Below, piece after piece: positions 1 to 64,000 of a stretch of 64,000 nucleotides of DNA (the stretch's first letter is position 1; each line of letters starts with the position of its first letter). The notes beneath the pieces are model-generated. The model had not been told where the DNA came from and searched no databases. It was given only the letters and a program-made list of their open reading frames with translations. The position numbers and the translations under genes are program-made. Location: assembly GCA_963971535.1 (NCBI GenBank), contig OZ020591.1, forward strand, positions 20,105,790 to 20,169,789, read 5' to 3'. Origin of the DNA: Notolepis coatsorum (lineage: Eukaryota > Chordata > Actinopteri > Aulopiformes > Paralepididae).

Positions 1-145
1 CAACAGTGCAAAATATTTCACTATAATATATTATTTCAAAGCAAAAAAAAGGAAATAAAAAAAAATTATAATTTATTTATTTAATTTTTTTGCTGCCCCC
101 TGTGCCTATGAAAATGCAATTCTTTGCCCTTAATATTTCATGTAT

Positions 146-356
146 TTTGACGTGCAAACCATGTGGCGTTTCAGCAAAAGCCAAGGTATGGCACAATTAA
201 AATGAAGCCACACATCTATCTGTCTTAACATGACAATACAAATCTATAGCTCTCTTATATTCACAATGCCTAATGCCACCAGTAAAACAACTTTTATCCT
301 ATATTCTGGTAGGTATTTCAGCACCATGGACAGAGAGAGGAGGTCTAATTATCAGA
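146..356. repeat. Unclassified dispersed repeat, left copy of an inverted pair
   Basis: The reverse complement of this stretch matches about 4252-4515 over most of its length, including a shared GTATTTTGAC block, a TTTCAGCAAAAGCCAA block and a TAATTATCA block near the inner edge. The two copies point toward each other and are about 3.9 kb apart. I see no coding potential and cannot name the family. They could be terminal inverted repeats of one larger element or two independent insertions in opposite orientation. Confidence 0.55.
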
Positions 357-419
357 CCAACACACACATTATTTACTGGGATTGAGCCCGAATACAAATA
401 TTAATTCTGGAAAGCACAG

Positions 420-806
420 ATAATGAGATGGGACACATATTCTTTTATTTTTTTTTAATCTTTTTTCCCCCCTTTTTCCCTTTTTCTCCCATCCCAATGT
501 TAGTCACATGTGTACCCAGCCCACCGCTTCTTTTCACCTGGCAGCGCGGACTCTCACTGGGAGAGTGTAACATGTGGAAGGTCACACTACCTCTCCCAGA
601 TCATTCCCTTGCACAGTGTGCAGGCGCCCCAACCGAACTTTAGGAGTTGCCGTTTACAACGACCAGGACCCACCCTCGCTGGGTTTCCCACCCGCTAACA
701 CTGCCAATTGTGTTAGTATGGACGGTCGGCCAACCCGGAAGCACCACAGCTGGATTCGATCCCACTGTCTCTGTTGTGGTAGACGGACGCTTAGTTTCCC
801 CTTTTT
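420..806 (-). mobile_element. tRNA-derived SINE relic (minus strand)
   Basis: Read on the minus strand, this stretch begins with a tRNA-like piece carrying a good Pol III B-box match (GGATCGAATCC, near 750-760). A body of about 300 bp follows, then an A-rich tail near 430-480. The A-box side of the tRNA-like head is weak or lost, so the 5' end appears truncated. The layout (tRNA-like head, body, A-rich end) is that of a SINE. The family is not identified. The short open frames here are shadows. Confidence 0.4.
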
Positions 807-829
807 CTCCAGACACACATCGTTTCAAC

Positions 830-1278
830 TACTTACACTACTCCAAATCAAGAAGAAACTTATAACTAAAGATATCTTTTGATGGTGGACATGATGCAAA
901 AACAGCCCATGAATTTCATATTTAGGCTATGAGGAATTTATGATAGAAACTAAATCTTGAACATGCACCAATTTGTAGGAGAGACATGAGCATTTTCTAA
1001 AGATTGTTTCCAGCGCGCAAATTAAGATTATTCTTAGACCTTTTCTGCTCTATCAGGGTGTCCATGGGTCATTAAAAACTTTTACTATTTAATAATACTT
1101 TTACTATTGAATATTAACATTTACTAATTAAAGGCCTTAAAAAGCATGAAATAGTCTTAAATTAAGTTAATAAATAAATATTGAGTGCTATAAACAGGGT
1201 CCTAAATTAACACCAAGCATCAAATGCCTTTAAAGTAAATTTTTACAAGATTTATAAGAGTTCGATATCACTTTACAG
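830..1278. other. AT-rich stretch, no gene seen
   Basis: No open frame, RNA gene or clear repeat structure is visible. CAGGGTCCTAAATTAACACC near 1196 resembles a hAT terminal repeat, but no partner end was found. Confidence 0.5.
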
Positions 1279-1566
1279 TAGGGGTGTAACGATTCGACCT
1301 CATAAGGATTCGATTTGATTACGATTCTTCAGGCAACGATTCAATGCATCATGAAATCTCTTCATTTGACTTCATTCGATTAATTTTCTATCAGTTAATT
1401 CCCCCCAAAAAAATAATACACAAATGTGGCTGGGGGAACTGATGCACTCAGCATGAATGGACTATAGGTCAATAAAAACAATACACACAAAAAAAACACT
1501 AAAAAAATATATATATATATATAATCGATTCTAACATATTCAAATCGATGCATCGTTACACCCCTA
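1279..1566. mobile_element. hAT-type MITE, 288 bp, with 8-bp TSD
   Basis: The ends are inverted repeats: TAGGGGTGTAACGAT on the left and its reverse complement on the right. The flanks carry an exact 8-bp duplication, CTTTACAG, at 1271-1278 and 1567-1574. An 8-bp duplication with short TIRs is the hAT signature. There is no coding capacity, so it would depend on a transposase encoded elsewhere. A second element with the same outer end lies at 46534-47856. Confidence 0.85.
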
Positions 1567-1610
1567 CTTTACAGTCTTTGGTTTTTGCTATTCATGTTCT
1601 CAAACTTTGT

Positions 1611-2422
1611 CCTAACCTGGAGACACCCTGACTGAGGGCTCTCCATGTACAGCTGTCTCCTAACCTGGAGACACCCTGACTGAGGGCTCTCCCTGTACAG
1701 CTGTCTCCTAACCTGGAAACACCCTGACTGAGGGCTCTCCCTGTACAGCTGTCTCCTAACCTGGAGACACCCTGACTGAGGGCTCTCCCTGTACAGCTGT
1801 CTCCTAACCTGGTGACACCCTGACTGAGGGCTCTCCCTGTACAGCTGTCTCCTAACCTGGAGACATCCTGACTGAGGGCTCTCCCTGTACAGCTGTCTCC
1901 TAACCTGGAGACATCCTGACTGAGGGCTCTCCCTGTACAGCTGTCTCCTAACCTGGAGACATCCTGACTGAGGGCTCTCCCTGTACAGCTGTCTCCTAAC
2001 CTGGAGACACCCTGACTGAGGGCTCTCCCTGTACAGCTGTCTCCTAACCTGGAGACACCCTAACTGAGGGCTCTCCCTGTACAGCTGTCTCCTAACCTGG
2101 AGACACCCTGACTGAGGGCTCTCCCTGTACAGCTGTCTCCTAACCTGGAGACACCCTGACTGAGGGCTCTCCCTGTACAGCTGTCTCCTAACCTGGAGAC
2201 ACCCTGACTGAGGGCTCTCCCTGTACAGCTGTCTACTAACCTGGAGATACCCTGACTGAGGGCTCTCCCTGTACAGCTGTCTCCTAACCTGGAGACACCC
2301 TGACTGAGGCTCTCCCTGTACAGCTGTCTCCTAACCTGGAGACACCCTGACTGAGGGCTCTCCCTGTACAGCTGTCTCCTAACCTGGAGACACCCTGACT
2401 GAGTGCTCTCCCTGTCTCCTGT
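1611..2422. repeat. 48-bp minisatellite, about 17 copies
   Basis: A unit containing CCTAACCTGGAGACACCCTG and GCTCTCCCTGTACAGCTGTC recurs every 48 bp, with only scattered point differences and one 1-bp deletion. Because 48 is a multiple of three, a minus-strand frame stays open through part of the array (2060-2560). That frame is a by-product and not a gene. Confidence 0.9.
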
Positions 2423-2689
2423 AATAGAGCAAACTGATGATTCGCTTCTTGCCTCCCTTGTGTATTCCCTATTCAGAATATAAATGCAAGGAACCATAGA
2501 GGCAACTCCAGGAACTCCACCAATATTTGAGCAAAAGCCAAGCTGTAAAAAGTGGGGCAATCATCAGTCCAGTCTACAAGAGGAAGTTGACTTGACTCAT
2601 TATGACAGAATGCCTTTAGGCTAAAGGTGACAGTTCTTATTTTGCATCTAGGGTGGGGATGTACCTGTTTATTTAAAAACCATGTATAA

Positions 2690-3990
2690 ACAATGAAACG
2701 GAGAACCACCGTGGTGGTGGGGCTGATCTCTAACAACGACGACAAGGCCTATCGGGAGGAGGTTGATGAACTGGTACGCTTGTGCCGGGACAACCGCCTA
2801 CTCCTGAACATTGGTAAAACCAAAGAGCTGATCGTGGATTTTAGGAGAATACAGCAGGGGACACGCACGCCGTTGTGGATAAACGGGCCTATCGTGGACA
2901 GGGTGAGCAGTTTCAAGCATAGATATATATAGAACACTAGATAGCTTAAGGCGGAGTCACCAGCGTCACTGAACCGCCGCCATCTTGGGAGGGTCAGCCT
3001 TGAGTGAGAGTGAGTGAGCTGCACAGACAAAAATACTCATAACTCGCTGAAATATTGACGGATTTACAAACGGGTTGGTTTGCTATAAACATCAAAGATG
3101 TAGTTATGATACTGCATACTTATAAAAAAAAAATCTTTTAAAGATGTTTTTTTTTACAAACCGCTTGAATCATAGCCACGTTAATAATGCTTGTAATAAA
3201 CCAAACCGTTTGTAAATCCGTCAATATTTCAGCGAGTTATGAGTATTTTTGTCTGTGCAGCTCACTCACTCTCACTCAAGGCTGACCCTCCCAAGATGGC
3301 GGCGGTTCAGTGACGTCGCTCTCCATTGGCCGGCAGCACGGGCAAGCTATCTAGTGTTCTATATATATCTATGGTTTCAAGTACCTGGGAGTCCACATCA
3401 CAGAGGACCTGACGTGGTCTACACACATAGATTCTGTGGTGAAAAAGGACGAAACAGCGCCTCTATCACCTGAGACAGCTAAGGAAGTTCAGAGTCGGGG
3501 AAGATACTCCACTCCTTCTACTCCGGGGCTGTAGAGAGCATCTGACTGGAAACATCACTGCCTGGTTTGGAAACAGCACGGCACAGGACAGGAAGGCACT
3601 CCAGAGAGTGGTGCGCTCAGCTGAGCATACTACGGGTATTTCACTACCACCCCTGCAGGTTCTATACAACAAGAGGTGCAAATCCAGAGCCTGCAGAATA
3701 ATGAAAGACTCTCACCACCCCAACAACAGCCTGTTTAAGCTGCAACAACAGAGAGACTCCGACTCAGCTTCTTCCCCCAGGCCATCAGAACACTGAACTC
3801 TCCACTCACAAATACACATGAGCACACACACACACACCACTCATGCGGCAACCGCTAAAAAAAATCACTTTAAACAAAATGTCACTTTAAAAAATAGAAC
3901 CTTTAGAAACACTTTAAAAGAAGGAGGTACTGTATAGTTTAGATACATTAAGAGTTAACATTGTAAATTGTATATTGCATAGTAGTGTAT
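2690..3990 (+). mobile_element. Non-LTR retrotransposon (Jockey group) 3' part, split by a MITE
   Basis: Two blocks encode the C-terminal part of a LINE reverse transcriptase. The first (2693-2917) reads ...LLNIGKTKELIVDFRR... up to VSSFK. The second (from about 3375) resumes with YLGVHITEDLTWSTHID and, after a frameshift, reads NSTAQDRKALQRVVRSAEHT through 3796. About 200 bp of AT-rich 3' UTR follow. The 5' end and the RT catalytic motif are absent. A 456-bp MITE separates the blocks. The protein style fits the L2/Rex1/CR1 group; the exact clade is not settled. Confidence 0.75.
2918..3373. mobile_element. Foldback hAT-like MITE, 456 bp, inserted in a LINE
   Basis: The arms are inverted repeats of about 200 bp, beginning CATAGATATATATAGAACAC and ending with its reverse complement. 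GTTTCAAG occurs on both sides (2910-2917 and 3374-3381); it belongs to the interrupted LINE codons, so it is an 8-bp target duplication. The arms include a CCAAGATGGCGGC motif close to TGACGTC. A related, incomplete copy lies at about 31694-32090. Confidence 0.85.
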
Positions 3991-4251
3991 ATAAGAACCA
4001 GTTTCTCAGGAACCTAGCATGTCTTTTTTTTACCATGCATATCTTGTGTCTTATCTATTTCATTTATTTTTGTTGTCGAGTATATTTTCACATTTATTGC
4101 TTATTTTTATTGCAAAATGATCCTGTGGACAAAAGAAATAGGAACGTAGACTGGGTCATTTGATTAAATCATTAACAGGCTTGTGAGATCATAGGAGACT
4201 AGAAATTAGGTAATTCCATATCTTACATTTTTGTGAAGTTTGAACAAATGA

Positions 4252-4515
4252 CTAATGATGATAATTAGAACTCCGCTCTCTGTCCATGTTGCTGAAATAC
4301 GTGCCAAAATCCATAGGATGAAAGGTGTTTTTACTGCTCTCTAAATTGAGAATTACATGCTAACATTAGGCATAATTGTGAATGTGGGAGAAATGTAGAA
4401 TGATTTGTATTGTCATGTTGAGAGAGAGAGATGTGTGGCTTAATTGTGGCGTACATTGGCTTTTGCTGAAACAATGCCACATAGTTTGCATGTCAAAATA
4501 CATAAAATATTTTCG
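4252..4515. repeat. Unclassified dispersed repeat, right copy of an inverted pair
   Basis: Inverted partner of the repeat at 146-356. It contains CTCTGTCCATGTTGCTGAAAT and TTGGCTTTTGCTGAAAC, which match the left copy on the other strand. No coding potential is seen. Confidence 0.55.
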
Positions 4516-4944
4516 GGATAACAGGCTGTCAGTTTTGTGCTGTAACTTTATTTATTCTGCTTTTAAAACTTCTTTGTCATCTTGAATGCATATAATTCTG
4601 GATCCTTGTTCATTAATATCTACCTAATGACTAGGATGTCTCAACAATAACTAACTCGACCAGTAACCAGTTGATATCCCCACGGATTCGAGATGTTGCT
4701 GTTCATAGCCAGCAACATGACAGTCTTTCTAGATGTTTCTAGCGAACAATTTTGATGTCCATCTCTTTGCTAACCATTGCCTGATAAAGCAATGCGAATT
4801 AAACAAACATATAATAGGAAATATATTACCTAACGTAATTAATCTATTAACGTTACAGTATAGGGTTCGAATTGGGAGTACAGGTCTAGAATCGGCTCCA
4901 GTCTGTGAGTTTGAATAAGGTCACAAAGACAAATTGTCCTGGTC

Positions 4945-5264
4945 ACTGACTCCAGATCAGCACTTCTACTTTGGGAAGCTGTGTGAGTGTGGGCCCAGAT
5001 CTCATAACACTGACTCCAGATCAGCACTTCTACTTTGGGAAGCTGTGTGAGTGTGGGCCCAGATCTCATAACACTGACTCCAGATCAGCACTTCTACTTT
5101 GGGAAGCTGTGTAGTGAGGGCCCAGATCTCATAACACTGACTCCAGATCAGCACTTCTACTTTGGGAAGCTGTGTGAGTGAGGGCCCATATCTCAACACT
5201 GACTCCAGATCAGCACTTCTACTTTGGGAAGCTGTGTAGTGAGGGCCCAGATCTCATAACACTG
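4945..5264. repeat. Tandem array, five units of about 63 bp
   Basis: ACTGACTCCAGATCAGCACT starts units near 4945, 5009, 5073, 5136 and 5198, giving spacings of 62-64 bp. The two spacings other than 64 and 63 come from small deletions in the GTGTGAGTG part. Minus-strand frames across it are repeats of one peptide and not genes. Confidence 0.9.
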
Positions 5265-5979
5265 GGAGGACAAGGTCATGCCTTGCACCACCTTCTCTGT
5301 CAGGGGCCACTGCCTGTCCTGCTGTTGTGTCATCAGCATAACCTCATCAGCTGATATTTGCATTTTACCTACATTATATATCTTTATTGGTAAAAAATAT
5401 TGTGTGAGACAAGACAATACTTATTTGTTCAGGGTGACGTTTCTAAATGAAAAAAAAAACTACAAAGAAATGTCAGTCTTAGATTAAAGTACTGTACATC
5501 AGCAGATGTATTGGAAATGTAAAGTCCCCAAATCAAAATGATTAAAACTTGGTATCTGGGCCACACATCTTAGATATTGGTTTAGCCCTACTCATAGGCC
5601 ATCTGCTTTGAGCACAGAGCTTGACTTGATAGAACAGCCATTTCCATCCAAATCACCATTTATGAATGCTCATATGGCCGGTACACCATAAAACATGTCC
5701 GCTTGTTGATGTCGTCACGGAAGTCAGTGCACGAAACTGTGTTGGCAAGGGAATCCTTCCGCAGCATGGCTCATTATTCTAGTGACGGCTGTGTTAAACA
5801 TTCACCTGTCTGAGTCTCGTGCACAGTCCACAAGTAGAACAATGTTCATTTAAATGAGTATTATCAAAGTTCTATAGCAGCCATCTTCTAATCTAGTGTA
5901 TGGAGGGAGATTACCATGGTACTGTAGGAAAGACCCATCCTATCCAATTCTGCAGTGCACACATTAATTTAGCACCCTG
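5265..5979. other. No gene seen
   Basis: Non-repetitive, AT-rich sequence with only short, unconvincing frames. I recognise nothing in it. Confidence 0.5.
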
Positions 5980-7530
5980 TCATTGCTCTGCACTATTGCA
6001 CTATTTTACTGTCTATTCTATTTTACTCTTTTTTATTATTGTCTATTTTAAAACGGCAATATAATCAAATCATTTACATTTACATTTAGTCATTTAGCTG
6101 ACGCTTTTATCCAAAGCGACTTACAAGTTCTGTGCGACAAGACAGCAAGAAGGGTATAACTCTATCAGCTGAGTAACAATGTTCATCAAAGTGTTGCGTG
6201 TTACAGTGTAGGTTAGTTTATTAGGACAAGTGCATGACATTAAGGTTAGTCGGGGTTAGATTTTTATTTTTTTTATCATTTCAGATAATGGTTGAAGAAG
6301 TGAGTCTTTAGTCGACGGCGAAAGATTGGACGGGATTCGGCTGTCCTAACTGGGATGGGTAGTTCATTCCACCATTGTGGGGCAAGGACTGAGAATAGGC
6401 GGCTTCTCTTTGATGACCCTCCGGGAGCTTGGATAGGAGTAGATCTGAGGCGGCCAGAAGATGCAGAGCGTAGGGGTCTTGAGGGTGTGTAGTTAGAGAC
6501 CATTGACCGGAGGTAGGCGGGAGCGGTTCCCTTTGCCGCACGGTATGCTGGGTCGAGGGCCTTGAAGCGGATACGTGCAGCAATGGGGAGCCAGTGCAGG
6601 TCCCTAAGAAGTGGGGTGACATGGGCCGACTTCGGTAGGTTTGAGATCAGGCGGGCCGCTGCATTTTGAATGAGTTGAAGAGGCTTGGTGGCAGTGGCCG
6701 GGAGGCCAGCTAGCAGTGCGTTGCAGTAGTCGAGGCGGGAGATGACTGTTGATTGGACGAGGAGTTGGGTGGCTTCTTTTGTCAGGAAGGGGCGTATCCT
6801 TCTGACGTTGCTCAGGAGGAATCTGCAGGTTCTGGTTGTCGCTGCGATGTGAGCAGAGAAGTTCAACTGGTCGTCGAGGACAACACCAAGGTTCTTGGCG
6901 GTCGGCGACGCGGTCACAGCTGCATTCTCGACTGTGATGGAGAGGTCGGTCAGGGGGGAGGATTTGGCCGGCAGGTGGAGCAATTCTGTTTTGCTTAGGT
7001 TCAATTTGAGGTGGTTGGTCGTCATCCAGGCGGAGATGTCGGACAGACAGGCCGAGATCCGCTCAGAGACGTGGATATCTGAGGGAGGGAAGGAGAGGAA
7101 GAGTTGAGTATCATCGGCATAACAATGATATGAGAAGCCATGAGACGTGATAATGTTACCCAGTGATTTAGTGTAGAGGGAGAAGAGAAGGGGTCCTAGG
7201 ACCGAGCCCTGGGGGACACCCGTCCGGAGGGGGCGGGTGGCCGACAGAGTCCCTCTCCATGACACTTGGTAGGAGCGGTCATTGAGGTATGATGTCAGCC
7301 ATGTCAGCGCAGATCCAGCCACTCCCATTCCTGCGAGGGCCGCAAGGAGGATCTGATGGTTGACTGTGTCGAAGGCTGCAGATAGATCTAGGAGAATCAG
7401 GACATAAATGGGATGTTGGATCCTAATGTGAAAAACTTTTTTTTGTGCCTTTCTTTTTGTCTTTGCTGCTGTAAAGCACTGCAGTTCTTGTATGAAAGGT
7501 GCTACAAATAAAGTTTGTTATTGAGTTTTG
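5980..7530 (+). mobile_element. LINE 3' UTR/tail, apparently split by a minus-strand LINE
   Basis: At 7408-7530 the plus strand reads like a fish LINE 3' end: GATCCTAATGTGAAAAAC, then CTGCTGTAAAGCACT, then TGAAAGGTGCTACAAATAAA. The same tail type recurs at 10250-10440. AT-rich sequence at 5980-6060 resembles the region upstream of such tails. The simplest reading is an older plus-strand LINE tail opened by the minus-strand LINE at 6066-7412. Confidence 0.4.
6066..7412 (-). mobile_element. 5'-truncated L2-like LINE with RT open frame
   Basis: A minus-strand frame, open from about 7412 to 6276, encodes the second half of a LINE reverse transcriptase. It begins with a LLDLSAAFDTVNH segment upstream of the first Met at 7328. 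Counting from that Met, GVPQGSVLGPLL is at residues 37-48 and the catalytic YADD at 70-73. RLDYCNALLAG and LHWLPIAARI follow in the C-terminal part. The 3' UTR ends with the fish LINE motif GACGCTTTTATCCAAAGCG (about 6100). The endonuclease and N-terminal half are missing, so it is a typical dead-on-arrival copy. The coding part is otherwise uninterrupted, which suggests a fairly recent insertion. Confidence 0.85.
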
Positions 7531-7944
7531 ACTTGTTTATTCTTTTGTGACCTTCATCTTCATTCATATTAAATACTAAGTGTCTGTACCTCCTATTTTT
7601 ATGTAGTCAATACAATGTCTGATTATATGCTTGTATTGACTCATCATGAGTGTTGTAATCTGAAATGCTGTACAGCCAATTATGGTTCCTCCCTCATAGT
7701 CAATTATTAGGTCAGTTTGGTCTTGATTGACCAAAACTGTAAGTTGATTAGTCGTAACTGAGCGGTGTTTGGGTGTATGAGGAGCCGACTACCTGACGGA
7801 CCAGGATATTTTGTGTCTGTTGCCCAGTTCACAGAATAAATCGCCCAAGACCGAGAATCAAATGTCTGTCTTTTAATAAAAATTACACAACGCAAGTAAA
7901 AGTAGGTTATAATGGTGCTGTGACCGTGCTTCTGGAATCGTCAC
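7531..7944. other. Unassigned stretch; possible LTR/primer-site relic
   Basis: No gene is seen. A polyadenylation-like AATAAA near 7836 and a TGGTGCTGTGACC motif near 7914 resemble the end of an LTR followed by a BEL-type primer-binding site. No partner LTR or coding remnant is present, so this is only a hint. Confidence 0.25.
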
Positions 7945-8065
7945 TCGTTCGACACTGTCAATTACACCATTCTGTTTGACAAGCTAAAAGCAATTGGTTT
8001 TGATAGCCTATCAGTGAGCTGGATGCAATCCTACCTGGAGGGGAGAGAACAGATGGTGGAGGTAA

Positions 8066-9052
8066 ATGGTACCCTATCCCCCCCCCCTCACAGTGAGCTG
8101 TGGTGTTCCACAAGGAAGCATACTAGGTCCGCTACTGTTCCTAATTTATGCAAATGACATGTCGTCAGCTTGTGACTGCAACTTGTTCCTGTTTGCGGAC
8201 GACTCAGCCCTGCTGGTCTCTGACAAGAACAAGTTACAGATTGAAAAAACCCTCAGCTCGGAACTAGGCAAAATCTGCATATGGATCGCTGATGACAAAC
8301 TATCATTACACATGGGCAAAACAGAGTCCATTCTCTTCGGTTCAAATAACAAACTCAGCAAGACCGACGGCTTCTCAGTTACAGTGGGTGACAATATTGT
8401 CACAAGGAAAGAAGAAATTACCTACCTGGGCTCCATCCTAGATGCAAATCTTTCCTGTGACAAAATGGCATCCAATGTAATAAAAAAAGTCAACCAACGA
8501 ACTAGATTCTTGTACCGGATCTCCTCACTGGTAAACAAGAATACCCTGAAGACTCTGGCAGGAGCACTCATTCAAGGGTACTACGACTATGCTTGCACCT
8601 CATGGTACCAAAGCACCTCAAAGGCGCTTAAAACAAAATTACAAACATCACAAAACAAACTGGTCAGACTACTACTTGACCTGACTCCTAGAACCGACCT
8701 CACCCCTGCCCACTTTGACAAACTAGGATGGCTTAGAGTAGACGACAGAGTACAGCAACTTGCAATGGGCCTGGTCTACAAGATACACTACACGACCAAG
8801 GTACCCATGTACATGTCAAAATACTTCCCAAAGGTCAGTGAATACCACGATCACAACACCAGAGGGAGCTCCACAAATCATGTTAAACCCAGATTCGGCT
8901 CAAACAAGGGACTAAACACGTTTCGCAATTATGCCACATCAATGTGGAACGCCCTACCCAAAGCTGTAAAGGAATGTGAATCACTACCCACTTTCAAAAA
9001 CACTCTCAAAGAATACCTACGGGAGACTGAAATTCGAAACTGGCCCCTGTAA
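8066..9052 (+). CDS. Reverse transcriptase, C-terminal part (LINE B)
   Basis: A 328-residue frame covering RT palm motifs and the C-terminal LINE domain. It makes cDNA at the target site in the living element. The palm motif is FADD instead of the commoner YADD. The Met used as start is internal; the true protein begins upstream, where the endonuclease and first RT motifs are lost by 5' truncation or by the C-run frame change near 8080. I place it in the Jockey group, with clade unsettled. It is not expected to be functional on its own. Confidence 0.7.
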   Translation: MVPYPPPLTVSCGVPQGSILGPLLFLIYANDMSSACDCNLFLFADDSALLVSDKNKLQIEKTLSSELGKICIWIADDKLSLHMGKTESILFGSNNKLSKTDGFSVTVGDNIVTRKEEITYLGSILDANLSCDKMASNVIKKVNQRTRFLYRISSLVNKNTLKTLAGALIQGYYDYACTSWYQSTSKALKTKLQTSQNKLVRLLLDLTPRTDLTPAHFDKLGWLRVDDRVQQLAMGLVYKIHYTTKVPMYMSKYFPKVSEYHDHNTRGSSTNHVKPRFGSNKGLNTFRNYATSMWNALPKAVKECESLPTFKNTLKEYLRETEIRNWPL

Positions 9053-9414
9053 ATGTCCTAACCCAACCCAATGTACAGTAAATGACCAAGTATGGTTTTG
9101 TCAATATTCCAATGTACAGCTTTGCTTGTACAGTTGTATAGTGTCCCACCCCACCCACCCAACCTCCTCCAATGTACAGTCCCCCCCCCCCCACCCCACC
9201 TACCCTCCAATCAGGGGCGGGGCTAGGGGGTGGCTACTTGGGCTCAAGCCCTGAATGTTTTCTGAAAAGCCCCGAATCTATTTAAAAAGATTTTTAAATT
9301 TTTTTTTGACAATTAATCATTGTTACATGAAAATATGTTTGCACCAGATTTAGCAGAAGCTCATTTCCATCTGTAGTCTATCCAGCTGCTAACTGTATTT
9401 GAGTGAGTTAAGTC

Positions 9415-9612
9415 TTGGTGTTATGGTAGACTCAGACCTAAGCTTTAAATCACAATCAACAAGTTGACAAAAACATAATTCTTCCACCTTAGAAACATAG
9501 CTAAAGTACGGCCATTTATAAATCAAAAGGACACTGAAAACCAGATCCATGCCTTTATCTCAAGCCGACTCGACTACTGTAATGCACTCCTTACCGGCCT
9601 CCCGAAAAAATA
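9415..9612 (+). mobile_element. LINE RT C-terminal fragment
   Basis: Conceptual reading gives LGVMVDSDLSFK..., then NQKDTENQIHAFISSRLDYC followed by NALLTGLPKK, a standard fish Jockey-group LINE block. It has decayed with shifts between the parts. The LINE-type tail at 10250-10440 may be its 3' end, separated by the TTAA element. Confidence 0.65.
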
Positions 9613-9740
9613 CGATGATAACTATTTTATTGCAATGCACTATTGCATTATTTTATTCTATTTTACTAACTATTTTATTGCACTGCACTATTTTACTTTG
9701 TATCAGTGATAATCAAACCGTAAACAAAGACGCCTATTAA

Positions 9741-10240
9741 CACTTTCAGCGCCAGATGGCGCTGTTTACTGTTACTGTTGAAAGGCCAGCGCCTTTTAAC
9801 ATGGGGATACGTGGCTGTGTTTGCAGGCCTAAAGCTATATTATATTTTATATTATATTATTTTATATTATAGCTATGGATCTAATAATATAGTCGATTGT
9901 CATTGAGTTTCTTCCGGTCAAGATGCAAAAAACAGATCATTTTTCCATCCATACATTTCTGTTTTATACCGTCGTGAATATGAGTGTAGTTTCAGGGTGG
10001 TCTGGTGTCATTTCCAAAATGACAGACACCAAGCCACATCGTTTCAAATGGAGTGCAATAGCGGCCGCAAGGTGTTAGGCGGCGGTATTGGACTTTTGAT
10101 ATCTCAGACCCATCCCCAGTGATAACACAGGCTGCCGGCATGTCTTTATGAATGGAAATATCGAATAAAAGAAACAACGATGAAAACCCGACTATACTCT
10201 GGTTTTCGGGGGTCCTTGCGCTCAATGTTCGGCGAGTTAA
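9741..10240. mobile_element. TTAA-type (piggyBac-like) MITE
   Basis: The left end is TTAA followed by CACTTTCAGCGCCAGATGG. The right end reaches GGCGAGTTAACCCTA, which matches the subterminal sequence of the larger element at 19916-24610. The exact outer right end seems to be lost. The interior shares TTCCATCCATACATTTCTGT and GTTTTATACCGT with the copies at 19916 and 47277. There is no coding capacity. Confidence 0.65.
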
Positions 10241-10249
10241 CCCTAGATC

Positions 10250-10440
10250 TTAGATCCTAATATGAAAAACGATGTGATTTAATGTCTTACCTTGACTTTG
10301 TCTATTTTGCTGCTATCTATTTTATGCTTTATGTCTGCACTTTATGCATTGCTCTTGATCTGCCAATGTTGTGCTAATTTTATGCCTGTCTTTTTGTACT
10401 GCTGTGAAGCACTTTGAGCTGCAATTCTTGTATGAAACAC
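10250..10440 (+). mobile_element. LINE 3' tail
   Basis: Contains CCTAATATGAAAAACGATG, CTGCTGTGAAGCACTTTGAG and TTCTTGTATGAAA, matching the tail at 7408-7530. It runs directly into the TTA microsatellite, as LINE tails often do. Confidence 0.6.
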
Positions 10441-10443
10441 AGT

Positions 10444-10444
<1 letters not shown>

Positions 10445-10540
<96 letters not shown>
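10445..10540. repeat. (TTA)n microsatellite, about 32 units
   Basis: Uninterrupted three-base repeat at the end of a LINE tail. The poly-Ile and poly-Asn open frames across it are artefacts. Confidence 0.95.
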
Positions 10541-10541
<1 letters not shown>

Positions 10542-10851
10542 AATTATTATAGTTTGCTTCATTAATTAAAGGGTGTGAATTTAAGTGTTCTCTAGTGCCA
10601 TTTGTCCGCTTTAAGGTGGTGGTATAAGTTAAAGGTTGTGGTGTGGAAGTCGCACCTATCTGGGCTAAGCCCCGGATCTCCTACGATCCTAAATCCGCCC
10701 CTGCCTCCAATGTACAGTTTCTACGTCAAATGTATATACTCTCTTTTCTGGACTCTTTTGGTATCACAAACAGTACTGTATTTGCACATCTGATATGTCA
10801 TAAATGTATAGATGTAGCAGTACTGTCTAGACTCTATCTGTATGTCATGTA

Positions 10852-11192
10852 CAGGCATGCGTTGGTCATGGGACGGGGTTGCACTCCGTGAAGAGTAAGA
10901 TTTGAGCCCAGATGAGTGCGGCCATGGTGCCCTGTTTGATAGTTCTGTTTGGGCTACTTTGCATATCAATAGCGCCGGTCGTCAGGTGTGTTAAATACGT
11001 TCTCAGATACATTCACACGTCACCTAACTTGTGAATGATATGTGTTACATTCCATTCGTAGAGGAAATTAGGCACTGTCTTTAGTCTGTGCTCAAGCAAG
11101 GGGACATTTATGCGCATGCGCGGGAGCGTGCGCACGCGCGTGGCGCCATTATTGTGCGTGTAATCACAGTTGATATCAGGAACGCACCGCTG
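10852..11192. mobile_element. hAT-type MITE, 341 bp, in the LINE B 3' UTR
   Basis: The ends are CAGGCATGCGTTGG and the reverse complement of CAGCGGTGCGTTCC, sharing CAG and TGCGTT. The flanks are GTCATGTA (10844-10851) and GTCGTGTA (11193-11200), an 8-bp duplication with one mismatch. The minus-strand LINE B copy at 12479-12769 lacks this segment, which confirms it as an insertion. It holds a GC-rich alternating purine-pyrimidine stretch near 11112-11142. Confidence 0.8.
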
Positions 11193-11363
11193 GTCGTGTA
11201 TGTCATATATGTTATGATGAATTGAAAATGGGGGACCCTGATGTAAACAAGACGAAAGTCTTTCTCTGGTCTGCATCCCCTTAACAATTGTATGTATTGA
11301 GCTGTACTGTACTGTACCCATTCTGCAATCTGTTAATAAAGTTTTCAATCAATCAATCAATCA

Positions 11364-11514
11364 ATTGAAAATGGAGGACCCTTATGTAAACAAGACAAAC
11401 GACTTTTTGTGGTCTTCATCCTCTTAGCAGTTGTTGGTATTGAGCTGTAGTGTATTGTACCCATTCTGCAATCTGTTAATAACATTTTCAATCAATCAAT
11501 CAATCAATCAATCA
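11364..11514 (+). repeat. Duplicated LINE B 3' end
   Basis: About 150 bp repeating the end of LINE B (AATTGAAAATGG... to TTTTCAATCAATC repeats) immediately after the first tail, with about ten percent difference by eye. It could be a second, very short insertion or a tandem duplication. Confidence 0.75.
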
Positions 11515-11768
11515 TCGAGTGAGGGATTCGCCGTGTTCCAGAAGTTTTCTACTGGTGTTGCAGCTGAGTGAGTCCGGTTGGCCTGTTACTGTTCCGCAAC
11601 TGTAAGTTACTTCCGGGGTAGGCCTGATTGGCCCCGACAGGCACGTGACAGGCGCGGCCACGCCCCGCGGCAGCCTCAGGACGCGCAACTTTCTCTGCCG
11701 CGCGGCACGCTCCGCGGCAGCATTATGTAGATTATGTAGCAGTAATACGCCCTTTTTCACTATCCAGA

Positions 11769-11836
11769 AATAGCTCAATTGGCAGCGCTGCATTGGTGTG
11801 GATCCTACCGTCCGTTGCTGGCAAGTTCGATTCCCT
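11769..11836 (+). pseudogene. tRNA-like segment inside the Mutator-like element
   Basis: TAGCTCAATTGG (11771-11782) resembles a Pol III A box, and AGTTCGATTCCC (11824-11835) a B box. Spacing between the box starts is 53 bp, longer than the usual 44 or so. A T-run follows at 11841, which could stop Pol III. It may be a captured tRNA pseudogene or SINE head. I see no clean cloverleaf. Confidence 0.45.
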
Positions 11837-11879
11837 TCAATTTTTTTTTTTTTTTTAACGTGCATTCGTTCGCCGTTAA

Positions 11880-12177
11880 GTTTAGGCATGTTAACTTTAA
11901 GCATTGTTTCGGAGTTGGTTAAGGTTAGGCATTGTTTCGGAGTTGGTTATGGTTAGAAAGGTTAAGTTTAGGCGCTGTTAAGGAGCTGGTTAAGGTTAGA
12001 GTTTGTCTTAGAGAATGGCAATATTCTTTCGGAGTTGGTTATGCCTTATGGTTAAGGTTAGGCATGGTTAAGGTTAAGGTTAGGCATAGTTTCGGAGTTG
12101 CTTAAGGTTAAAGGGTTAAGTTTAGGCGCTGTTAAGGAGCTGGTTAAGGTTAGAGTTTGTCTTAGAGAATGGCAATA
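11880..12177. repeat. GGTTAAGGTTAGG-rich internal repeats
   Basis: Degenerate GGTTAAGG and TTAGGC words fill the centre of the Mutator-like element. A block of about 63 bp (11961-12023) recurs at 12115-12177. The words look telomere-like, but no regular TTAGGG array is present. Confidence 0.7.
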
Positions 12178-12769
12178 GACAGCCTATTTCCACGTTGCAG
12201 CGCGAGGCAATAGACAGCCTATTTCCGCGCGACAGCTCTCAGCAGCCTCGTTGCGCGTCCTGAGGCTGCCGCGTGGCGTGGCCGCGCCTGTCACGTGCCT
12301 GTCGGGGCCAATCAGGCCTACCCAGGAAGTAACTTACAGTTGCGGAACAGTAACAGGCGTCCGGTTGACTCGCGCTATGAACAATCACTAGCGCAGTGTT
12401 GCGCATTTGCCACAAGGTGGCAGCATTGGATCATTTATCAGATTGGAAGCGAGTTTGAGTTTTCTCTCTTGTAGCGTTGATTGTTTGATTGATTGAACAT
12501 TTTATTTGCAGAATATCATTGCAGAATGGGTACAATACAGTACGTCTCAATACACACAATTGTTAAGGGGATGCAGACCAGAGAAAGACTTTCGTCTTGT
12601 TTACATCAGGGTCCCCCATTTTCAATTCATCATAACATATGACATACATGACATACAGGTAGACAGTACTGTTACATTTAGACATTTATGACATACCAGA
12701 GTACAAAATAGTCTAAAAAGAGAGTATATACATTTGAGGGGGAAGAAACTGTACATTGGAGGTGGTTGG

Positions 12770-12940
12770 TGTAGAATGATCGTCTGGAGGCTATGACTTG
12801 GTGCAAGCTCGTTTATTGACAACTTCAGTATGCAGTAACAGACAGACTCCTTCACGTTCCGTGTAACAATATATAACTCCAGATCAATGCGCATGCCTTA
12901 GAACTACCCCTGCATATCTTATATACTTCCGTATATGACA
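12770..12940 (-). repeat. 3' LTR of the Gypsy element
   Basis: 171 bp with TG/CA ends, same length and apparently the same sequence as 17548-17718. Confidence 0.92.
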
Positions 12941-15900
12941 TCTCCCCTTTTCAGCATGTTATCTCTAACATCATAGGAACATTCCAAATTAAAAGTACTA
13001 TAGGCTGAACATACCTTTTTAACTTAAATCTGAGACATCATCACACATTCTGGTCTCTGTCTAAAACAATGAACTGTTTAAGCTTTAAAGTGTTATTATT
13101 ACAGTTAAATCACCAACCAACATTTCAACATCCAATACAACATTCCTTTCTTTTTCCTTTTTTTTTTAACATTGTACCCAAAACTCTGCACAGTCCATTT
13201 TACCCAACCGATCTACAGGTCAAGTCTCTTGACTGGCTTACTCAGTCGTCCCGATCGGGTCACCGTTTGACCAGACAACGGGGTTGTAGGTGTAGCTGTA
13301 GCCACACTCTGACTGGCAGGAACAGTCTCTAACAAGGTGTGTCTGTCAGAGTGGGAGTCTGTCCCTGCGCACTCACCAGGCGATGCTGGGGTTGGCTGCA
13401 TCGCAGGCACCGGTTGGAGGTGGCGGCGGTTACGCCGCAGCTCTGTTCCTTGCTGTGTCTGGATGACGAAGGATCTCGGGGTGCTGCTCTCGCTGGAGAT
13501 CACTGCTGGCAAGGACCACTGCTTGTCATGGTCCAGCTTGGAGAGTACAACGTCTCCTGGTCGCAGGGCGGGTAGGGCCCTGGCCCCATGACGGTGGTTG
13601 AAGTAGAAGGCCTGTTTAGCTTTTTCCTTCTGATCCTTCTCTTGCACAGCTGCCATGCTGGGCCATTTTGGGGTGAGGTTTTTCTCAAGAGTGGGGAGGG
13701 TGGTTCTGAGTTTCCTCCCCATCAAGAGCTCCGCTGGGCTGTAGCCTGTGGAGGAGCACGGAGTAGACCTGTAGCTCAGTAGAGCCATAGCTGGGTCATC
13801 TTGCTTGAGGATTTTCTTTGCCGTCTGCAGGGCTCTCTCTGCGTGCCTGTTGCCTTGCGGGTGATGAGGGCTGGACGTGTAGTGTTTGAAGTCCAGTTGT
13901 CTAGCCAGCTCCTTGAACTCCATACTTGCAAACTGGGGTCCATTGTCGCTCACCACTTCCTCAGGAATTCCGAATCTCGCGAACACGGCCTTCAGCCTCT
14001 GAATGACTTGTGTACTGGTTGTGGAAGACAGGTGGAGTATCTCGATGAACCTAGAGTAATAATCTGATATTACTAGGTAGTTGTTGTGCTTGTACTCACA
14101 GAGGTCCATGGCAATCCTCTTCCAGGGTCGCTCTGGGAGTGGCGTGGAGAGGAGAGGCTCTTTTTGTTGAGTTCTTTTCAGTTCACAGCACACCTGGCAC
14201 GACGCCACAAGCTGGCTTAACTCTGTGGAGAGACCAGGCCACCATACTGAGGAACTCGCTCTCTCCCTACATTTCACTAGGCCCTGGTGCCCTTCATGGA
14301 TTCTCTGAAGGATATCTCCTCTCATCTGTCTCGGCATGACAATCCTGTTCCCTCTTAGGACAAGTCCATTTAGCTCTGACAGCTCTGATTTCACTGGGCC
14401 ATAGGGTCTCGCCTCGATAGGCACCTCGGCTAGGTGTTCAGGCCATCCCTTTTTTATGAGTCTGGCGACTGACAACAGTTCGGCGTCAGCTGCTGTGGCC
14501 GCTCTGATCTCGTCCATCTTGCTTGTGGACGCTGGGATCCCCTCCATTACACTAGCCACATAGCATGCCACCTCACGCTGTGTGTCCAAGTCTGCATCTG
14601 TGTTGGTCATTGGGCTGCGTGACAGAGTATCTGCGACAACCAGAGTCTTTCCAGGAGCATACTCTGCCACCGCGTTGAACCTCATGAGCCTCATGAGGAG
14701 TCGCTGGCATCGGAGAGGCACATTGTCCAGGCTGCGAGTGTTAATGAGAGGTACAAGGGGTTTGTGGTCAGTTATTAGCTTGAACTGGCCCAGTCCACTG
14801 AGGTACCGGTCGAACCTCTCGCACGCCCACACGCCCGCCAGACCTTCTTTTTCTATCTGGGCGTAGCGCGTTTCTGCTTCGGTGAGGCGTCTTGAGCAGT
14901 ACGCCACAGGTTTCCACTGCTCGCCATGAAGTTGAAGTAGCACGCCCCCTAACCCGTAACTGCTTGCGTCGGCAGACACAGCGGTGGGCTTGCTCACGTC
15001 GTAGAAGGCGAGTACTGGTGCTGTGGTCAACAGCTCTTTGATCCTCTGAAAAGCTGTTTGCTGGGCATGGTTCCATGTCCATGCATTTTTGTGCTTCAGG
15101 AGCTCATACAGCGGTTGTCCTACTGTTGAGAGGTCTGGGACGTACCTGCCGAGATAATTCACCATTCCCAGCACCCTCCTCAGCTCCTGCACATCTGTTG
15201 GCGGCGCCAGCTGCCGGATAGCCTCCACTTTTGCTGGGTCAGGCCGGATCCCGGACTGGTTGATGATGTGCCCGAGAAACCGTAGCTGACTTTGCTTGAT
15301 GGAGCACTTTTCTCTATTCAGCTTCAGGCCAGCCGTCTCTATGCGCTGCATCACCTTCTCCAGGCGACTGTCATGCTCTTTTTCTGTGGCCCCGTAGACG
15401 AGAATGTCGTCCATGAAGATCTCGACGCCCTCTAACCCGTCCAGGGTCTCCATCATCTTCCTCTGGAAGATTTCCGGCGGGCTTGTGATCCCGAATGGCA
15501 GTCGCTTGAAGTTGAACCTGCCAAACGGCGTGATGAAGGTGGTGAGCTTACAGCTGTCTGGGTGCAACAGGATTTGGAAGAATCCACTGGCGGCATCGAG
15601 TGACGTTATTACGTAACCATTGACTACAGGAAGGCTCGTTATCTGGTCAATGTTACACAATAAGGAGACGGCAGCCAAAGTATCTAAATAAAGAATATTT
15701 AATTTATAGTTACCATGGTTTCGTAACAAAAATGAACATCAAATAATAAACAGACAAACACAGAACTATACAGACAGGATCAGCACCAGACGGAAGGGAT
15801 GACAGACTACTTATACACAAGGGAATGACGAGACAACACACACCTAGGGTAATGGTAATTGGGTACACCTGGGGGGAAAACAATAGGGACTACACACCAT

Positions 15901-17530
15901 GACAGAGGACTACATCTAGACATGACAACTCACATTAGGAGCGCCTGATCAGGGCACAAACATACCCCCACATAACAGAAGTGAAGACTGTGGCTCCGCT
16001 TAGCTTTGCTGTGATCTTGTCGGTAGTGGGCAGGGTGTACTGTTCTCTTTTAACAGCCTCGTTCAGCCTCTTGAGATCCACACAGATGCGGGCTTTGCCT
16101 GTGCTCTTCAGGACCGGCACCATGGGTGCACACCAATCGGTAGGCTGTGTCACCTTCTCAATGATGCCATTCCTCTCCATCCTTTGGAGCTCCTCCTTGA
16201 CCTTCTGCAGCATAGGGAGAGGTACACGTCGCGCTGTGTATACCGCGTACGGCTGGGCGCCATCTTTCAGCAGTATTCTTACTGGTTCAGTTTGTAATGT
16301 CCCATGCTCCCCGTATGCCTGCAAATGTTCATTTTTCCCGCTGCTGCTCACCGTTTCCTCCACTCTTCTCACTAAATTCATTTTCACTGACATTGGCCTG
16401 CTGAGTAGGTTGTTTACTGTAGGCCCCCGGATGACATAAGCTGTGAGTGGGTGTGTCTTACCCTTGTAGGTCACAGTGCTCTGGATCTGTCCTATGCAAT
16501 GCAGCTTGCCACCTGGGCTGTCCAGTGGTATTTCCGCAGGCTCCAGCGGTCTGTTTGGCCTGAGTGAGTGGTAGGTCTCCTCGCGAATGATGCTCACATC
16601 TGCCCCAGTGTCGATTTTAAACTCGACCGGTGTGGAGCCCATCAACACCTTGACGGCCCACCTCTTTGGCGACCCACCTGCTTTACTCACTTCTCCCATG
16701 TAGTACCCATCTTCTGACCCAGAGTCCTGCTGTTGTTGCTGCACTTCTTTTTGTTCTCTGACCTCACGTACTGCTTTCCTATTTCTACACACTTTGCTCC
16801 AGTGCCCTACTTTGTCGCAGGTATTACATGTGGACTTTTTAGCTGGACAGTTCTCATCTCTACTGTGCCACGCTCTCCCACATTGTCTACATTGTCCTCT
16901 GTCGCCCCCTTGTGGCTTACCCTGGCGGCCATTTCCTTTGTAGCGCTTGTTGTGAGTCACCTCGTGTATCGCCCCACCTCCGGCTGTCTCTCCTTGCATG
17001 CTGATCTGCGCCGCAACCTCTTCAGACTGCCTGACAGTCTCTATGGTCAGCGCGAGTGTCAGATCTCTCGTCATCTGCAACTTACGGGAGACTTCTTTGT
17101 CGAGGACTCCAACGACGACTCTGTCACGGATGTTCTCATCCTTGCTCGCGCTGAAATCACAATGCACAGCCAGTTCAAACAAAGCCCTAATAAAAGTCTC
17201 TGCTTTTTCTCCTGCTCTCTGTACCCGTTGATGGAAACATGCCCGTTTGTGTATGACGTTCCGTCGCGGTACAAAGTAGTCATCGAACTTCACTAGCACT
17301 CTTCTAAAGTCATTTTGATGTGCTACTACTTCAAATTCAAACGAACGGAATATATTCTCCGACTCGCTTCCCATAGCATATATCAGACTGCTAACCTGCA
17401 CGGTACCCTCTTCCTTATCCAACTTGGTAGCCGTTCTGAATCTCACAAAACGCTGCTTCCATTCGGGCCATTCTCCTGGTTTGTCGAAAGGAAAACATGC
17501 CGGCGGTTGAAATTTTGCCATTTTTGTCTA

Positions 17531-17547
17531 CCCCACTTCTGACACCA
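17531..17547 (-). other. Primer-binding site complementary to tRNA-Leu
   Basis: Minus strand TGGTGTCAGAAGTGGGG directly follows the 5' LTR. It complements CCCACTTCTGACA plus CCA, the 3' end of a vertebrate tRNA-Leu. Confidence 0.8.
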
Positions 17548-17718
17548 TGTAGAATGATCGTCTGGAGGCTATGACTTGGTGCAAGCTCGTTTATTGACAA
17601 CTTCAGTATGCAGTAACAGACAGACTCCTTCACGTTCCGTGTAACAATATATAACTCCAGATCAATGCGCATGCCTTAGAACTACCCCTGCATATCTTAT
17701 ATACTTCCGTATATGACA
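17548..17718 (-). repeat. 5' LTR of the Gypsy element
   Basis: 171 bp with TG/CA ends, partner of 12770-12940. GTTGG follows at 17719, matching the five bases before 12770. Confidence 0.92.
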
Positions 17719-18150
17719 GTTGGGATGGGGGGGGGGACTGTACATTGGAGGGGGTTGGGTTTGGACATTTACAGGGGCCAGTTTCGAATTGCAGTCTCCC
17801 GTAGGTGCTCTTTGAGAGTGGTTTTGAAAGTGGGTAGTGATTCACATTCCTTTACAGCTGTGGGTAGGGCGTTCCACATTTATGTGGCGTAATTGCTAAA
17901 CGTGTTTAGTCCCTTGTTTGAGCCGAATCTGGGTTTGACATGATTTGTGGAGCTCCCTCTGGTGTTGTGGTCGTGGTATTCACTGACCTTTGGGAAGTAT
18001 TTTGACATGTACATGGGTACCTGGGTGGTGTAGTAGTGTATCTTGTAGACCAGGCCCATTGCAAGTTGCTGTACTCTCTACTCTAAGCCATCCTAGGTTG
18101 TCAAAGTGGGCAGGGGTGAGGTGGGTTCTAGGAGTAAGGTCAAGCAGTAG

Positions 18151-19576
18151 TGTAACTGAGGGGTACAATTCCCTGACTGTATTACTAGATATGATACTTA
18201 CTACCACTACCTTTGTACTTAATATTCGGGCACCCAGTACTCGGCATAAATATATTATGATGAACACTGTCACGTAGATGAAACGGATCCAACACAAATG
18301 TACGAATTAGAAATAGGTCTTTATTTCTACACAGCGATGGTGTGTAGAGCAAGCACTTAATCAAATCAATCACATTTATGAATGGGAATTAGTATGCACT
18401 TTTATGGCAAGAGTATTCGTCGGTATATCAATAGAGAATGTCCAATCTCTGAAGGCGCAGGTGGTACATATACGACCTGGAATAGTTAAGGAATAACAGC
18501 AAGGATACTTTAATGATTATAGACTGGATACACTAGGGGGGGTTAATCCGGTCGCTTGTAAGCCGACAGGAGTAGGAAGGGGGGGGGGGTAGAGTCCGGC
18601 TGCCTCATCCGGCCAAGGGTATCCCAGGTGAACCCACTGTAGTGCCGTTCAATGCGCCGGCGATCCTTGGACCACAGATGAAAGCAGGTGGACTCTCTGT
18701 GAGCCGGCTCTCTCCGGTCCACGGGGGAGAGACGTGAAGCGACCTCGTCTTGCAGAGCGTCTCCTCACCTTGCGTCCTCTCCAGGGGGGGGGGGTTCCAA
18801 CACACGGCAGTGTCGGGGGTCTTTATCCATGGAATAATCAACGTATACAAAGCATAATCCGTGCCTGGGAAGGCGGGCTGTCGTCGGTAGAATAATCCGG
18901 TATACAGGTCCACTCGCTCGTCGGCTCTGGGGCTCCTCGGGTGCAATCTCACATGGGGTCGATCATCCTGGATAAGCAGCCAGTTTTCTGCCCGAAACGA
19001 TGGGGTGCTGACCACGGTAGTATTCTCACCGCACGAAGCACTATATATTAACAGACTATTATTAGCTTAATAGACTACGTCCAACTCGACGATATAGTGC
19101 CAAATATGACTATTCAAATATTAATATACACGATGTCTCAATACCGATGGTAGGCCGAACTTGGCCTTACTCCCACACGTGGCGTCGCGGGGAGGCTTTA
19201 CATCTGTGACTCTATTGGAGGGTAAGAAACTGGACTGAAAAGGAAGTCCTACTTTAGTAGCGCAGTATATATACGCACTATGAACAAATAGTCCCATTAG
19301 TGGTAGCCAGATTCCTACGCGGAACTAGGACTTGTTCGTACATGTTGAGCGGTACGTTTGAACTGGGTCTGGGGGGTATGGCAGCCTGGCACCAAGGTCT
19401 CGACCAATAGTAGAATGGAGACTATTATGGGATGTTCAGTAGGCTAGAATGGATATTCAATGCATATTGTACAAGGAATATACAAGGGATATCAGGGAGT
19501 ATTAGAGAATATACAAATACAATTAAATATATATATATAATAAATATATATATTCGGTTTAATCTGGCCCTTCACA
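18151..19576 (-). mobile_element. LTR-element relic with a ~1.3-kb LTR
   Basis: Fossil. On the minus strand, 19576-18268 starts TGTGAAGGGCC and ends CTACGTGACA, the TG...CA form of an LTR. It contains a TATATATA-rich promoter-like stretch in the middle and AAATAAAGACC near the end, as expected for R. A further 117 bp may be leader sequence. No coding part or second LTR is seen, so it is a solo or truncated LTR. The family is not identified. The duplication at its ends is unclear because the LINE sequence around it is rearranged. Confidence 0.5.
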
Positions 19577-19667
19577 ACAAGTAGAGTAAGGTCAATGACC
19601 AGTTTGATTTGTGATGTTTGTAAATTTGTTTTTAGCGCCTTTGAGGTGCTTTGGTAGCAGTAGAACA

Positions 19668-19911
19668 GTACCGCACATACGCCATAAGGTGGCAATGTTG
19701 ATTTATTTATCAGAACGAACACATCATTGAGTTTTCACTCGTTTTGAATTGAGTTGAGCATGGATTAAGGACATTTTTACTCAACTACTCCAGTTGTGTA
19801 GGTGCTGTACTGTGGTTTTTGTTAATACCTAATACACTTGGGTGGTTTCTGAAATATAATATTTTCTTATTTTTTATTATATGTGATTTTTACATAGCAT
19901 TCTGTTTTCTT
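19668..19911. other. Short AT-rich spacer
   Basis: The part near 19668-19710 resembles 12395-12440 (GCCACAAGGTGGCAG-like). Both pieces lie just outside the ends of the minus LINE B copy. Nothing coding is seen. Confidence 0.4.
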
Positions 19912-20045
19912 TTAACTCAATCAGCGCTGGAGCGATATGCGTGATGTGTTGTTAACAGGCCGACGCTCTAAAGTATAGGAATACGTGGCAGTGTTTGCAG
20001 GGCTATAACTATATTCTATATTATAGCTATGGATACAATACTATG

Positions 20046-20765
20046 TGTGAGGATTCGCCAGTCCCTGAACCCCTTTTCCCTGTCTACTCTCCTCAGCAGC
20101 CCCCACCTTTGGACATTCTTATTCTCCTGGCATTTTTATTGTCTCCTGTGTTGTTTAACTGTGTTCTGTCTTTAGTCTCATTCCCTTTGTAATTATTTAT
20201 TTGTTCCTTGTATGTTTGTTTACTCTGTCTAGTGTTCAGTCTTCTTGTGTAGTTAGTTCTTGTGCTTCCCTGTTTATATTCCCCATTGTGTTTGGTCTGG
20301 TTGTTTTCCTTAGCCCTGTTAGTTCTGACCTTCCCTCATGTGTGTCTCGTTTTGCTAATTGCCCTGCTGTCTCTCTAGTGTTAATTGTTTCCCCTATATC
20401 TAGTGTTCGTTCTCTACTCTTACTTGTCGGTTCATTGTTTCGGTTCCATGTTTTGTTATCCTCGTCCCTGTTTCATGTGCTGAGCTCCTGTCTTCTTAGT
20501 AAGTTCCCAGTGTCATTTAGTGTTTTGTTTTTGGACTTACTCTCTTTATGAGATAATTCTTTGTTTTGTATTTTGCCCTCTGCCAGTCTTAGCTGTGCTA
20601 TTCCTTGTTTCGTTTTGCTACTGCCTTGGATGTATTTTCTGTTAGACTTCACCCCTGGCTCGAAGTGTTCTAATTAAAGGAGCAGTGCTCATTTTTGGAC
20701 AATCTACCTTTACCTCTCCCTCGTTATCTGTTTGCGCCTGGGCCCTCTGCTAACAATCCGTAACA
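20046..20765 (+). repeat. 5' LTR, 720 bp
   Basis: Begins TGTGAGGATTCGCC and ends CAATCCGTAACA. Its partner is at 23063-23782. Confidence 0.9.
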
Positions 20766-20767
20766 GA

Positions 20768-23209
20768 ATGAACCGACCATGTCTGGACCCAGCGAACAGA
20801 ACGAGGGAGGCTTTGAGCGCCTTGGAGGCGTTCAGACTGGGGGATGTTCCTTCCTCCTCCTTGGAGGAGAGGAAGGAGGTTTTGCGTCTGCTCTATTCAC
20901 TCAGGGAGTGGCACCCTGAGCTGGTCCCACAGATGGAGGAGTATGGCAGACACTGGATCAAGTGCCTATTCCAGCCTCCAGCCTCCGGTCAAGCCCCTAC
21001 TGCTGGTAAGGCCTCTACCACCAGCATAGCCTCACCTCAGTCACCTGCTAGGGTACCTACTGCTAGCCTAGCGTCCCCAGCTAATGCTGCTAACCCCAGC
21101 CCTGTTTACGTTGCTCTGGTTGTTAGCTCAGCCGTTAGCCTAGCATCCCCAGCTAGTGCTGCTAACCCCAGCCCTGTTAACGTTGCTCAGGTTGTTAGCT
21201 CAACCGATAGCCTAGCGCCCTCAGCTAGTGCTGCTAACCCCAGCCCTGTGAACACTGCTCAGGCAGCTAGCACTAGCCCGATAGCTAACACTGCCCTTGT
21301 AGCAGTTAGCTTAGGCCCCGCAGCTCTCACTGCTCACGCAGCTAGCACTAGCCCGATAGCTAACACTACCCCTGTAGCAGTTAGCTTAGGCCCCATGTCT
21401 CTCACTGCTCAGGCAGCTAGCACAAGTCCGATAGCTAACCCTGCCCCTGTGTCTAGCCTAGTCCTTGTAGCTTCGAAGGCTACCCCGTTAGTCCCTACTG
21501 CTACCAAGTCACGGAGAGCTAGAAAGTCTAGGAAAGCTAGCACTAGCCCGATAGCTAACCCTGCCCCTGTGGTTAGACTAGCCCTTGTAGCTTCGACAGC
21601 TACCCCGTTAGCACCTACTGCCAGCATGGCCCCAGTTGTTAGCATAGCTACTGCTAGCACCACAGCCCTGTCTGATAGCTTAGCCTCTGCAGCTAACCAG
21701 GCCTCAACAGCTAGGACTGCCCTGTCAGCTAGCTCGTTCCCTATGGCCCCAGTTTCTCTGGTCTCGGTTCCTTGGTCTGGCCCTCCAGCCAGCGTTAACT
21801 ATCCTGCTAGAACTGCCCCTTCGGTTATCAGGATGGGTTATTTCCGTGTTGCTCCTAGCACCTCAGTCTCGTCCGCTAGAGCCCCTGCTGCTAGCCTCTT
21901 AGTCTTGTCTGCTAGAGCCCCTGCTAGGTTAGCCACTGCTAGTTCTACAGGCCCTACAGCTAAACCTTTGGCTTCCTCAGTTAGGAGACTCAGTGTGGTT
22001 CCGGCCCTTAGTACTGGCTTAGCTCCCCCTGTTAGCTTAGCCCCGGGTGCTACGCCCGGCCCGGTCTCCACGCCCGGTCCGGCTCCCACGCCTGACCCGG
22101 CCTCCTCGACTGGCCCCGGCTCTTCGTTTGGTCCAGCTCTTCGCCGTGGTCGTCGCCGTGGTCTACGCTGTGGTCTACGCCGTAGTCTGCACCGAGGTCG
22201 TTCTGCACCTGGAGAGTCATCTGGTCCCGTCTCCTCGTCTGGTCCCGTCTCCTCATCTGGTCCCGTCTCATCTGGTCCCGTCTCATCTGGTCCCGGTTCG
22301 TCGTCTGGTCCCGGCTCTTCGTCTGGTCCCGTCTCCTCATCTGGTCCCGTCTCATCTGGTCCCGGTTCGTCGTCTGGTCCCGGTTCGTCGTCTGGTCCCG
22401 GCTCTTCGTCTGGTCCCGTCTCCTCATCTGGTCCCGTCTCATCTGGTCCCGGTTCGTCGTCTGGTCCCGGCTCTTTGTCTGGTCCCGACTCCTCTTCTGT
22501 TCCGGTCCGACGCCGTGGTCTACGCCGTGGTCTACGCCGTGGTCTACGCCGTGGTATACGCCGTGTTCTGCGCCGTGGTCTTCGGCTGCAGGGAACCCCG
22601 TCCGGGGTTCTGCGTCCGGCCCCAAGTCCGGCATCTGGTGGGTCCCCTGTCCGGGGTCCTGCTCCGGGCCCATCACCCTCGCCCCTTTGCTTCAGTTCCC
22701 CTCGACCCCCTCATCGGCCCTCTGTCCCTGCTGCCGGTTCCCCTCGACCCCCTCGTCGGTCCTCTGTCCCTGCTACCAGTTCCCCTCTACCCCCTCACCG
22801 TTTCCCTGTCCCTGTTCCCATCTCTAGCCCCCCTCTCCTGGCCTCTGTCCCCCTCTCCGGCCCCGTTCCTCTGCCCCGTTTCTCCTGTGCCCCTCCTGGG
22901 TTCCTGTCGCCGCTCCCCTGCCCCGGTGTCGCTCGTCCCGGCCTTGTCCATCCTGACTTTTTTTCCCCCCGGACTCTTCCTGTGTTCTCCCGGCCCCCTG
23001 TCCTGCCCGTTCCCGGACGGTCCCTTTTGACGTCTGGGAGCCGTCTGTGGAGGGGGGGGTACTGTGAGGATTCGCCAGTCCCTGAACCCCTTTTCCCTGT
23101 CTACTCTCCTCAGCAGCCCCCACCTTTGGACATTCTTATTCTCCTGGCATTTTTATTGTCTCCTGTGTTGTTTAACTGTGTTCTGTCTTTAGTCTCATTC
23201 CCTTTGTAA
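20768..23209 (+). CDS. Gag-like N-terminus plus Ala/Ser/Pro-rich low-complexity frame
   Basis: Open frame of the LTR element at 20046-23782. Taking the Met just inside the 5' LTR, the first 80 or so residues look like an ordinary folded domain (REALSALEAFRLGDVPSSSL, then a helix-rich stretch ending ...HWIKCLFQPP). The rest is low complexity: Ala/Ser repeats built on TSPIANTAPV-type units, then SSGPVSSGPGSSSGP repeats, RRGLRRGL repeats and a Pro-rich end that runs into the 3' LTR. No enzyme motif is seen. A structural, Gag-like role is an inference from position only. The overlapping frames at 22047-23030 and on the minus strand are shadows of its repeats. Confidence 0.5.
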   Translation: MNRPCLDPANRTREALSALEAFRLGDVPSSSLEERKEVLRLLYSLREWHPELVPQMEEYGRHWIKCLFQPPASGQAPTAGKASTTSIASPQSPARVPTASLASPANAANPSPVYVALVVSSAVSLASPASAANPSPVNVAQVVSSTDSLAPSASAANPSPVNTAQAASTSPIANTALVAVSLGPAALTAHAASTSPIANTTPVAVSLGPMSLTAQAASTSPIANPAPVSSLVLVASKATPLVPTATKSRRARKSRKASTSPIANPAPVVRLALVASTATPLAPTASMAPVVSIATASTTALSDSLASAANQASTARTALSASSFPMAPVSLVSVPWSGPPASVNYPARTAPSVIRMGYFRVAPSTSVSSARAPAASLLVLSARAPARLATASSTGPTAKPLASSVRRLSVVPALSTGLAPPVSLAPGATPGPVSTPGPAPTPDPASSTGPGSSFGPALRRGRRRGLRCGLRRSLHRGRSAPGESSGPVSSSGPVSSSGPVSSGPVSSGPGSSSGPGSSSGPVSSSGPVSSGPGSSSGPGSSSGPGSSSGPVSSSGPVSSGPGSSSGPGSLSGPDSSSVPVRRRGLRRGLRRGLRRGIRRVLRRGLRLQGTPSGVLRPAPSPASGGSPVRGPAPGPSPSPLCFSSPRPPHRPSVPAAGSPRPPRRSSVPATSSPLPPHRFPVPVPISSPPLLASVPLSGPVPLPRFSCAPPGFLSPLPCPGVARPGLVHPDFFSPRTLPVFSRPPVLPVPGRSLLTSGSRLWRGGYCEDSPVPEPLFPVYSPQQPPPLDILILLAFLLSPVLFNCVLSLVSFPL

Positions 23210-23782
23210 TTATTTATTTGTTCCTTGTATGTTTGTTTACTCTGTCTAGTGTTCAGTCTTCTTGTGTAGTTAGTTCTTGTGCTTCCCTGTTTATATTCCC
23301 CATTGTGTTTGGTCTGGTTGTTTTCCTTAGCCCTGTTAGTTCTGACCTTCCCTCATGTGTGTCTCGTTTTGCTAATTGCCCTGCTGTCTCTCTAGTGTTA
23401 ATTGTTTCCCCTATATCTAGTGTTTGTTCTCTACTCTTACTTGTCGGTTCATTGTTTCGGTTCCATGTTTTGTTATCCTCGTCCCTGTTTCATGTGCTGA
23501 GCTCCTGTCTTCTTAGTAAGTTCCCAGTGTCATTTAGTGTTTTGTTTTTGGACTTACTCTCTTTATGAGATAATTCTTTGTTTTGTATTTTGCCCTCTGC
23601 CAGTCTTAGCTGTGCTATTCCTTGTTTCGTTTTGCTACTGCCTTGGATGTATTTTCTGTTACACTTCACCCCTGGCTCGAAGTGTTCTAATTAAAGGAGC
23701 AGTGCTCATTTTTGGACAATCTACCTTTACCTCTCCCTCGTTATCTGTTTGCGCCTGGGCCCTCTGCTAACAATCCGTAACA
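23063..23782 (+). repeat. 3' LTR, 720 bp
   Basis: Same length as and nearly identical to 20046-20765; followed by the duplicated CTATG. Confidence 0.9.
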
Positions 23783-25303
23783 CTATGGCCCATTTGACAT
23801 CGACTATCTATCGTTCAATATGTGTTAAAGAAATAATTTTTTCATCCATACATTCCCGTTTTATACCGTGGTGAATATGATTATAGTTTTATAGTAATCC
23901 TGTCTAATCCCAGAAAACGACACTATGCAGCAATACGTGCAATTCACTAAAAACTTTGCCGTTTCTCGCCTGTACACGCTACTATTTCAAAATCACATCT
24001 ATATTATCGGTATTATGTTTCGTCATGAATGCATGAAAGGGTGGGGGAAGGGGGTCGTTTTTTATGCTTTGATCGTCACCAACGGCACACGTTGTGGAGT
24101 AACGTTACACACATATATTGTGATCGAAGTTAAGTCATGGTTGGATCACAGCAGGATTGATACCATATAGGTCGTACCTTCACTAGGATGTACCCCCAAA
24201 AAGAATATTCGAATTATCTGATCGCGAGTCCCAGTATTGGTGTCGATCGTGTCGCCAACATAATCCACCACACATCATGCACCGGGAGCATTTCACGCTT
24301 CTCAATCCGATCGTTATAACCGCTCCATTCGCCTGACCAATAAAAATCCGACCGGAGACTTTTGATCGACGCACAGGCCAAGATATAATGTTTCAAAGGG
24401 TGCTCGATACTGCCACCTGGGTGGATGCGGCCGGTATTGCACTTTGGTATTCTCAGGATGATTCCTCATGTTAACCCAGATGTTCGTGTGCCTGTAATGA
24501 ATGGAAATATCGAATAAAGGAAATAACGATAAAAACCAGACTATACTCGGGTCTGGCCCTGAACGGTTGGCGAGTTAACCCTACTATCATCGGGTCCGGC
24601 GCTGATTGAGTTAATGATAGCTTGCCGATTATTATTTTTTTTTTTTCAATGAATGTATGGTGTCTTTCAAGATAGGTTGACTATTTGGTGGACAAGAGTA
24701 CTGGTAAAGTCTGATTATTATTAGAATATCTTTTTTTTAAGGTATACAGTTTTACCCTGGATACCTTTGCATGATGGAGGGTGTTAAATATTCTGCAGGT
24801 GGAAGGGGTGCATTGATGTACACTCCGATACCATCAGTTGGGAGGGGTAGCACCAGATGTCAGCATTCACCTCTCACATCTACACCTATGCCTGATCTTG
24901 AAAGGTTATCAGACGACAATGATAGTTACTCTGTTCCGCCACAATTGAGGGCAGTTAAATCAGAAGTACCTGACACAAATATTGGGGATCCTTCAGTGGA
25001 GATGGTAGCAGGCATAGCGAAGCAGATTGGGATCTCCATAGGGGAGAGTATTGCCTCATGCCTAGAGTCAAAGGGGAGCAGTGGGATGGGGTACAATGTT
25101 GCAGCGAGTACATTGAACTCAAGTGGGACGGTCCCTTCTCTTGTAAACATGGTGGTGAAGTCTGAGATTAGGGAGCCAGTATGCTTTAGAGGAGATGGCT
25201 CTGATACATGCACAGTGCATGGATGGGAGTCTGTAGTCAGGACATACTTACGCAAAAGGGGGATCTCAGTGGCAGAGCAGGCTGAGGAGGCCATGAGTAG
25301 GTC

Positions 25304-25522
25304 ATGGAGGTCATGGAGGTGGTAGAGTAGGTCATGGAGGTGGTAGAGTAGGTCATGGAGGTGGTAGAGTAGGTCATGGAGGTGGTGAGAGTAGGTTATG
25401 GAGGTGGTAGAGTAGGTCATGGAGGTGGTAGAGTAGGTCATGGAGGTGGTAGAATAGGTCATGGGGGTGGTAGAGTAGGTCATGGAGGTGGTAGAGTAGG
25501 TCATGGAGGTGGTAGAGTAGGT
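25304..25522. repeat. 21-bp minisatellite, left part (about 10 units)
   Basis: Unit GTAGGTCATGGAGGTGGTAG plus A, repeated with few changes. It continues at 31460-31507 beyond the hAT element. Because 21 is divisible by three, a GHGGGRV-type frame runs through it, which is not a gene. Confidence 0.9.
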
Positions 25523-25866
25523 CAGGGGTTCCCAAACTTTTCAGGCCGCGACCCAAAAATAATGGGATCAGAGAGCCGCGACCCCCACTATTATAGGAGG
25601 ATACATTTTTTTTTTTTTTTTTTTTTTAATAAATGGAAATGTATGGTTGAAACATGCACACGTTCAAACGCACACACACTAATAAGCATTGGAGGCTTTT
25701 AACCAGGGCCGGACTGGGGAAATCATTCAGGCCAGGAAATATAGTGCAAAATATAGCCCCAGTCAGGCCACTTTTTAAGCAGGGGGTCTGGGGGTCCCCC
25801 ACCAAGACATTTCTTGTTACAAAGACTTCATTTCCTGCATTCTGGTGCAGGCATTTTTTAATTTTT

Positions 25867-26169
25867 ACCCTTTAAATGCCAGTGTTTGTGATGGCATCAC
25901 AAATTATTGTTAAAAAACAGGCTAACATATGTATGATTAGCAACAACACTGATTTTGATGGATTTTCAGTTTCTTTTGTAATGTCAGATTGAAAATAATA
26001 CAATCTTTTATTCAACTTCAGCCCTGATCATAACACCACATATTAATTTGATCATTCTAACCCTTTAAATGCCAGTGTGTGTGATGGCATATATTTGCAA
26101 TATATCAAATGCAAAATAGATTTTTCTGGGGGGGATTATTACAGGCTAGCATGTGTCAATGATTAGCAA
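25867..26169. repeat. Diverged direct duplication of about 100 bp
   Basis: CCCTTTAAATGCCAGTGT...GATGGCAT and ...CAGGCTAACAT...GATTAGCAACAACA occur at 25867-25950 and again at 26061-26169. Confidence 0.7.
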
Positions 26170-26476
26170 CAACAGTTCTGTATCGTAACGGCTCTCACTC
26201 GGCGTCACTCACGCACTGTACCTCGCTTGTGCACGCGCACTGAATAAAATTCCACAATGTACCTTTATCCCAATATTCGTCTGACCACACCCCTCATCAG
26301 CTTACCTTCATAAGCAGGTGTGTGGCCACCTACTCGCCTCCTTCTTCGCTTTCACCACAAGGAAGTGCCTTCGGAGATCCCCACTTGTTGCTAGTTGAAG
26401 AAAGTTGAGACGTGTTTACATTGTGCTTATTTTTTTCTTCTCTCATAACTATTCAAAAAGGAAAATCTAAATCATA

Positions 26477-28113
26477 ATGTCTACCTCGGAGAGTAGACCC
26501 ACTCTTCACCAGCGGTTCTCCATTCCCGCCTCCGTCGTGCGCGCTGGTGCGGGGCTGCTGCCACTTTCGTGGTTGCCAGCCAAGCACGGGAGACAGCCGA
26601 TAGGTAGTTTGCCTCTCCGAGGAGCCGGTGCATCGGTGCCGTCGCTCCGGCGGCGGCCTGATCCCGACTCTGGTTCCTCTGGTTCCGGGGAATCGTCCAG
26701 GATTTGCGACGCAAACTTTTCGCGTCTGCCCGTTCACGTCGCAAGATGGTGCCCTGCAGGCGCGAACGGCCTGGGTTTGGGGAATTGCTGGAGACCAGCG
26801 AGGATGCGTCGGTCTCTGCATGCCCGATGGAAACTGAGGATTACATGGAAGAGTCGGACGGATTCTTGTTTGAAGGCCCTGTGGAGGCGAGTATCCCTCC
26901 TGTCCAGGTAACACTGGAGGGGGGAGAAATGTCTCCTTGAGGCGCATTGTTCGAGGATGTCGGGGAACCACCTTGGCCTCATCGGCAGGATGCCCTGCTA
27001 TCAGCCACATCAGACTGTGGCTCCTCAACCGGTCGAAGCCTGCTGCATGTGAGGGATGCGGGTTCGGTGGAGGAAGGTCAGCAGGGGGAACTGCGGGCTT
27101 TGTTCCCCGAGCTCATGGCGGTAGCTGCCACTGCAAATGGCGTGCCGCTGCCGCAGCCATTGACTGCTCCTGCCCCCGATGATCTCATAGGTCATCTCTG
27201 GCAGCGTCGCCCGGTGAGAGGGGTGGACGTTGTCTACCCATTTTTCCCCTCAATGGGGGCCTATGTTCGTCGGGGCCAGGTGGTGTCTCACATCATGGGA
27301 CTTACCCCCGCCTACGTACCAGTTACGCGGGTGGCGGGGTTGGTTGAAGGTATGAGAGAGGGCGTGCCACGGCTTGATAGGCCGATGGCCGCTCTCCTCT
27401 GTCCGGATGTGGTGTGGGAGCCGTTATGCAAGCCGGTTCTCCAAGGAAAATCGGCTAGGCGATTGGCATATTGGGGTGACCAGTCATTTGTCGCTGGTAC
27501 ACAGTCGCTGGCTGCTGTTTCTAACATCGCACAGCTGGCTAGATTTGTATCGGGGATAATGACGGGCGGCACGGATCTGACCGAGGTGCAACACGATCAG
27601 ATCACCCAGGTGGCAGGAGCTGTCCTGCATCTTACCCAGGTGCAGGCCATAGCCTCGGGGAAAGTGCGCGCCCTGGCTACCCTGATCCAGCACCACCTTT
27701 GGCTGGAGCAGGCTCGAGTGCCAGAGAAGAAGAGAGCCCCTCTTCTGACGGCCAACCTCTCCGATGCTGGACTATTCGGGAAGGCCCTGCAGCTGATGAC
27801 CTCAACGTGCAGAGAGATGGCAGAGGAGAGATCCGTTCTCCAACCCCATTTTCCGCCTCCCGTCCTTGCCGGTGGAGTCAGAAGGCTTCCACGACGTCGA
27901 GCTACCTCCGCCGTGCCTACCACTGCCTCCGCCGCCACTGCTGCCCCGTCCAAGAAGGCCAGGAGGAGAGACGGTGATTCTGCTGCCGCCGGCCCATCTA
28001 CGACCGGAGGAGACGGTAGGGAACGACGAGTCCAGCAGCCGATTATCTACCGTCCCTCCGGGGCTTCTCAGGGTGGCAAAACCCGAGCGGCTCGAGGCAG
28101 CAGACGCCGCTGA
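26477..28113 (+). pseudogene. DIRS gag-like region
   Basis: Fossil part. The longest open stretch, which ends at 28113, encodes an alpha-helical segment with AIASGKVRALATLIQHHLWL, then LTANLSDAGLFGKAL, closely in the style of DIRS Gag proteins (a helix bundle, a HLWL block and a D-A-GLFG block). A basic, Ala-rich tail with RRR/KK clusters follows. The role in a living element would be particle assembly. The region as a whole appears broken. It is followed by AATAAA at 28179. Confidence 0.6.
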
Positions 28114-29616
28114 GTGACTTTTTCCCCCTGTGGTCCCCTCTATACCCTTCCCCGGCCCTCTCATGATTATTGTGCCTAATAAAAAGTCCCCTTAAAGGGG
28201 GACTGTATTTTTTGGCCAAACAAACTGTGTGTTTCTTCACCAATACATATGATGAGATTGCGAAATGTGAATCTGCATTGTTTACATTGAGGGATGAGTT
28301 ACGTTCGTGTTATGAGATTAAGCAAGGTCTGCAAGCATACACTCAGTCATAGAAAGGTTCTATCTTAGCCTGACGCTCCACATGCAGGTAGAAGCTGGTT
28401 GTATGATCTGTTGCTTAAGCAAAGTAATGTTGATCCACAACACTGTTGTGTTAGTTGCAGTAATACTCGTATACACACGTTCCACGGCCTAGCCGTTATA
28501 CTCTCTGTCAGTGTTTTTTCTATTTACAACATAGAAAGCGGGTGTGGGATTCACACACACACACGACTTGGTTTTGTTATAAATCCTGTTCACAGTCTGT
28601 GGGTAGCGGGCATTGTATTAGCTTATGCTATACATTAGCGTTCTACCAAAGGTCTCAAAATGCTACAGTTGTTATTGTGTGTAGGGGAAAAAGGGTTTTT
28701 TGTGAGGGGGTGCCGAATAAACCCCTCCTTCCCACTTGATTGGTCAAGGGGATTTTTTTCTCATCTCCTGTTGAGCCAGTCAGGGCCGAGCCGTTCAACG
28801 ACTTGGCGGGGGAGGGGGGGGGGGGGGGGGGGGGGAGGGTTGTCCTGACGCGGCTCCTATTACAAACAGGAGTTGTGTGCGGGGTTTCCCCCCGTCATAG
28901 CATATACATTGCTATGACGACGGCTTCCGTGAGTTAGATCTTTACGTAAGGTCTGTGGTGTTAAAGTGTCAGGTTAGAGCGTAGGGCTTACGGGTCTGCT
29001 ACGCTCGATTTTATGTGTAAACTTGAGTCAGTTGGTCACGTGACTCACAGTTGCCATGTCTTTTTCATACTACGACTCATGTGGGAAGGCTTCTGGGGAA
29101 TTTCGGTCTAAACCCTCTAAATAAGGGGTGACTGGATGTAAAAATATAAACAGTTTTTACTCCCGGCTGTGCAGATTGGGTTTTATGCTGTTGATGCTTC
29201 TTTCTTTGTTATTAGAAAGAGTTGGGGTTAGGGAGCATCACACCCCTCTTGTCGTTCCCCTGGGCGCCTTGGGGATTCAATGAAAGGTCTAAATAGCCGT
29301 CATCATATCAGGGGGATAATGATGGAATGGATCTGAACATACGTAGAGGGGTCTAATGCCCATGTTTAAGCTCAACACGCATATCTGCCCCTTCTCCTGG
29401 AGTTGGCATGTCGGCGTGGTTAGGGCACGGGACTGGTTCTGGTCACGCTGGTCCGGCTCAGTTGAACCCGTCCGCCGGGGATGCAGATCTTCTGTTCTGG
29501 TACCCTGAGGGACTTGGGCTTTTTCCAGGGGGAGAAATGCCAGGTCGGTCGGGTGTCACAGGGTTAGGCGCTATGGAGACCCTTGTGGGTACGTAGTACT
29601 CTGCACTGTCGTAATG

Positions 29617-29735
29617 GCTTACGGCCGTGCCAACCTGTACACGCCCGATCTCGTCAGATCTCGGCCGCTACGCAGGTTGGTCTTGGTTAGTACTTGGTTA
29701 GGAGACCTCCTGGGAATACCAAGTACGGGGTGCTT
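29617..29735 (+). pseudogene. 5S rRNA-like sequence inside the DIRS element
   Basis: 119 bp that align end to end with vertebrate 5S rRNA: GCTTACGGCC start, CACGCCCGATCTCGTC, then the Pol III control elements in order. Box A is altered (CGCTACGCAGGTTGG for AAGCTAAGCAGGGTCG), the intermediate element is kept (TTAGTACTTGG), and box C is close (GTTAGGAGACCTCCTGG), followed by GAATACCAAGTAC. By eye about 85 percent is conserved, with changes in paired positions, so it is a pseudogene or a 5S-derived promoter module. It is on the same strand as gag. No T-run terminator follows directly. Confidence 0.85.
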
Positions 29736-30850
29736 GGGGCTGGTTCTCCATTCTTTTCGCTCTTCTCTTACGCATGGCGAAGAGGGGCCTGTTGGGGTGG
29801 TCTTTGACCTCCTCGGGGGACCCTGTGCTCCCCGTATCGCCGGGCCCGGTCCGAAGTAATGTTTCGTCGACCCGTAGGCCTGGGATAACCCTGTTGGAAA
29901 CTGAAACACTTGTACTGCGGTAGTGCACGCAGGTACGTTTTGGAGTTTTTTCTTGAGGGGTTATGGGACCAACCGCCGCATAGGGTAACGACTGGGTGGT
30001 TGGTTCTCTGGTGTGTTGGTGCAGTGTCAACTCCCGGGTTGCCCGGTTGAGTGTGCCCCTGCACGTTCATGACGTCTGCCAATCGTGTCAGCCTTCGCTG
30101 CCTCATTGAGGGAGGCTTTGTCATGGTGGTCAACAACGCCAGCATACGCCCCTTCCGCCGGGGCGGCTGTTTCAGCTGACCCCTCTGGCGCCTGTCTCGT
30201 CCGCAGTACTCCAGGCTCGGGTTACAGCCTGTTGCCTGGTTTCCCCGGTGCGCTGCCTGCTTCCGTGGTAAGCCTTTGGTTCTTACGGCCATGCTGACTG
30301 CCTGTCCTGCAGGGTCAGTGTGCCAGGCGGTGTGCTATTGGGGGGACAGGGCCCGCTCTTGTGAGGGGCCTTTGTCCGAATACGCTGGCGATGTGGGGGG
30401 CGGGGTCACTAGGTGACCACCTGGTGGGGTCTTGATGCTGGCATCATGGACTTCTCCGGGCCCCCGTTTTTCAGGGGGTCCAGTCCCTTTGGTGGGTCTG
30501 GGTCTTCCTTCGCGCTCCGCTGCTACGGCCTTGCCACAGGGTTGGGTTGCTCTTGACCCTGTGATTTCTGGGGGCAGTAACGAGGTTGTTCCTTCCGTTC
30601 GTTCCCGGGTGGCATGCGGGTTGTGCGTGTGGGTAGTCGTGGGGTCAGGCCACGGTCTGCTCACCCTGTGCGTTGAGTTGCTTGAGTGCCTCTTCGCACG
30701 GTCGGGTCCGTCGCCTTCCCGTGATCCCCCAATAGGGGGGGTGCCCTCCATTAGGGGGGGTCGGGGGGGCTCGGTCCTCCCTGATCTGATGGTTGTGGGG
30801 GGCCTCAGCGGGGTGTATTTGTCGGCTGATGGCTCTCGCTCGGCCTCCCT

Positions 30851-30941
30851 TGTGCGTGAGTGACGCTGAGCGAGAGCCGTTACGATACAGAACGTTAGGT
30901 TATAACTATAACCAAGTTCTGTTAGTAATGGTGACGCTCGG
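30851..30941. other. Internal complementary region of the DIRS element
   Basis: The first half (to about 30891) is the reverse complement of the element's left tip (26175 on). The second half is the reverse complement of its right tip (to 31158). DIRS elements are believed to use this region to circularise their cDNA. Confidence 0.85.
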
Positions 30942-31459
30942 CATCCGACGCCGCTGCAGCCCTTGATCTCACCTTGTGGTGAAAGCTTGGGAAGGAGGCG
31001 AGTAGGTGGCCACACACCTGCTTATGTCAGACGAATATTGGGATAAAGGTACATTGTGGGATTTTATTCAGTGCGCGTGCACAAGCGAGGTACAGTGCGT
31101 GAGTGACGCCGAGCATCACCATTACTAACAGAACTTGGTTATAGTTATAACCTAACGTTTTTTGTAAGGGTCCCCCCTCCACCAATCACATGCGGCTCCT
31201 TTTGTGTGTGTGTGTGAGAGCAAGAGAGAGAGAGAGAGATAGTTCTCCAACTTGTGTGAGTTGCAGTGATCTCCTGGTTGTTCCCCACCTAGGTTATCTA
31301 ACTATTGCGCTGCTGCAACTAGAAACACTGTCCTGGCCTGCTTCTAAGTTCAGTGGCATGACTGCAAAAAAAAGATTTTTTTTTTTTATCATCTGGCGAC
31401 CCCCCCGCGGCGGCTCGCGACCCTCCTGTGGGTCGCAACCCCGACTTTGGGAACCCCTG

Positions 31460-31507
31460 GAGTAGGTCATGGAGGTGGTAGAGTAGGTCATGGAGGTGGT
31501 AGAGTAG
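31460..31507. repeat. 21-bp minisatellite, right part
   Basis: About two more units of the array at 25304-25522, on the far side of the hAT element. Confidence 0.9.
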
Positions 31508-31693
31508 GCATACGCAGTAACTTCTCTTTTGATCTGTCTAGTGGTCCAGGTCCTATTTTTGATGCTGAAACAGCACTTTAGTGACACTGTTTTCTCCACT
31601 GTGCCTTTAGCTGAGCAACCTTTTGATTATTGGCTCAGACTGAACAGGGCTATGGACGTGACTGAGGACTGTCTAAAGAAACAGAGTAAGACA

Positions 31694-32090
31694 GTTGATG
31701 ATATATAAGGCTAGATGACTCACAGTCACCCGTGCTGCTGGCCAATGGAGACCGATGTTGCCACATGGTGGCCATCTTGCCACAGGCAGCATGCGCACTC
31801 ATAACATGAATGTCTATGGTGCATGTACTATTGAAATAACCATAGCTTGCTCAATTCTCAACCGGTTTTCAAACGGTTTGGTTTGTTATAAACGTCAGAG
31901 ATGTAGTTATCATACTGCATACTTATAATGGACTTTCATATGAAAATAATTTCAACATGTCCAAGCATCCTGAATCATAGCCACGTTAATAATGTTCGTT
32001 ATAAACCAAACTGTTTGTAAATCGGTCGAAAGATTTTCAAGCTATTGTTATTTCAATAGTACATGCACCATAGACATTCATGTTATGTCT
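31694..32090. mobile_element. Foldback MITE related to 2918-3373, incomplete
   Basis: Shares with the first copy CGTGCTGC-GGCCAATGGAGA, GCCATCTTG, GTTATAAAC-TCA-AGATGTAG and ATCATAGCCACGTTAATAAT. It has its own inner inverted arms, with ATGAATGTCTATGGTGCATG on the left at 31806 and its complement at about 32061-32080. The right outer end seems to be missing. Confidence 0.6.
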
Positions 32091-32097
32091 GTTATTC

Positions 32098-32221
32098 AGA
32101 TTCAAGAGCTGTATGGTTTTTATACTCAGCTGCTCTACTGTCGAACGGACTCCCGGACAGCCTGACAATGGTTGACACCATCTGAACATTCAAGTCCACC
32201 TTGAAAACTGGCTTATCAATG
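32098..32221 (+). mobile_element. LINE ORF 3' fragment
   Basis: Reads like the end of a Jockey-group LINE protein (LPDSLTMVDT and TFKSTLKTGL). It is decayed, with an in-frame stop between the blocks. Confidence 0.45.
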
Positions 32222-32314
32222 AAAATACCTCAGAGTAATATCCATGTATTTTAAATATCTCAGGGTAATACCCATGTATTTTAAATACTTCAGGGTAATA
32301 CCCATGTATTTTAA
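32222..32314. repeat. ~30-bp minisatellite, left part
   Basis: Units of CTCAGGGTAATACCCATGTA plus TTTTAAATA. The array resumes at 34656 after the TTAA element. Confidence 0.85.
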
Positions 32315-33063
32315 CACTTTAATCGCCAAGGATGCCTTACACGTCATTCCCCGCCATGCTAATTCTGCCAATGACGCCGTAACACGTCATTGAGATCAAT
32401 ATTTCAAAAATCTGTGATCGCAATCATATTTCTCCCGCGGAGACTTGAGATCTACTGTTGATCCCCTCTCAACTCTCCAACGGTTCAAGAGCGCCATCTG
32501 GTGGCCGATCGGCGGATCGCCCAAACCGGAAACCGGAAACGGAAACTGGTGCTCATCCAAATTCAGTCCGACCACTCGCTATAGGTCCCGGGACTTGAGC
32601 TCGACACAATGGATAGCGATCCGTTACCAATAACTCGATAAACAACATGATTTGGACGTATATACTATTATACAACCTGGAGATGGATCGCATATTTCAA
32701 CATCCCATAATAGGAATCTTTTTGCTCCACGCTCATCGCCCAACGGCCCGAGGAGACTGGGGTAAGTTTCAGCGTTTATTTTTACCGTGTTCGATACAAA
32801 CTGCTCTAATGATCATATCACCCACACTACATGAATCATCTAACGTTGGCCACGGAATTATAAACGACCCCCCCCCCCCCCATCCGGTCAACATCAGATG
32901 ATAAGTAGTAACTTCTAGAAGCACGTCCATTTGAAAAAAAAATTCTGGCGCCGATCGCTATCAAACTGTATTTGATCATCAATATAATGCATTTAGGGCT
33001 ATAAATCACGTTCTGCAGAATGCTGCAGAAAACGATAAAAACATATTTATACTTTAGACCGTA

Positions 33064-33130
33064 TTTTAAGATAAGATAAGATAAGATAAGATAAGATATT
33101 CCTTTATTAATCCCCTTGGGGAAATTCGTG
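33064..33130 (-). mobile_element. Retroposon 3' tail with GATAA repeats
   Basis: AAGAT repeats followed by ATTCCTTTATTAATCCCC and TTGGGGAAATTCG. On the minus strand this is a common fish LINE/SINE 3' end: a small hairpin, AATAAAGG, then a short tandem tail. Confidence 0.6.
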
Positions 33131-33859
33131 ACACACACATACAGCTCAACGTCTCATTAATAATAACAACACATCACAATCATTAAATTTTTACAGTAAC
33201 AATGACACAGCATAAATTCAACAGACATGTACATTTGTTGACACATGTCATCTACAGGAGGCCTTGAGACGCTGTATGCGCGATAGTCGGCAGCATCAAC
33301 ACCGAGTAGTAAACAAGACATCGTCGCGCCTGGTGACGGGAGGGAGGGCGGGATGAAGGGAGGGGAGGGACGTGGGAGAAAATATTCATATTTTAGTATG
33401 AATATGTGAATGAAAAAGTATAACTGTTGTAAATTCCCCATGATTTGTTATGCTGTGTATTGTCATTTCCAGTCAGGCACTTCTTTGATGGCCCAGGGGT
33501 CCTATTATTTATAGTCTGGCATCTCTCTGGACAGCCCAGGGGTCCTAATGGGTTTAAATACAGCGGCCATCTTGCCCCCATGTGTTCCATTGCTGTCTGC
33601 TTTCCCAGTAAGAGTGCGTTCATGAACTAAGTAAGTCACCAATAGCCTACAAATATAGTGCCTATGGTAATGATAGATACATGTCATATGTAGCCTGCCT
33701 TATGTGTTGAGATGCTGTGACATGCATGTGTGACTATGATTTGGTTTGCTACGTTGTGTTAATTCATGCTGCTAATTGAGCTATGCTAATGCCAATAATG
33801 CTATAGCATCTCTTCAGTTGTGTGTTCTGGATGCCATTGCATTCTGCCATTTACTTGTT

Positions 33860-34206
33860 ATGTTGGTCCATGCGGCCGATGCTAATATGCTAGATAGCAT
33901 CTTTTCAGTTGTGTGCATTATGTTTGGTCCATGCGGCCAATGCTAATATGCTAGATAGCATCTTTTTCAGTTGTGTGCATTATGTTTGGTCCATGCAGCC
34001 AATGCTAATATGCTAGATAGCATCCTTTCAGTTGTGTGCATTATGTTTGGTCCATGCAGCCAATGCTAATATGCTAGATAGCATCCTTTCAGTTGTGTGC
34101 ATTATGTTTGGTCCATGCGGCCGATGCTAACATGCTAGATAGCATCCTTTCAGTTGTGCGCATTATGTTTGGTCCATGCAGCCAATGCTAATATGCTAGA
34201 TAGCAT
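33860..34206. repeat. 61-bp tandem array, six units
   Basis: TGCTAATATGCTAGATAGCA recurs near 33880, 33941, 34003, 34064, 34125 and 34186, together with GTTGTGTGCATTATGTTTGG. Confidence 0.9.
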
Positions 34207-34209
34207 ATT

Positions 34210-34506
34210 TTGCTGTGTGTTCAGGTTATGATTAATAAGCATGTACCTCTGTTAATTATTGTGTGTTCTGCTTATCTGTTGCAGAACACCACTCACTCAA
34301 TCTTTGATCGCTCCATCCAGCCCTACGACCTGGATGGAAGCATATCGCTCAACAACAGAATCCTTAATAAAATACGAAAGGACTGTTCTCTGTGTCTGCG
34401 TCCGCTCTCTGACCGGGGTGTGCCGTTCTGGATGAAGTGGCTCCAGCAAACTTTGCAAACAAGCATTATATCTTCAATAATAACGTTCCTACATCCTGAA
34501 CGATAG
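34210..34506 (+). CDS. Unrecognised 98-residue frame inside the TTAA element
   Basis: The frame runs from a Met at 34210. The part from about 34285 (NTTHSIFDRSIQPYDLDGSI, then NKIRKDCSLCLRPLSDRGVP and FWMKWLQQ) has a balanced composition unlike the low-complexity sequence around it. I do not recognise a family. It could be a captured exon, since TTGTTGCAG at 34276-34284 looks like a splice acceptor, or chance. Confidence 0.25.
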   Translation: MLCVQVMINKHVPLLIIVCSAYLLQNTTHSIFDRSIQPYDLDGSISLNNRILNKIRKDCSLCLRPLSDRGVPFWMKWLQQTLQTSIISSIITFLHPER

Positions 34507-34655
34507 ATAATTGACGTTGAATGGGCCATAGTAATGTCAATTTAGCAATACAATTAAAAAAGTTATAGCCCTGCAAAGAAGGGGAACTTCTCCATAGACA
34601 AATAGAGCTGGCAGAGGATGGTATAAGGATGTACATAAGCGTGGCAGAGAAAGTG

Positions 34656-34850
34656 TTAAATACCTCAGGGTAATACCTTAGGGTAATACTCATTTATTTT
34701 AAATACCTCAGGGTAATACCCATGCATTTGAAATATCTCAGGGTAATACCATGTATTTTAAATACCTCAGGGTAATACCCATGTGTTTTAAATATCTCAG
34801 GGCAATACCATGTATTTTAAATACCTCAGGGTAATACCCATGTATTTTAA
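34656..34850. repeat. ~30-bp minisatellite, right part
   Basis: Six or seven more units of the array at 32222-32314, with variable unit length. Confidence 0.85.
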
Positions 34851-34857
34851 ACTCTGA

Positions 34858-35165
34858 TGCACAGCATGCGTATAAAGCAGGCTACTCCACAAGCATCGCA
34901 CTGACATCCCTGACTGATGATTGAAACAGATTGATGGGAAATCAGTTGTGGGTGTTGTGCTTCTGGACTTCAGTGCAGCCTTTTATGTCATAGACCATAA
35001 GCTGCTACTCATGAAACTTCTGTTTTATGGATTTAAAGACTCGGCTACTGATTTCATGAGGAGTTAGTTACTGATTTAACAGAAGACAATGTGTTATTTT
35101 TAATGGTACCTTTTCAAATATTGAAACACTTCAGTGTGGCGTTCCACAGGGAAGCTGCCACATCA
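34858..35165 (+). mobile_element. LINE RT fragment
   Basis: Conceptual reading gives QHAYKAGYSTSIALTSLTDD, VVGVVLLDFSAAF, IDHKLLLMKL and, after stops and a shift, a GVPQG-like block at about 35130-35150. These are the early RT motifs of a Jockey-group LINE. Only about 300 bp remain. Confidence 0.65.
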
Positions 35166-36615
35166 GTCCAGTATTAGCTAACCTACACTGGCTTCCGGTA
35201 ACATTTAGGCCATTTTCGAAGTCAACTTCCTGGCTGTTGTTGCTACGCAACTACGGCGTGGGGGAAACACGCCCCCCGGGTACATTGTGAACACTTCATT
35301 TAGTGCAGAAATGGATCGGAAAAGCGGCAAATTAAACACAATCGAGGTTAATTTTCTTCAGTGCATCACAATGCCAAAGAGCACCTGAAACACAAATTCA
35401 CTCATAATTCATAATTATTATTAATTTACATATATATATATATATTTTCTTTTTTTTTATTATTATTATAATTTTTTTATTATTAGAAATGTTTTCCTCT
35501 GTAAAAAAATGCCAGTGGATATTTCTTTTTTCAAAAATGGCCAAAATGTACAGCTCTGAGCTCAGGCCTGCATTGTAGTAATGGCTGCAGTAAAAACTGG
35601 TGCAGAATTCTGCACGGGTTGACCCGGGATTAAATAAATAATAAATAATAGCCACTCAAAATAGGCTATTAACGTCATCTAAGCACGGTCCGTGCATTTA
35701 AACTCTTGCCATTGAATGGGGGATTGAATGATTGACAGCCTTGAAATCCAATCAGAGAATGGTGCCAACTCTGCTGCTCTGCAGCTACACAGAGGTTGAA
35801 TGATTGACAGCCTTGAGATCCAATCAGAGAATGGTTCCTACTCTGCGGCTCTGCAGCTTTGTTTACTAAATCATTTTATCTCAGTTGGAGAAGCTAACTT
35901 GTTGGAGCTAACATAGCTAAAGGGCTACCACCGCAGCTACCAGGCCCAGGGTGGAGTGTTTTGTTATTGTTCATGAACTTATTGTGCATCGTTTGATGAT
36001 ATATATTTTTTTATCTCAGTTGAAGTAGTGTAATTGACGTGATTGCCGGCTTGGACTGTCTGAGACTGTAAGCTAACTTGTTGTAGCTAACATGAGCTAA
36101 TAGCTAAGTCATCGAAACGTTCACCCAGAGGAAGAAGGAGAAGAGGAAGATGGGATAGGTGAGCCCACAGCTTTGGTGAGTGCACTGCTTTGGCAATCTC
36201 TTGGGTGACTGTCTGAGTGACCACCTGTCGGAGTCGGAGTCCCGAAAATGGAACGTGTGTCACGCATCAACAGAACAATGTTTAGTGGATTTCGACAGCA
36301 TCCTCACGCAAATGAAGGATCGATTAGATCACAAAAGACTGCTGTTTGTTGCATTGCTGGATTTGCAACTGCAGAGGTCATTGAACGTTTCATCAGAAAA
36401 GAGCGAAGGATGGATTTCATTTACAAGTGATGGGAGCGACAGGGACACTAAGAAGTAACGTCGTCAATGGTGAGTGAAATTCTTTTTTTTAATATTTAGT
36501 AGCTGTGTGGGGCAGGTCTGTGTTGATTATGATTTAATTGGCTGTATTTTACTGCGTGTGTTGCTGCTTTCTGCCTTTCTGTGGGAAACGAGCGATTTAT
36601 TTTGGTCCGCTGTGG
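35166..36615. other. Unassigned region with a short direct duplication
   Basis: No recognised gene. ATTGAATGATTGACAGCCTTG followed by ATCCAATCAGAGAATGGT occurs at about 35725 and 35796, a diverged duplication of about 70 bp. Frames near 36180-36458 are short and unrecognised. The region is rich in GCTAAC/AGCTAA words. Confidence 0.45.
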
Positions 36616-36806
36616 CCCTCCCTCCTCCTCCTCTTCCTCTCTCTCCTCCCTCTCCTCCCTCTCTCTCCTCCCCTCCTCCTCCTCCTCCTCTCCCCCTCCT
36701 CTCCTCTCCCTCTCCTCTCTCCTCTCCCCTCCTCCTCCTCCTCCTCCTCCTCCCCTCTCCTCCTCTCCCTCTCCTCCTCCTCTCCCCTCCTCCTCCTCCT
36801 CTCTCC
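36616..36806. repeat. Polypyrimidine tract of about 190 bp
   Basis: Almost pure CT on the plus strand, made of CCTCCT and CTCTCC words. Leu/Ser/Pro-rich frames through it are artefacts. Such tracts can adopt triplex structures. Confidence 0.92.
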
Positions 36807-37075
36807 TATAACTATTGATGTGATGTTTGTAAGTGAGGCGTACTCAAAGGTATTTACTACTAGTGCCTGTTGTCTTTAACTGTAGTGTCTGTCTGCTGTC
36901 TTCATAACCACACTGTGTCTGTACTTCTTTATTAAATTTTTTTTATCTCTCCCATCCTCCCCAATTTTTGAACTCACCAGCCACTACTGACACACACATT
37001 GGGGGATGTTTTATAAATATAATATAATAATTTGTGCTTCACCTAAAAATGTGGTCAGCAGCCTCCACTGCAAAG
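36807..37075. other. No gene seen
   Basis: AT-rich, non-repetitive; nothing recognised. Confidence 0.5.
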
Positions 37076-37517
37076 AGCTGCTGTGTTACGTTTTGTACTA
37101 ATAACAAAAACAAATCCAAATAGCAAGTTTTATACCATCACGGAGGGAAAAGTGGCTGGCAGCTAACGTTATAGCTACGTTAACCCAGACAAATAGCTAC
37201 ATGCTAAGCTAATGTTAATTACATCATATCGAACCGATAGGAGCTTATCTTATCTAATCTTACGTGGATGTTTGATCGGGTAGTGGCACACGTGGTACCA
37301 CCACGTAAGATTAGATAAGATAAGCTCCTATCGGTTCGATATATATGATGTAATTAACGTTAGCTTAGCATGTAGCTACCACAACCACAACACCAGAGGG
37401 AGTTAGCCGAACGTTAGCCGCCAGCCACTTTTCCCTCCGTGATGCCTCGGCTGGTAAATAAAACTTGCGATTTGGATTTCTGTTTTTGTTATTACTACAA
37501 AACGTAACACAGCAGCT
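37076..37517. mobile_element. Foldback element with ~200-bp inverted arms
   Basis: The left arm (37076 to about 37272) and right arm (about 37301-37517) are inverted repeats. Outer ends are AGCTGCTGTGTTACGTTTTG and its complement; inner ends are CTTATCTAATCTTACGTGG and its complement. About 30 bp separate them. The right arm carries an extra ACCACAACACCAGAGGGAG segment. No clear target duplication was found. Confidence 0.75.
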
Positions 37518-38305
37518 TCAATTTGGGTTTTCGAGAGATGGCCATGTCTGCAGGTGTCTTGTATGGACATGATGTCAAGTCAATCAGGGCGAGCTTCTTT
37601 GACTCATATCTCGCCTTAGAATCACCAGAAATGCTTTCGAAATAGTGAAATGCCATGTTGGCCTCAATATTTTCAAAACAAATCGTATGAAAAGGTTATG
37701 AAATGAACAAGAATGTGATAAAACATGTAATAAAAACGGAGCTCAACGCATACATTTGATCGTCGAAATCCGTTTGTTTCCCCAATACCAAGATGGCGGC
37801 GGTCTCGTGACGTCAGAGTGTCTTCGAGACAGTATCGGGATATTTTGCCAAACGGATATTTTCAGGCTCCGTTTAAAAAGAAATCCTCGTCCACACGACA
37901 GTGTTAAAAAAAAAAAAATGATCCAGACACAAACACATATAGCATATAAATTGCTCCAACAAGCATGCGGGCCAGTAGGTGGCGATAAGTGATATCTCAA
38001 ATACCATAGTGGTACGAGCGGTCAGGACGATTGAGAAACGATAGGAATTGTTCATTGGTTCCCCCAGCCCACGTGACCATTCCTAGCACTTCCATTGGCT
38101 ATATTGACATACATACAGTAGATAATAAATAGATAGATATAGCGGTGGATTAGATGCAGTCCAGAGGAAACAACCAATCTAGATATGTCACGATTCAATG
38201 CTTTACTTCTGCGCACTGGGCAACGGAGAGATACAATGTCAATGTTGAGATCACAATCTCCGGATTCTGAAACTAAATATGGTGAGTCCTTATCACAAAC
38301 TATAT
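37518..38305. other. Unassigned region
   Basis: No gene seen. CCAAGATGGCGGCGG followed by GTGACGTCA at 37789-37816 matches the arm of the MITE at 2918-3373 and may be a small relic of that family. Confidence 0.45.
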
Positions 38306-38516
38306 ATTAGTTGAGCTTATAGGACTAGATATTACAATCCCTTAGATAATCAGCACTTTTTATTGAATGGGGTAATGGTAAAAGCTTCACTGGGGTCTTC
38401 AGGTGAGCACCCTCCTTCATTGGTGTTTGGTTGACAGGCCCACGACACCTCCAAAGGGCTCAACGGCAACACCTGGAGTCCCAGGTGTGCCCCCCTCTGC
38501 TTTTACCCCTCGATGG

Positions 38517-40571
38517 TCATTTTGCAGCCCAGTTGGGGTCCTTTCTCTTAATCCATAGCCATCTGCTGCTTCGTTCGGCAGCCTCTGACAGTGTTTTGAC
38601 AGCTTGTCGGAACGCCTGTCCTCGCACTCCCATCCCCTTAAGAAGCTTGGTTGTGGACATGGCAACAAATCCTCTAGATCCGACCTCAACCGGAAGCACC
38701 TGGGCACGCCAGCCGCGTTGTTCTGCCTCGGCTGCTATGTCGGAGTACTTCAGTCGTTTACGTTCATATGCTTCACCAACTGCAGCCTCCCATGGTACAG
38801 TTAGTTCCACAATGAATACAGACTTCTGGGAGGTTGACCACAAGACCAGGTCCGGCCTGAGGTTAGTTGTAATGATCTCAGGCGGAAAGATTAGTTTCTG
38901 GTCCAAGTCAACCTGCATTCTCCAGTCCCGGGCAGTGTCCAGGAGGGTTGCCTCCACTCTTGCAGATGGCTTTGCTGGAAGCTGTCCTGCTCTTACAAAA
39001 GAAGTGGTGTTTGAGTGTCTAGGCATTGGGGGAGGGTGGGCATTGTTGGTAGTTCTCCTTCCTTCCAGGGTGATTGCCAGTTGTCTTAGGACCTGGTTGT
39101 GTCTCCAGGTGTAGCGCCCTTGGGACAAACTGGTTTTGCAGCCGGTGAGGCTGTGCCTCAGTGTTGTAGGGGTTTGCCAAAGCGCACAAGAAGGATCTTC
39201 TCCAAACCACTGGTTTAGGTTATTGGGCGTGGGGAGAACATCATAGGTGGATCTGATGATGAAGCTGATTTGGCTTCCTTCTATCTCCCAAAGATCCTTC
39301 CATGTGAGCTTACGATGCTCCAGGTTTTCCCAGCTAGTCCATTGGCCCTGTTTGGACTGTGAGACTGCCTTTGCGCATCTGTCTGCCTCCTCTTGTTGCC
39401 GAACCTGAGCCACCACCAGCTTTCTCCTCTGGGTTGATGTTGCCTTGTGCCATGTGGGTCGACTTGTTCCAAGTCCAAACCCACTTCTTCCATGCTGCAG
39501 CTGTCCTACAATGTCTCCATGCCTGAGAGCAGATTTTGCTTGCTGTACGGCCTCAGATGGGATCCATTTCCTCCCAGTTGCCAGTCTGGGAGCAGCCGCT
39601 CGGATCACTTCATCTTGAGACTCGGTCAGGGTCATGTTCAGCCTCACTTTGGTGCATTTAAACTCCTCTATGAGGCTAGAGACAGGCAATTCCAGGGCCC
39701 CGTGTCCATACAAGCCGATGTTGCTGAGGCAACGCGGGAGGCCAAGCCACTTCTTGATGTATGAACTGACTGTCCTCTCCAGCTTCTCGACTTTGGTCAT
39801 TGGGATCTCGTAGACCGTTAGAGGCCACATCAGGCGGGGGAGCAATCCAAACTGCAGGCACCAGAGTTTCAGCTTTCCAGGGAGCAAGGTCTTGTCTATG
39901 CTGACAAGGCCTTTGATGGTTTCTTCCCTCAGCTGATCACTCTGGTCTGAGTCTTTGAGGCTTGCGTTGTACCATCGCCCTAGGCTCTTGACTGGCAGTT
40001 CTGACACCAAAGGAATGGGTGTATCCTTGATGTGAAACCTCTGGTCCACGAGTTTTCCTTTGACGATGGATATGCTCCTGGATTTGCTGGGTTTAAACTT
40101 CATACGTGCCCATGTAATGTTGGCATGAAGCTTTCCCAGCAGACGTTTGGTGCACGCTATGGTTGAGGTCAAGGTGGTCATGTCATCCATGTAGGCGCGA
40201 ATATGAGGTAGACGCTGTCCAGATTGCAGACGTTCTCCTCCCACAACCCACTTGGAAGCTCGAATGACCACTTCCATTGCCATGGTGAAGGCTAGTGGTG
40301 AGATGGTACATCCAGCCATTATTCCCACTTCCAAAGATTGCCATGATGTTGTGTATTCTGTTGTTTTGATACAGAATTGCAGATCTTGGAAGTAATTTCT
40401 CACCAGGTTTGTGATGGTATTTGAGATGTGGAAGAAGTTGAAGGCTGTCCAGATGAGAGAATGGGGGACGGATCCAAAAGCGTTGGCTAGGTCCAGGAAT
40501 AAGACGTGCAGGTCTCTTCCTTCCCTTTTGGCAGATTGGATTTGGTGCCATATCATGCTTGTATGTTCCAA
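38517..40571 (-). CDS. Reverse transcriptase and restriction-like endonuclease (Hero-like LINE)
   Basis: 684 residues. RT motifs: LDLANAFGSVPH near 26-37, GIMAGCTISPLAF at 83-95, catalytic YMDD at 127-130. A C-terminal knuckle region (CALWQTPTTLRHSLTGC, then GRYTWRHNQVL) is typical of R2-group proteins. The endonuclease starts at about residue 572 with RPDLVLW, then VFIVELTVPWE and a conserved K/R-rich helix, the PD-(D/E)XK layout. It would nick the target and prime reverse transcription there. A TGA immediately upstream (40572-40574) separates it from the preceding RT codons in the same frame, so the Met-like start is not real. Confidence 0.8.
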   Translation of the reverse strand: MEHTSMIWHQIQSAKREGRDLHVLFLDLANAFGSVPHSLIWTAFNFFHISNTITNLVRNYFQDLQFCIKTTEYTTSWQSLEVGIMAGCTISPLAFTMAMEVVIRASKWVVGGERLQSGQRLPHIRAYMDDMTTLTSTIACTKRLLGKLHANITWARMKFKPSKSRSISIVKGKLVDQRFHIKDTPIPLVSELPVKSLGRWYNASLKDSDQSDQLREETIKGLVSIDKTLLPGKLKLWCLQFGLLPRLMWPLTVYEIPMTKVEKLERTVSSYIKKWLGLPRCLSNIGLYGHGALELPVSSLIEEFKCTKVRLNMTLTESQDEVIRAAAPRLATGRKWIPSEAVQQAKSALRHGDIVGQLQHGRSGFGLGTSRPTWHKATSTQRRKLVVAQVRQQEEADRCAKAVSQSKQGQWTSWENLEHRKLTWKDLWEIEGSQISFIIRSTYDVLPTPNNLNQWFGEDPSCALWQTPTTLRHSLTGCKTSLSQGRYTWRHNQVLRQLAITLEGRRTTNNAHPPPMPRHSNTTSFVRAGQLPAKPSARVEATLLDTARDWRMQVDLDQKLIFPPEIITTNLRPDLVLWSTSQKSVFIVELTVPWEAAVGEAYERKRLKYSDIAAEAEQRGWRAQVLPVEVGSRGFVAMSTTKLLKGMGVRGQAFRQAVKTLSEAAERSSRWLWIKRKDPNWAAK

Positions 40572-40683
40572 TCATCCTGAGAAACCAGGAATGCCGGCCT
40601 TCTGCACAGATGTGTCAATCAAGTTGTTTTGCTTCAGGTATGTTGTCATCCTTTTAGCAACAATGCTAAAGAAGACCTTCCCT

Positions 40684-41868
40684 TCAACATTCAGCAGGTT
40701 GATCTGCCGGAATTGATCGATGTTTGAGGCATCCTTCTCCTTGGGGATTACCACTCCCCCTGCTCTTCGCCGCGCTTTTGGGATGGTTTGCTTTGTCCAC
40801 ATCACCTTCATTTGCCTCCACAGATAGCGTAAGATATTTTGGGGAGTTTTTATACAGCCGGTATGGAACTCCATTTGGTCCTGGAGCTGAAGCTGCCCTT
40901 GCCTTCCTCACTGCTTCCTCAACCTCCCTCCACCTTGGAGGACAGTCATCCAGCTGGTGTTCTGGTTGAGGAATTGGTGGCATGTCTGGTGGTAGTTCCC
41001 TCTGTTCATATCTTTTGCTGTCTGTGTGAGTTGTTTTCAGATGGTCCTCAAACTCCCTCTTTGGCACCTTAAGTGACCCGCTCTTTTCCTTTGTGAAGAG
41101 TCCTTTCACAAATCTGAAGGGATCCTTGTAGAAGGATGTTCTCGCTCTTTCCTTCCTCTTGCGTCGAGTCCTGAGGTTTTCAGCTCTCCGCAGTCTTCCC
41201 AGGCGTCCCTTCAGGTCTGTTTGCAGGAGGTCGATGCCCACTCTTTCCTCCAATGAGGCTCTCTTCCATTGCTTCCTCAAGTCCTTTCTTTCTTTGACAA
41301 GGCGCTGGATTTCTTGCTGCCTTCTGGACTTGGGAGGGGTTGTTGGTGTCATGTCCTTCTTTCCTGTCTCTTTTGTTCCGAACCGTTCTGCTCCATAGAA
41401 GTAGATCAGATCGCCCATTTTATCCAGTTTCTTTTCCACTGTTCCTTTGATTTCGTCCAGGATTTTGATCAGGTCTGCATCGATTGTCGCCCACTCTTTC
41501 TTGCTGCTGGACTTTGGCCACTTGACATGAGGTCTGTGGCCTTGCATGTTCTTCTCCAAAGAAGGTTGCAAGTGACTTGGTTCCAAGTTCTCTGATGTGC
41601 TTGAATTACCTTCAGCCACTGGGGTACTGATGCTCGGTGGACTGTGGGTTAAATCCTGCCACTGAGCTTCACTCGCCTGACTTGACCTTTCTCTCAGAAG
41701 ATAATGGTCAATGCGAGGTCCCGGCCTCACTTTCTTCAAGCACTTCATCCGCCCTTGATGTATTCGTAGGCCTCTGATGGATGTTACCTTGGACCAGCCA
41801 CAGCTACATACTCTGTGCTCCTGTCCTTCAGTTGATGTGCCGATTATCTGGTTCATCGTCATGTTCAT
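40684..41868 (-). CDS. N-terminal part of the Hero-like LINE protein
   Basis: 394 residues. Residues 21-43 form a zinc-finger-like C-C-H-C pattern (CSCGWSKVTSIRGLRIHQGR, then MKC), which in R2-type proteins binds target DNA. A basic, charged linker follows, then the first RT segment with APGPNGVPYRLYK near residue 330. After about 40850 this frame departs from RT sequence; the correct continuation is in another minus frame (40572-40874: IPKARRRAGGVVIPKEKDAS and onward). So it is a frameshifted half-protein. Upstream codons stay open back to a TAA but contain no Met, so the Met at 41868 is the best start. Confidence 0.75.
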   Translation of the reverse strand: MNMTMNQIIGTSTEGQEHRVCSCGWSKVTSIRGLRIHQGRMKCLKKVRPGPRIDHYLLRERSSQASEAQWQDLTHSPPSISTPVAEGNSSTSENLEPSHLQPSLEKNMQGHRPHVKWPKSSSKKEWATIDADLIKILDEIKGTVEKKLDKMGDLIYFYGAERFGTKETGKKDMTPTTPPKSRRQQEIQRLVKERKDLRKQWKRASLEERVGIDLLQTDLKGRLGRLRRAENLRTRRKRKERARTSFYKDPFRFVKGLFTKEKSGSLKVPKREFEDHLKTTHTDSKRYEQRELPPDMPPIPQPEHQLDDCPPRWREVEEAVRKARAASAPGPNGVPYRLYKNSPKYLTLSVEANEGDVDKANHPKSAAKSRGSGNPQGEGCLKHRSIPADQPAEC

Positions 41869-43044
41869 TCCAGGGTCAGTTACTGGGTGGTCAGCCGATG
41901 AGTCATCTTCCGCCCCTGCTCTCGCAGACTCTAGGGGTGTTTTTCTCTTTAGACTTTTCGTAGCAATGAGGGGTGTCTTTTGTGCACTTAATTAAGTGAC
42001 AGAGCCTGCCATCATGGATAGCTAGTCCATGACAGCCCCGTTGGGGTCTTTCCTTCCTGTCAGCTGTCTTTCCAAGCCGTCACATGGTCTTTCCCTTGTT
42101 GTCAGCTGCACTTTCACAGCAGTGACTGGATTTCTCCAGCTTATCAGTTGAGTTTATAGGACTAGATATTACAATCCCTTAGATAATCAGCACTTTTTAT
42201 TGAATGGGGTAGTGGTAAAAGCTTCACTGGGGTCTTCAGGTGAGCACCCTCCTTCATTGGTGTTTCGTTGACAGGCCCACGACACCTCCGAAGGGCTCAA
42301 CGGCAACACCTGGTGTCCCAGGTGTGCCCCCCTCTGCTTTTACCCCTCGATGGTCATTTTGCAGTCCAGTTGGGGTCCTTTCTCTTAATCCATAGCCATC
42401 TGCTGCTTCGTTCGGCAGCCTCTGACAGTGTTTTGACAGCTTGTCGGAACGCCTGTCCTCGCACTCCCATCCCCTTAAGAAGCTTGGTTGTGGACATGGC
42501 AACAAATCCTCTAGATCCGACCTCAACCGGAAGCACCTGGGCACGCCAGCCGCGTTGTTCTGCCTCGGCTGCTATGTCGGAGTACTTCAGTCGTTTACAT
42601 TCATATGCTTCACCAACTGCAGCCTCCCATGGTACAGTTAGTTCCACAATGAATACAGACTTCTGGGAGGTTGACCACAAGACCAGGTCCAGCCTGAGGT
42701 TAGTTGTAATGATCTCAGGCGGAAAGATTAGTTTCTGGTCCAAGTCAACCTGCATTCTCCAGTCCCGGGCAGTGTCCAGGAGGGTTGCCTCCACTCTTGC
42801 AGATGGCTTTGCTGGAAGCTGTCCTGCTCTTACAAAAGAAGTGGTGTTTGAGTGTCTAGGCCAGGGGTGGCCAACCCGCGGCTCGCGAGCCGCATGCGGC
42901 TCTTTGCCCGTCAATGTGCGGCTCTTCCATCCATAAAAAAAAAATAAAAAAAAAAAAAAAAAAAAAGGACGTAGAATAAACATTTACAATTTTTTTTTAA
43001 ATGGTCCATTTGCATGTTCTTGGTATCTGAATCTAGGGACATAT

Positions 43045-43258
43045 ATGGATCAGTGTCAGAAATAGTGTGTCTGTTACTAGGCTTGAGTAAATTGTAATGA
43101 ACCAAAGGAGAATATCAATTCTATTTAAATTTTTTTTTATCTTTGACTGTAAATAACACCATGCTAAAATTGACCAGACCTGAAAAATCTAAGCAAATGA
43201 ATAAAGGGAAGATGAATAAACAGAAGGTTTTGTAGATACAGTACTGAATTCTGCCATC
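43045..43258. repeat. ~210-bp dispersed repeat, copy 1
   Basis: Shares GTGTCTGTTACTAGGCTTGA, ACCAGACCTGAAAAATCTAA and GTAGATACAGTACTGAATTC with 47868-48061, in the same orientation. Confidence 0.85.
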
Positions 43259-43683
43259 TTTTTTATAATGTAAATTTCTCCACCATTTTCATCATATTGC
43301 AACACCGTTTTTTGCAAGACGTTCACAGAAAGGTAGAGAAACTAACTGCGTTCTGTTTTATGGCAATAACGTTCAGGTTTGTGGGAGATAATCCCAAAAA
43401 ATAAGAGAAATTAAAAAGTAAATCCAGAAGTCAGATGATTGACAGGGGCTGGTGTGAGCTGGGTAGGGTAGTTTTTCGAAATTTGAAAGCCCTGAGTCTC
43501 TTCCTTCAAAAGACTACACTCACTTTTGGCTGTGCCACTTCCTCCTGTCAATATGCGCCGGTTTCCGACTCAATGCCCTGAGATTTCTATAATCTTATAT
43601 TTCACTAATAACAGTTAAAATAATTGGTAAACAAACATAATGCTGAAAATATACACTTTTACTGTATATCTCGGGCTTAAGAG

Positions 43684-44400
43684 GTTAACCCTGTGAGGCC
43701 CAAATTAAAAAGAAATTAGCAACTTCAGAGGCCAGAGGGTGGGACATATAAACACATTTACTATCAAATAGCATTGTGAGGCTGAACAACAGGACCAATT
43801 GACTATACATGTGCTTAAAGGGGAACTATCTTATAAATGGCTTTTTTCAGTGTTTACCATTGTTTCTTAGCTATGTGGACTTATATTAATAGGATATATG
43901 TCTCTAATTCTCATATTGGCGAATTCTTCCAATTCTCCTCTCACAATATTCACCCTCACTGAACTGAGTCATCTGAAAATGTGCATATCTGTGATGTCAG
44001 AGATTTCTCAGCTGCATAATAATGTGGCAGTTGATGTGGCAGTTGGCACCAGGCCACACAGTGGTTGGAGCCCAGCCTCAAAACGGCTTAAGATCTTGAG
44101 GTAGAAAAATGCGGTTTTTAGTACTTGATTAGAAATACAAAACAATGCATTTTTTTGGAAAAAAACCTAGGTGTTCCATAGACTCACAGGAATTGTGTAA
44201 AAGTGCCCAAATAGTGAAAGAAATAGTAAAATAGTTCCCCTTTAACATTTTTTAAATAAACATTATTTTTTTAAATGGCTAAAAGTGATTTTGTAATTTT
44301 GCAACCGTGGGTCTCACAGGGTACTTTTAACCCTGTGAGGCCCAAATAAAAAAGACATTAGCAACTTCAGAGGCCAGAGGGTGAGACCTATAAACACATG
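43684..44400. repeat. Direct repeats of ~75 bp around the TTAA MITE
   Basis: TTAACCCTGTGAGGCCCAAA...AACTTCAGAGGCCAGAGGGT occurs at about 43684-43755 and again at 44327-44400, on either side of the MITE at 43819-44241. Confidence 0.8.
43819..44241. mobile_element. TTAA-type MITE, 423 bp
   Basis: TTAA at 43815-43818 and 44242-44245. The ends are AGGGGAACTAT and its exact reverse complement. No coding capacity. The TIR differs from the other TTAA elements in the window, so it is a separate family. Confidence 0.8.
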
Positions 44401-44859
44401 AAGGGTGCCGTGACTGAAAAAAAAGGTTGAGAAACGCTGGTATATGGTGTGGCTCTTTGTGGTACCACAGTAATTTTTTTTGGCTCTTAGTCTCTGACTG
44501 GTTGGCCACCCCTGGTCTAGGCATTGGGGGAGGGAGGGCATTGTTGGTAGTTCTCCTTCCTTCCAGGGTGATTGCCAGTTGTCTTAGGACCTGGTTGTGT
44601 CTCCAGGTGTAGCGCCCTTGGGACAAACTGGTTTTGCAGCCGGTGAGGATGTGCCTCAGTGTTGTAGGGGTTTGGCAAAGCGCACAAGAAGGATCTTCTC
44701 CAAACCACTGGTTTAGGTATATATATACTAATTACAACAAGACATTCATTAATTGCATTGTACTGTTCACGTGTGGTGCCGGCATCCTCAACTATCCGCA
44801 ACAACATCAGAGAGCATCAGGTGCAGACCTCTTCTGTCACGAGTCTATTAACTAAATTT

Positions 44860-45260
44860 AGAATGCATGTGGCCGTTAACATTCCAGACTGCAGGCAGTA
44901 ACCAATCACGCCGCATCATCAAACTAACCGATGCCAGTCTGGTCTTCAAAATCCTCCATGGTCTAGCCCCACCCCCACTTTCCGATTTTTCACCTCCAGG
45001 TTCGCGTGTAGTCTTTTACCAACAAACTTGCAGTTCCGCGTTCGGGTTCAGAACTGTTGTACCGGGTGGCGTCTATTCGAATCCTAACGCTAATTTCCAT
45101 TAAGGACAAGTACATTTAGCAAATCAGCCCTCTCCGTGAGAGCTGCCAAGACCTGGAACTCCATTCCAAATTACATGCCACCTGGGCATAACACTGGATC
45201 ACCTGAGGCCAAGGGCTTGCTCTACGAGGGCATGATGAGACTGAGTCAGAGTTAATCAAA
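44860..45260 (+). mobile_element. LINE C-terminal relic
   Basis: Blocks read KLTDASLVFKILHGLAPPPL and later KSALSVRAAKTWNSIP, the usual C-terminal style of a Jockey-group LINE. The reading shifts between them, and an unrelated stretch may lie between. Confidence 0.5.
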
Positions 45261-45330
45261 CCGTGGAAACTTTTTAGAGCTACTATGTACATTGTTTTCA
45301 AAGCATGATGAGATCCAAATTACGGAAAAC

Positions 45331-45411
45331 GTTTCCTTCATTGCCGTCGGCACCGCAACTTGTGAACAGCCTTTCCCAATGTTGCATTAAGGTAAGACAA
45401 TGGTTAATCAT
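45331..45411 (+). pseudogene. Possible hAT transposase C-terminal relic
   Basis: Reads SFIAVGTATCEQPFPMLH, stop, GKTMVN. It resembles the hAT dimerisation segment (A-x-C/A-E-R-x-F-S-x-L-x-x-I-K). Very short, with a stop, so only suggestive. Confidence 0.35.
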
Positions 45412-45862
45412 ATTGGATGCCTTCATTTGAACAATTAATTTGCACTATATGAAATGAGTGGGGCTCGCTGTAGTAGCCTAGTAGACGTGGGTGTGTGTAT
45501 TGTATGACATCAGAACCTGGACAGCACCGTTTGCGTGCAAGCAAAAAAGAAAAAGGGAAAATTTTGCGCAAGTCCTGTCTCTTCTATAGCCTACCCTAAT
45601 GTCCAGCTCACCCGCCGCCTATGGCAAGCAGCGTCTGATGGCCGGATCTGTCGGCACTGGAGTATACAGTAGCTGTTACATCTAGACATATTGCCACCCT
45701 ATAACCTTTCAGTCTGCCCAGCACCAAGACAACTGTTGGCATTGCAGCCTTGATGCTGCTTGTTAATCCTGTTGTGGCCTATAGCTGAAAGGCAAAGGAT
45801 GAAAGACATGTTACCTTTTTCTGTTGATTTGGTCATATCTGTCTGTCATAGTAGTTACCTCT
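45412..45862. other. No gene seen
   Basis: Unassigned sequence without repeats or convincing frames. Confidence 0.45.
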
Positions 45863-45870
45863 GTGCCCAT

Positions 45871-46525
45871 TAGGGTGGTCCTTAAATTGAAAGTTGGAAA
45901 GTCTAAGCTCCAACCTCTAGAATCCGTTATAGTAGTCAAGAAAACTCTCCTGGTGAATGTTTTCCTCAATCTGAAAACATTTACCGCTCCCTCCTCAACC
46001 TACGAGTTTCACCCTGAGGATCCCAGAGTAGAGTGGGCCATACTTTTGTGGCAACATGAATTTGAAGGAAATCTTAATATGAGGGGTGTGTAAAATGTAT
46101 GTTTTCTTATGGGGAATTCAAATATTGGCTTATTTATCGGATGGGATAACTCTAACCTACATCATTTTGTATTTCAAAATGGCCAATTTAAAAATGTTTA
46201 ACCCCTTGGTCAGACATGAATCTGAAGGAAATCCCATCATGATGCAAGGTGTCTAAATTATGTGTGTCCTAATGGGAACTTAAATTATGAGTTAATTTTG
46301 GGGATAGGATAACTAACCTACATAATCTTGTATTTCTAAAAGGTATGGCCCGCTCTACTCTGGGATCCTCAGGGTGAAACTTGAAGGTTGATGAGGGAGC
46401 GATAAATGTTGTCAGATTGAGGATAAAATTTACCAGGAGTTTTCTTGACTACCATAATGGATTATGGAGGTTGGAGCCTAAAATAAATGATATTGAAAAT
46501 TAACCCATCACGAAGGACCACCCTA
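45871..46525. mobile_element. Foldback hAT-type MITE, 655 bp
   Basis: The ends are TAGGGTGGTCC and its reverse complement. The flanks are GTGCCCAT (45863-45870) and GTGCTCAT (46526-46533), an 8-bp duplication with one mismatch. The inner arms are long: TTTCACCCTGAGGATCCCAG near 46008 matches its complement near 46360. The frame at 45824-46093 is incidental. Confidence 0.8.
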
Positions 46526-46533
46526 GTGCTCAT

Positions 46534-47856
46534 TAGGGGTGTAACAGTACACATATCCGTACCGAACCGTTTCAGTACTGGACCTTCGGTTCAGTATGCG
46601 CTGTGTACCGAACGAATGCAACGGTATGTTCGTGCAGAACTTTTTTTTGTGTGCAGAATTTTATTAAAAACTCCAAGTTCACCCCTTCCCAAAATATAAC
46701 TTGCGCAAAGGGCCGGATGTTCGTTCAGCCCACGCACAACACAGAGATTACCTCTAATTTAGCATAGCCTCATAGTGTGGCGAATGCACACACACACACG
46801 TACACACACACCCACACACCCTCTCTCTCATTGAGAAGGGGCTGTCTCTCGGAGATCAAATTAATGATAGTTTGCGGCATATAAAACGGACATTCATAGA
46901 CAGCAACGCGCCTCCAAACAAGGTGTGATAAACATGAATTTATATATTTTCCTTGACATGAAACAGGAAATAGTATTTACCATTAGGGACCTTCATGATG
47001 CTTCTTTCTCTATTCAATAACGTTTTACCCTGAGGGATGGTGGTCGCGGTTGTAGTTGTATTCAGTTCAATGACAAGTCGATTATTAATTTGAATAATTA
47101 TAGAATATTCATTGACAGCCCTACTTAACAGTTACTGCATCACCCCTGAGGGAAACATGGAAAGCCAAATAAATAAACTTAAACTTTCCCCCACTGTACC
47201 GAGGTAGCTTCCGGTATCGGGAGAAATGTAATTGAACAAAAGGCTGGGAAATAATTAGGTTGACTATCCCTTTAACACATTGACCGCCAGCAGCAGGGGG
47301 CGCCGATCCCCCTTCAGCGCCAGGTCTTTATTTCAATGGATATAGTTTTAGACTGCAAAATTTGCGAGTGCTTAAAATATATCTTATATTATATCTATGG
47401 GTCTAATAACGCTGTCGACTGTCAGTGAGTTGCTTCCAGTCAACATGCCCAAAACAGATTGTTTTTTCATCCGTACATTTCCGTTTTATACCGTTTTGAA
47501 TAGATTATGGTTTGGGTGCTTTTGAGTAATTCCAGGAAAAAGACGAGAAAAAGGCATTTTAGTGTAATCACGTTGTAATTTTTCGGCTGATTATCTAATC
47601 ATCCTGAAATCAACGCTAGATTATCATTATTATATCTCGTCGTGCATACATGAAATGGCCCTCGTAGAAAAAAAAATTCTCTTTACAGCTACATAGAGCT
47701 ATCAGAGGTAGCTTCCGGTATCGGGAGAAATGTAATTGAACAAAAGGCTGGGAAATAATTAAGTCGACTATCCCTGTACCGAAAACCTTACTGAACCTTG
47801 ACTTCAAAACCGAGGTACGTACCGTACCGTGGTTTTTGTGTACCGTTACACCCCTA
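46534..47856. mobile_element. hAT-like element with TAGGGGTGTAAC ends
   Basis: The left end is TAGGGGTGTAACAGTACAC and the right end the reverse complement of TAGGGGTGTAACGGTACAC. This is the same outer end as the MITE at 1279-1566. It abuts the previous MITE's target duplication. The 8 bp to its right (ATTCCCAG) do not match those to its left, so one flank has changed. The interior holds a TTAA-type relic and a 75-bp direct duplication. Confidence 0.7.
47277..47690. mobile_element. TTAA-type MITE relic
   Basis: TTAA (47273-47276) is followed by CACATTGACCGCCAGCAG, close to other TTAA ends in the window. The interior GATTGTTTTTTCATCCGTAC and TTCCGTTTTATACCGT match 9741-10240 and 19916-24610. 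The right end is not clear. GAGGTAGCTTCCGGTATCGG plus about 55 bp more occurs on both sides (47201 and 47708). Confidence 0.55.
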
Positions 47857-47867
47857 ATTCCCAGTGT

Positions 47868-48061
47868 CAGAAATACTGTGTCTGTTACTAGGCTTGAGTA
47901 AATTGTAATGAACCAAATGAGAATATCAATAATTTTTTTTTAGCTTTGACTGTGAATAACACCATGCTCAAATTGACCAGACCTGAAAAATCTAAGCAAA
48001 TTAATAGATGGAAGATGATTAAACAGAAGGTTTTGTAGATACAGTACTGAATTCTGCCATC
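47868..48061. repeat. ~210-bp dispersed repeat, copy 2
   Basis: Partner of 43045-43258. This copy starts immediately after the hAT-like end at 47856. Confidence 0.85.
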
Positions 48062-48475
48062 CGGACACATGCTATTTGAAATATGATTATAGAATAATAG
48101 AATATCAGGCATAAAATGGTTATGCGATAAAAATGCGGTTAATTAGATTAATTAATTACAAATCCTGTAATTAATTAGATAAAAAAATGTAATCGCCTGA
48201 CAGCACAACTAAATATATATGTTTTAATAAATTATCTGCATTTTAAACTATTAACGCCGACTCATTCCTTCAGTCCACTCAAAAGTATGCTAATATTCCT
48301 GTTGTTTATGATATTAATTGAAAATTGCATATGAGAGTATTATATCGTAATAATAACACATGGTGATATACAAAAAAGCTATACTTTTTGGCTGGTAAAA
48401 AATCTGCCTGGCTGGTAGTTTCTTGAATCTACCAGCCACCTTGGCTGGTAAGCCAAAAAGTACATTTAGTTCCCT
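48062..48475. mobile_element. AT-rich stretch ending in a hAT-type right end
   Basis: GCCAAAAAGTACATTTAGTT plus CCCTG at 48452-48475 matches the right end of the hAT element at 55202-56251, preceded by similar CTACCAGCCACCTTGGCTGG hairpin-like sequence. The left end was not found, so this is a truncated member. Confidence 0.5.
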
Positions 48476-48503
48476 GTATGTACGTGGCTGTAGGGTAGAT
48501 ACC

Positions 48504-49279
48504 ACACCATGGTGTATATAGAGCAGTGATGGTAAGGTCTGGTAGATACATGGTGTATATATAGAACAGTGATGGTAGGGTCTGGTAGATACATGGTGTA
48601 TATAGAGCAGTGATGGTAGGGTCTGGTAGATACATGGTGTATATAGAGCAGTGATGGTAGGGTCTGGTAGATACATGGTGTATATAGAGCAGTGATGGTA
48701 GATACATGGTGTATATAGAGCAGTGATGGTAGGGTCTGGTAGATACATGGTGTATATAGAGCAGTGCTGGTAAGGTCTGGTAGATACATGGTGTATATAG
48801 AGCAGTGATGGTAGGGTCTGGTAGATACATGGTGTATATAGAGCAGTGATGGTAGGGTCTGGTAGATACATGGTGTATATAGAGCAGTGATGGTAGGGTC
48901 TGGTAGATACATGGTGTATATAGAGCAGTGATGGTAGGGTCTGGTAGATACATGGTGTATATAGAGCAGTGATGGTAAGGTCTGGTAGATACATGGTGTA
49001 TATAGAGCAGTGATGGTAGGGTCTGGTAGATACATGGTGTATATAGAGCAGTGATGGTAGGGTCTGGTAGATACATGGTGTATATAGAGCAGTGATGGTA
49101 GGGTCTGGTAGATACATGGTGTATATAGAGCAGTGATGGTAGGGTCTGGTAGATACATGGTGTATATAGAGCAGTGACGGTAGGGTCTGGTAGATACATG
49201 GTGTATATAGAGCAGTGACGGTAGGGTCTGGTAGATACATGGTGTATATAGAGCAGTGACGGTAGGGTCTGGTAGATAA
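48504..49279. repeat. 41-bp minisatellite, about 19 copies
   Basis: A unit with TAGATACATGGTGTATATAG and AGCAGTGATGGTAGGGTCTG recurs every 41 bp with very few changes. Since 41 is not a multiple of three and the unit lacks minus-strand stops, all three minus frames stay open for 277-348 residues with the same 41-residue peptide cycle. None is a gene. Confidence 0.95.
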
Positions 49280-49501
49280 CACACCATGGTGTAAACCACC
49301 CGAAAAAGAGAAAGATCAGGGCTGCATTCGACCGTGGAACTACATTCCAGGGAACATAGTTGAATGCACAGCTCCTACAGGGACCGGATCTTAGCAGCAC
49401 ACTGATCGGAGCCAGGACAGTTTCAGTAGGATACAGTGCATCCGGAAAGTATTCATACCCCTTCATTTTTCCCACATTTTGTTATGTTACAGCCTTATTC
49501 C

Positions 49502-49702
49502 TATATCGCCTGGCCTTCCCTGACTCACTTTGACTCTTGCCGTACTTGTTGACGTGTTGTTCGGTTTTCCTTTTGTCTATCCGTTGATTTAAAAAAAAAA
49601 TTATATATACTTTTCTTTGTTCTTAGCTTAGCTATGTGAAGCACTTTGGTTGACAAGCGTCATGTTTAAACGTGCTATATAAATAACTTTGATTGATTGA
49701 TT
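49502..49702 (+). mobile_element. LINE 3' tail inserted in Tc1
   Basis: GAAGCACTTTGGTTGACAAG, TAAACGTGCTATATAAATAA and a TTGATTGATTGA end, a standard fish LINE tail. TTCC occurs on both sides. Without it the Tc1 sequence would read continuously. Confidence 0.7.
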
Positions 49703-49877
49703 CCAAAATGGATTAAATATTTGTCTATCTCAAAATTCTACACACAATACCCAATAATGACAAAGTGAAAAAGGTTTTTTAGAATTGTTTGCACATTTAT
49801 AAAAAATGTGTAAAGAATAAACATATAAATACATAAGTATTTACACCCTTTACTCAATACTTTGTTGAAGCACCTTT

Positions 49878-51585
49878 AATAATAATAATAATGGATTGGA
49901 TTTGTAATGCACTTTTTGTTCGCTGGGATCCCAAAGTGCTACACTACATGGTTAAAACAGTTAAAAAAATAGAATAAAATAGTTATTAGTAAAACAAATA
50001 AAATAAAATACAGAATAAAAATAGAACATAGTTAATTAAAAACATAGTATAAACAGACAATTTAAAAACAAAGCGCAATAAAATTTAAATAAAAAGCTAA
50101 CAGTCAAAGGCCTTTTTGAACAGATAGGTTTTCAGGCCTGCTTTGAAAAAGTCCAGGCTCTGTGGTTCCCTCAGCTGGATGGGGAGGCTGTTCCACAGGC
50201 GTGGTGCAGCCATGCAGAAGGCTCGGTCACCCATGGTGCAGAGCCGGGTATTGGGGACCTGAAGGAGCAGGCTACCTGCGGATCTGAGGGTGCGGGTGAA
50301 GGATTGTGGAGTGATGAGTTCCTGAAGGTAGAGGGGTGCGTGTCCGTTTATGCAGTTATGGGTGATCGTAAGGATTTTGTAGTTGATCCGGGATGAGACG
50401 GGGAGCCAGTGTAGTGAGTGAAGGATGGGGGTTATGTGATCGTGTTTACGGACTCTCATCAGGATCCTGGCAGCGCTGTTCTGGATGTATTGCAGCTTTT
50501 GGATGCTCTTGCCAGGAATCCCGATGAAGAGTCCGTTACAGTAGTCCAGTCTTGAGGAGATAAAGGCATGGACAAGCTTCTCTGCATCTGACAGGGTTAG
50601 AATGGGACGGAGTTTTGATATGTTTTTTAGGTGATAGAATGAGGTCTTGCAGAGGTGTTTTATGTGGGTGTTGAAGGTCAGGTGGGGGTCAAATCGAACC
50701 CCCAGATTTGTGACTGAGGGGGAGAGGGGGATTACCTGGCCGTCAAAGGTGAGATGTGATATGGGTGAAGACCAGTGCATGTGAGCGGATCGGAGCGTGA
50801 GCGGGGCGCGGAGCGGCCGGTTTTGACGTGAGCGAGGAGTGGGTTTTAAAATGAGTCGGCGCGACGTCCGGAGCGAGAGTTCTCCTCCGCTCCAATCCAC
50901 TCCAGGCCGCTCACAGTGGTTTAACACTGATGTAATATATACATGCAGTACAATGCCAAAGCAACAGATGGCGATGTACAAACATGAAGGCCATTTTCAA
51001 CCAATGAGAAGGGTGAACCTGTGATAGGCTGTTCGTTCAGGCTTTGTCACTGTAGAGACGCCCACACTCACTCCAGTTAGAAAAAGTATATCGACGCCAT
51101 TGTTGTTGACGTTAGCTTACATGCTAACGTTAATGGCAGCGACCATAGCATTGTGGCTCGGCTAGCCTATCATCGCTTAATAGAGATAGTGAATGGATAA
51201 ACAACGTTATTTAACATTGCAGAATGGCTACAATTACAATGCGGCTCAATACAAACAATTGTTAAGGGGCCCAGGGGGTGTAGACTGTTGTAGTTTGAGC
51301 TCATTTACACCATGCTCCAAAAAAAGAAGAAAAAAAACTGCCGAGCGATCTGGCGCGGGGAGCGGGGAGCGCTCGATTCAAGGTGAGCGGGGAACGAGCG
51401 GAGAGCGACTTGGGGGCGGGGTCAACATGAGTGATTAGCGGAGCGGACCAAGCTTTAAAGAGCGAAGAGCGGATTTCTCGGCCGCGCCGATCCGCTCACG
51501 TGGTCTGGTGAAGACTGAACCTGGTGAGGGGTGCCAATTAGGAGTGCCTCGGTTTTCTTGCCGTTTAGTTGGAGGAAGTTGCTTT
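49878..51585 (-). mobile_element. 5'-truncated LINE inserted in Tc1, split by a MITE
   Basis: The tail of AAT repeats is at 49878. The minus frame (from about 50772 down to 50097) encodes the RT C-terminal part: SSPISHLTFDGQV, NLGVRFDPHL, HAFISSRLDYCNGLF, LHWLPVSSRINYK, RLWNSLPIQLRE. The upstream codons NFLQLNGKKTEALLIGTPHQ lie at 51516-51580 beyond the MITE. The first 69 or so residues of the longer frame (to 50981) belong to the MITE. Jockey group. Confidence 0.8.
50773..51507. mobile_element. hAT-type MITE, 735 bp, 8-bp TSD GTGAAGAC
   Basis: The ends are CAGTGCATGTGAGCGGATCGG on the left and the reverse complement of CAGACCACGTGAGCGGATCG on the right. GTGAAGAC lies at 50765-50772 and 51508-51515. 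The ends are rich in GAGCGG words. The interior (about 51200-51275) carries a minus-strand remnant of the LINE B tail. Confidence 0.85.
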
Positions 51586-51976
51586 GTTTGGCAGCAGTAC
51601 AGCCTCAAGTCTTCTTGAGTATGATGCTACAAGTTTGGCACACCTATTTTTGGGCAGTTTCTCCCATTCTTCTTTGCAGATTATCTCAAGCTCCATCAGG
51701 TTGGATGGGAGTGTCGGTGCACAGCCATTTTCAGATCTTTCCAGAGATGTTCAATCGGGTTCAAGTCTGGGCTCTGGCTGGGACACTCAAGGACATTCAC
51801 AGACGTGTCCCGAAGCCACTCCTTTGTTATCCTGGCTGTGTGCTAGGGTCGTTGTCCTGTTGGAAGGTGAACCTTCGCCCCAGTCTGAGGTCCAGAGCAC
51901 TCTGGAAGAGGTTTTCGTCAAGGATCTCTCTGTACATTGCTGCATTAATCTTTCATTTGATCACATCACACAAATT

Positions 51977-52815
51977 CACATTGATCGCCTAGAAATTCCG
52001 TCGCCTAAGCGTATTTGACCATCGAAACGTGCATAGACATATACACTGGTAATCGCGATGGTGATGCGATCACTCTTAGAATACCTTCTGGCTAAGGTAA
52101 GGTACATTCTATGTGTATTTTACCGAATCTGAAACGTGTTTTTTTTAACGATCACAGTTCTGTGTTTCACCGGACGAAAAACATGCTTGGCAAATGCGAT
52201 CATAGTTTTTCGTTAAAACGCCCCCCCCCCCCCCCCCCCCCCCTGATGATTTTGTGATGATATGGTTTAGGCTTATTGCACATAATGCGTTTTATCTCGC
52301 AATCTATAAAAAAATACTATTATCTTGGAAATGCGCAATGTTTAGCGTGTAATAAACTACTGTACAAACTACAGCGTGTGGAAACAAACTATTATTCCCA
52401 TGCTGGACTACAAGTAATGATAGCGAATGATAATGGATGGATTATCCATTGGGGGTCCAGGGCGGGGGGTGCGAGCAAGAGCATATGTGTGTAGGGGAAT
52501 AGATAGCAGGTATTAGGGGTATATCTTGTATAAGACATTTATCCAAACAGTGATTTAACTGATGTGCACTGTTAACAATGCTTGTATATCTAATCGTGTG
52601 TTGTCATGTTTGTTTATGTGTTTGTTTAAAAAATAATAAAAAAATAAAATACAAAAAAAAAAGTAATGTTTGTCAAAATGAGCCACACCGTGTCTCTACA
52701 GCTATAATACAGAACACACACACAGCTTCGCAAACATAGTGCAACGACCACGGAAACGAATAGAAGGCTGGCATTCTAAGGGTAACGATACCTGAATTGC
52801 GTGGCACTCAAAGTG
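51977..52815. mobile_element. TTAA-type (piggyBac-like) MITE, diverged
   Basis: The right end is the reverse complement of CACTTTGAGTGCCACGC followed by TTAA (52816-52819). The left end CACATTGATCGCCTAG resembles the left ends at 32315 and 47277, but is preceded by AATT instead of TTAA. It contains a C-run of about 25 bp near 52220. No coding capacity. Confidence 0.5.
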
Positions 52816-52819
52816 TTAA

Positions 52820-53576
52820 AAATATAATACATAATAAATGTATACATGATCATGCAACATAAAAAAAATTGGAACGGTTTGGAAGAGGGAGGGGTTTTAG
52901 GTTGTGTGTTCCAAAACATTTTACCTAGTTATTTCAAGTTTAAAGCTCAATATATCAAAACGTGGCACTTTACAGTGAACACTGAACAGGAGGTCTATTT
53001 GTATTAAAAACAATAGATTGTTTTTCATGTAAATGTGTGGAAGAGCAAAGAATTTTCTAATTATATTTTCGTTACCCTTTTTTGAGTTGATCTAAATGTT
53101 ACTGATTGTGTTAAATGAGCATATGATATCGTCTCATATCGACCACAGGCACCTGCATCGTATCGTGGCAGACTTTGTGATATCGGCAAATATCATATCA
53201 TTGTCCAAAGAATCGATATTGTATCGTGATGAAACTGGTGATTCCCACCCCTAGTAGAGTCCATAGATCCAACACCAAATCCCATAATTCCTTACACGTA
53301 ACGTGTCTGGCTGTGTGACGTCAAATTGTCAGCATGAAAATTACAGCACCATGATAGCTTAGCACAATAGCTTAACAGACATTGTCGCTTTTGGGATTTG
53401 GCACAGACCCATTTATTATTTACAAAAATATACAATAAGGACTATGGCCATACGATGCCTGGTCATACGGCATTATTCAATATACACAACTATATTAAAA
53501 CAACTACTAGCCACATCGTTACTAGAGAATCTACTTAACAAGTTGACGCTTGACGCTGCTGTCGGATGTCAGGTGG
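52820..53576. other. Unassigned; single hAT-type end
   Basis: ATCGATATTGTATCG... and GATTCCCACCCCTA (to 53253) look like the right end of a hAT element (TAGGGGTGGGAATC). No left partner was found. The rest is not recognised. Confidence 0.4.
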
Positions 53577-53580
53577 AACA

Positions 53581-54915
53581 TGTCGTATATTCTTAATGAA
53601 TATCTAAGGTTAATTGCAGCACAACGAGGTCGCTAACTGGAAGGAGGAAAAGGAGAGTGATATAAACATGGTCCTCACCTGACTTAGTCAGATGAGAAAT
53701 AAACGTGTAGTCCAGACAAAAGGAACTATATTTCAACCAAACTTATTTATTTGCCGAGCGGCCAAGAGTGGATAATGCATTAGTTACATACAGGAATGTA
53801 TTCATCACAGACATGTTTGTACAAAAGGATTGATGAGGTTAATAATCAAATAGCCCTTACACAGTGGCTTACATCAAGACAGTTTTGCACATTAATAGTA
53901 TTCATGTCTATCAATGAAATAGACCAATCGTACTCGTTGCCACCACATGATAAACCTGGTCTAAGATAGACATCTTCCTCTAAGTTATCACAAACAGTGA
54001 TTATTCCATATACAGTTTACTCACGTAGCGGCAAAGTAGTAACAGTCGGTGGAGAGGTGGAGGCGCAGCCTCAGACCCCCTGGGGATAATGGTCGTGGCA
54101 GGTCATGAGCTGGCCTGCTCCTCTATCCTTACTGTTCCAATAAGTCTTAATAAGTTTAAATGACTTCCCTATTTTTAACTAGTTCAACCAATCACAAGTT
54201 TCTAAACACAAGCGGTCTCCTTGTTGGGCTGCCTGCCCCAACATCTCCTTGTCGTCGTGTGTTTGCCTGCAGCAGCAGGGGGCCTGCCTGGCCCCCTCCT
54301 TTTTGGGCTGTTGCTTCTCATGTTGGACAGAGGGGGGGGGGGGGTTGCCTGTGGCCCCCTTTGAATGAATCAATCATTTTAACATTCCTTCTATATGGTT
54401 CTTGCAATGACCTATAGATTTCTAATATCACCCAAGTACAGTCATTGCTTCCAGGCTGATACCAAACATCACAGGAGACTACACCAACCTCTATTTACCA
54501 GACTGAATCTTTATAATACAGGAAATTGCTTTATTATTTAACCAGTTTTGACATTCTTAAAATGGTATTCAAATCTTCTTTGTAAATTACTTTCTAATAG
54601 GTTACTATAATCTTGTTATTATTCCAATATTGTTTTCATTCTAAACTAATATAATACAATTATATTTTCTGTGACCTCTAATCTTGGTTAGAGCAGCTTT
54701 CCTTCTGCCAGTAGAATGAGTCACCGTTTCCTGTGAGGTGTGACTTTATTTACATAGTATTGGTTCTCCCCTGAGGGCTTTTTATGACCTGCAACTGTTG
54801 TTCTCTAATCCAGTCTTACCCTGAGAGGCACTTTTGGCTAAGCCTGCTTTTACATTATGGGTTCTCTAATTATTCACACATATTAGTTATGAAATTCAAT
54901 GTCAATATCACCACA
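53581..54915 (-). repeat. LTR (left copy), 1335 bp
   Basis: Begins TGTCGTATATTCTTAA and ends AATATCACCACA. Contains a G-run near 54330. Confidence 0.85.
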
Positions 54916-55201
54916 TTCCTCACTCTGACAATTCACATTGTCATATACAGTACATTGACTTGATTTTCTATACATACTAACCATACAATATTTAACATAA
55001 CAAAAATCATAATTTTTTCCAATTTTTCTCAATTTTTCTCAATTTTTTCCATTCTTCTTTGGTACATCTCCTCAATTCTGATCTTCTTGTCTTCTACGTT
55101 TTTCCCCCACATTCCCCAGGCTATGATCCCCTCCCGGGAGTGCTAATAACCCGTTTATCAGCTCTCCCACTTAACTTATCCTGCCTTTGAAACAGTGTTT
55201 A

Positions 55202-56251
55202 CAGGGACCGAAACTAAAGCCCGCCGCCCGCCAGGGGCGGTCTGTTTTTACCTTTGGCGCATGACACTTAGAGGGCTGCCCGCCGTGTGGCGTGTAGACG
55301 TGTAGTTCATAACGATACTCTTGTGCGAGTACAGATTATAGCCGTTCGTCTTTTTTTTCTCCGCCGCGAGATCGTTAAAAAACTACAAGTCCCACATTGC
55401 ACTCAAGTCAACGGTCCAATCACAGTAGAGTGACGTGACTGGTTTCACGAGAAAGAAAGCAAATGACTAATCGGAAGCTCTCATTTGGCTTGTTTACTTC
55501 CGTCTGCTCTAGTCTATATCGGACCTCCATGAGCTAACGTTACTGTTTAAACAATGACCCAGTCAACTATTCACTTTTAGTTTAATACATGACGAGGCAT
55601 TGTCTAACGGTATCTAGCTGGCTAGCTACTGATAGCTGCTGATATCAACAAATGCTCCAGCAATAGTCGACTCGAGTGCTCCGTTCCCTCGTTAGCTAGC
55701 TTAGCTAGCTCACCTTAGATCCATCTGTCCCAGTAAACTAAATTGTCTTAACGTTATCTACCGGGCTAGCAGTAGCTACAGATAGCTCCTGATATCAATG
55801 TCTTATAACATTGATTGAATGCGTATTCTAGCTGAGGGCATGTTGAATGTGATTTGACAAAAGAACCGTAACGTTAAATAGGGTCCAGCTGCATCGCCGG
55901 AGAATCCTTGCATGCTGAATGTAGGGTCTAGCTGAATATAGGGTCTAGCTGCAGGGCCGGAGAATCCTTGCTGGAGCTGGAGGCTACTCAAGTATACACA
56001 CAGACAGTGGAGCTGTTTGCAGATAGCAAGCATTTTGACTTATTGCGTGGTGGCGATGTCTCGCAGATAATACAACTACAAGTATGATTATATAATATAT
56101 ATTTTATTTAAAAAACAAATTTTATATAAAATATATATATATTTTTTTTTAATCAAAAATGTTTTGGCAGGTAAGAAATATGCTTGGCGGGTAGACTCTT
56201 CCCATCTACCCGCCACTGGCCGGTGAGTCAAAAAGTAAATTTAGCTCCCTG
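55202..56251. mobile_element. hAT element, 1050 bp, 8-bp TSD AGTGTTTA
   Basis: The left end is CAGGGACCGAAACTAAAGCC and the right end the reverse complement of CAGGGAGCTAAATTTACTTT. AGTGTTTA lies at 55194-55201 and 56252-56259. CGCCCGCC and CTACCCGCC words recur near both ends. No transposase. A truncated relative ends at 48475. Confidence 0.82.
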
Positions 56252-56259
56252 AGTGTTTA

Positions 56260-59200
56260 CCACTTACTTTCATCTGGCTTTGTTCCTCTGGGCTCACAGC
56301 CAGAGGCCTATTTGTTGAAAACAATTAAAACAATTTAATCTAAACATTACACATTAAAGTATAATAAATCACAAACTTTAAAACCCAATTTTCTTAATTT
56401 ACAGAAAAGTTTGTTCCCCCATTCTCTTACATGATCTGGTTTGGGAGAAAACATACATCTGTATGCGCGTCTTACCAAATCAAATGTGCACAAACAGAGA
56501 CCATCAGTAGCTATTGTTCAGTAACTGTCCTGTTTCCCACAGCCCAATTCCACAATTCCCAGAGGATCTTGCTCACACGTATCGTGCTCAGCCCTCAGAC
56601 TGGCTCCGCCCCCCTCCTTTGTGCATAGCAGCTAAGCTGTAGCCATGTGTCAGGCCAGGTCTAGTCATCATTTTTGTCCCATGACCACCTGTCGCAGACG
56701 GTTCTCATTAGTCTGGACTTTATTCCAAACCTGCGTACCACGTCTGTCCACAAAAGTTCAACCTGGCCCCCCTTCAGGGGTTCTGTAGAGGTGGGGGCCC
56801 CTGTACACAAGAATCCTCTCACCACAATTCGGTAATTGACCACCGCTGGACTGCAAAGAACCAGGAAAAAACTGAAGTTTCACTTCACCTGTGCCGTATC
56901 TAATGTAATGTATTCATCACGTGCCCTGCCCCTGGATTGTCTCTGCATTCCCCCCCTCGACTGAACTGTGAGAAGACAAAAGCACAATGCAAATTCTTTT
57001 ACACTATGTCAACATACTTTTAAGGGGAGCCATTATGATAATTCATATGCGGAACTACTTAGCTTTCGTCGACCACCTGTCCCAATGCATCTCAGCCTTC
57101 AACAGTCCTCTCCCACCAGATCATGAAAAACATTTGGGAACATAAGAATAAAATCAAACAAAGCCACACACTTTAATAAACAAACACCACTCTGTTGTGG
57201 CCTCCAGTCTGTGTAATAACCATGCATACTTAAAAACATGAAAAAAATATCCATGCATATTCAAAACATGAAAGAAATAAAAACCACGTTCTCAAAACCA
57301 TCCATTCAGCTCTATCACCCCTGTTGCAATTCTCACACACACTCCCAACCAAGCATCCTGTCCCTGTGACTTGACACCTCTGAGTCCCCATTCAACCGTA
57401 TTCCAGTCCACACAATTACAGATAAAAAATAGAAAAGGAACCTAAAATTTTAAATTCAAACGCTCATCCACACATTTTTTCTTCAACACACAACAGTGGC
57501 TGTCAACTTCTAAGACACTTAAAAGAAATAAACTCGAATGAAAGCAGTGTATCAAAACCACCACCGCTTTTAAAATAAAACCTAAACCTTGTCACTCAAC
57601 CAAATAATATGATATAAAGTAAATGCTTTCATCCAATATCTCACAGTTTTACAACACATTCAATCCTGAAAATTAGAGTTCTCAGAAAGGAAAGAAAAAC
57701 AACAATTAGCCAAACTTCACAAGTCTATATCATTCATACGTATCTAGAGCTCCCAGGCAGTGGTTAAAAAGAAACAAAATCACGTAAAAGAAACAAAACC
57801 ACTTATTATCGTCCCTATTGTTTCAACTATAACTAGATATGGTTTATACTAAAAGTGGTCAGTTGGCTTACCACAAGACCTAACATCCTGTCTATTGTTA
57901 GGCCTAACTAGATAACCGACTCGGTTTACTATCTGTCATCACCAGCCTCAATCATTCACTAAAAAGAAAAACACATAGACAACAACAGACCACACTCCAT
58001 CATCCACAGTCACTCTGACCATTTAACATCGTCCTCTGCAAACACATATATTACTCTTGTTAATCAACCACAGACAGACAATGGTTAGTTTCCCTTCCTG
58101 CTCCTACTCTCAGCTTTCTCTGCTAATTCAGTGCACTCTTTCCTACCATACAGTTCTCACTGTATTTTCCACACCTAACATCCAGAGGAAGTCTGGGAAC
58201 CCCCCTCAACAATAGAACCGCAAAACATACCCAGTGTCCTGAGAGCCTAACGCTATTCCTACTAATCAAATAGTTAGCCATTCAATGTAAATAACCTCAT
58301 CTGAACTGGCCATCCTATTGATCTTCTCACACACTCACTCAGCTGTCCTGAATTAGCACCCTGTCTCATCCTCCTGTCACTGCTATTTCCCTCCTGCTGT
58401 AAAAATACCTCTCCCGCTATCTCACTTTGCAACTGTTTCCTGCACCCTTCACCTGTGACCTCTCCCCTGGTGCATCTAATCTGACCAGGCCTGCTCCGTC
58501 TCCCTGTCGTAAAACAGCCATTTGTACTCCCTGCTGTAAAGATAGCCTGGGTCCCTCCTGTGAGCTTCGTGACCTTTCCTAAATTGCTTTACCACCCCAT
58601 GACCCTCCTGTAATTCAACAAAAGGTTAATCAATACACACATTCTATCCCTAGGGGCAAATCAACACATTCTTGCCTGCTCTCCCAACAGCTAAACAGAG
58701 AGAAATTACAGACTAAACAGCAAATCATTACAATTACTGCAAAAACACACTCATACAGTCATCAAAGCAGCATCTAAACAAGTCCCTTGTCACTAAATTA
58801 TCCTGCTCCATGACTGGGCGTGTATCAAATTCCAATATAAAACATTTAGCCTATGCTAATCAACAAATTTAACCAATTACACAAGCATCAACAAATTTCA
58901 ACATAGCAATGCAACAAAATATACGCTAACAAGCCTACATCAGTAAATTATCATCCCCATGATATAAAGACTTGCAGCAAACATTAAATCAACAGTATCA
59001 TTCAACATTTTCAACATCACGGTTCTACACAACAATATCCATGCATTTTTACAAATATAAGCATCACTCATTTCAGGAAAACATTATCAGTGGTTAGTTA
59101 CAAATTGATTCCACTGCAAGCAACATGTATTTTACTTTGTAGAGCATCTTACCAAATTCAGCCCATTGCTACTCCCAAACTACTGTCTATCTGTATGTCA

Positions 59201-61065
59201 TGTATGTCATAAATATTATGATGAATTGAAAATGGGGGACCCTGTCTCTGGTCTGCATCCCCTTAACAATTGTATGTATTGAGCTGTACTGTTTTCAATC
59301 AATCAATCAAACCCCCCTTGGTCAAGAATATACACTTGTGTCTAATGTGTATATGTATGTTCCCATTAATAATACAATTACCCAGAGTAGCTGGTTTGTG
59401 AATCCCAGCTTTGTATAGGCCATGTATCCATTACTTCATTTCTCCTTGATAGGCTCACTGCCTTGTTTGCAGTCTAAGTAAACCCTTATCGACTTCCTCC
59501 CCTAAACCAACCACTGATAATGTTACATCTCTTCCCCTGTGTACACAAAAACACAATGCACAATATACAAATACAACCATTTTACACAATGCAAAATATC
59601 CTCTCACCTGTTTCTCGTCCTCTGAGCGAAATGAATGAAAAACAGTTGTAATGCGCATGCGCAGTAGCGCAAACGGCGCACACAGAACGATGTATTGCGA
59701 CAAAGTACAACCATCACTACAAAACACTTGTCTTAATACAATGCAACGATACCCACCGTGCCCTCCAATACTTCCTAACAGTCACTTCCAAAACTCTAAT
59801 CATCACACATGTCGCCCGCAAACTCACAAAACAGCCACATGCAAGCTAATAGCCTAGCCAGCCTAACATGCTCCCCTTTCTAGGTCCCACAATATGACGT
59901 CAGAAGCGACCAACTTTTGCAAATAACTCCCAATCAACGTTATTATTACACAATCGCTCCATACACAAACATCCCTCACTCAACACCACTACGCCGCTTC
60001 TAACCATAATATTGCACGAGCCCTTTTCACGACGTTATCTCCCAAACGCTCATACCAGCTAAGTAGCTAGCCAACCTGATGTGATGTTCAATGCCCTCCC
60101 GGGAGCCACGCGTTATGTGCTGTTCGAGATCCGTACATTCATTCAATCCGCTCAGTACCAATCCAACTCTAAACAACTTACACATGTCTAAACAACAAAC
60201 TACTTTAACAAAAATCAAACTATTGTAAAAGAATTTAAAACATTATAATATACCAACGCCGTTACACAGTTCAACACGAGTCATAAACCATTTCTCCTAC
60301 CCTTTCTCCACCTGGCTCCACAGTCAGGATGTCCACACACTCCTCTCACCACAACCACGTCATCAAACAGCGACACCCTTCCTCCATACTAACATCGTAC
60401 ACAAGCATTACCGCAAATATATATAATATATATATATATATATCATTATATCAAATATAAATATTAATACAGCCATAATTCGCTCAGCATACCACTCGAC
60501 TCGCTTCCCGATAATAATTTCCCCACAGCCTTCCTTCAAATCTTATACATCGCCGCCATAACGACCATAGATTACCGTGGTTGCCTCCACAGCTAAGCTA
60601 GTTAGCCCCAACTTCCAATATGATTCACAGACTCGTATTATTCCGATCCACGTCTAACAACATAACAACCCTCGTCAAGCTTGTTATGACCACATACATT
60701 TACACATTACATTAAACAAACAAACCAACTCCCCGTACGAGGCTTCGATTACATTGGTGCAACATTTATAACCATCAAGATTCCTGTGTAAGCCGACTTC
60801 ATCTAAAAATTGTTCACCGAACATCCTCTCGTGTCCACAATCCTAAAAAACCCATATTTTTCCGCGTCATACACAGTCCTCTGAGCGGCGAACCCAGTCA
60901 TATATTTAATAATAAAATTTCGTCCCACTAACAGGGTACAGAATTCCCACTTTCACACACTCATCATACTCTTTACCTACTGACTACTCTGCATTTCCCA
61001 TTACTTCTCCATAGTTACCTCACAGTCTCAAACTTCCTGCCTATCTGTAACTACAATCCACGTTC
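56260..61065. other. Non-coding interior of the large LTR element
   Basis: Long A/C-rich stretch with only short frames (all under about 90 codons). I recognise no protein. Contains a LINE B tail (59184-59310) and a TA-rich run at 60418-60450. Confidence 0.6.
59184..59310 (+). mobile_element. LINE B 3' tail
   Basis: CTATCTGTATGTCATGTATG, ATTGAAAATGGGGGACCCTG and TTTTCAATCAATCAATC, matching the LINE B end at 11201-11363 with deletions. It is a very short insertion inside the large LTR element. Confidence 0.8.
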
Positions 61066-61206
61066 TACCGCTCCTCACCGTGTCCCCTCTTAAGTAATGT
61101 CTACTGCTCCTCGCTGTGTCCCCTCTTAAGTAATGTCTACTGCTCCTCACCGTGTCCCCTCTTAAGTAATTTCTACTGCTCCTCGCCGTGTCCCCTCTTA
61201 AGTAAT
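61066..61206. repeat. Tandem array, about 3.5 units of 43 bp
   Basis: TCTACTGCTCCTCGCCGTGT and CCCCTCTTAAGTAATG repeat within the interior of the large LTR element. Confidence 0.85.
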
Positions 61207-61748
61207 TTACCTAAACTATCTTATGTGCTTTGGATCACCTTAAGCTATTACGTTCACCAGACAGTCATACAATTCGTGTACTTTCCCTCACTTAGGTCTG
61301 CTTAATCGACGCAGCCTCCTAAACTTGTGACACCCTGTATCACCATTATATCCTCAGCGCCTCCTAACACCAGCCCTAGCCTGTCCCTAAAATATGACTA
61401 ATAACTACTCGTCGGGCCGCCGCTTTTATATAATCAAAAAATAAAAAAGTTCCATCCTCCTGCTCACAATGGCATGGCACAAATACGCTGCTCGCATTTC
61501 CTGCAATAAAACCCCAAGCAAGCAGGTCGACAGTCTAAATCTAACATCACTCCACCATTCCTGTACGCAAAGAATACATTCACCCTGGGCCCTACTGTGG
61601 CTACACGACCAATTTTCTTATTCACCCCTCGTTCCTTCATCCAGACAGCCACCACTCTGCACTGCAAATCCCCAAACCCTGGCTCTTTTTTTTTTACTGC
61701 TTGCTCATATATGAACAAATCAGAACGGGTCTTAAAACGGCACCATTT

Positions 61749-63094
61749 TGTCGTATATTCTTAATAAATATCTAAGGTTTATTTGCAGCACAAGGAGGTC
61801 GCTAACTGGAAGGAGGAAAAGGAGAGTGATATAAACATGGTCCTCACCTGACTTAGTCAGATGAGAAATAAACGTGTAGTCCAGACAAAAGGAACTATAT
61901 TTCAACCAAACTCATTTATTTGCTGAGCGGCCAAGAGTGGATAATGCATTAGTTACATACAGGAATGTATTCATCACAGACATGTTTGTACAAAAGGATT
62001 GATGAGGTTAATAATCAAATAGCCCTTACACGGTGGCTTACATCAAGACAGTTTTGCACATTAATAGTATTCATGTCTATCAAATGAAATAGACCAATAG
62101 TACTCGTTGCCACCACATGATAAACCTGGTCTAAGATAGACATCTTCCTCTAAGTTATCACAAACAGTGATTATTCCATATACAGTTTACTCACGTAGCG
62201 GCAAAGTAGTAACAGTCGGTGGAGAGGTGGAGGCGCAGCCTCAGACCCCCTGGGGATAATGGTCGTGGCGGGTCATGAGCTGGCCTGCTCCTCTATCCTT
62301 ACTGTTCCAATACTTATAGTTTAAATGACTTCCCTATTTTTAACTAGTTCAACCAATCACAAGTTTCTAAACACAAGCGGTCTCCTTGTTGGGCTGCCTG
62401 CCCCAACATCTCCTTGTCGTCGTGTGTTTGCCTGCAGCAGCAGGGGGCCTGCCTGGCCCCCTCCTTTTTGGACTGTTGCTTCTCATGTTGGACAGAGGGG
62501 GGGAGGGGGGGTTGCCTGTGGCCCCCTTTGAATGAATCAATCATTTTAACATTCCTTCTATATGGTTCATGCAATGACCTATAGATTTCTAATATCACCC
62601 AAGTACAGTCATTGCTTCCAGGCTGATACCAAACATCACAGGAGACTACACCAACCTCTATTTACCAGACTGAATCTTTATAATACTCTATGATTTAAAG
62701 GAAATTGCTTTATTATTTAACCAGTTTTGACATTCTTAAAATGGTATTCAAATCTTCTTTGTAAATTACTTTCTAATAGGTTACTATAATCTTGTTATTA
62801 TTCCAATATTGTTTTCATTCTAAACTAATATAATACAATTATATTTTCTGTGACCTCTAATCTTGGTTAGAGCAGCTGTCCTTCTGCCAGTAGAATGAGT
62901 CACCGTTTCCTGTGAGGTGTGACTTTATTTACATAGTCTTGGTTCTCCCCTGAGGGCTTTTTATGACCTGCAACTGTTGTTCTCTAATCCAGTCTTACCC
63001 TGAGAGGCACTTTTGGCTAAGCCTGCTTTTACATTATGGGTTCTCTAATTATTCACACATATTAGTTATGAAATTCAATGTCAATATCACCACA
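61749..63094 (-). repeat. LTR (right copy), 1346 bp
   Basis: Partner of 53581-54915, with a few small length differences. The open frames at 62325 and 54160 are the same LTR sequence and not genes. Confidence 0.85.
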
Positions 63095-63352
63095 AACAGA
63101 AAGTGAAGAAGTCACTGGCTCAGGTTAAATCAAATTAAGCCTGTGGCTACATCAGGTACAAACAATGGAGCACCACTTAGTGACAAAACATGGCACTGCA
63201 ACTAAATAACAACACATACAATAGGCACATTTGTGACTGTTACAAATATAACACGTTTTATACTCGTGCTACAAGATTTTAGCATGTGCTACAAAACTAT
63301 CAACCTCTGTAGCACCAGTGCTATGTGCAAAAAAAGTTAACGTACAGCCCTG
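63095..63352. mobile_element. hAT-type right end inserted in Tc1
   Basis: AAAAAAAGTTAACGTACAGC plus CCTG ends at 63352, a hAT right end (CAGGGCTGTACGTTAAC on the other strand). CTGTAGGT after it belongs to the Tc1 sequence. The left end was not found in the window. Confidence 0.5.
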
Positions 63353-63897
63353 CTGTAGGTATGGTATTGACCAGGTGATAAGTGGTGCCTGATTTCCTCC
63401 AAACATGGCGCTTGGCATTCGGGCCAAAGAGTTAAATCTTGGTTTCATCAGACCAGACTATTTTGTTTCTCATCGTCTGAGAGTCCTTTTGGTGCCTTTT
63501 GGCAAACTCCATGCGGGCTGTCATGTGCCTTTTACTGGGGAGTGGCTTCTGTCTGGCCACTCTACCATAAAGGCCTGATTGGTGCTGCAGAGATGGTTGT
63601 CCTTCTGGAAGGTTCTCCCATCTTCACAGAGGAACACTGGAGCTCTGTCAGAGTGACCATCGGGTTCTTGGTCACCTCCCTTACCAAGGCCCTTCTCCCC
63701 CGATGGCTCAGTTCGGCCATGCGGCCAGCTCTAGGAAGAGTCCTGGTGGTTCCAAACTTCTTCCATTTGCGAATGATGGAGACGACTGTGCTCGTTGGCA
63801 CCTTCAATGCTGCAGCAATTTTTTTTACCCTTCCCCAGATCTGTGCCTTGATACAATCCTGTCTCGGAGGTCTACAGACAACTGTGGGACCTTATAT
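63353..63897 (-). mobile_element. Tc1-like transposon, second part (transposase N-terminal half)
   Basis: On the minus strand this carries the N-terminal half of a Tc1 transposase gene and part of its upstream region, which breaks off at 63897. Order and orientation continue those of 49434-51955, with roughly 100 bp of the expected middle missing. The two are most simply halves of one element. Confidence 0.8.
63562..63807 (-). pseudogene. Tc1 transposase, helix-turn-helix fragment
   Basis: 81 residues: TSTVVSIIRKWKKFGTTRTL, RAGRMAELSHRGRRALVREV, KNPMVTLTELQCSS, GEPSRRTTISAA. This is the paired-like DNA-binding part with its GRPxxLS-type hook, here GRMAELS. The catalytic DDE half lies on the far side of the 11.4-kb gap. 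It is decayed and cannot be active. Confidence 0.8.
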
Positions 63898-64000
63898 CAA
63901 TGGTGCCCAACCAGTCGACCGCGATCAACCGGTAGATTGCGCGTTGCTTTCAAGTAGACCGCAAGATTATTTTGGAAAATCATTGTTACAGGGTCTAGTT
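63898..64000. mobile_element. hAT-type left end, cut by the window edge
   Basis: CAATGGTGCCCAACCAGTCG followed by ACCGCGATCAACCGGTAGAT resembles the CAGTGGTGCCCAACC class of hAT ends. It begins exactly where Tc1 sequence stops. The rest is outside the window. Confidence 0.45.

Follow-up and report, generated by a model that had tools for sequence, protein, structure and literature searches.

A family of DIRS1-type retroelements in the genome of Notolepis coatsorum carries a full-length segment derived from 5S rRNA. The copy from which we started lies in the window, i.e., the whole stretch of 64,000 nucleotides analysed here. On the sequence data, it is likely that the family gained one complete host 5S, in sense orientation and at one site, presumably by template switching, and that it amplified this 5S as a drifting passenger.

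The element and its 5S segment in the window

Judged by its sequence plan, the 5S-bearing element is a non-autonomous retrotransposon of the DIRS1 type. Its features were:

26175..31159, + strand: complete element, 4,985 bp, with GTT at both termini, inverted ends and two internal complementary regions overlapping in AAC
26175..26344, + strand: left inverted terminal repeat, with 26198-26285 complementary to 31026-31113 (99%) and 26309-26344 to 30991-31026 (100%)
26471..28113, + strand: gag-position reading frame (gag identity putative), interrupted in the window copy, with open frames at 26471-26911 and 26941-28113
30852..30893, + strand: left internal complementary region, 40 of 42 positions complementary to the left start of the element (26175-26216)
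30891..30945, + strand: right internal complementary region, 53 of 55 positions complementary to the right end of the element (31105-31159)
30891..30893, + strand: AAC, the 3-bp circular junction common to both internal complementary regions, complementary to the terminal trinucleotide GTT
30991..31113, + strand: right inverted terminal repeat, complementary to the left repeat
31114..31159, + strand: right extension, complementary to the right internal region only

The element shares with DIRS1-like retrotransposons its inverted ends, the pair of internal complementary regions, the 3-bp circular junction, the NTT termini and the right extension. As described in the available text of PMC3266345, the right extension of these elements pairs only with the right internal region, and GTT/AAC examples are known. 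The 5S-bearing family differs from the elements described there in having the 5S segment, and in that no reverse transcriptase, RNase H, methyltransferase or recombinase was found in it. Within the ten bases on each side of the window copy, no repeat suggestive of a target-site duplication was seen.

None of the eight open frames of at least 91 aa in the window element had a Pfam match at E 0.1. For the gag-position frame, no Pfam family passed the cut-off and the AlphaFold2 model was unusable (pLDDT 38.3). Another copy had this frame uninterrupted (554 aa), again with no Pfam or PDB match. Genome-wide profile searches with PF00589 and PF05869 did not identify an autonomous partner: PF05869 gave no match, and the ten loci examined among the 18 PF00589 matches all belonged to one other recombinase family. 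Because the window element lacked Pfam matches, and the recombinase and methyltransferase profile searches recovered no DIRS partner, we called the family non-autonomous. The ten PF00589 loci (L074-L083) represent a single tyrosine-recombinase family, which we take to resemble Crypton/KIAA1958. Several of them share a 419-aa open frame, suggesting a recently active element.

The surroundings of the element were repetitive. One 21-bp minisatellite unit flanks it on both sides (window 25274-25555 and 31430-31521), adjoined by the inverted stretches GGGTTCCCAAA and TTTGGGAACCCC. The arrangement suggests that the DIRS element was inserted into what is presumably a hAT-like element, itself lying within the minisatellite. 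A 30-bp tandem repeat (CTCAGGGTAATACCCATGTATTTTAAATAC type) forms two further arrays, at 32224-32302 and 34642-34868, ~2.4 kb apart.

The 5S segment and its parts, including box A, the intermediate element (IE) and box C, were located as follows:

29612..29616, + strand: left joint of the insertion, with the element's TAA, then TG, then 5S nt 1; 11 copies without 5S, L073 among them, have this joint empty
29617..29734, + strand: full-length 5S rRNA-derived segment (RF00001, 63 bits), aligned to the host 5S genes
29665..29680, + strand: box A part, altered; compared with the host, A49, A50 and A55 are changed and C63 is lost
29691..29724, + strand: IE/box C and helix IV-V part, with none of 30 non-CpG columns variable in 19 copies

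The Rfam 5S_rRNA model (RF00001) was covered from position 1 to 120, with E 7e-11 and a score of 63 bits, where the gathering score is 38. This was the sole Rfam match above the gathering score in the 64-kb window. A preliminary description of this DNA had proposed a 5S-like module inside a DIRS-type element, between a gag-like region and the internal complementary region. The Rfam score, the inverted ends and the internal complementary regions agree with the first point. As to the position, the segment lies between the end of the gag-position frame (28113) and the internal complementary regions (30852-30945), starting 3.4 kb inside the 5-kb element. The same description had called the IE and box C recognizable, which holds loosely: the window's subfamily, represented by L002, has 18 changes relative to the host gene L009, including positions 66, 68, 83 and 93, and the window copy carries another change, private to it, in its box C part. 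Features of a functional 5S rRNA gene are missing, in that helix I is not closed (5 of 9 pairs in the window segment) and box A is altered.

The host 5S genes were recovered from the same genome (3.42 Gb, 4,787 contigs). In the RF00001 search, 47 scored matches, out of 112,738 first-look candidates, reached 108-117 bits; 46 of them were on contigs C7 and C29, and one on C4. Among the loci listed, the host genes form tandem arrays, mostly with a 232-bp spacing and, for two of them (L010 and L011), of ~1,074 bp. A comparison with the genomic 5S genes had been suggested at the outset; it gave a full-length window segment with ~87% identity over nt 1-108 to most of the array copies among those listed.

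Copies with and without the segment across the genome

Other DIRS copies carry the 5S at the same place, a check that the preliminary description had proposed. With the 119-bp segment as query, all 40 scored matches (of 2,252 candidates, window copy included) aligned end to end at 99-100% identity. The 17-letter left junction between element and 5S had 5,428 exact occurrences in the genome, and its reversed control none. We recognized the segment in element context at the seven other top-match loci (L002-L008) and in four longer stretches (L069-L072). One of the latter, L071, represents a second 5S-bearing type, matching the window type at the ends and in the 3′ half alone and having the 5S at the same place. 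Its 5′ body differed, had no + strand frame above 132 aa and is apparently non-coding. Seven of 30 left-end loci matched the window over only ~26175-26407, as L071 does. We considered L069 and L070 as autonomous copies for their long distance from 5S to element end, and rejected them, the extra sequence being inserted between matching blocks.

A sister subfamily lacks the 5S. In L073, whose main pieces are 80-89% identical to the window type, the two flanks are joined directly: the joint reads CATAA-GGGGCTGG, versus CGTAA-TG-5S-TT-(A or G)GGGCTGG, or TTA-GGGGCTGG in five copies, in 5S-bearing elements. A 708-bp query over this joint gave 40 scored relatives (of 4,320 candidates, L073 included), all 96-100% identical. 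All 40 span 699-713 bp, and thus none holds the extra 120 bp of a 5S. The 18-letter empty joint occurred 576 times in the genome as an exact match, and its control not at all. Related copies without the segment had been named beforehand as a sign of a merely later insertion. Such a 5S-less sister exists, but the insertion preceded thousands of copies and is therefore more than a later insertion into the window copy.

The 5S-less set split off with a support of 0.966 in an unrooted tree of the joined flanks (~300 bp, one genome; 28 copies with and 11 without 5S, leaving out L084, which misses its right edge, and L003, L006 and L007). Next to it were the 5S-bearing copies L085, L095, L103, L100 and L101, all with a host-like 5S. 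The mean flank distance to the 5S-less set was 0.11-0.12 for L085, L095, L100 and L101, and 0.18 for the window. Three 5S-less rows (L106, L109 and L113) had long branches. Because the tree is unrooted, the direction could in principle be reversed, with the 5S ancestral and the 5S-less subfamily having lost it by exact deletion. Such a deletion would need to coincide with both 5S edges to within a few letters. The most host-like 5S is found in those 5S-bearing copies that lie closest to the 5S-less set, which is what a gain predicts. We consider the loss extremely unlikely, and the gain of the 5S by the family is the direction that we infer.

The 5S states form a ladder. Over 118 positions, the differences from the host gene L009 numbered 3 in L114 (one of them, A112, also occurring in host genes), 4 in L118, 5 in L116, 7 in both L117 and L100, and 18 in L002 (one of them a deletion). 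Six early-type copies were fetched, two of which are left out of these counts: L115, in which a deletion spoils the ungapped count, and L119, joined elsewhere at ~nt 23. In L119, a rearranged copy, sequence similar to the terminal region of the element continues directly into the 5S at that point. The early copies match the host gene in box A and also in box C, and the later ones have A49, A50 and A55 changed and C63 lost. A 25-letter string combining the intact box A with the DIRS-specific T66 had 452 exact copies in the genome, versus 6,403 for a 24-letter derived string with the altered box A (controls 0 for both); the ratio is rough, as exact matching undercounts older copies. The first 100 of 4,253 places, all on C1 (the 4,253 include host arrays), comprised 94 with T66/T83, six with T66/A83 and none with the host G66.

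Probable capture and fate of the segment

The most host-like of the copies fetched indicates what was inserted. In L114 the identity with the host runs from 5S nt 1 to the last letters of the gene, and the host spacer is missing at both edges. Two extra letters (TG) stand at the 5′ joint of the insert. Compared with the empty site, the insert edges of the early copies showed no SINE body, tail or clear duplication. Since only the 5S was inserted, without SINE body or tail, we infer that one host 5S rRNA was captured at the RNA level, probably through template switching. Similar joints could also arise by RNA ligation or DNA repair. Chimeric insertions of LINE-1 with small RNAs, 5S among them, have been explained by ligation, template switching or twin priming (PMC13174262, in the portion available). 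Internal deletions or rearranged joints in the copies L050, L084 and L119 fit with frequent template switching in the family.

Of the origins offered in the preliminary description, a captured gene fits the bare, full-length, host-like 5S between element flanks. A 5S-SINE nested in the element was the second. In its favor, SINE3 elements are 5S-derived and have been proposed as the source for Cassandra and Ajax (PMC10886601, available text). The early copies, however, have nothing but 5S between the element flanks, with no body, tail or clear target duplication, and the 5S-less sister joins its flanks at the 5S edges, making this origin exceedingly improbable. We also noticed a match to 5S nt 1-12 at ~30283-30295, of 11 letters in the window and 12 in the 5S-less L073 (P 0.0175 and 0.006, with windows picked post hoc), and treated it as chance.

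Under the proposed capture, the reverse transcriptase working on element RNA would have changed templates to a 5S rRNA, copied its full length and returned to the element RNA, with non-templated letters being added at the 5S 5′ end. The insert lies away from the element ends and the internal complementary regions, and did not stop replication. It would then have been carried through several rounds of subfamily amplification into >5,000 copies, drifting en route from an almost unchanged 5S until box A was altered and the terminal helix broken.

Divergence was compared in 20 copies, every fifth of the first 100 left-junction places, a sample biased in that all are on C1 and have an intact left junction. 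In 19 of them (L084 dropped), the divergence from the majority was 3.55% for the 5S, 3.69% for the left flank and 3.92% for the right flank; with L084 kept, the values were 4.62, 3.95 and 6.45%. The equal divergence of 5S and flanks speaks against overall constraint, and the segment is most likely a passenger.

One block was quieter than the rest. At 29691-29724, none of the 30 non-CpG columns varied, versus 62 of 322 overall (19 copies; P 0.0012, with the block chosen post hoc), and there were 2 differences in 646 cells when CpG columns were included. The left flank has a stretch just as quiet, near 29480, and A83 and G93, both within the IE/box C block, changed between subfamilies. We take the invariant block as a weak hint of constraint.

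This block and the early copies, in which both boxes match the host gene, would suit a working internal Pol III promoter, making RNA for the family or keeping chromatin open, as proposed for Cassandra and Ajax; a T run is also found ~20 bases downstream of the segment in the window. A promoter used by the family was the third option of the preliminary description, and the data do not support it. The commonest form has an altered box A and a base lost between the boxes (6,403 versus 452 exact copies). Of the 100 places listed, 94 have A83 of box C changed. As the 5S begins 3.4 kb inside a 5-kb element, an RNA initiated at that point could not serve as a full-length template. By the lengths given in the accessible part of PMC10886601, TRIMp3 elements are also far shorter than this element. 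Overall, we find a working promoter very unlikely.

Helices II-V keep 23 of 25 pairs (simulated P 0.037), whereas only 5 of the 9 pairs of helix I are left, and fixed changes affect 3 of 50 positions in stems II-V versus 10 of 50 in loops (Fisher P 0.07). Both patterns would be in line with a segment acting as RNA, its 5S-like fold binding uL5/uL18 or TFIIIA and aiding packaging, export or stability. Against this stand the overall 5S divergence, equal to that of the flanks, and a folding energy that is not unusual (P 0.12). The window 5S stretch itself had a folding z-score of -2.0. The sole restored pair (68/107), changed on both sides, is limited to the window's minor subfamily, and the main form keeps the mismatch. 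Loop bases are among the changed ones, which we take to include positions contacting proteins in the real 5S. A role as RNA is thus unlikely in our view. Strong structural selection was rejected given the weak signals (P 0.037 for pairs, 0.07 for stem vs loop), and so was the helix II pair AACCTG/CAGGTT as a compensatory change, the host 5S genes having it too.

A domesticated module would combine several of these observations. A Pol III gene within an element copied by Pol II may at first have hindered the family, the disabling of box A may have preceded the expansion to >6,000 copies, and the IE/box C part and helices II-V may have been kept to serve element RNA or chromatin by 5S mimicry. 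We regard this scenario as unlikely, and continue to favor a passenger that drifted after its capture.

Comparison with known 5S-carrying elements

To our knowledge, the 5S-carrying retroelements described so far are SINE3, LTR-type TRIMs and one-off LINE-1 chimeras. Our literature search, which covered titles and the starts of abstracts and left out most subscription journals and Repbase entries, found no report of a 5S inside a DIRS element. The whole record is present in one genome: an empty-site sister, early copies with a nearly intact 5S, intermediate states, and an altered form that reached thousands of copies. The family is therefore a good system for studying the capture of a small host RNA by a retroelement, and it also lends itself to following what happens to an internal Pol III promoter once it sits in an element copied by Pol II. 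As a practical warning, many 5S-like matches in such a genome are parts of transposons.

SINE3 elements have a 5S head, followed by a body and a tail. They share with the DIRS-type family a 5S-derived sequence spread by retrotransposition. They are another type of element, and the DIRS-borne 5S has neither a SINE body nor a LINE-like tail.

Cassandra, like the family described here, is a non-autonomous retroelement family with a 5S-derived segment. Its 5S promoter sequence is located in the LTRs, keeps box A, IE and box C, and mirrors changes of the host promoter (PMC10853983, available text), whereas the DIRS-type family has a single internal 5S in which box A decays. Ajax likewise has a 5S-derived segment in a non-autonomous retroelement. 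According to the accessible text of PMC10886601, it is an LTR element 421-434 bp long, and its 5S sequence is partial, being limited to the promoter; the DIRS-type element, in contrast, measures 5 kb and has a full-length 5S. The features of TRIMp3 elements were not found in the DIRS-type family, which has a single internal 5S and inverted ends without LTRs, and in which box A, IE and box C are not all conserved.

LINE-1/5S and LINE-1/U6 chimeras resemble the DIRS-type family in that a small host RNA is joined to retroelement sequence. According to the portion of PMC13174262 at hand, these chimeras are single events at the LINE-1 5′ end, with the 5S usually truncated and antisense. Unlike them, the DIRS-borne 5S is full-length, in sense orientation, internal and amplified.
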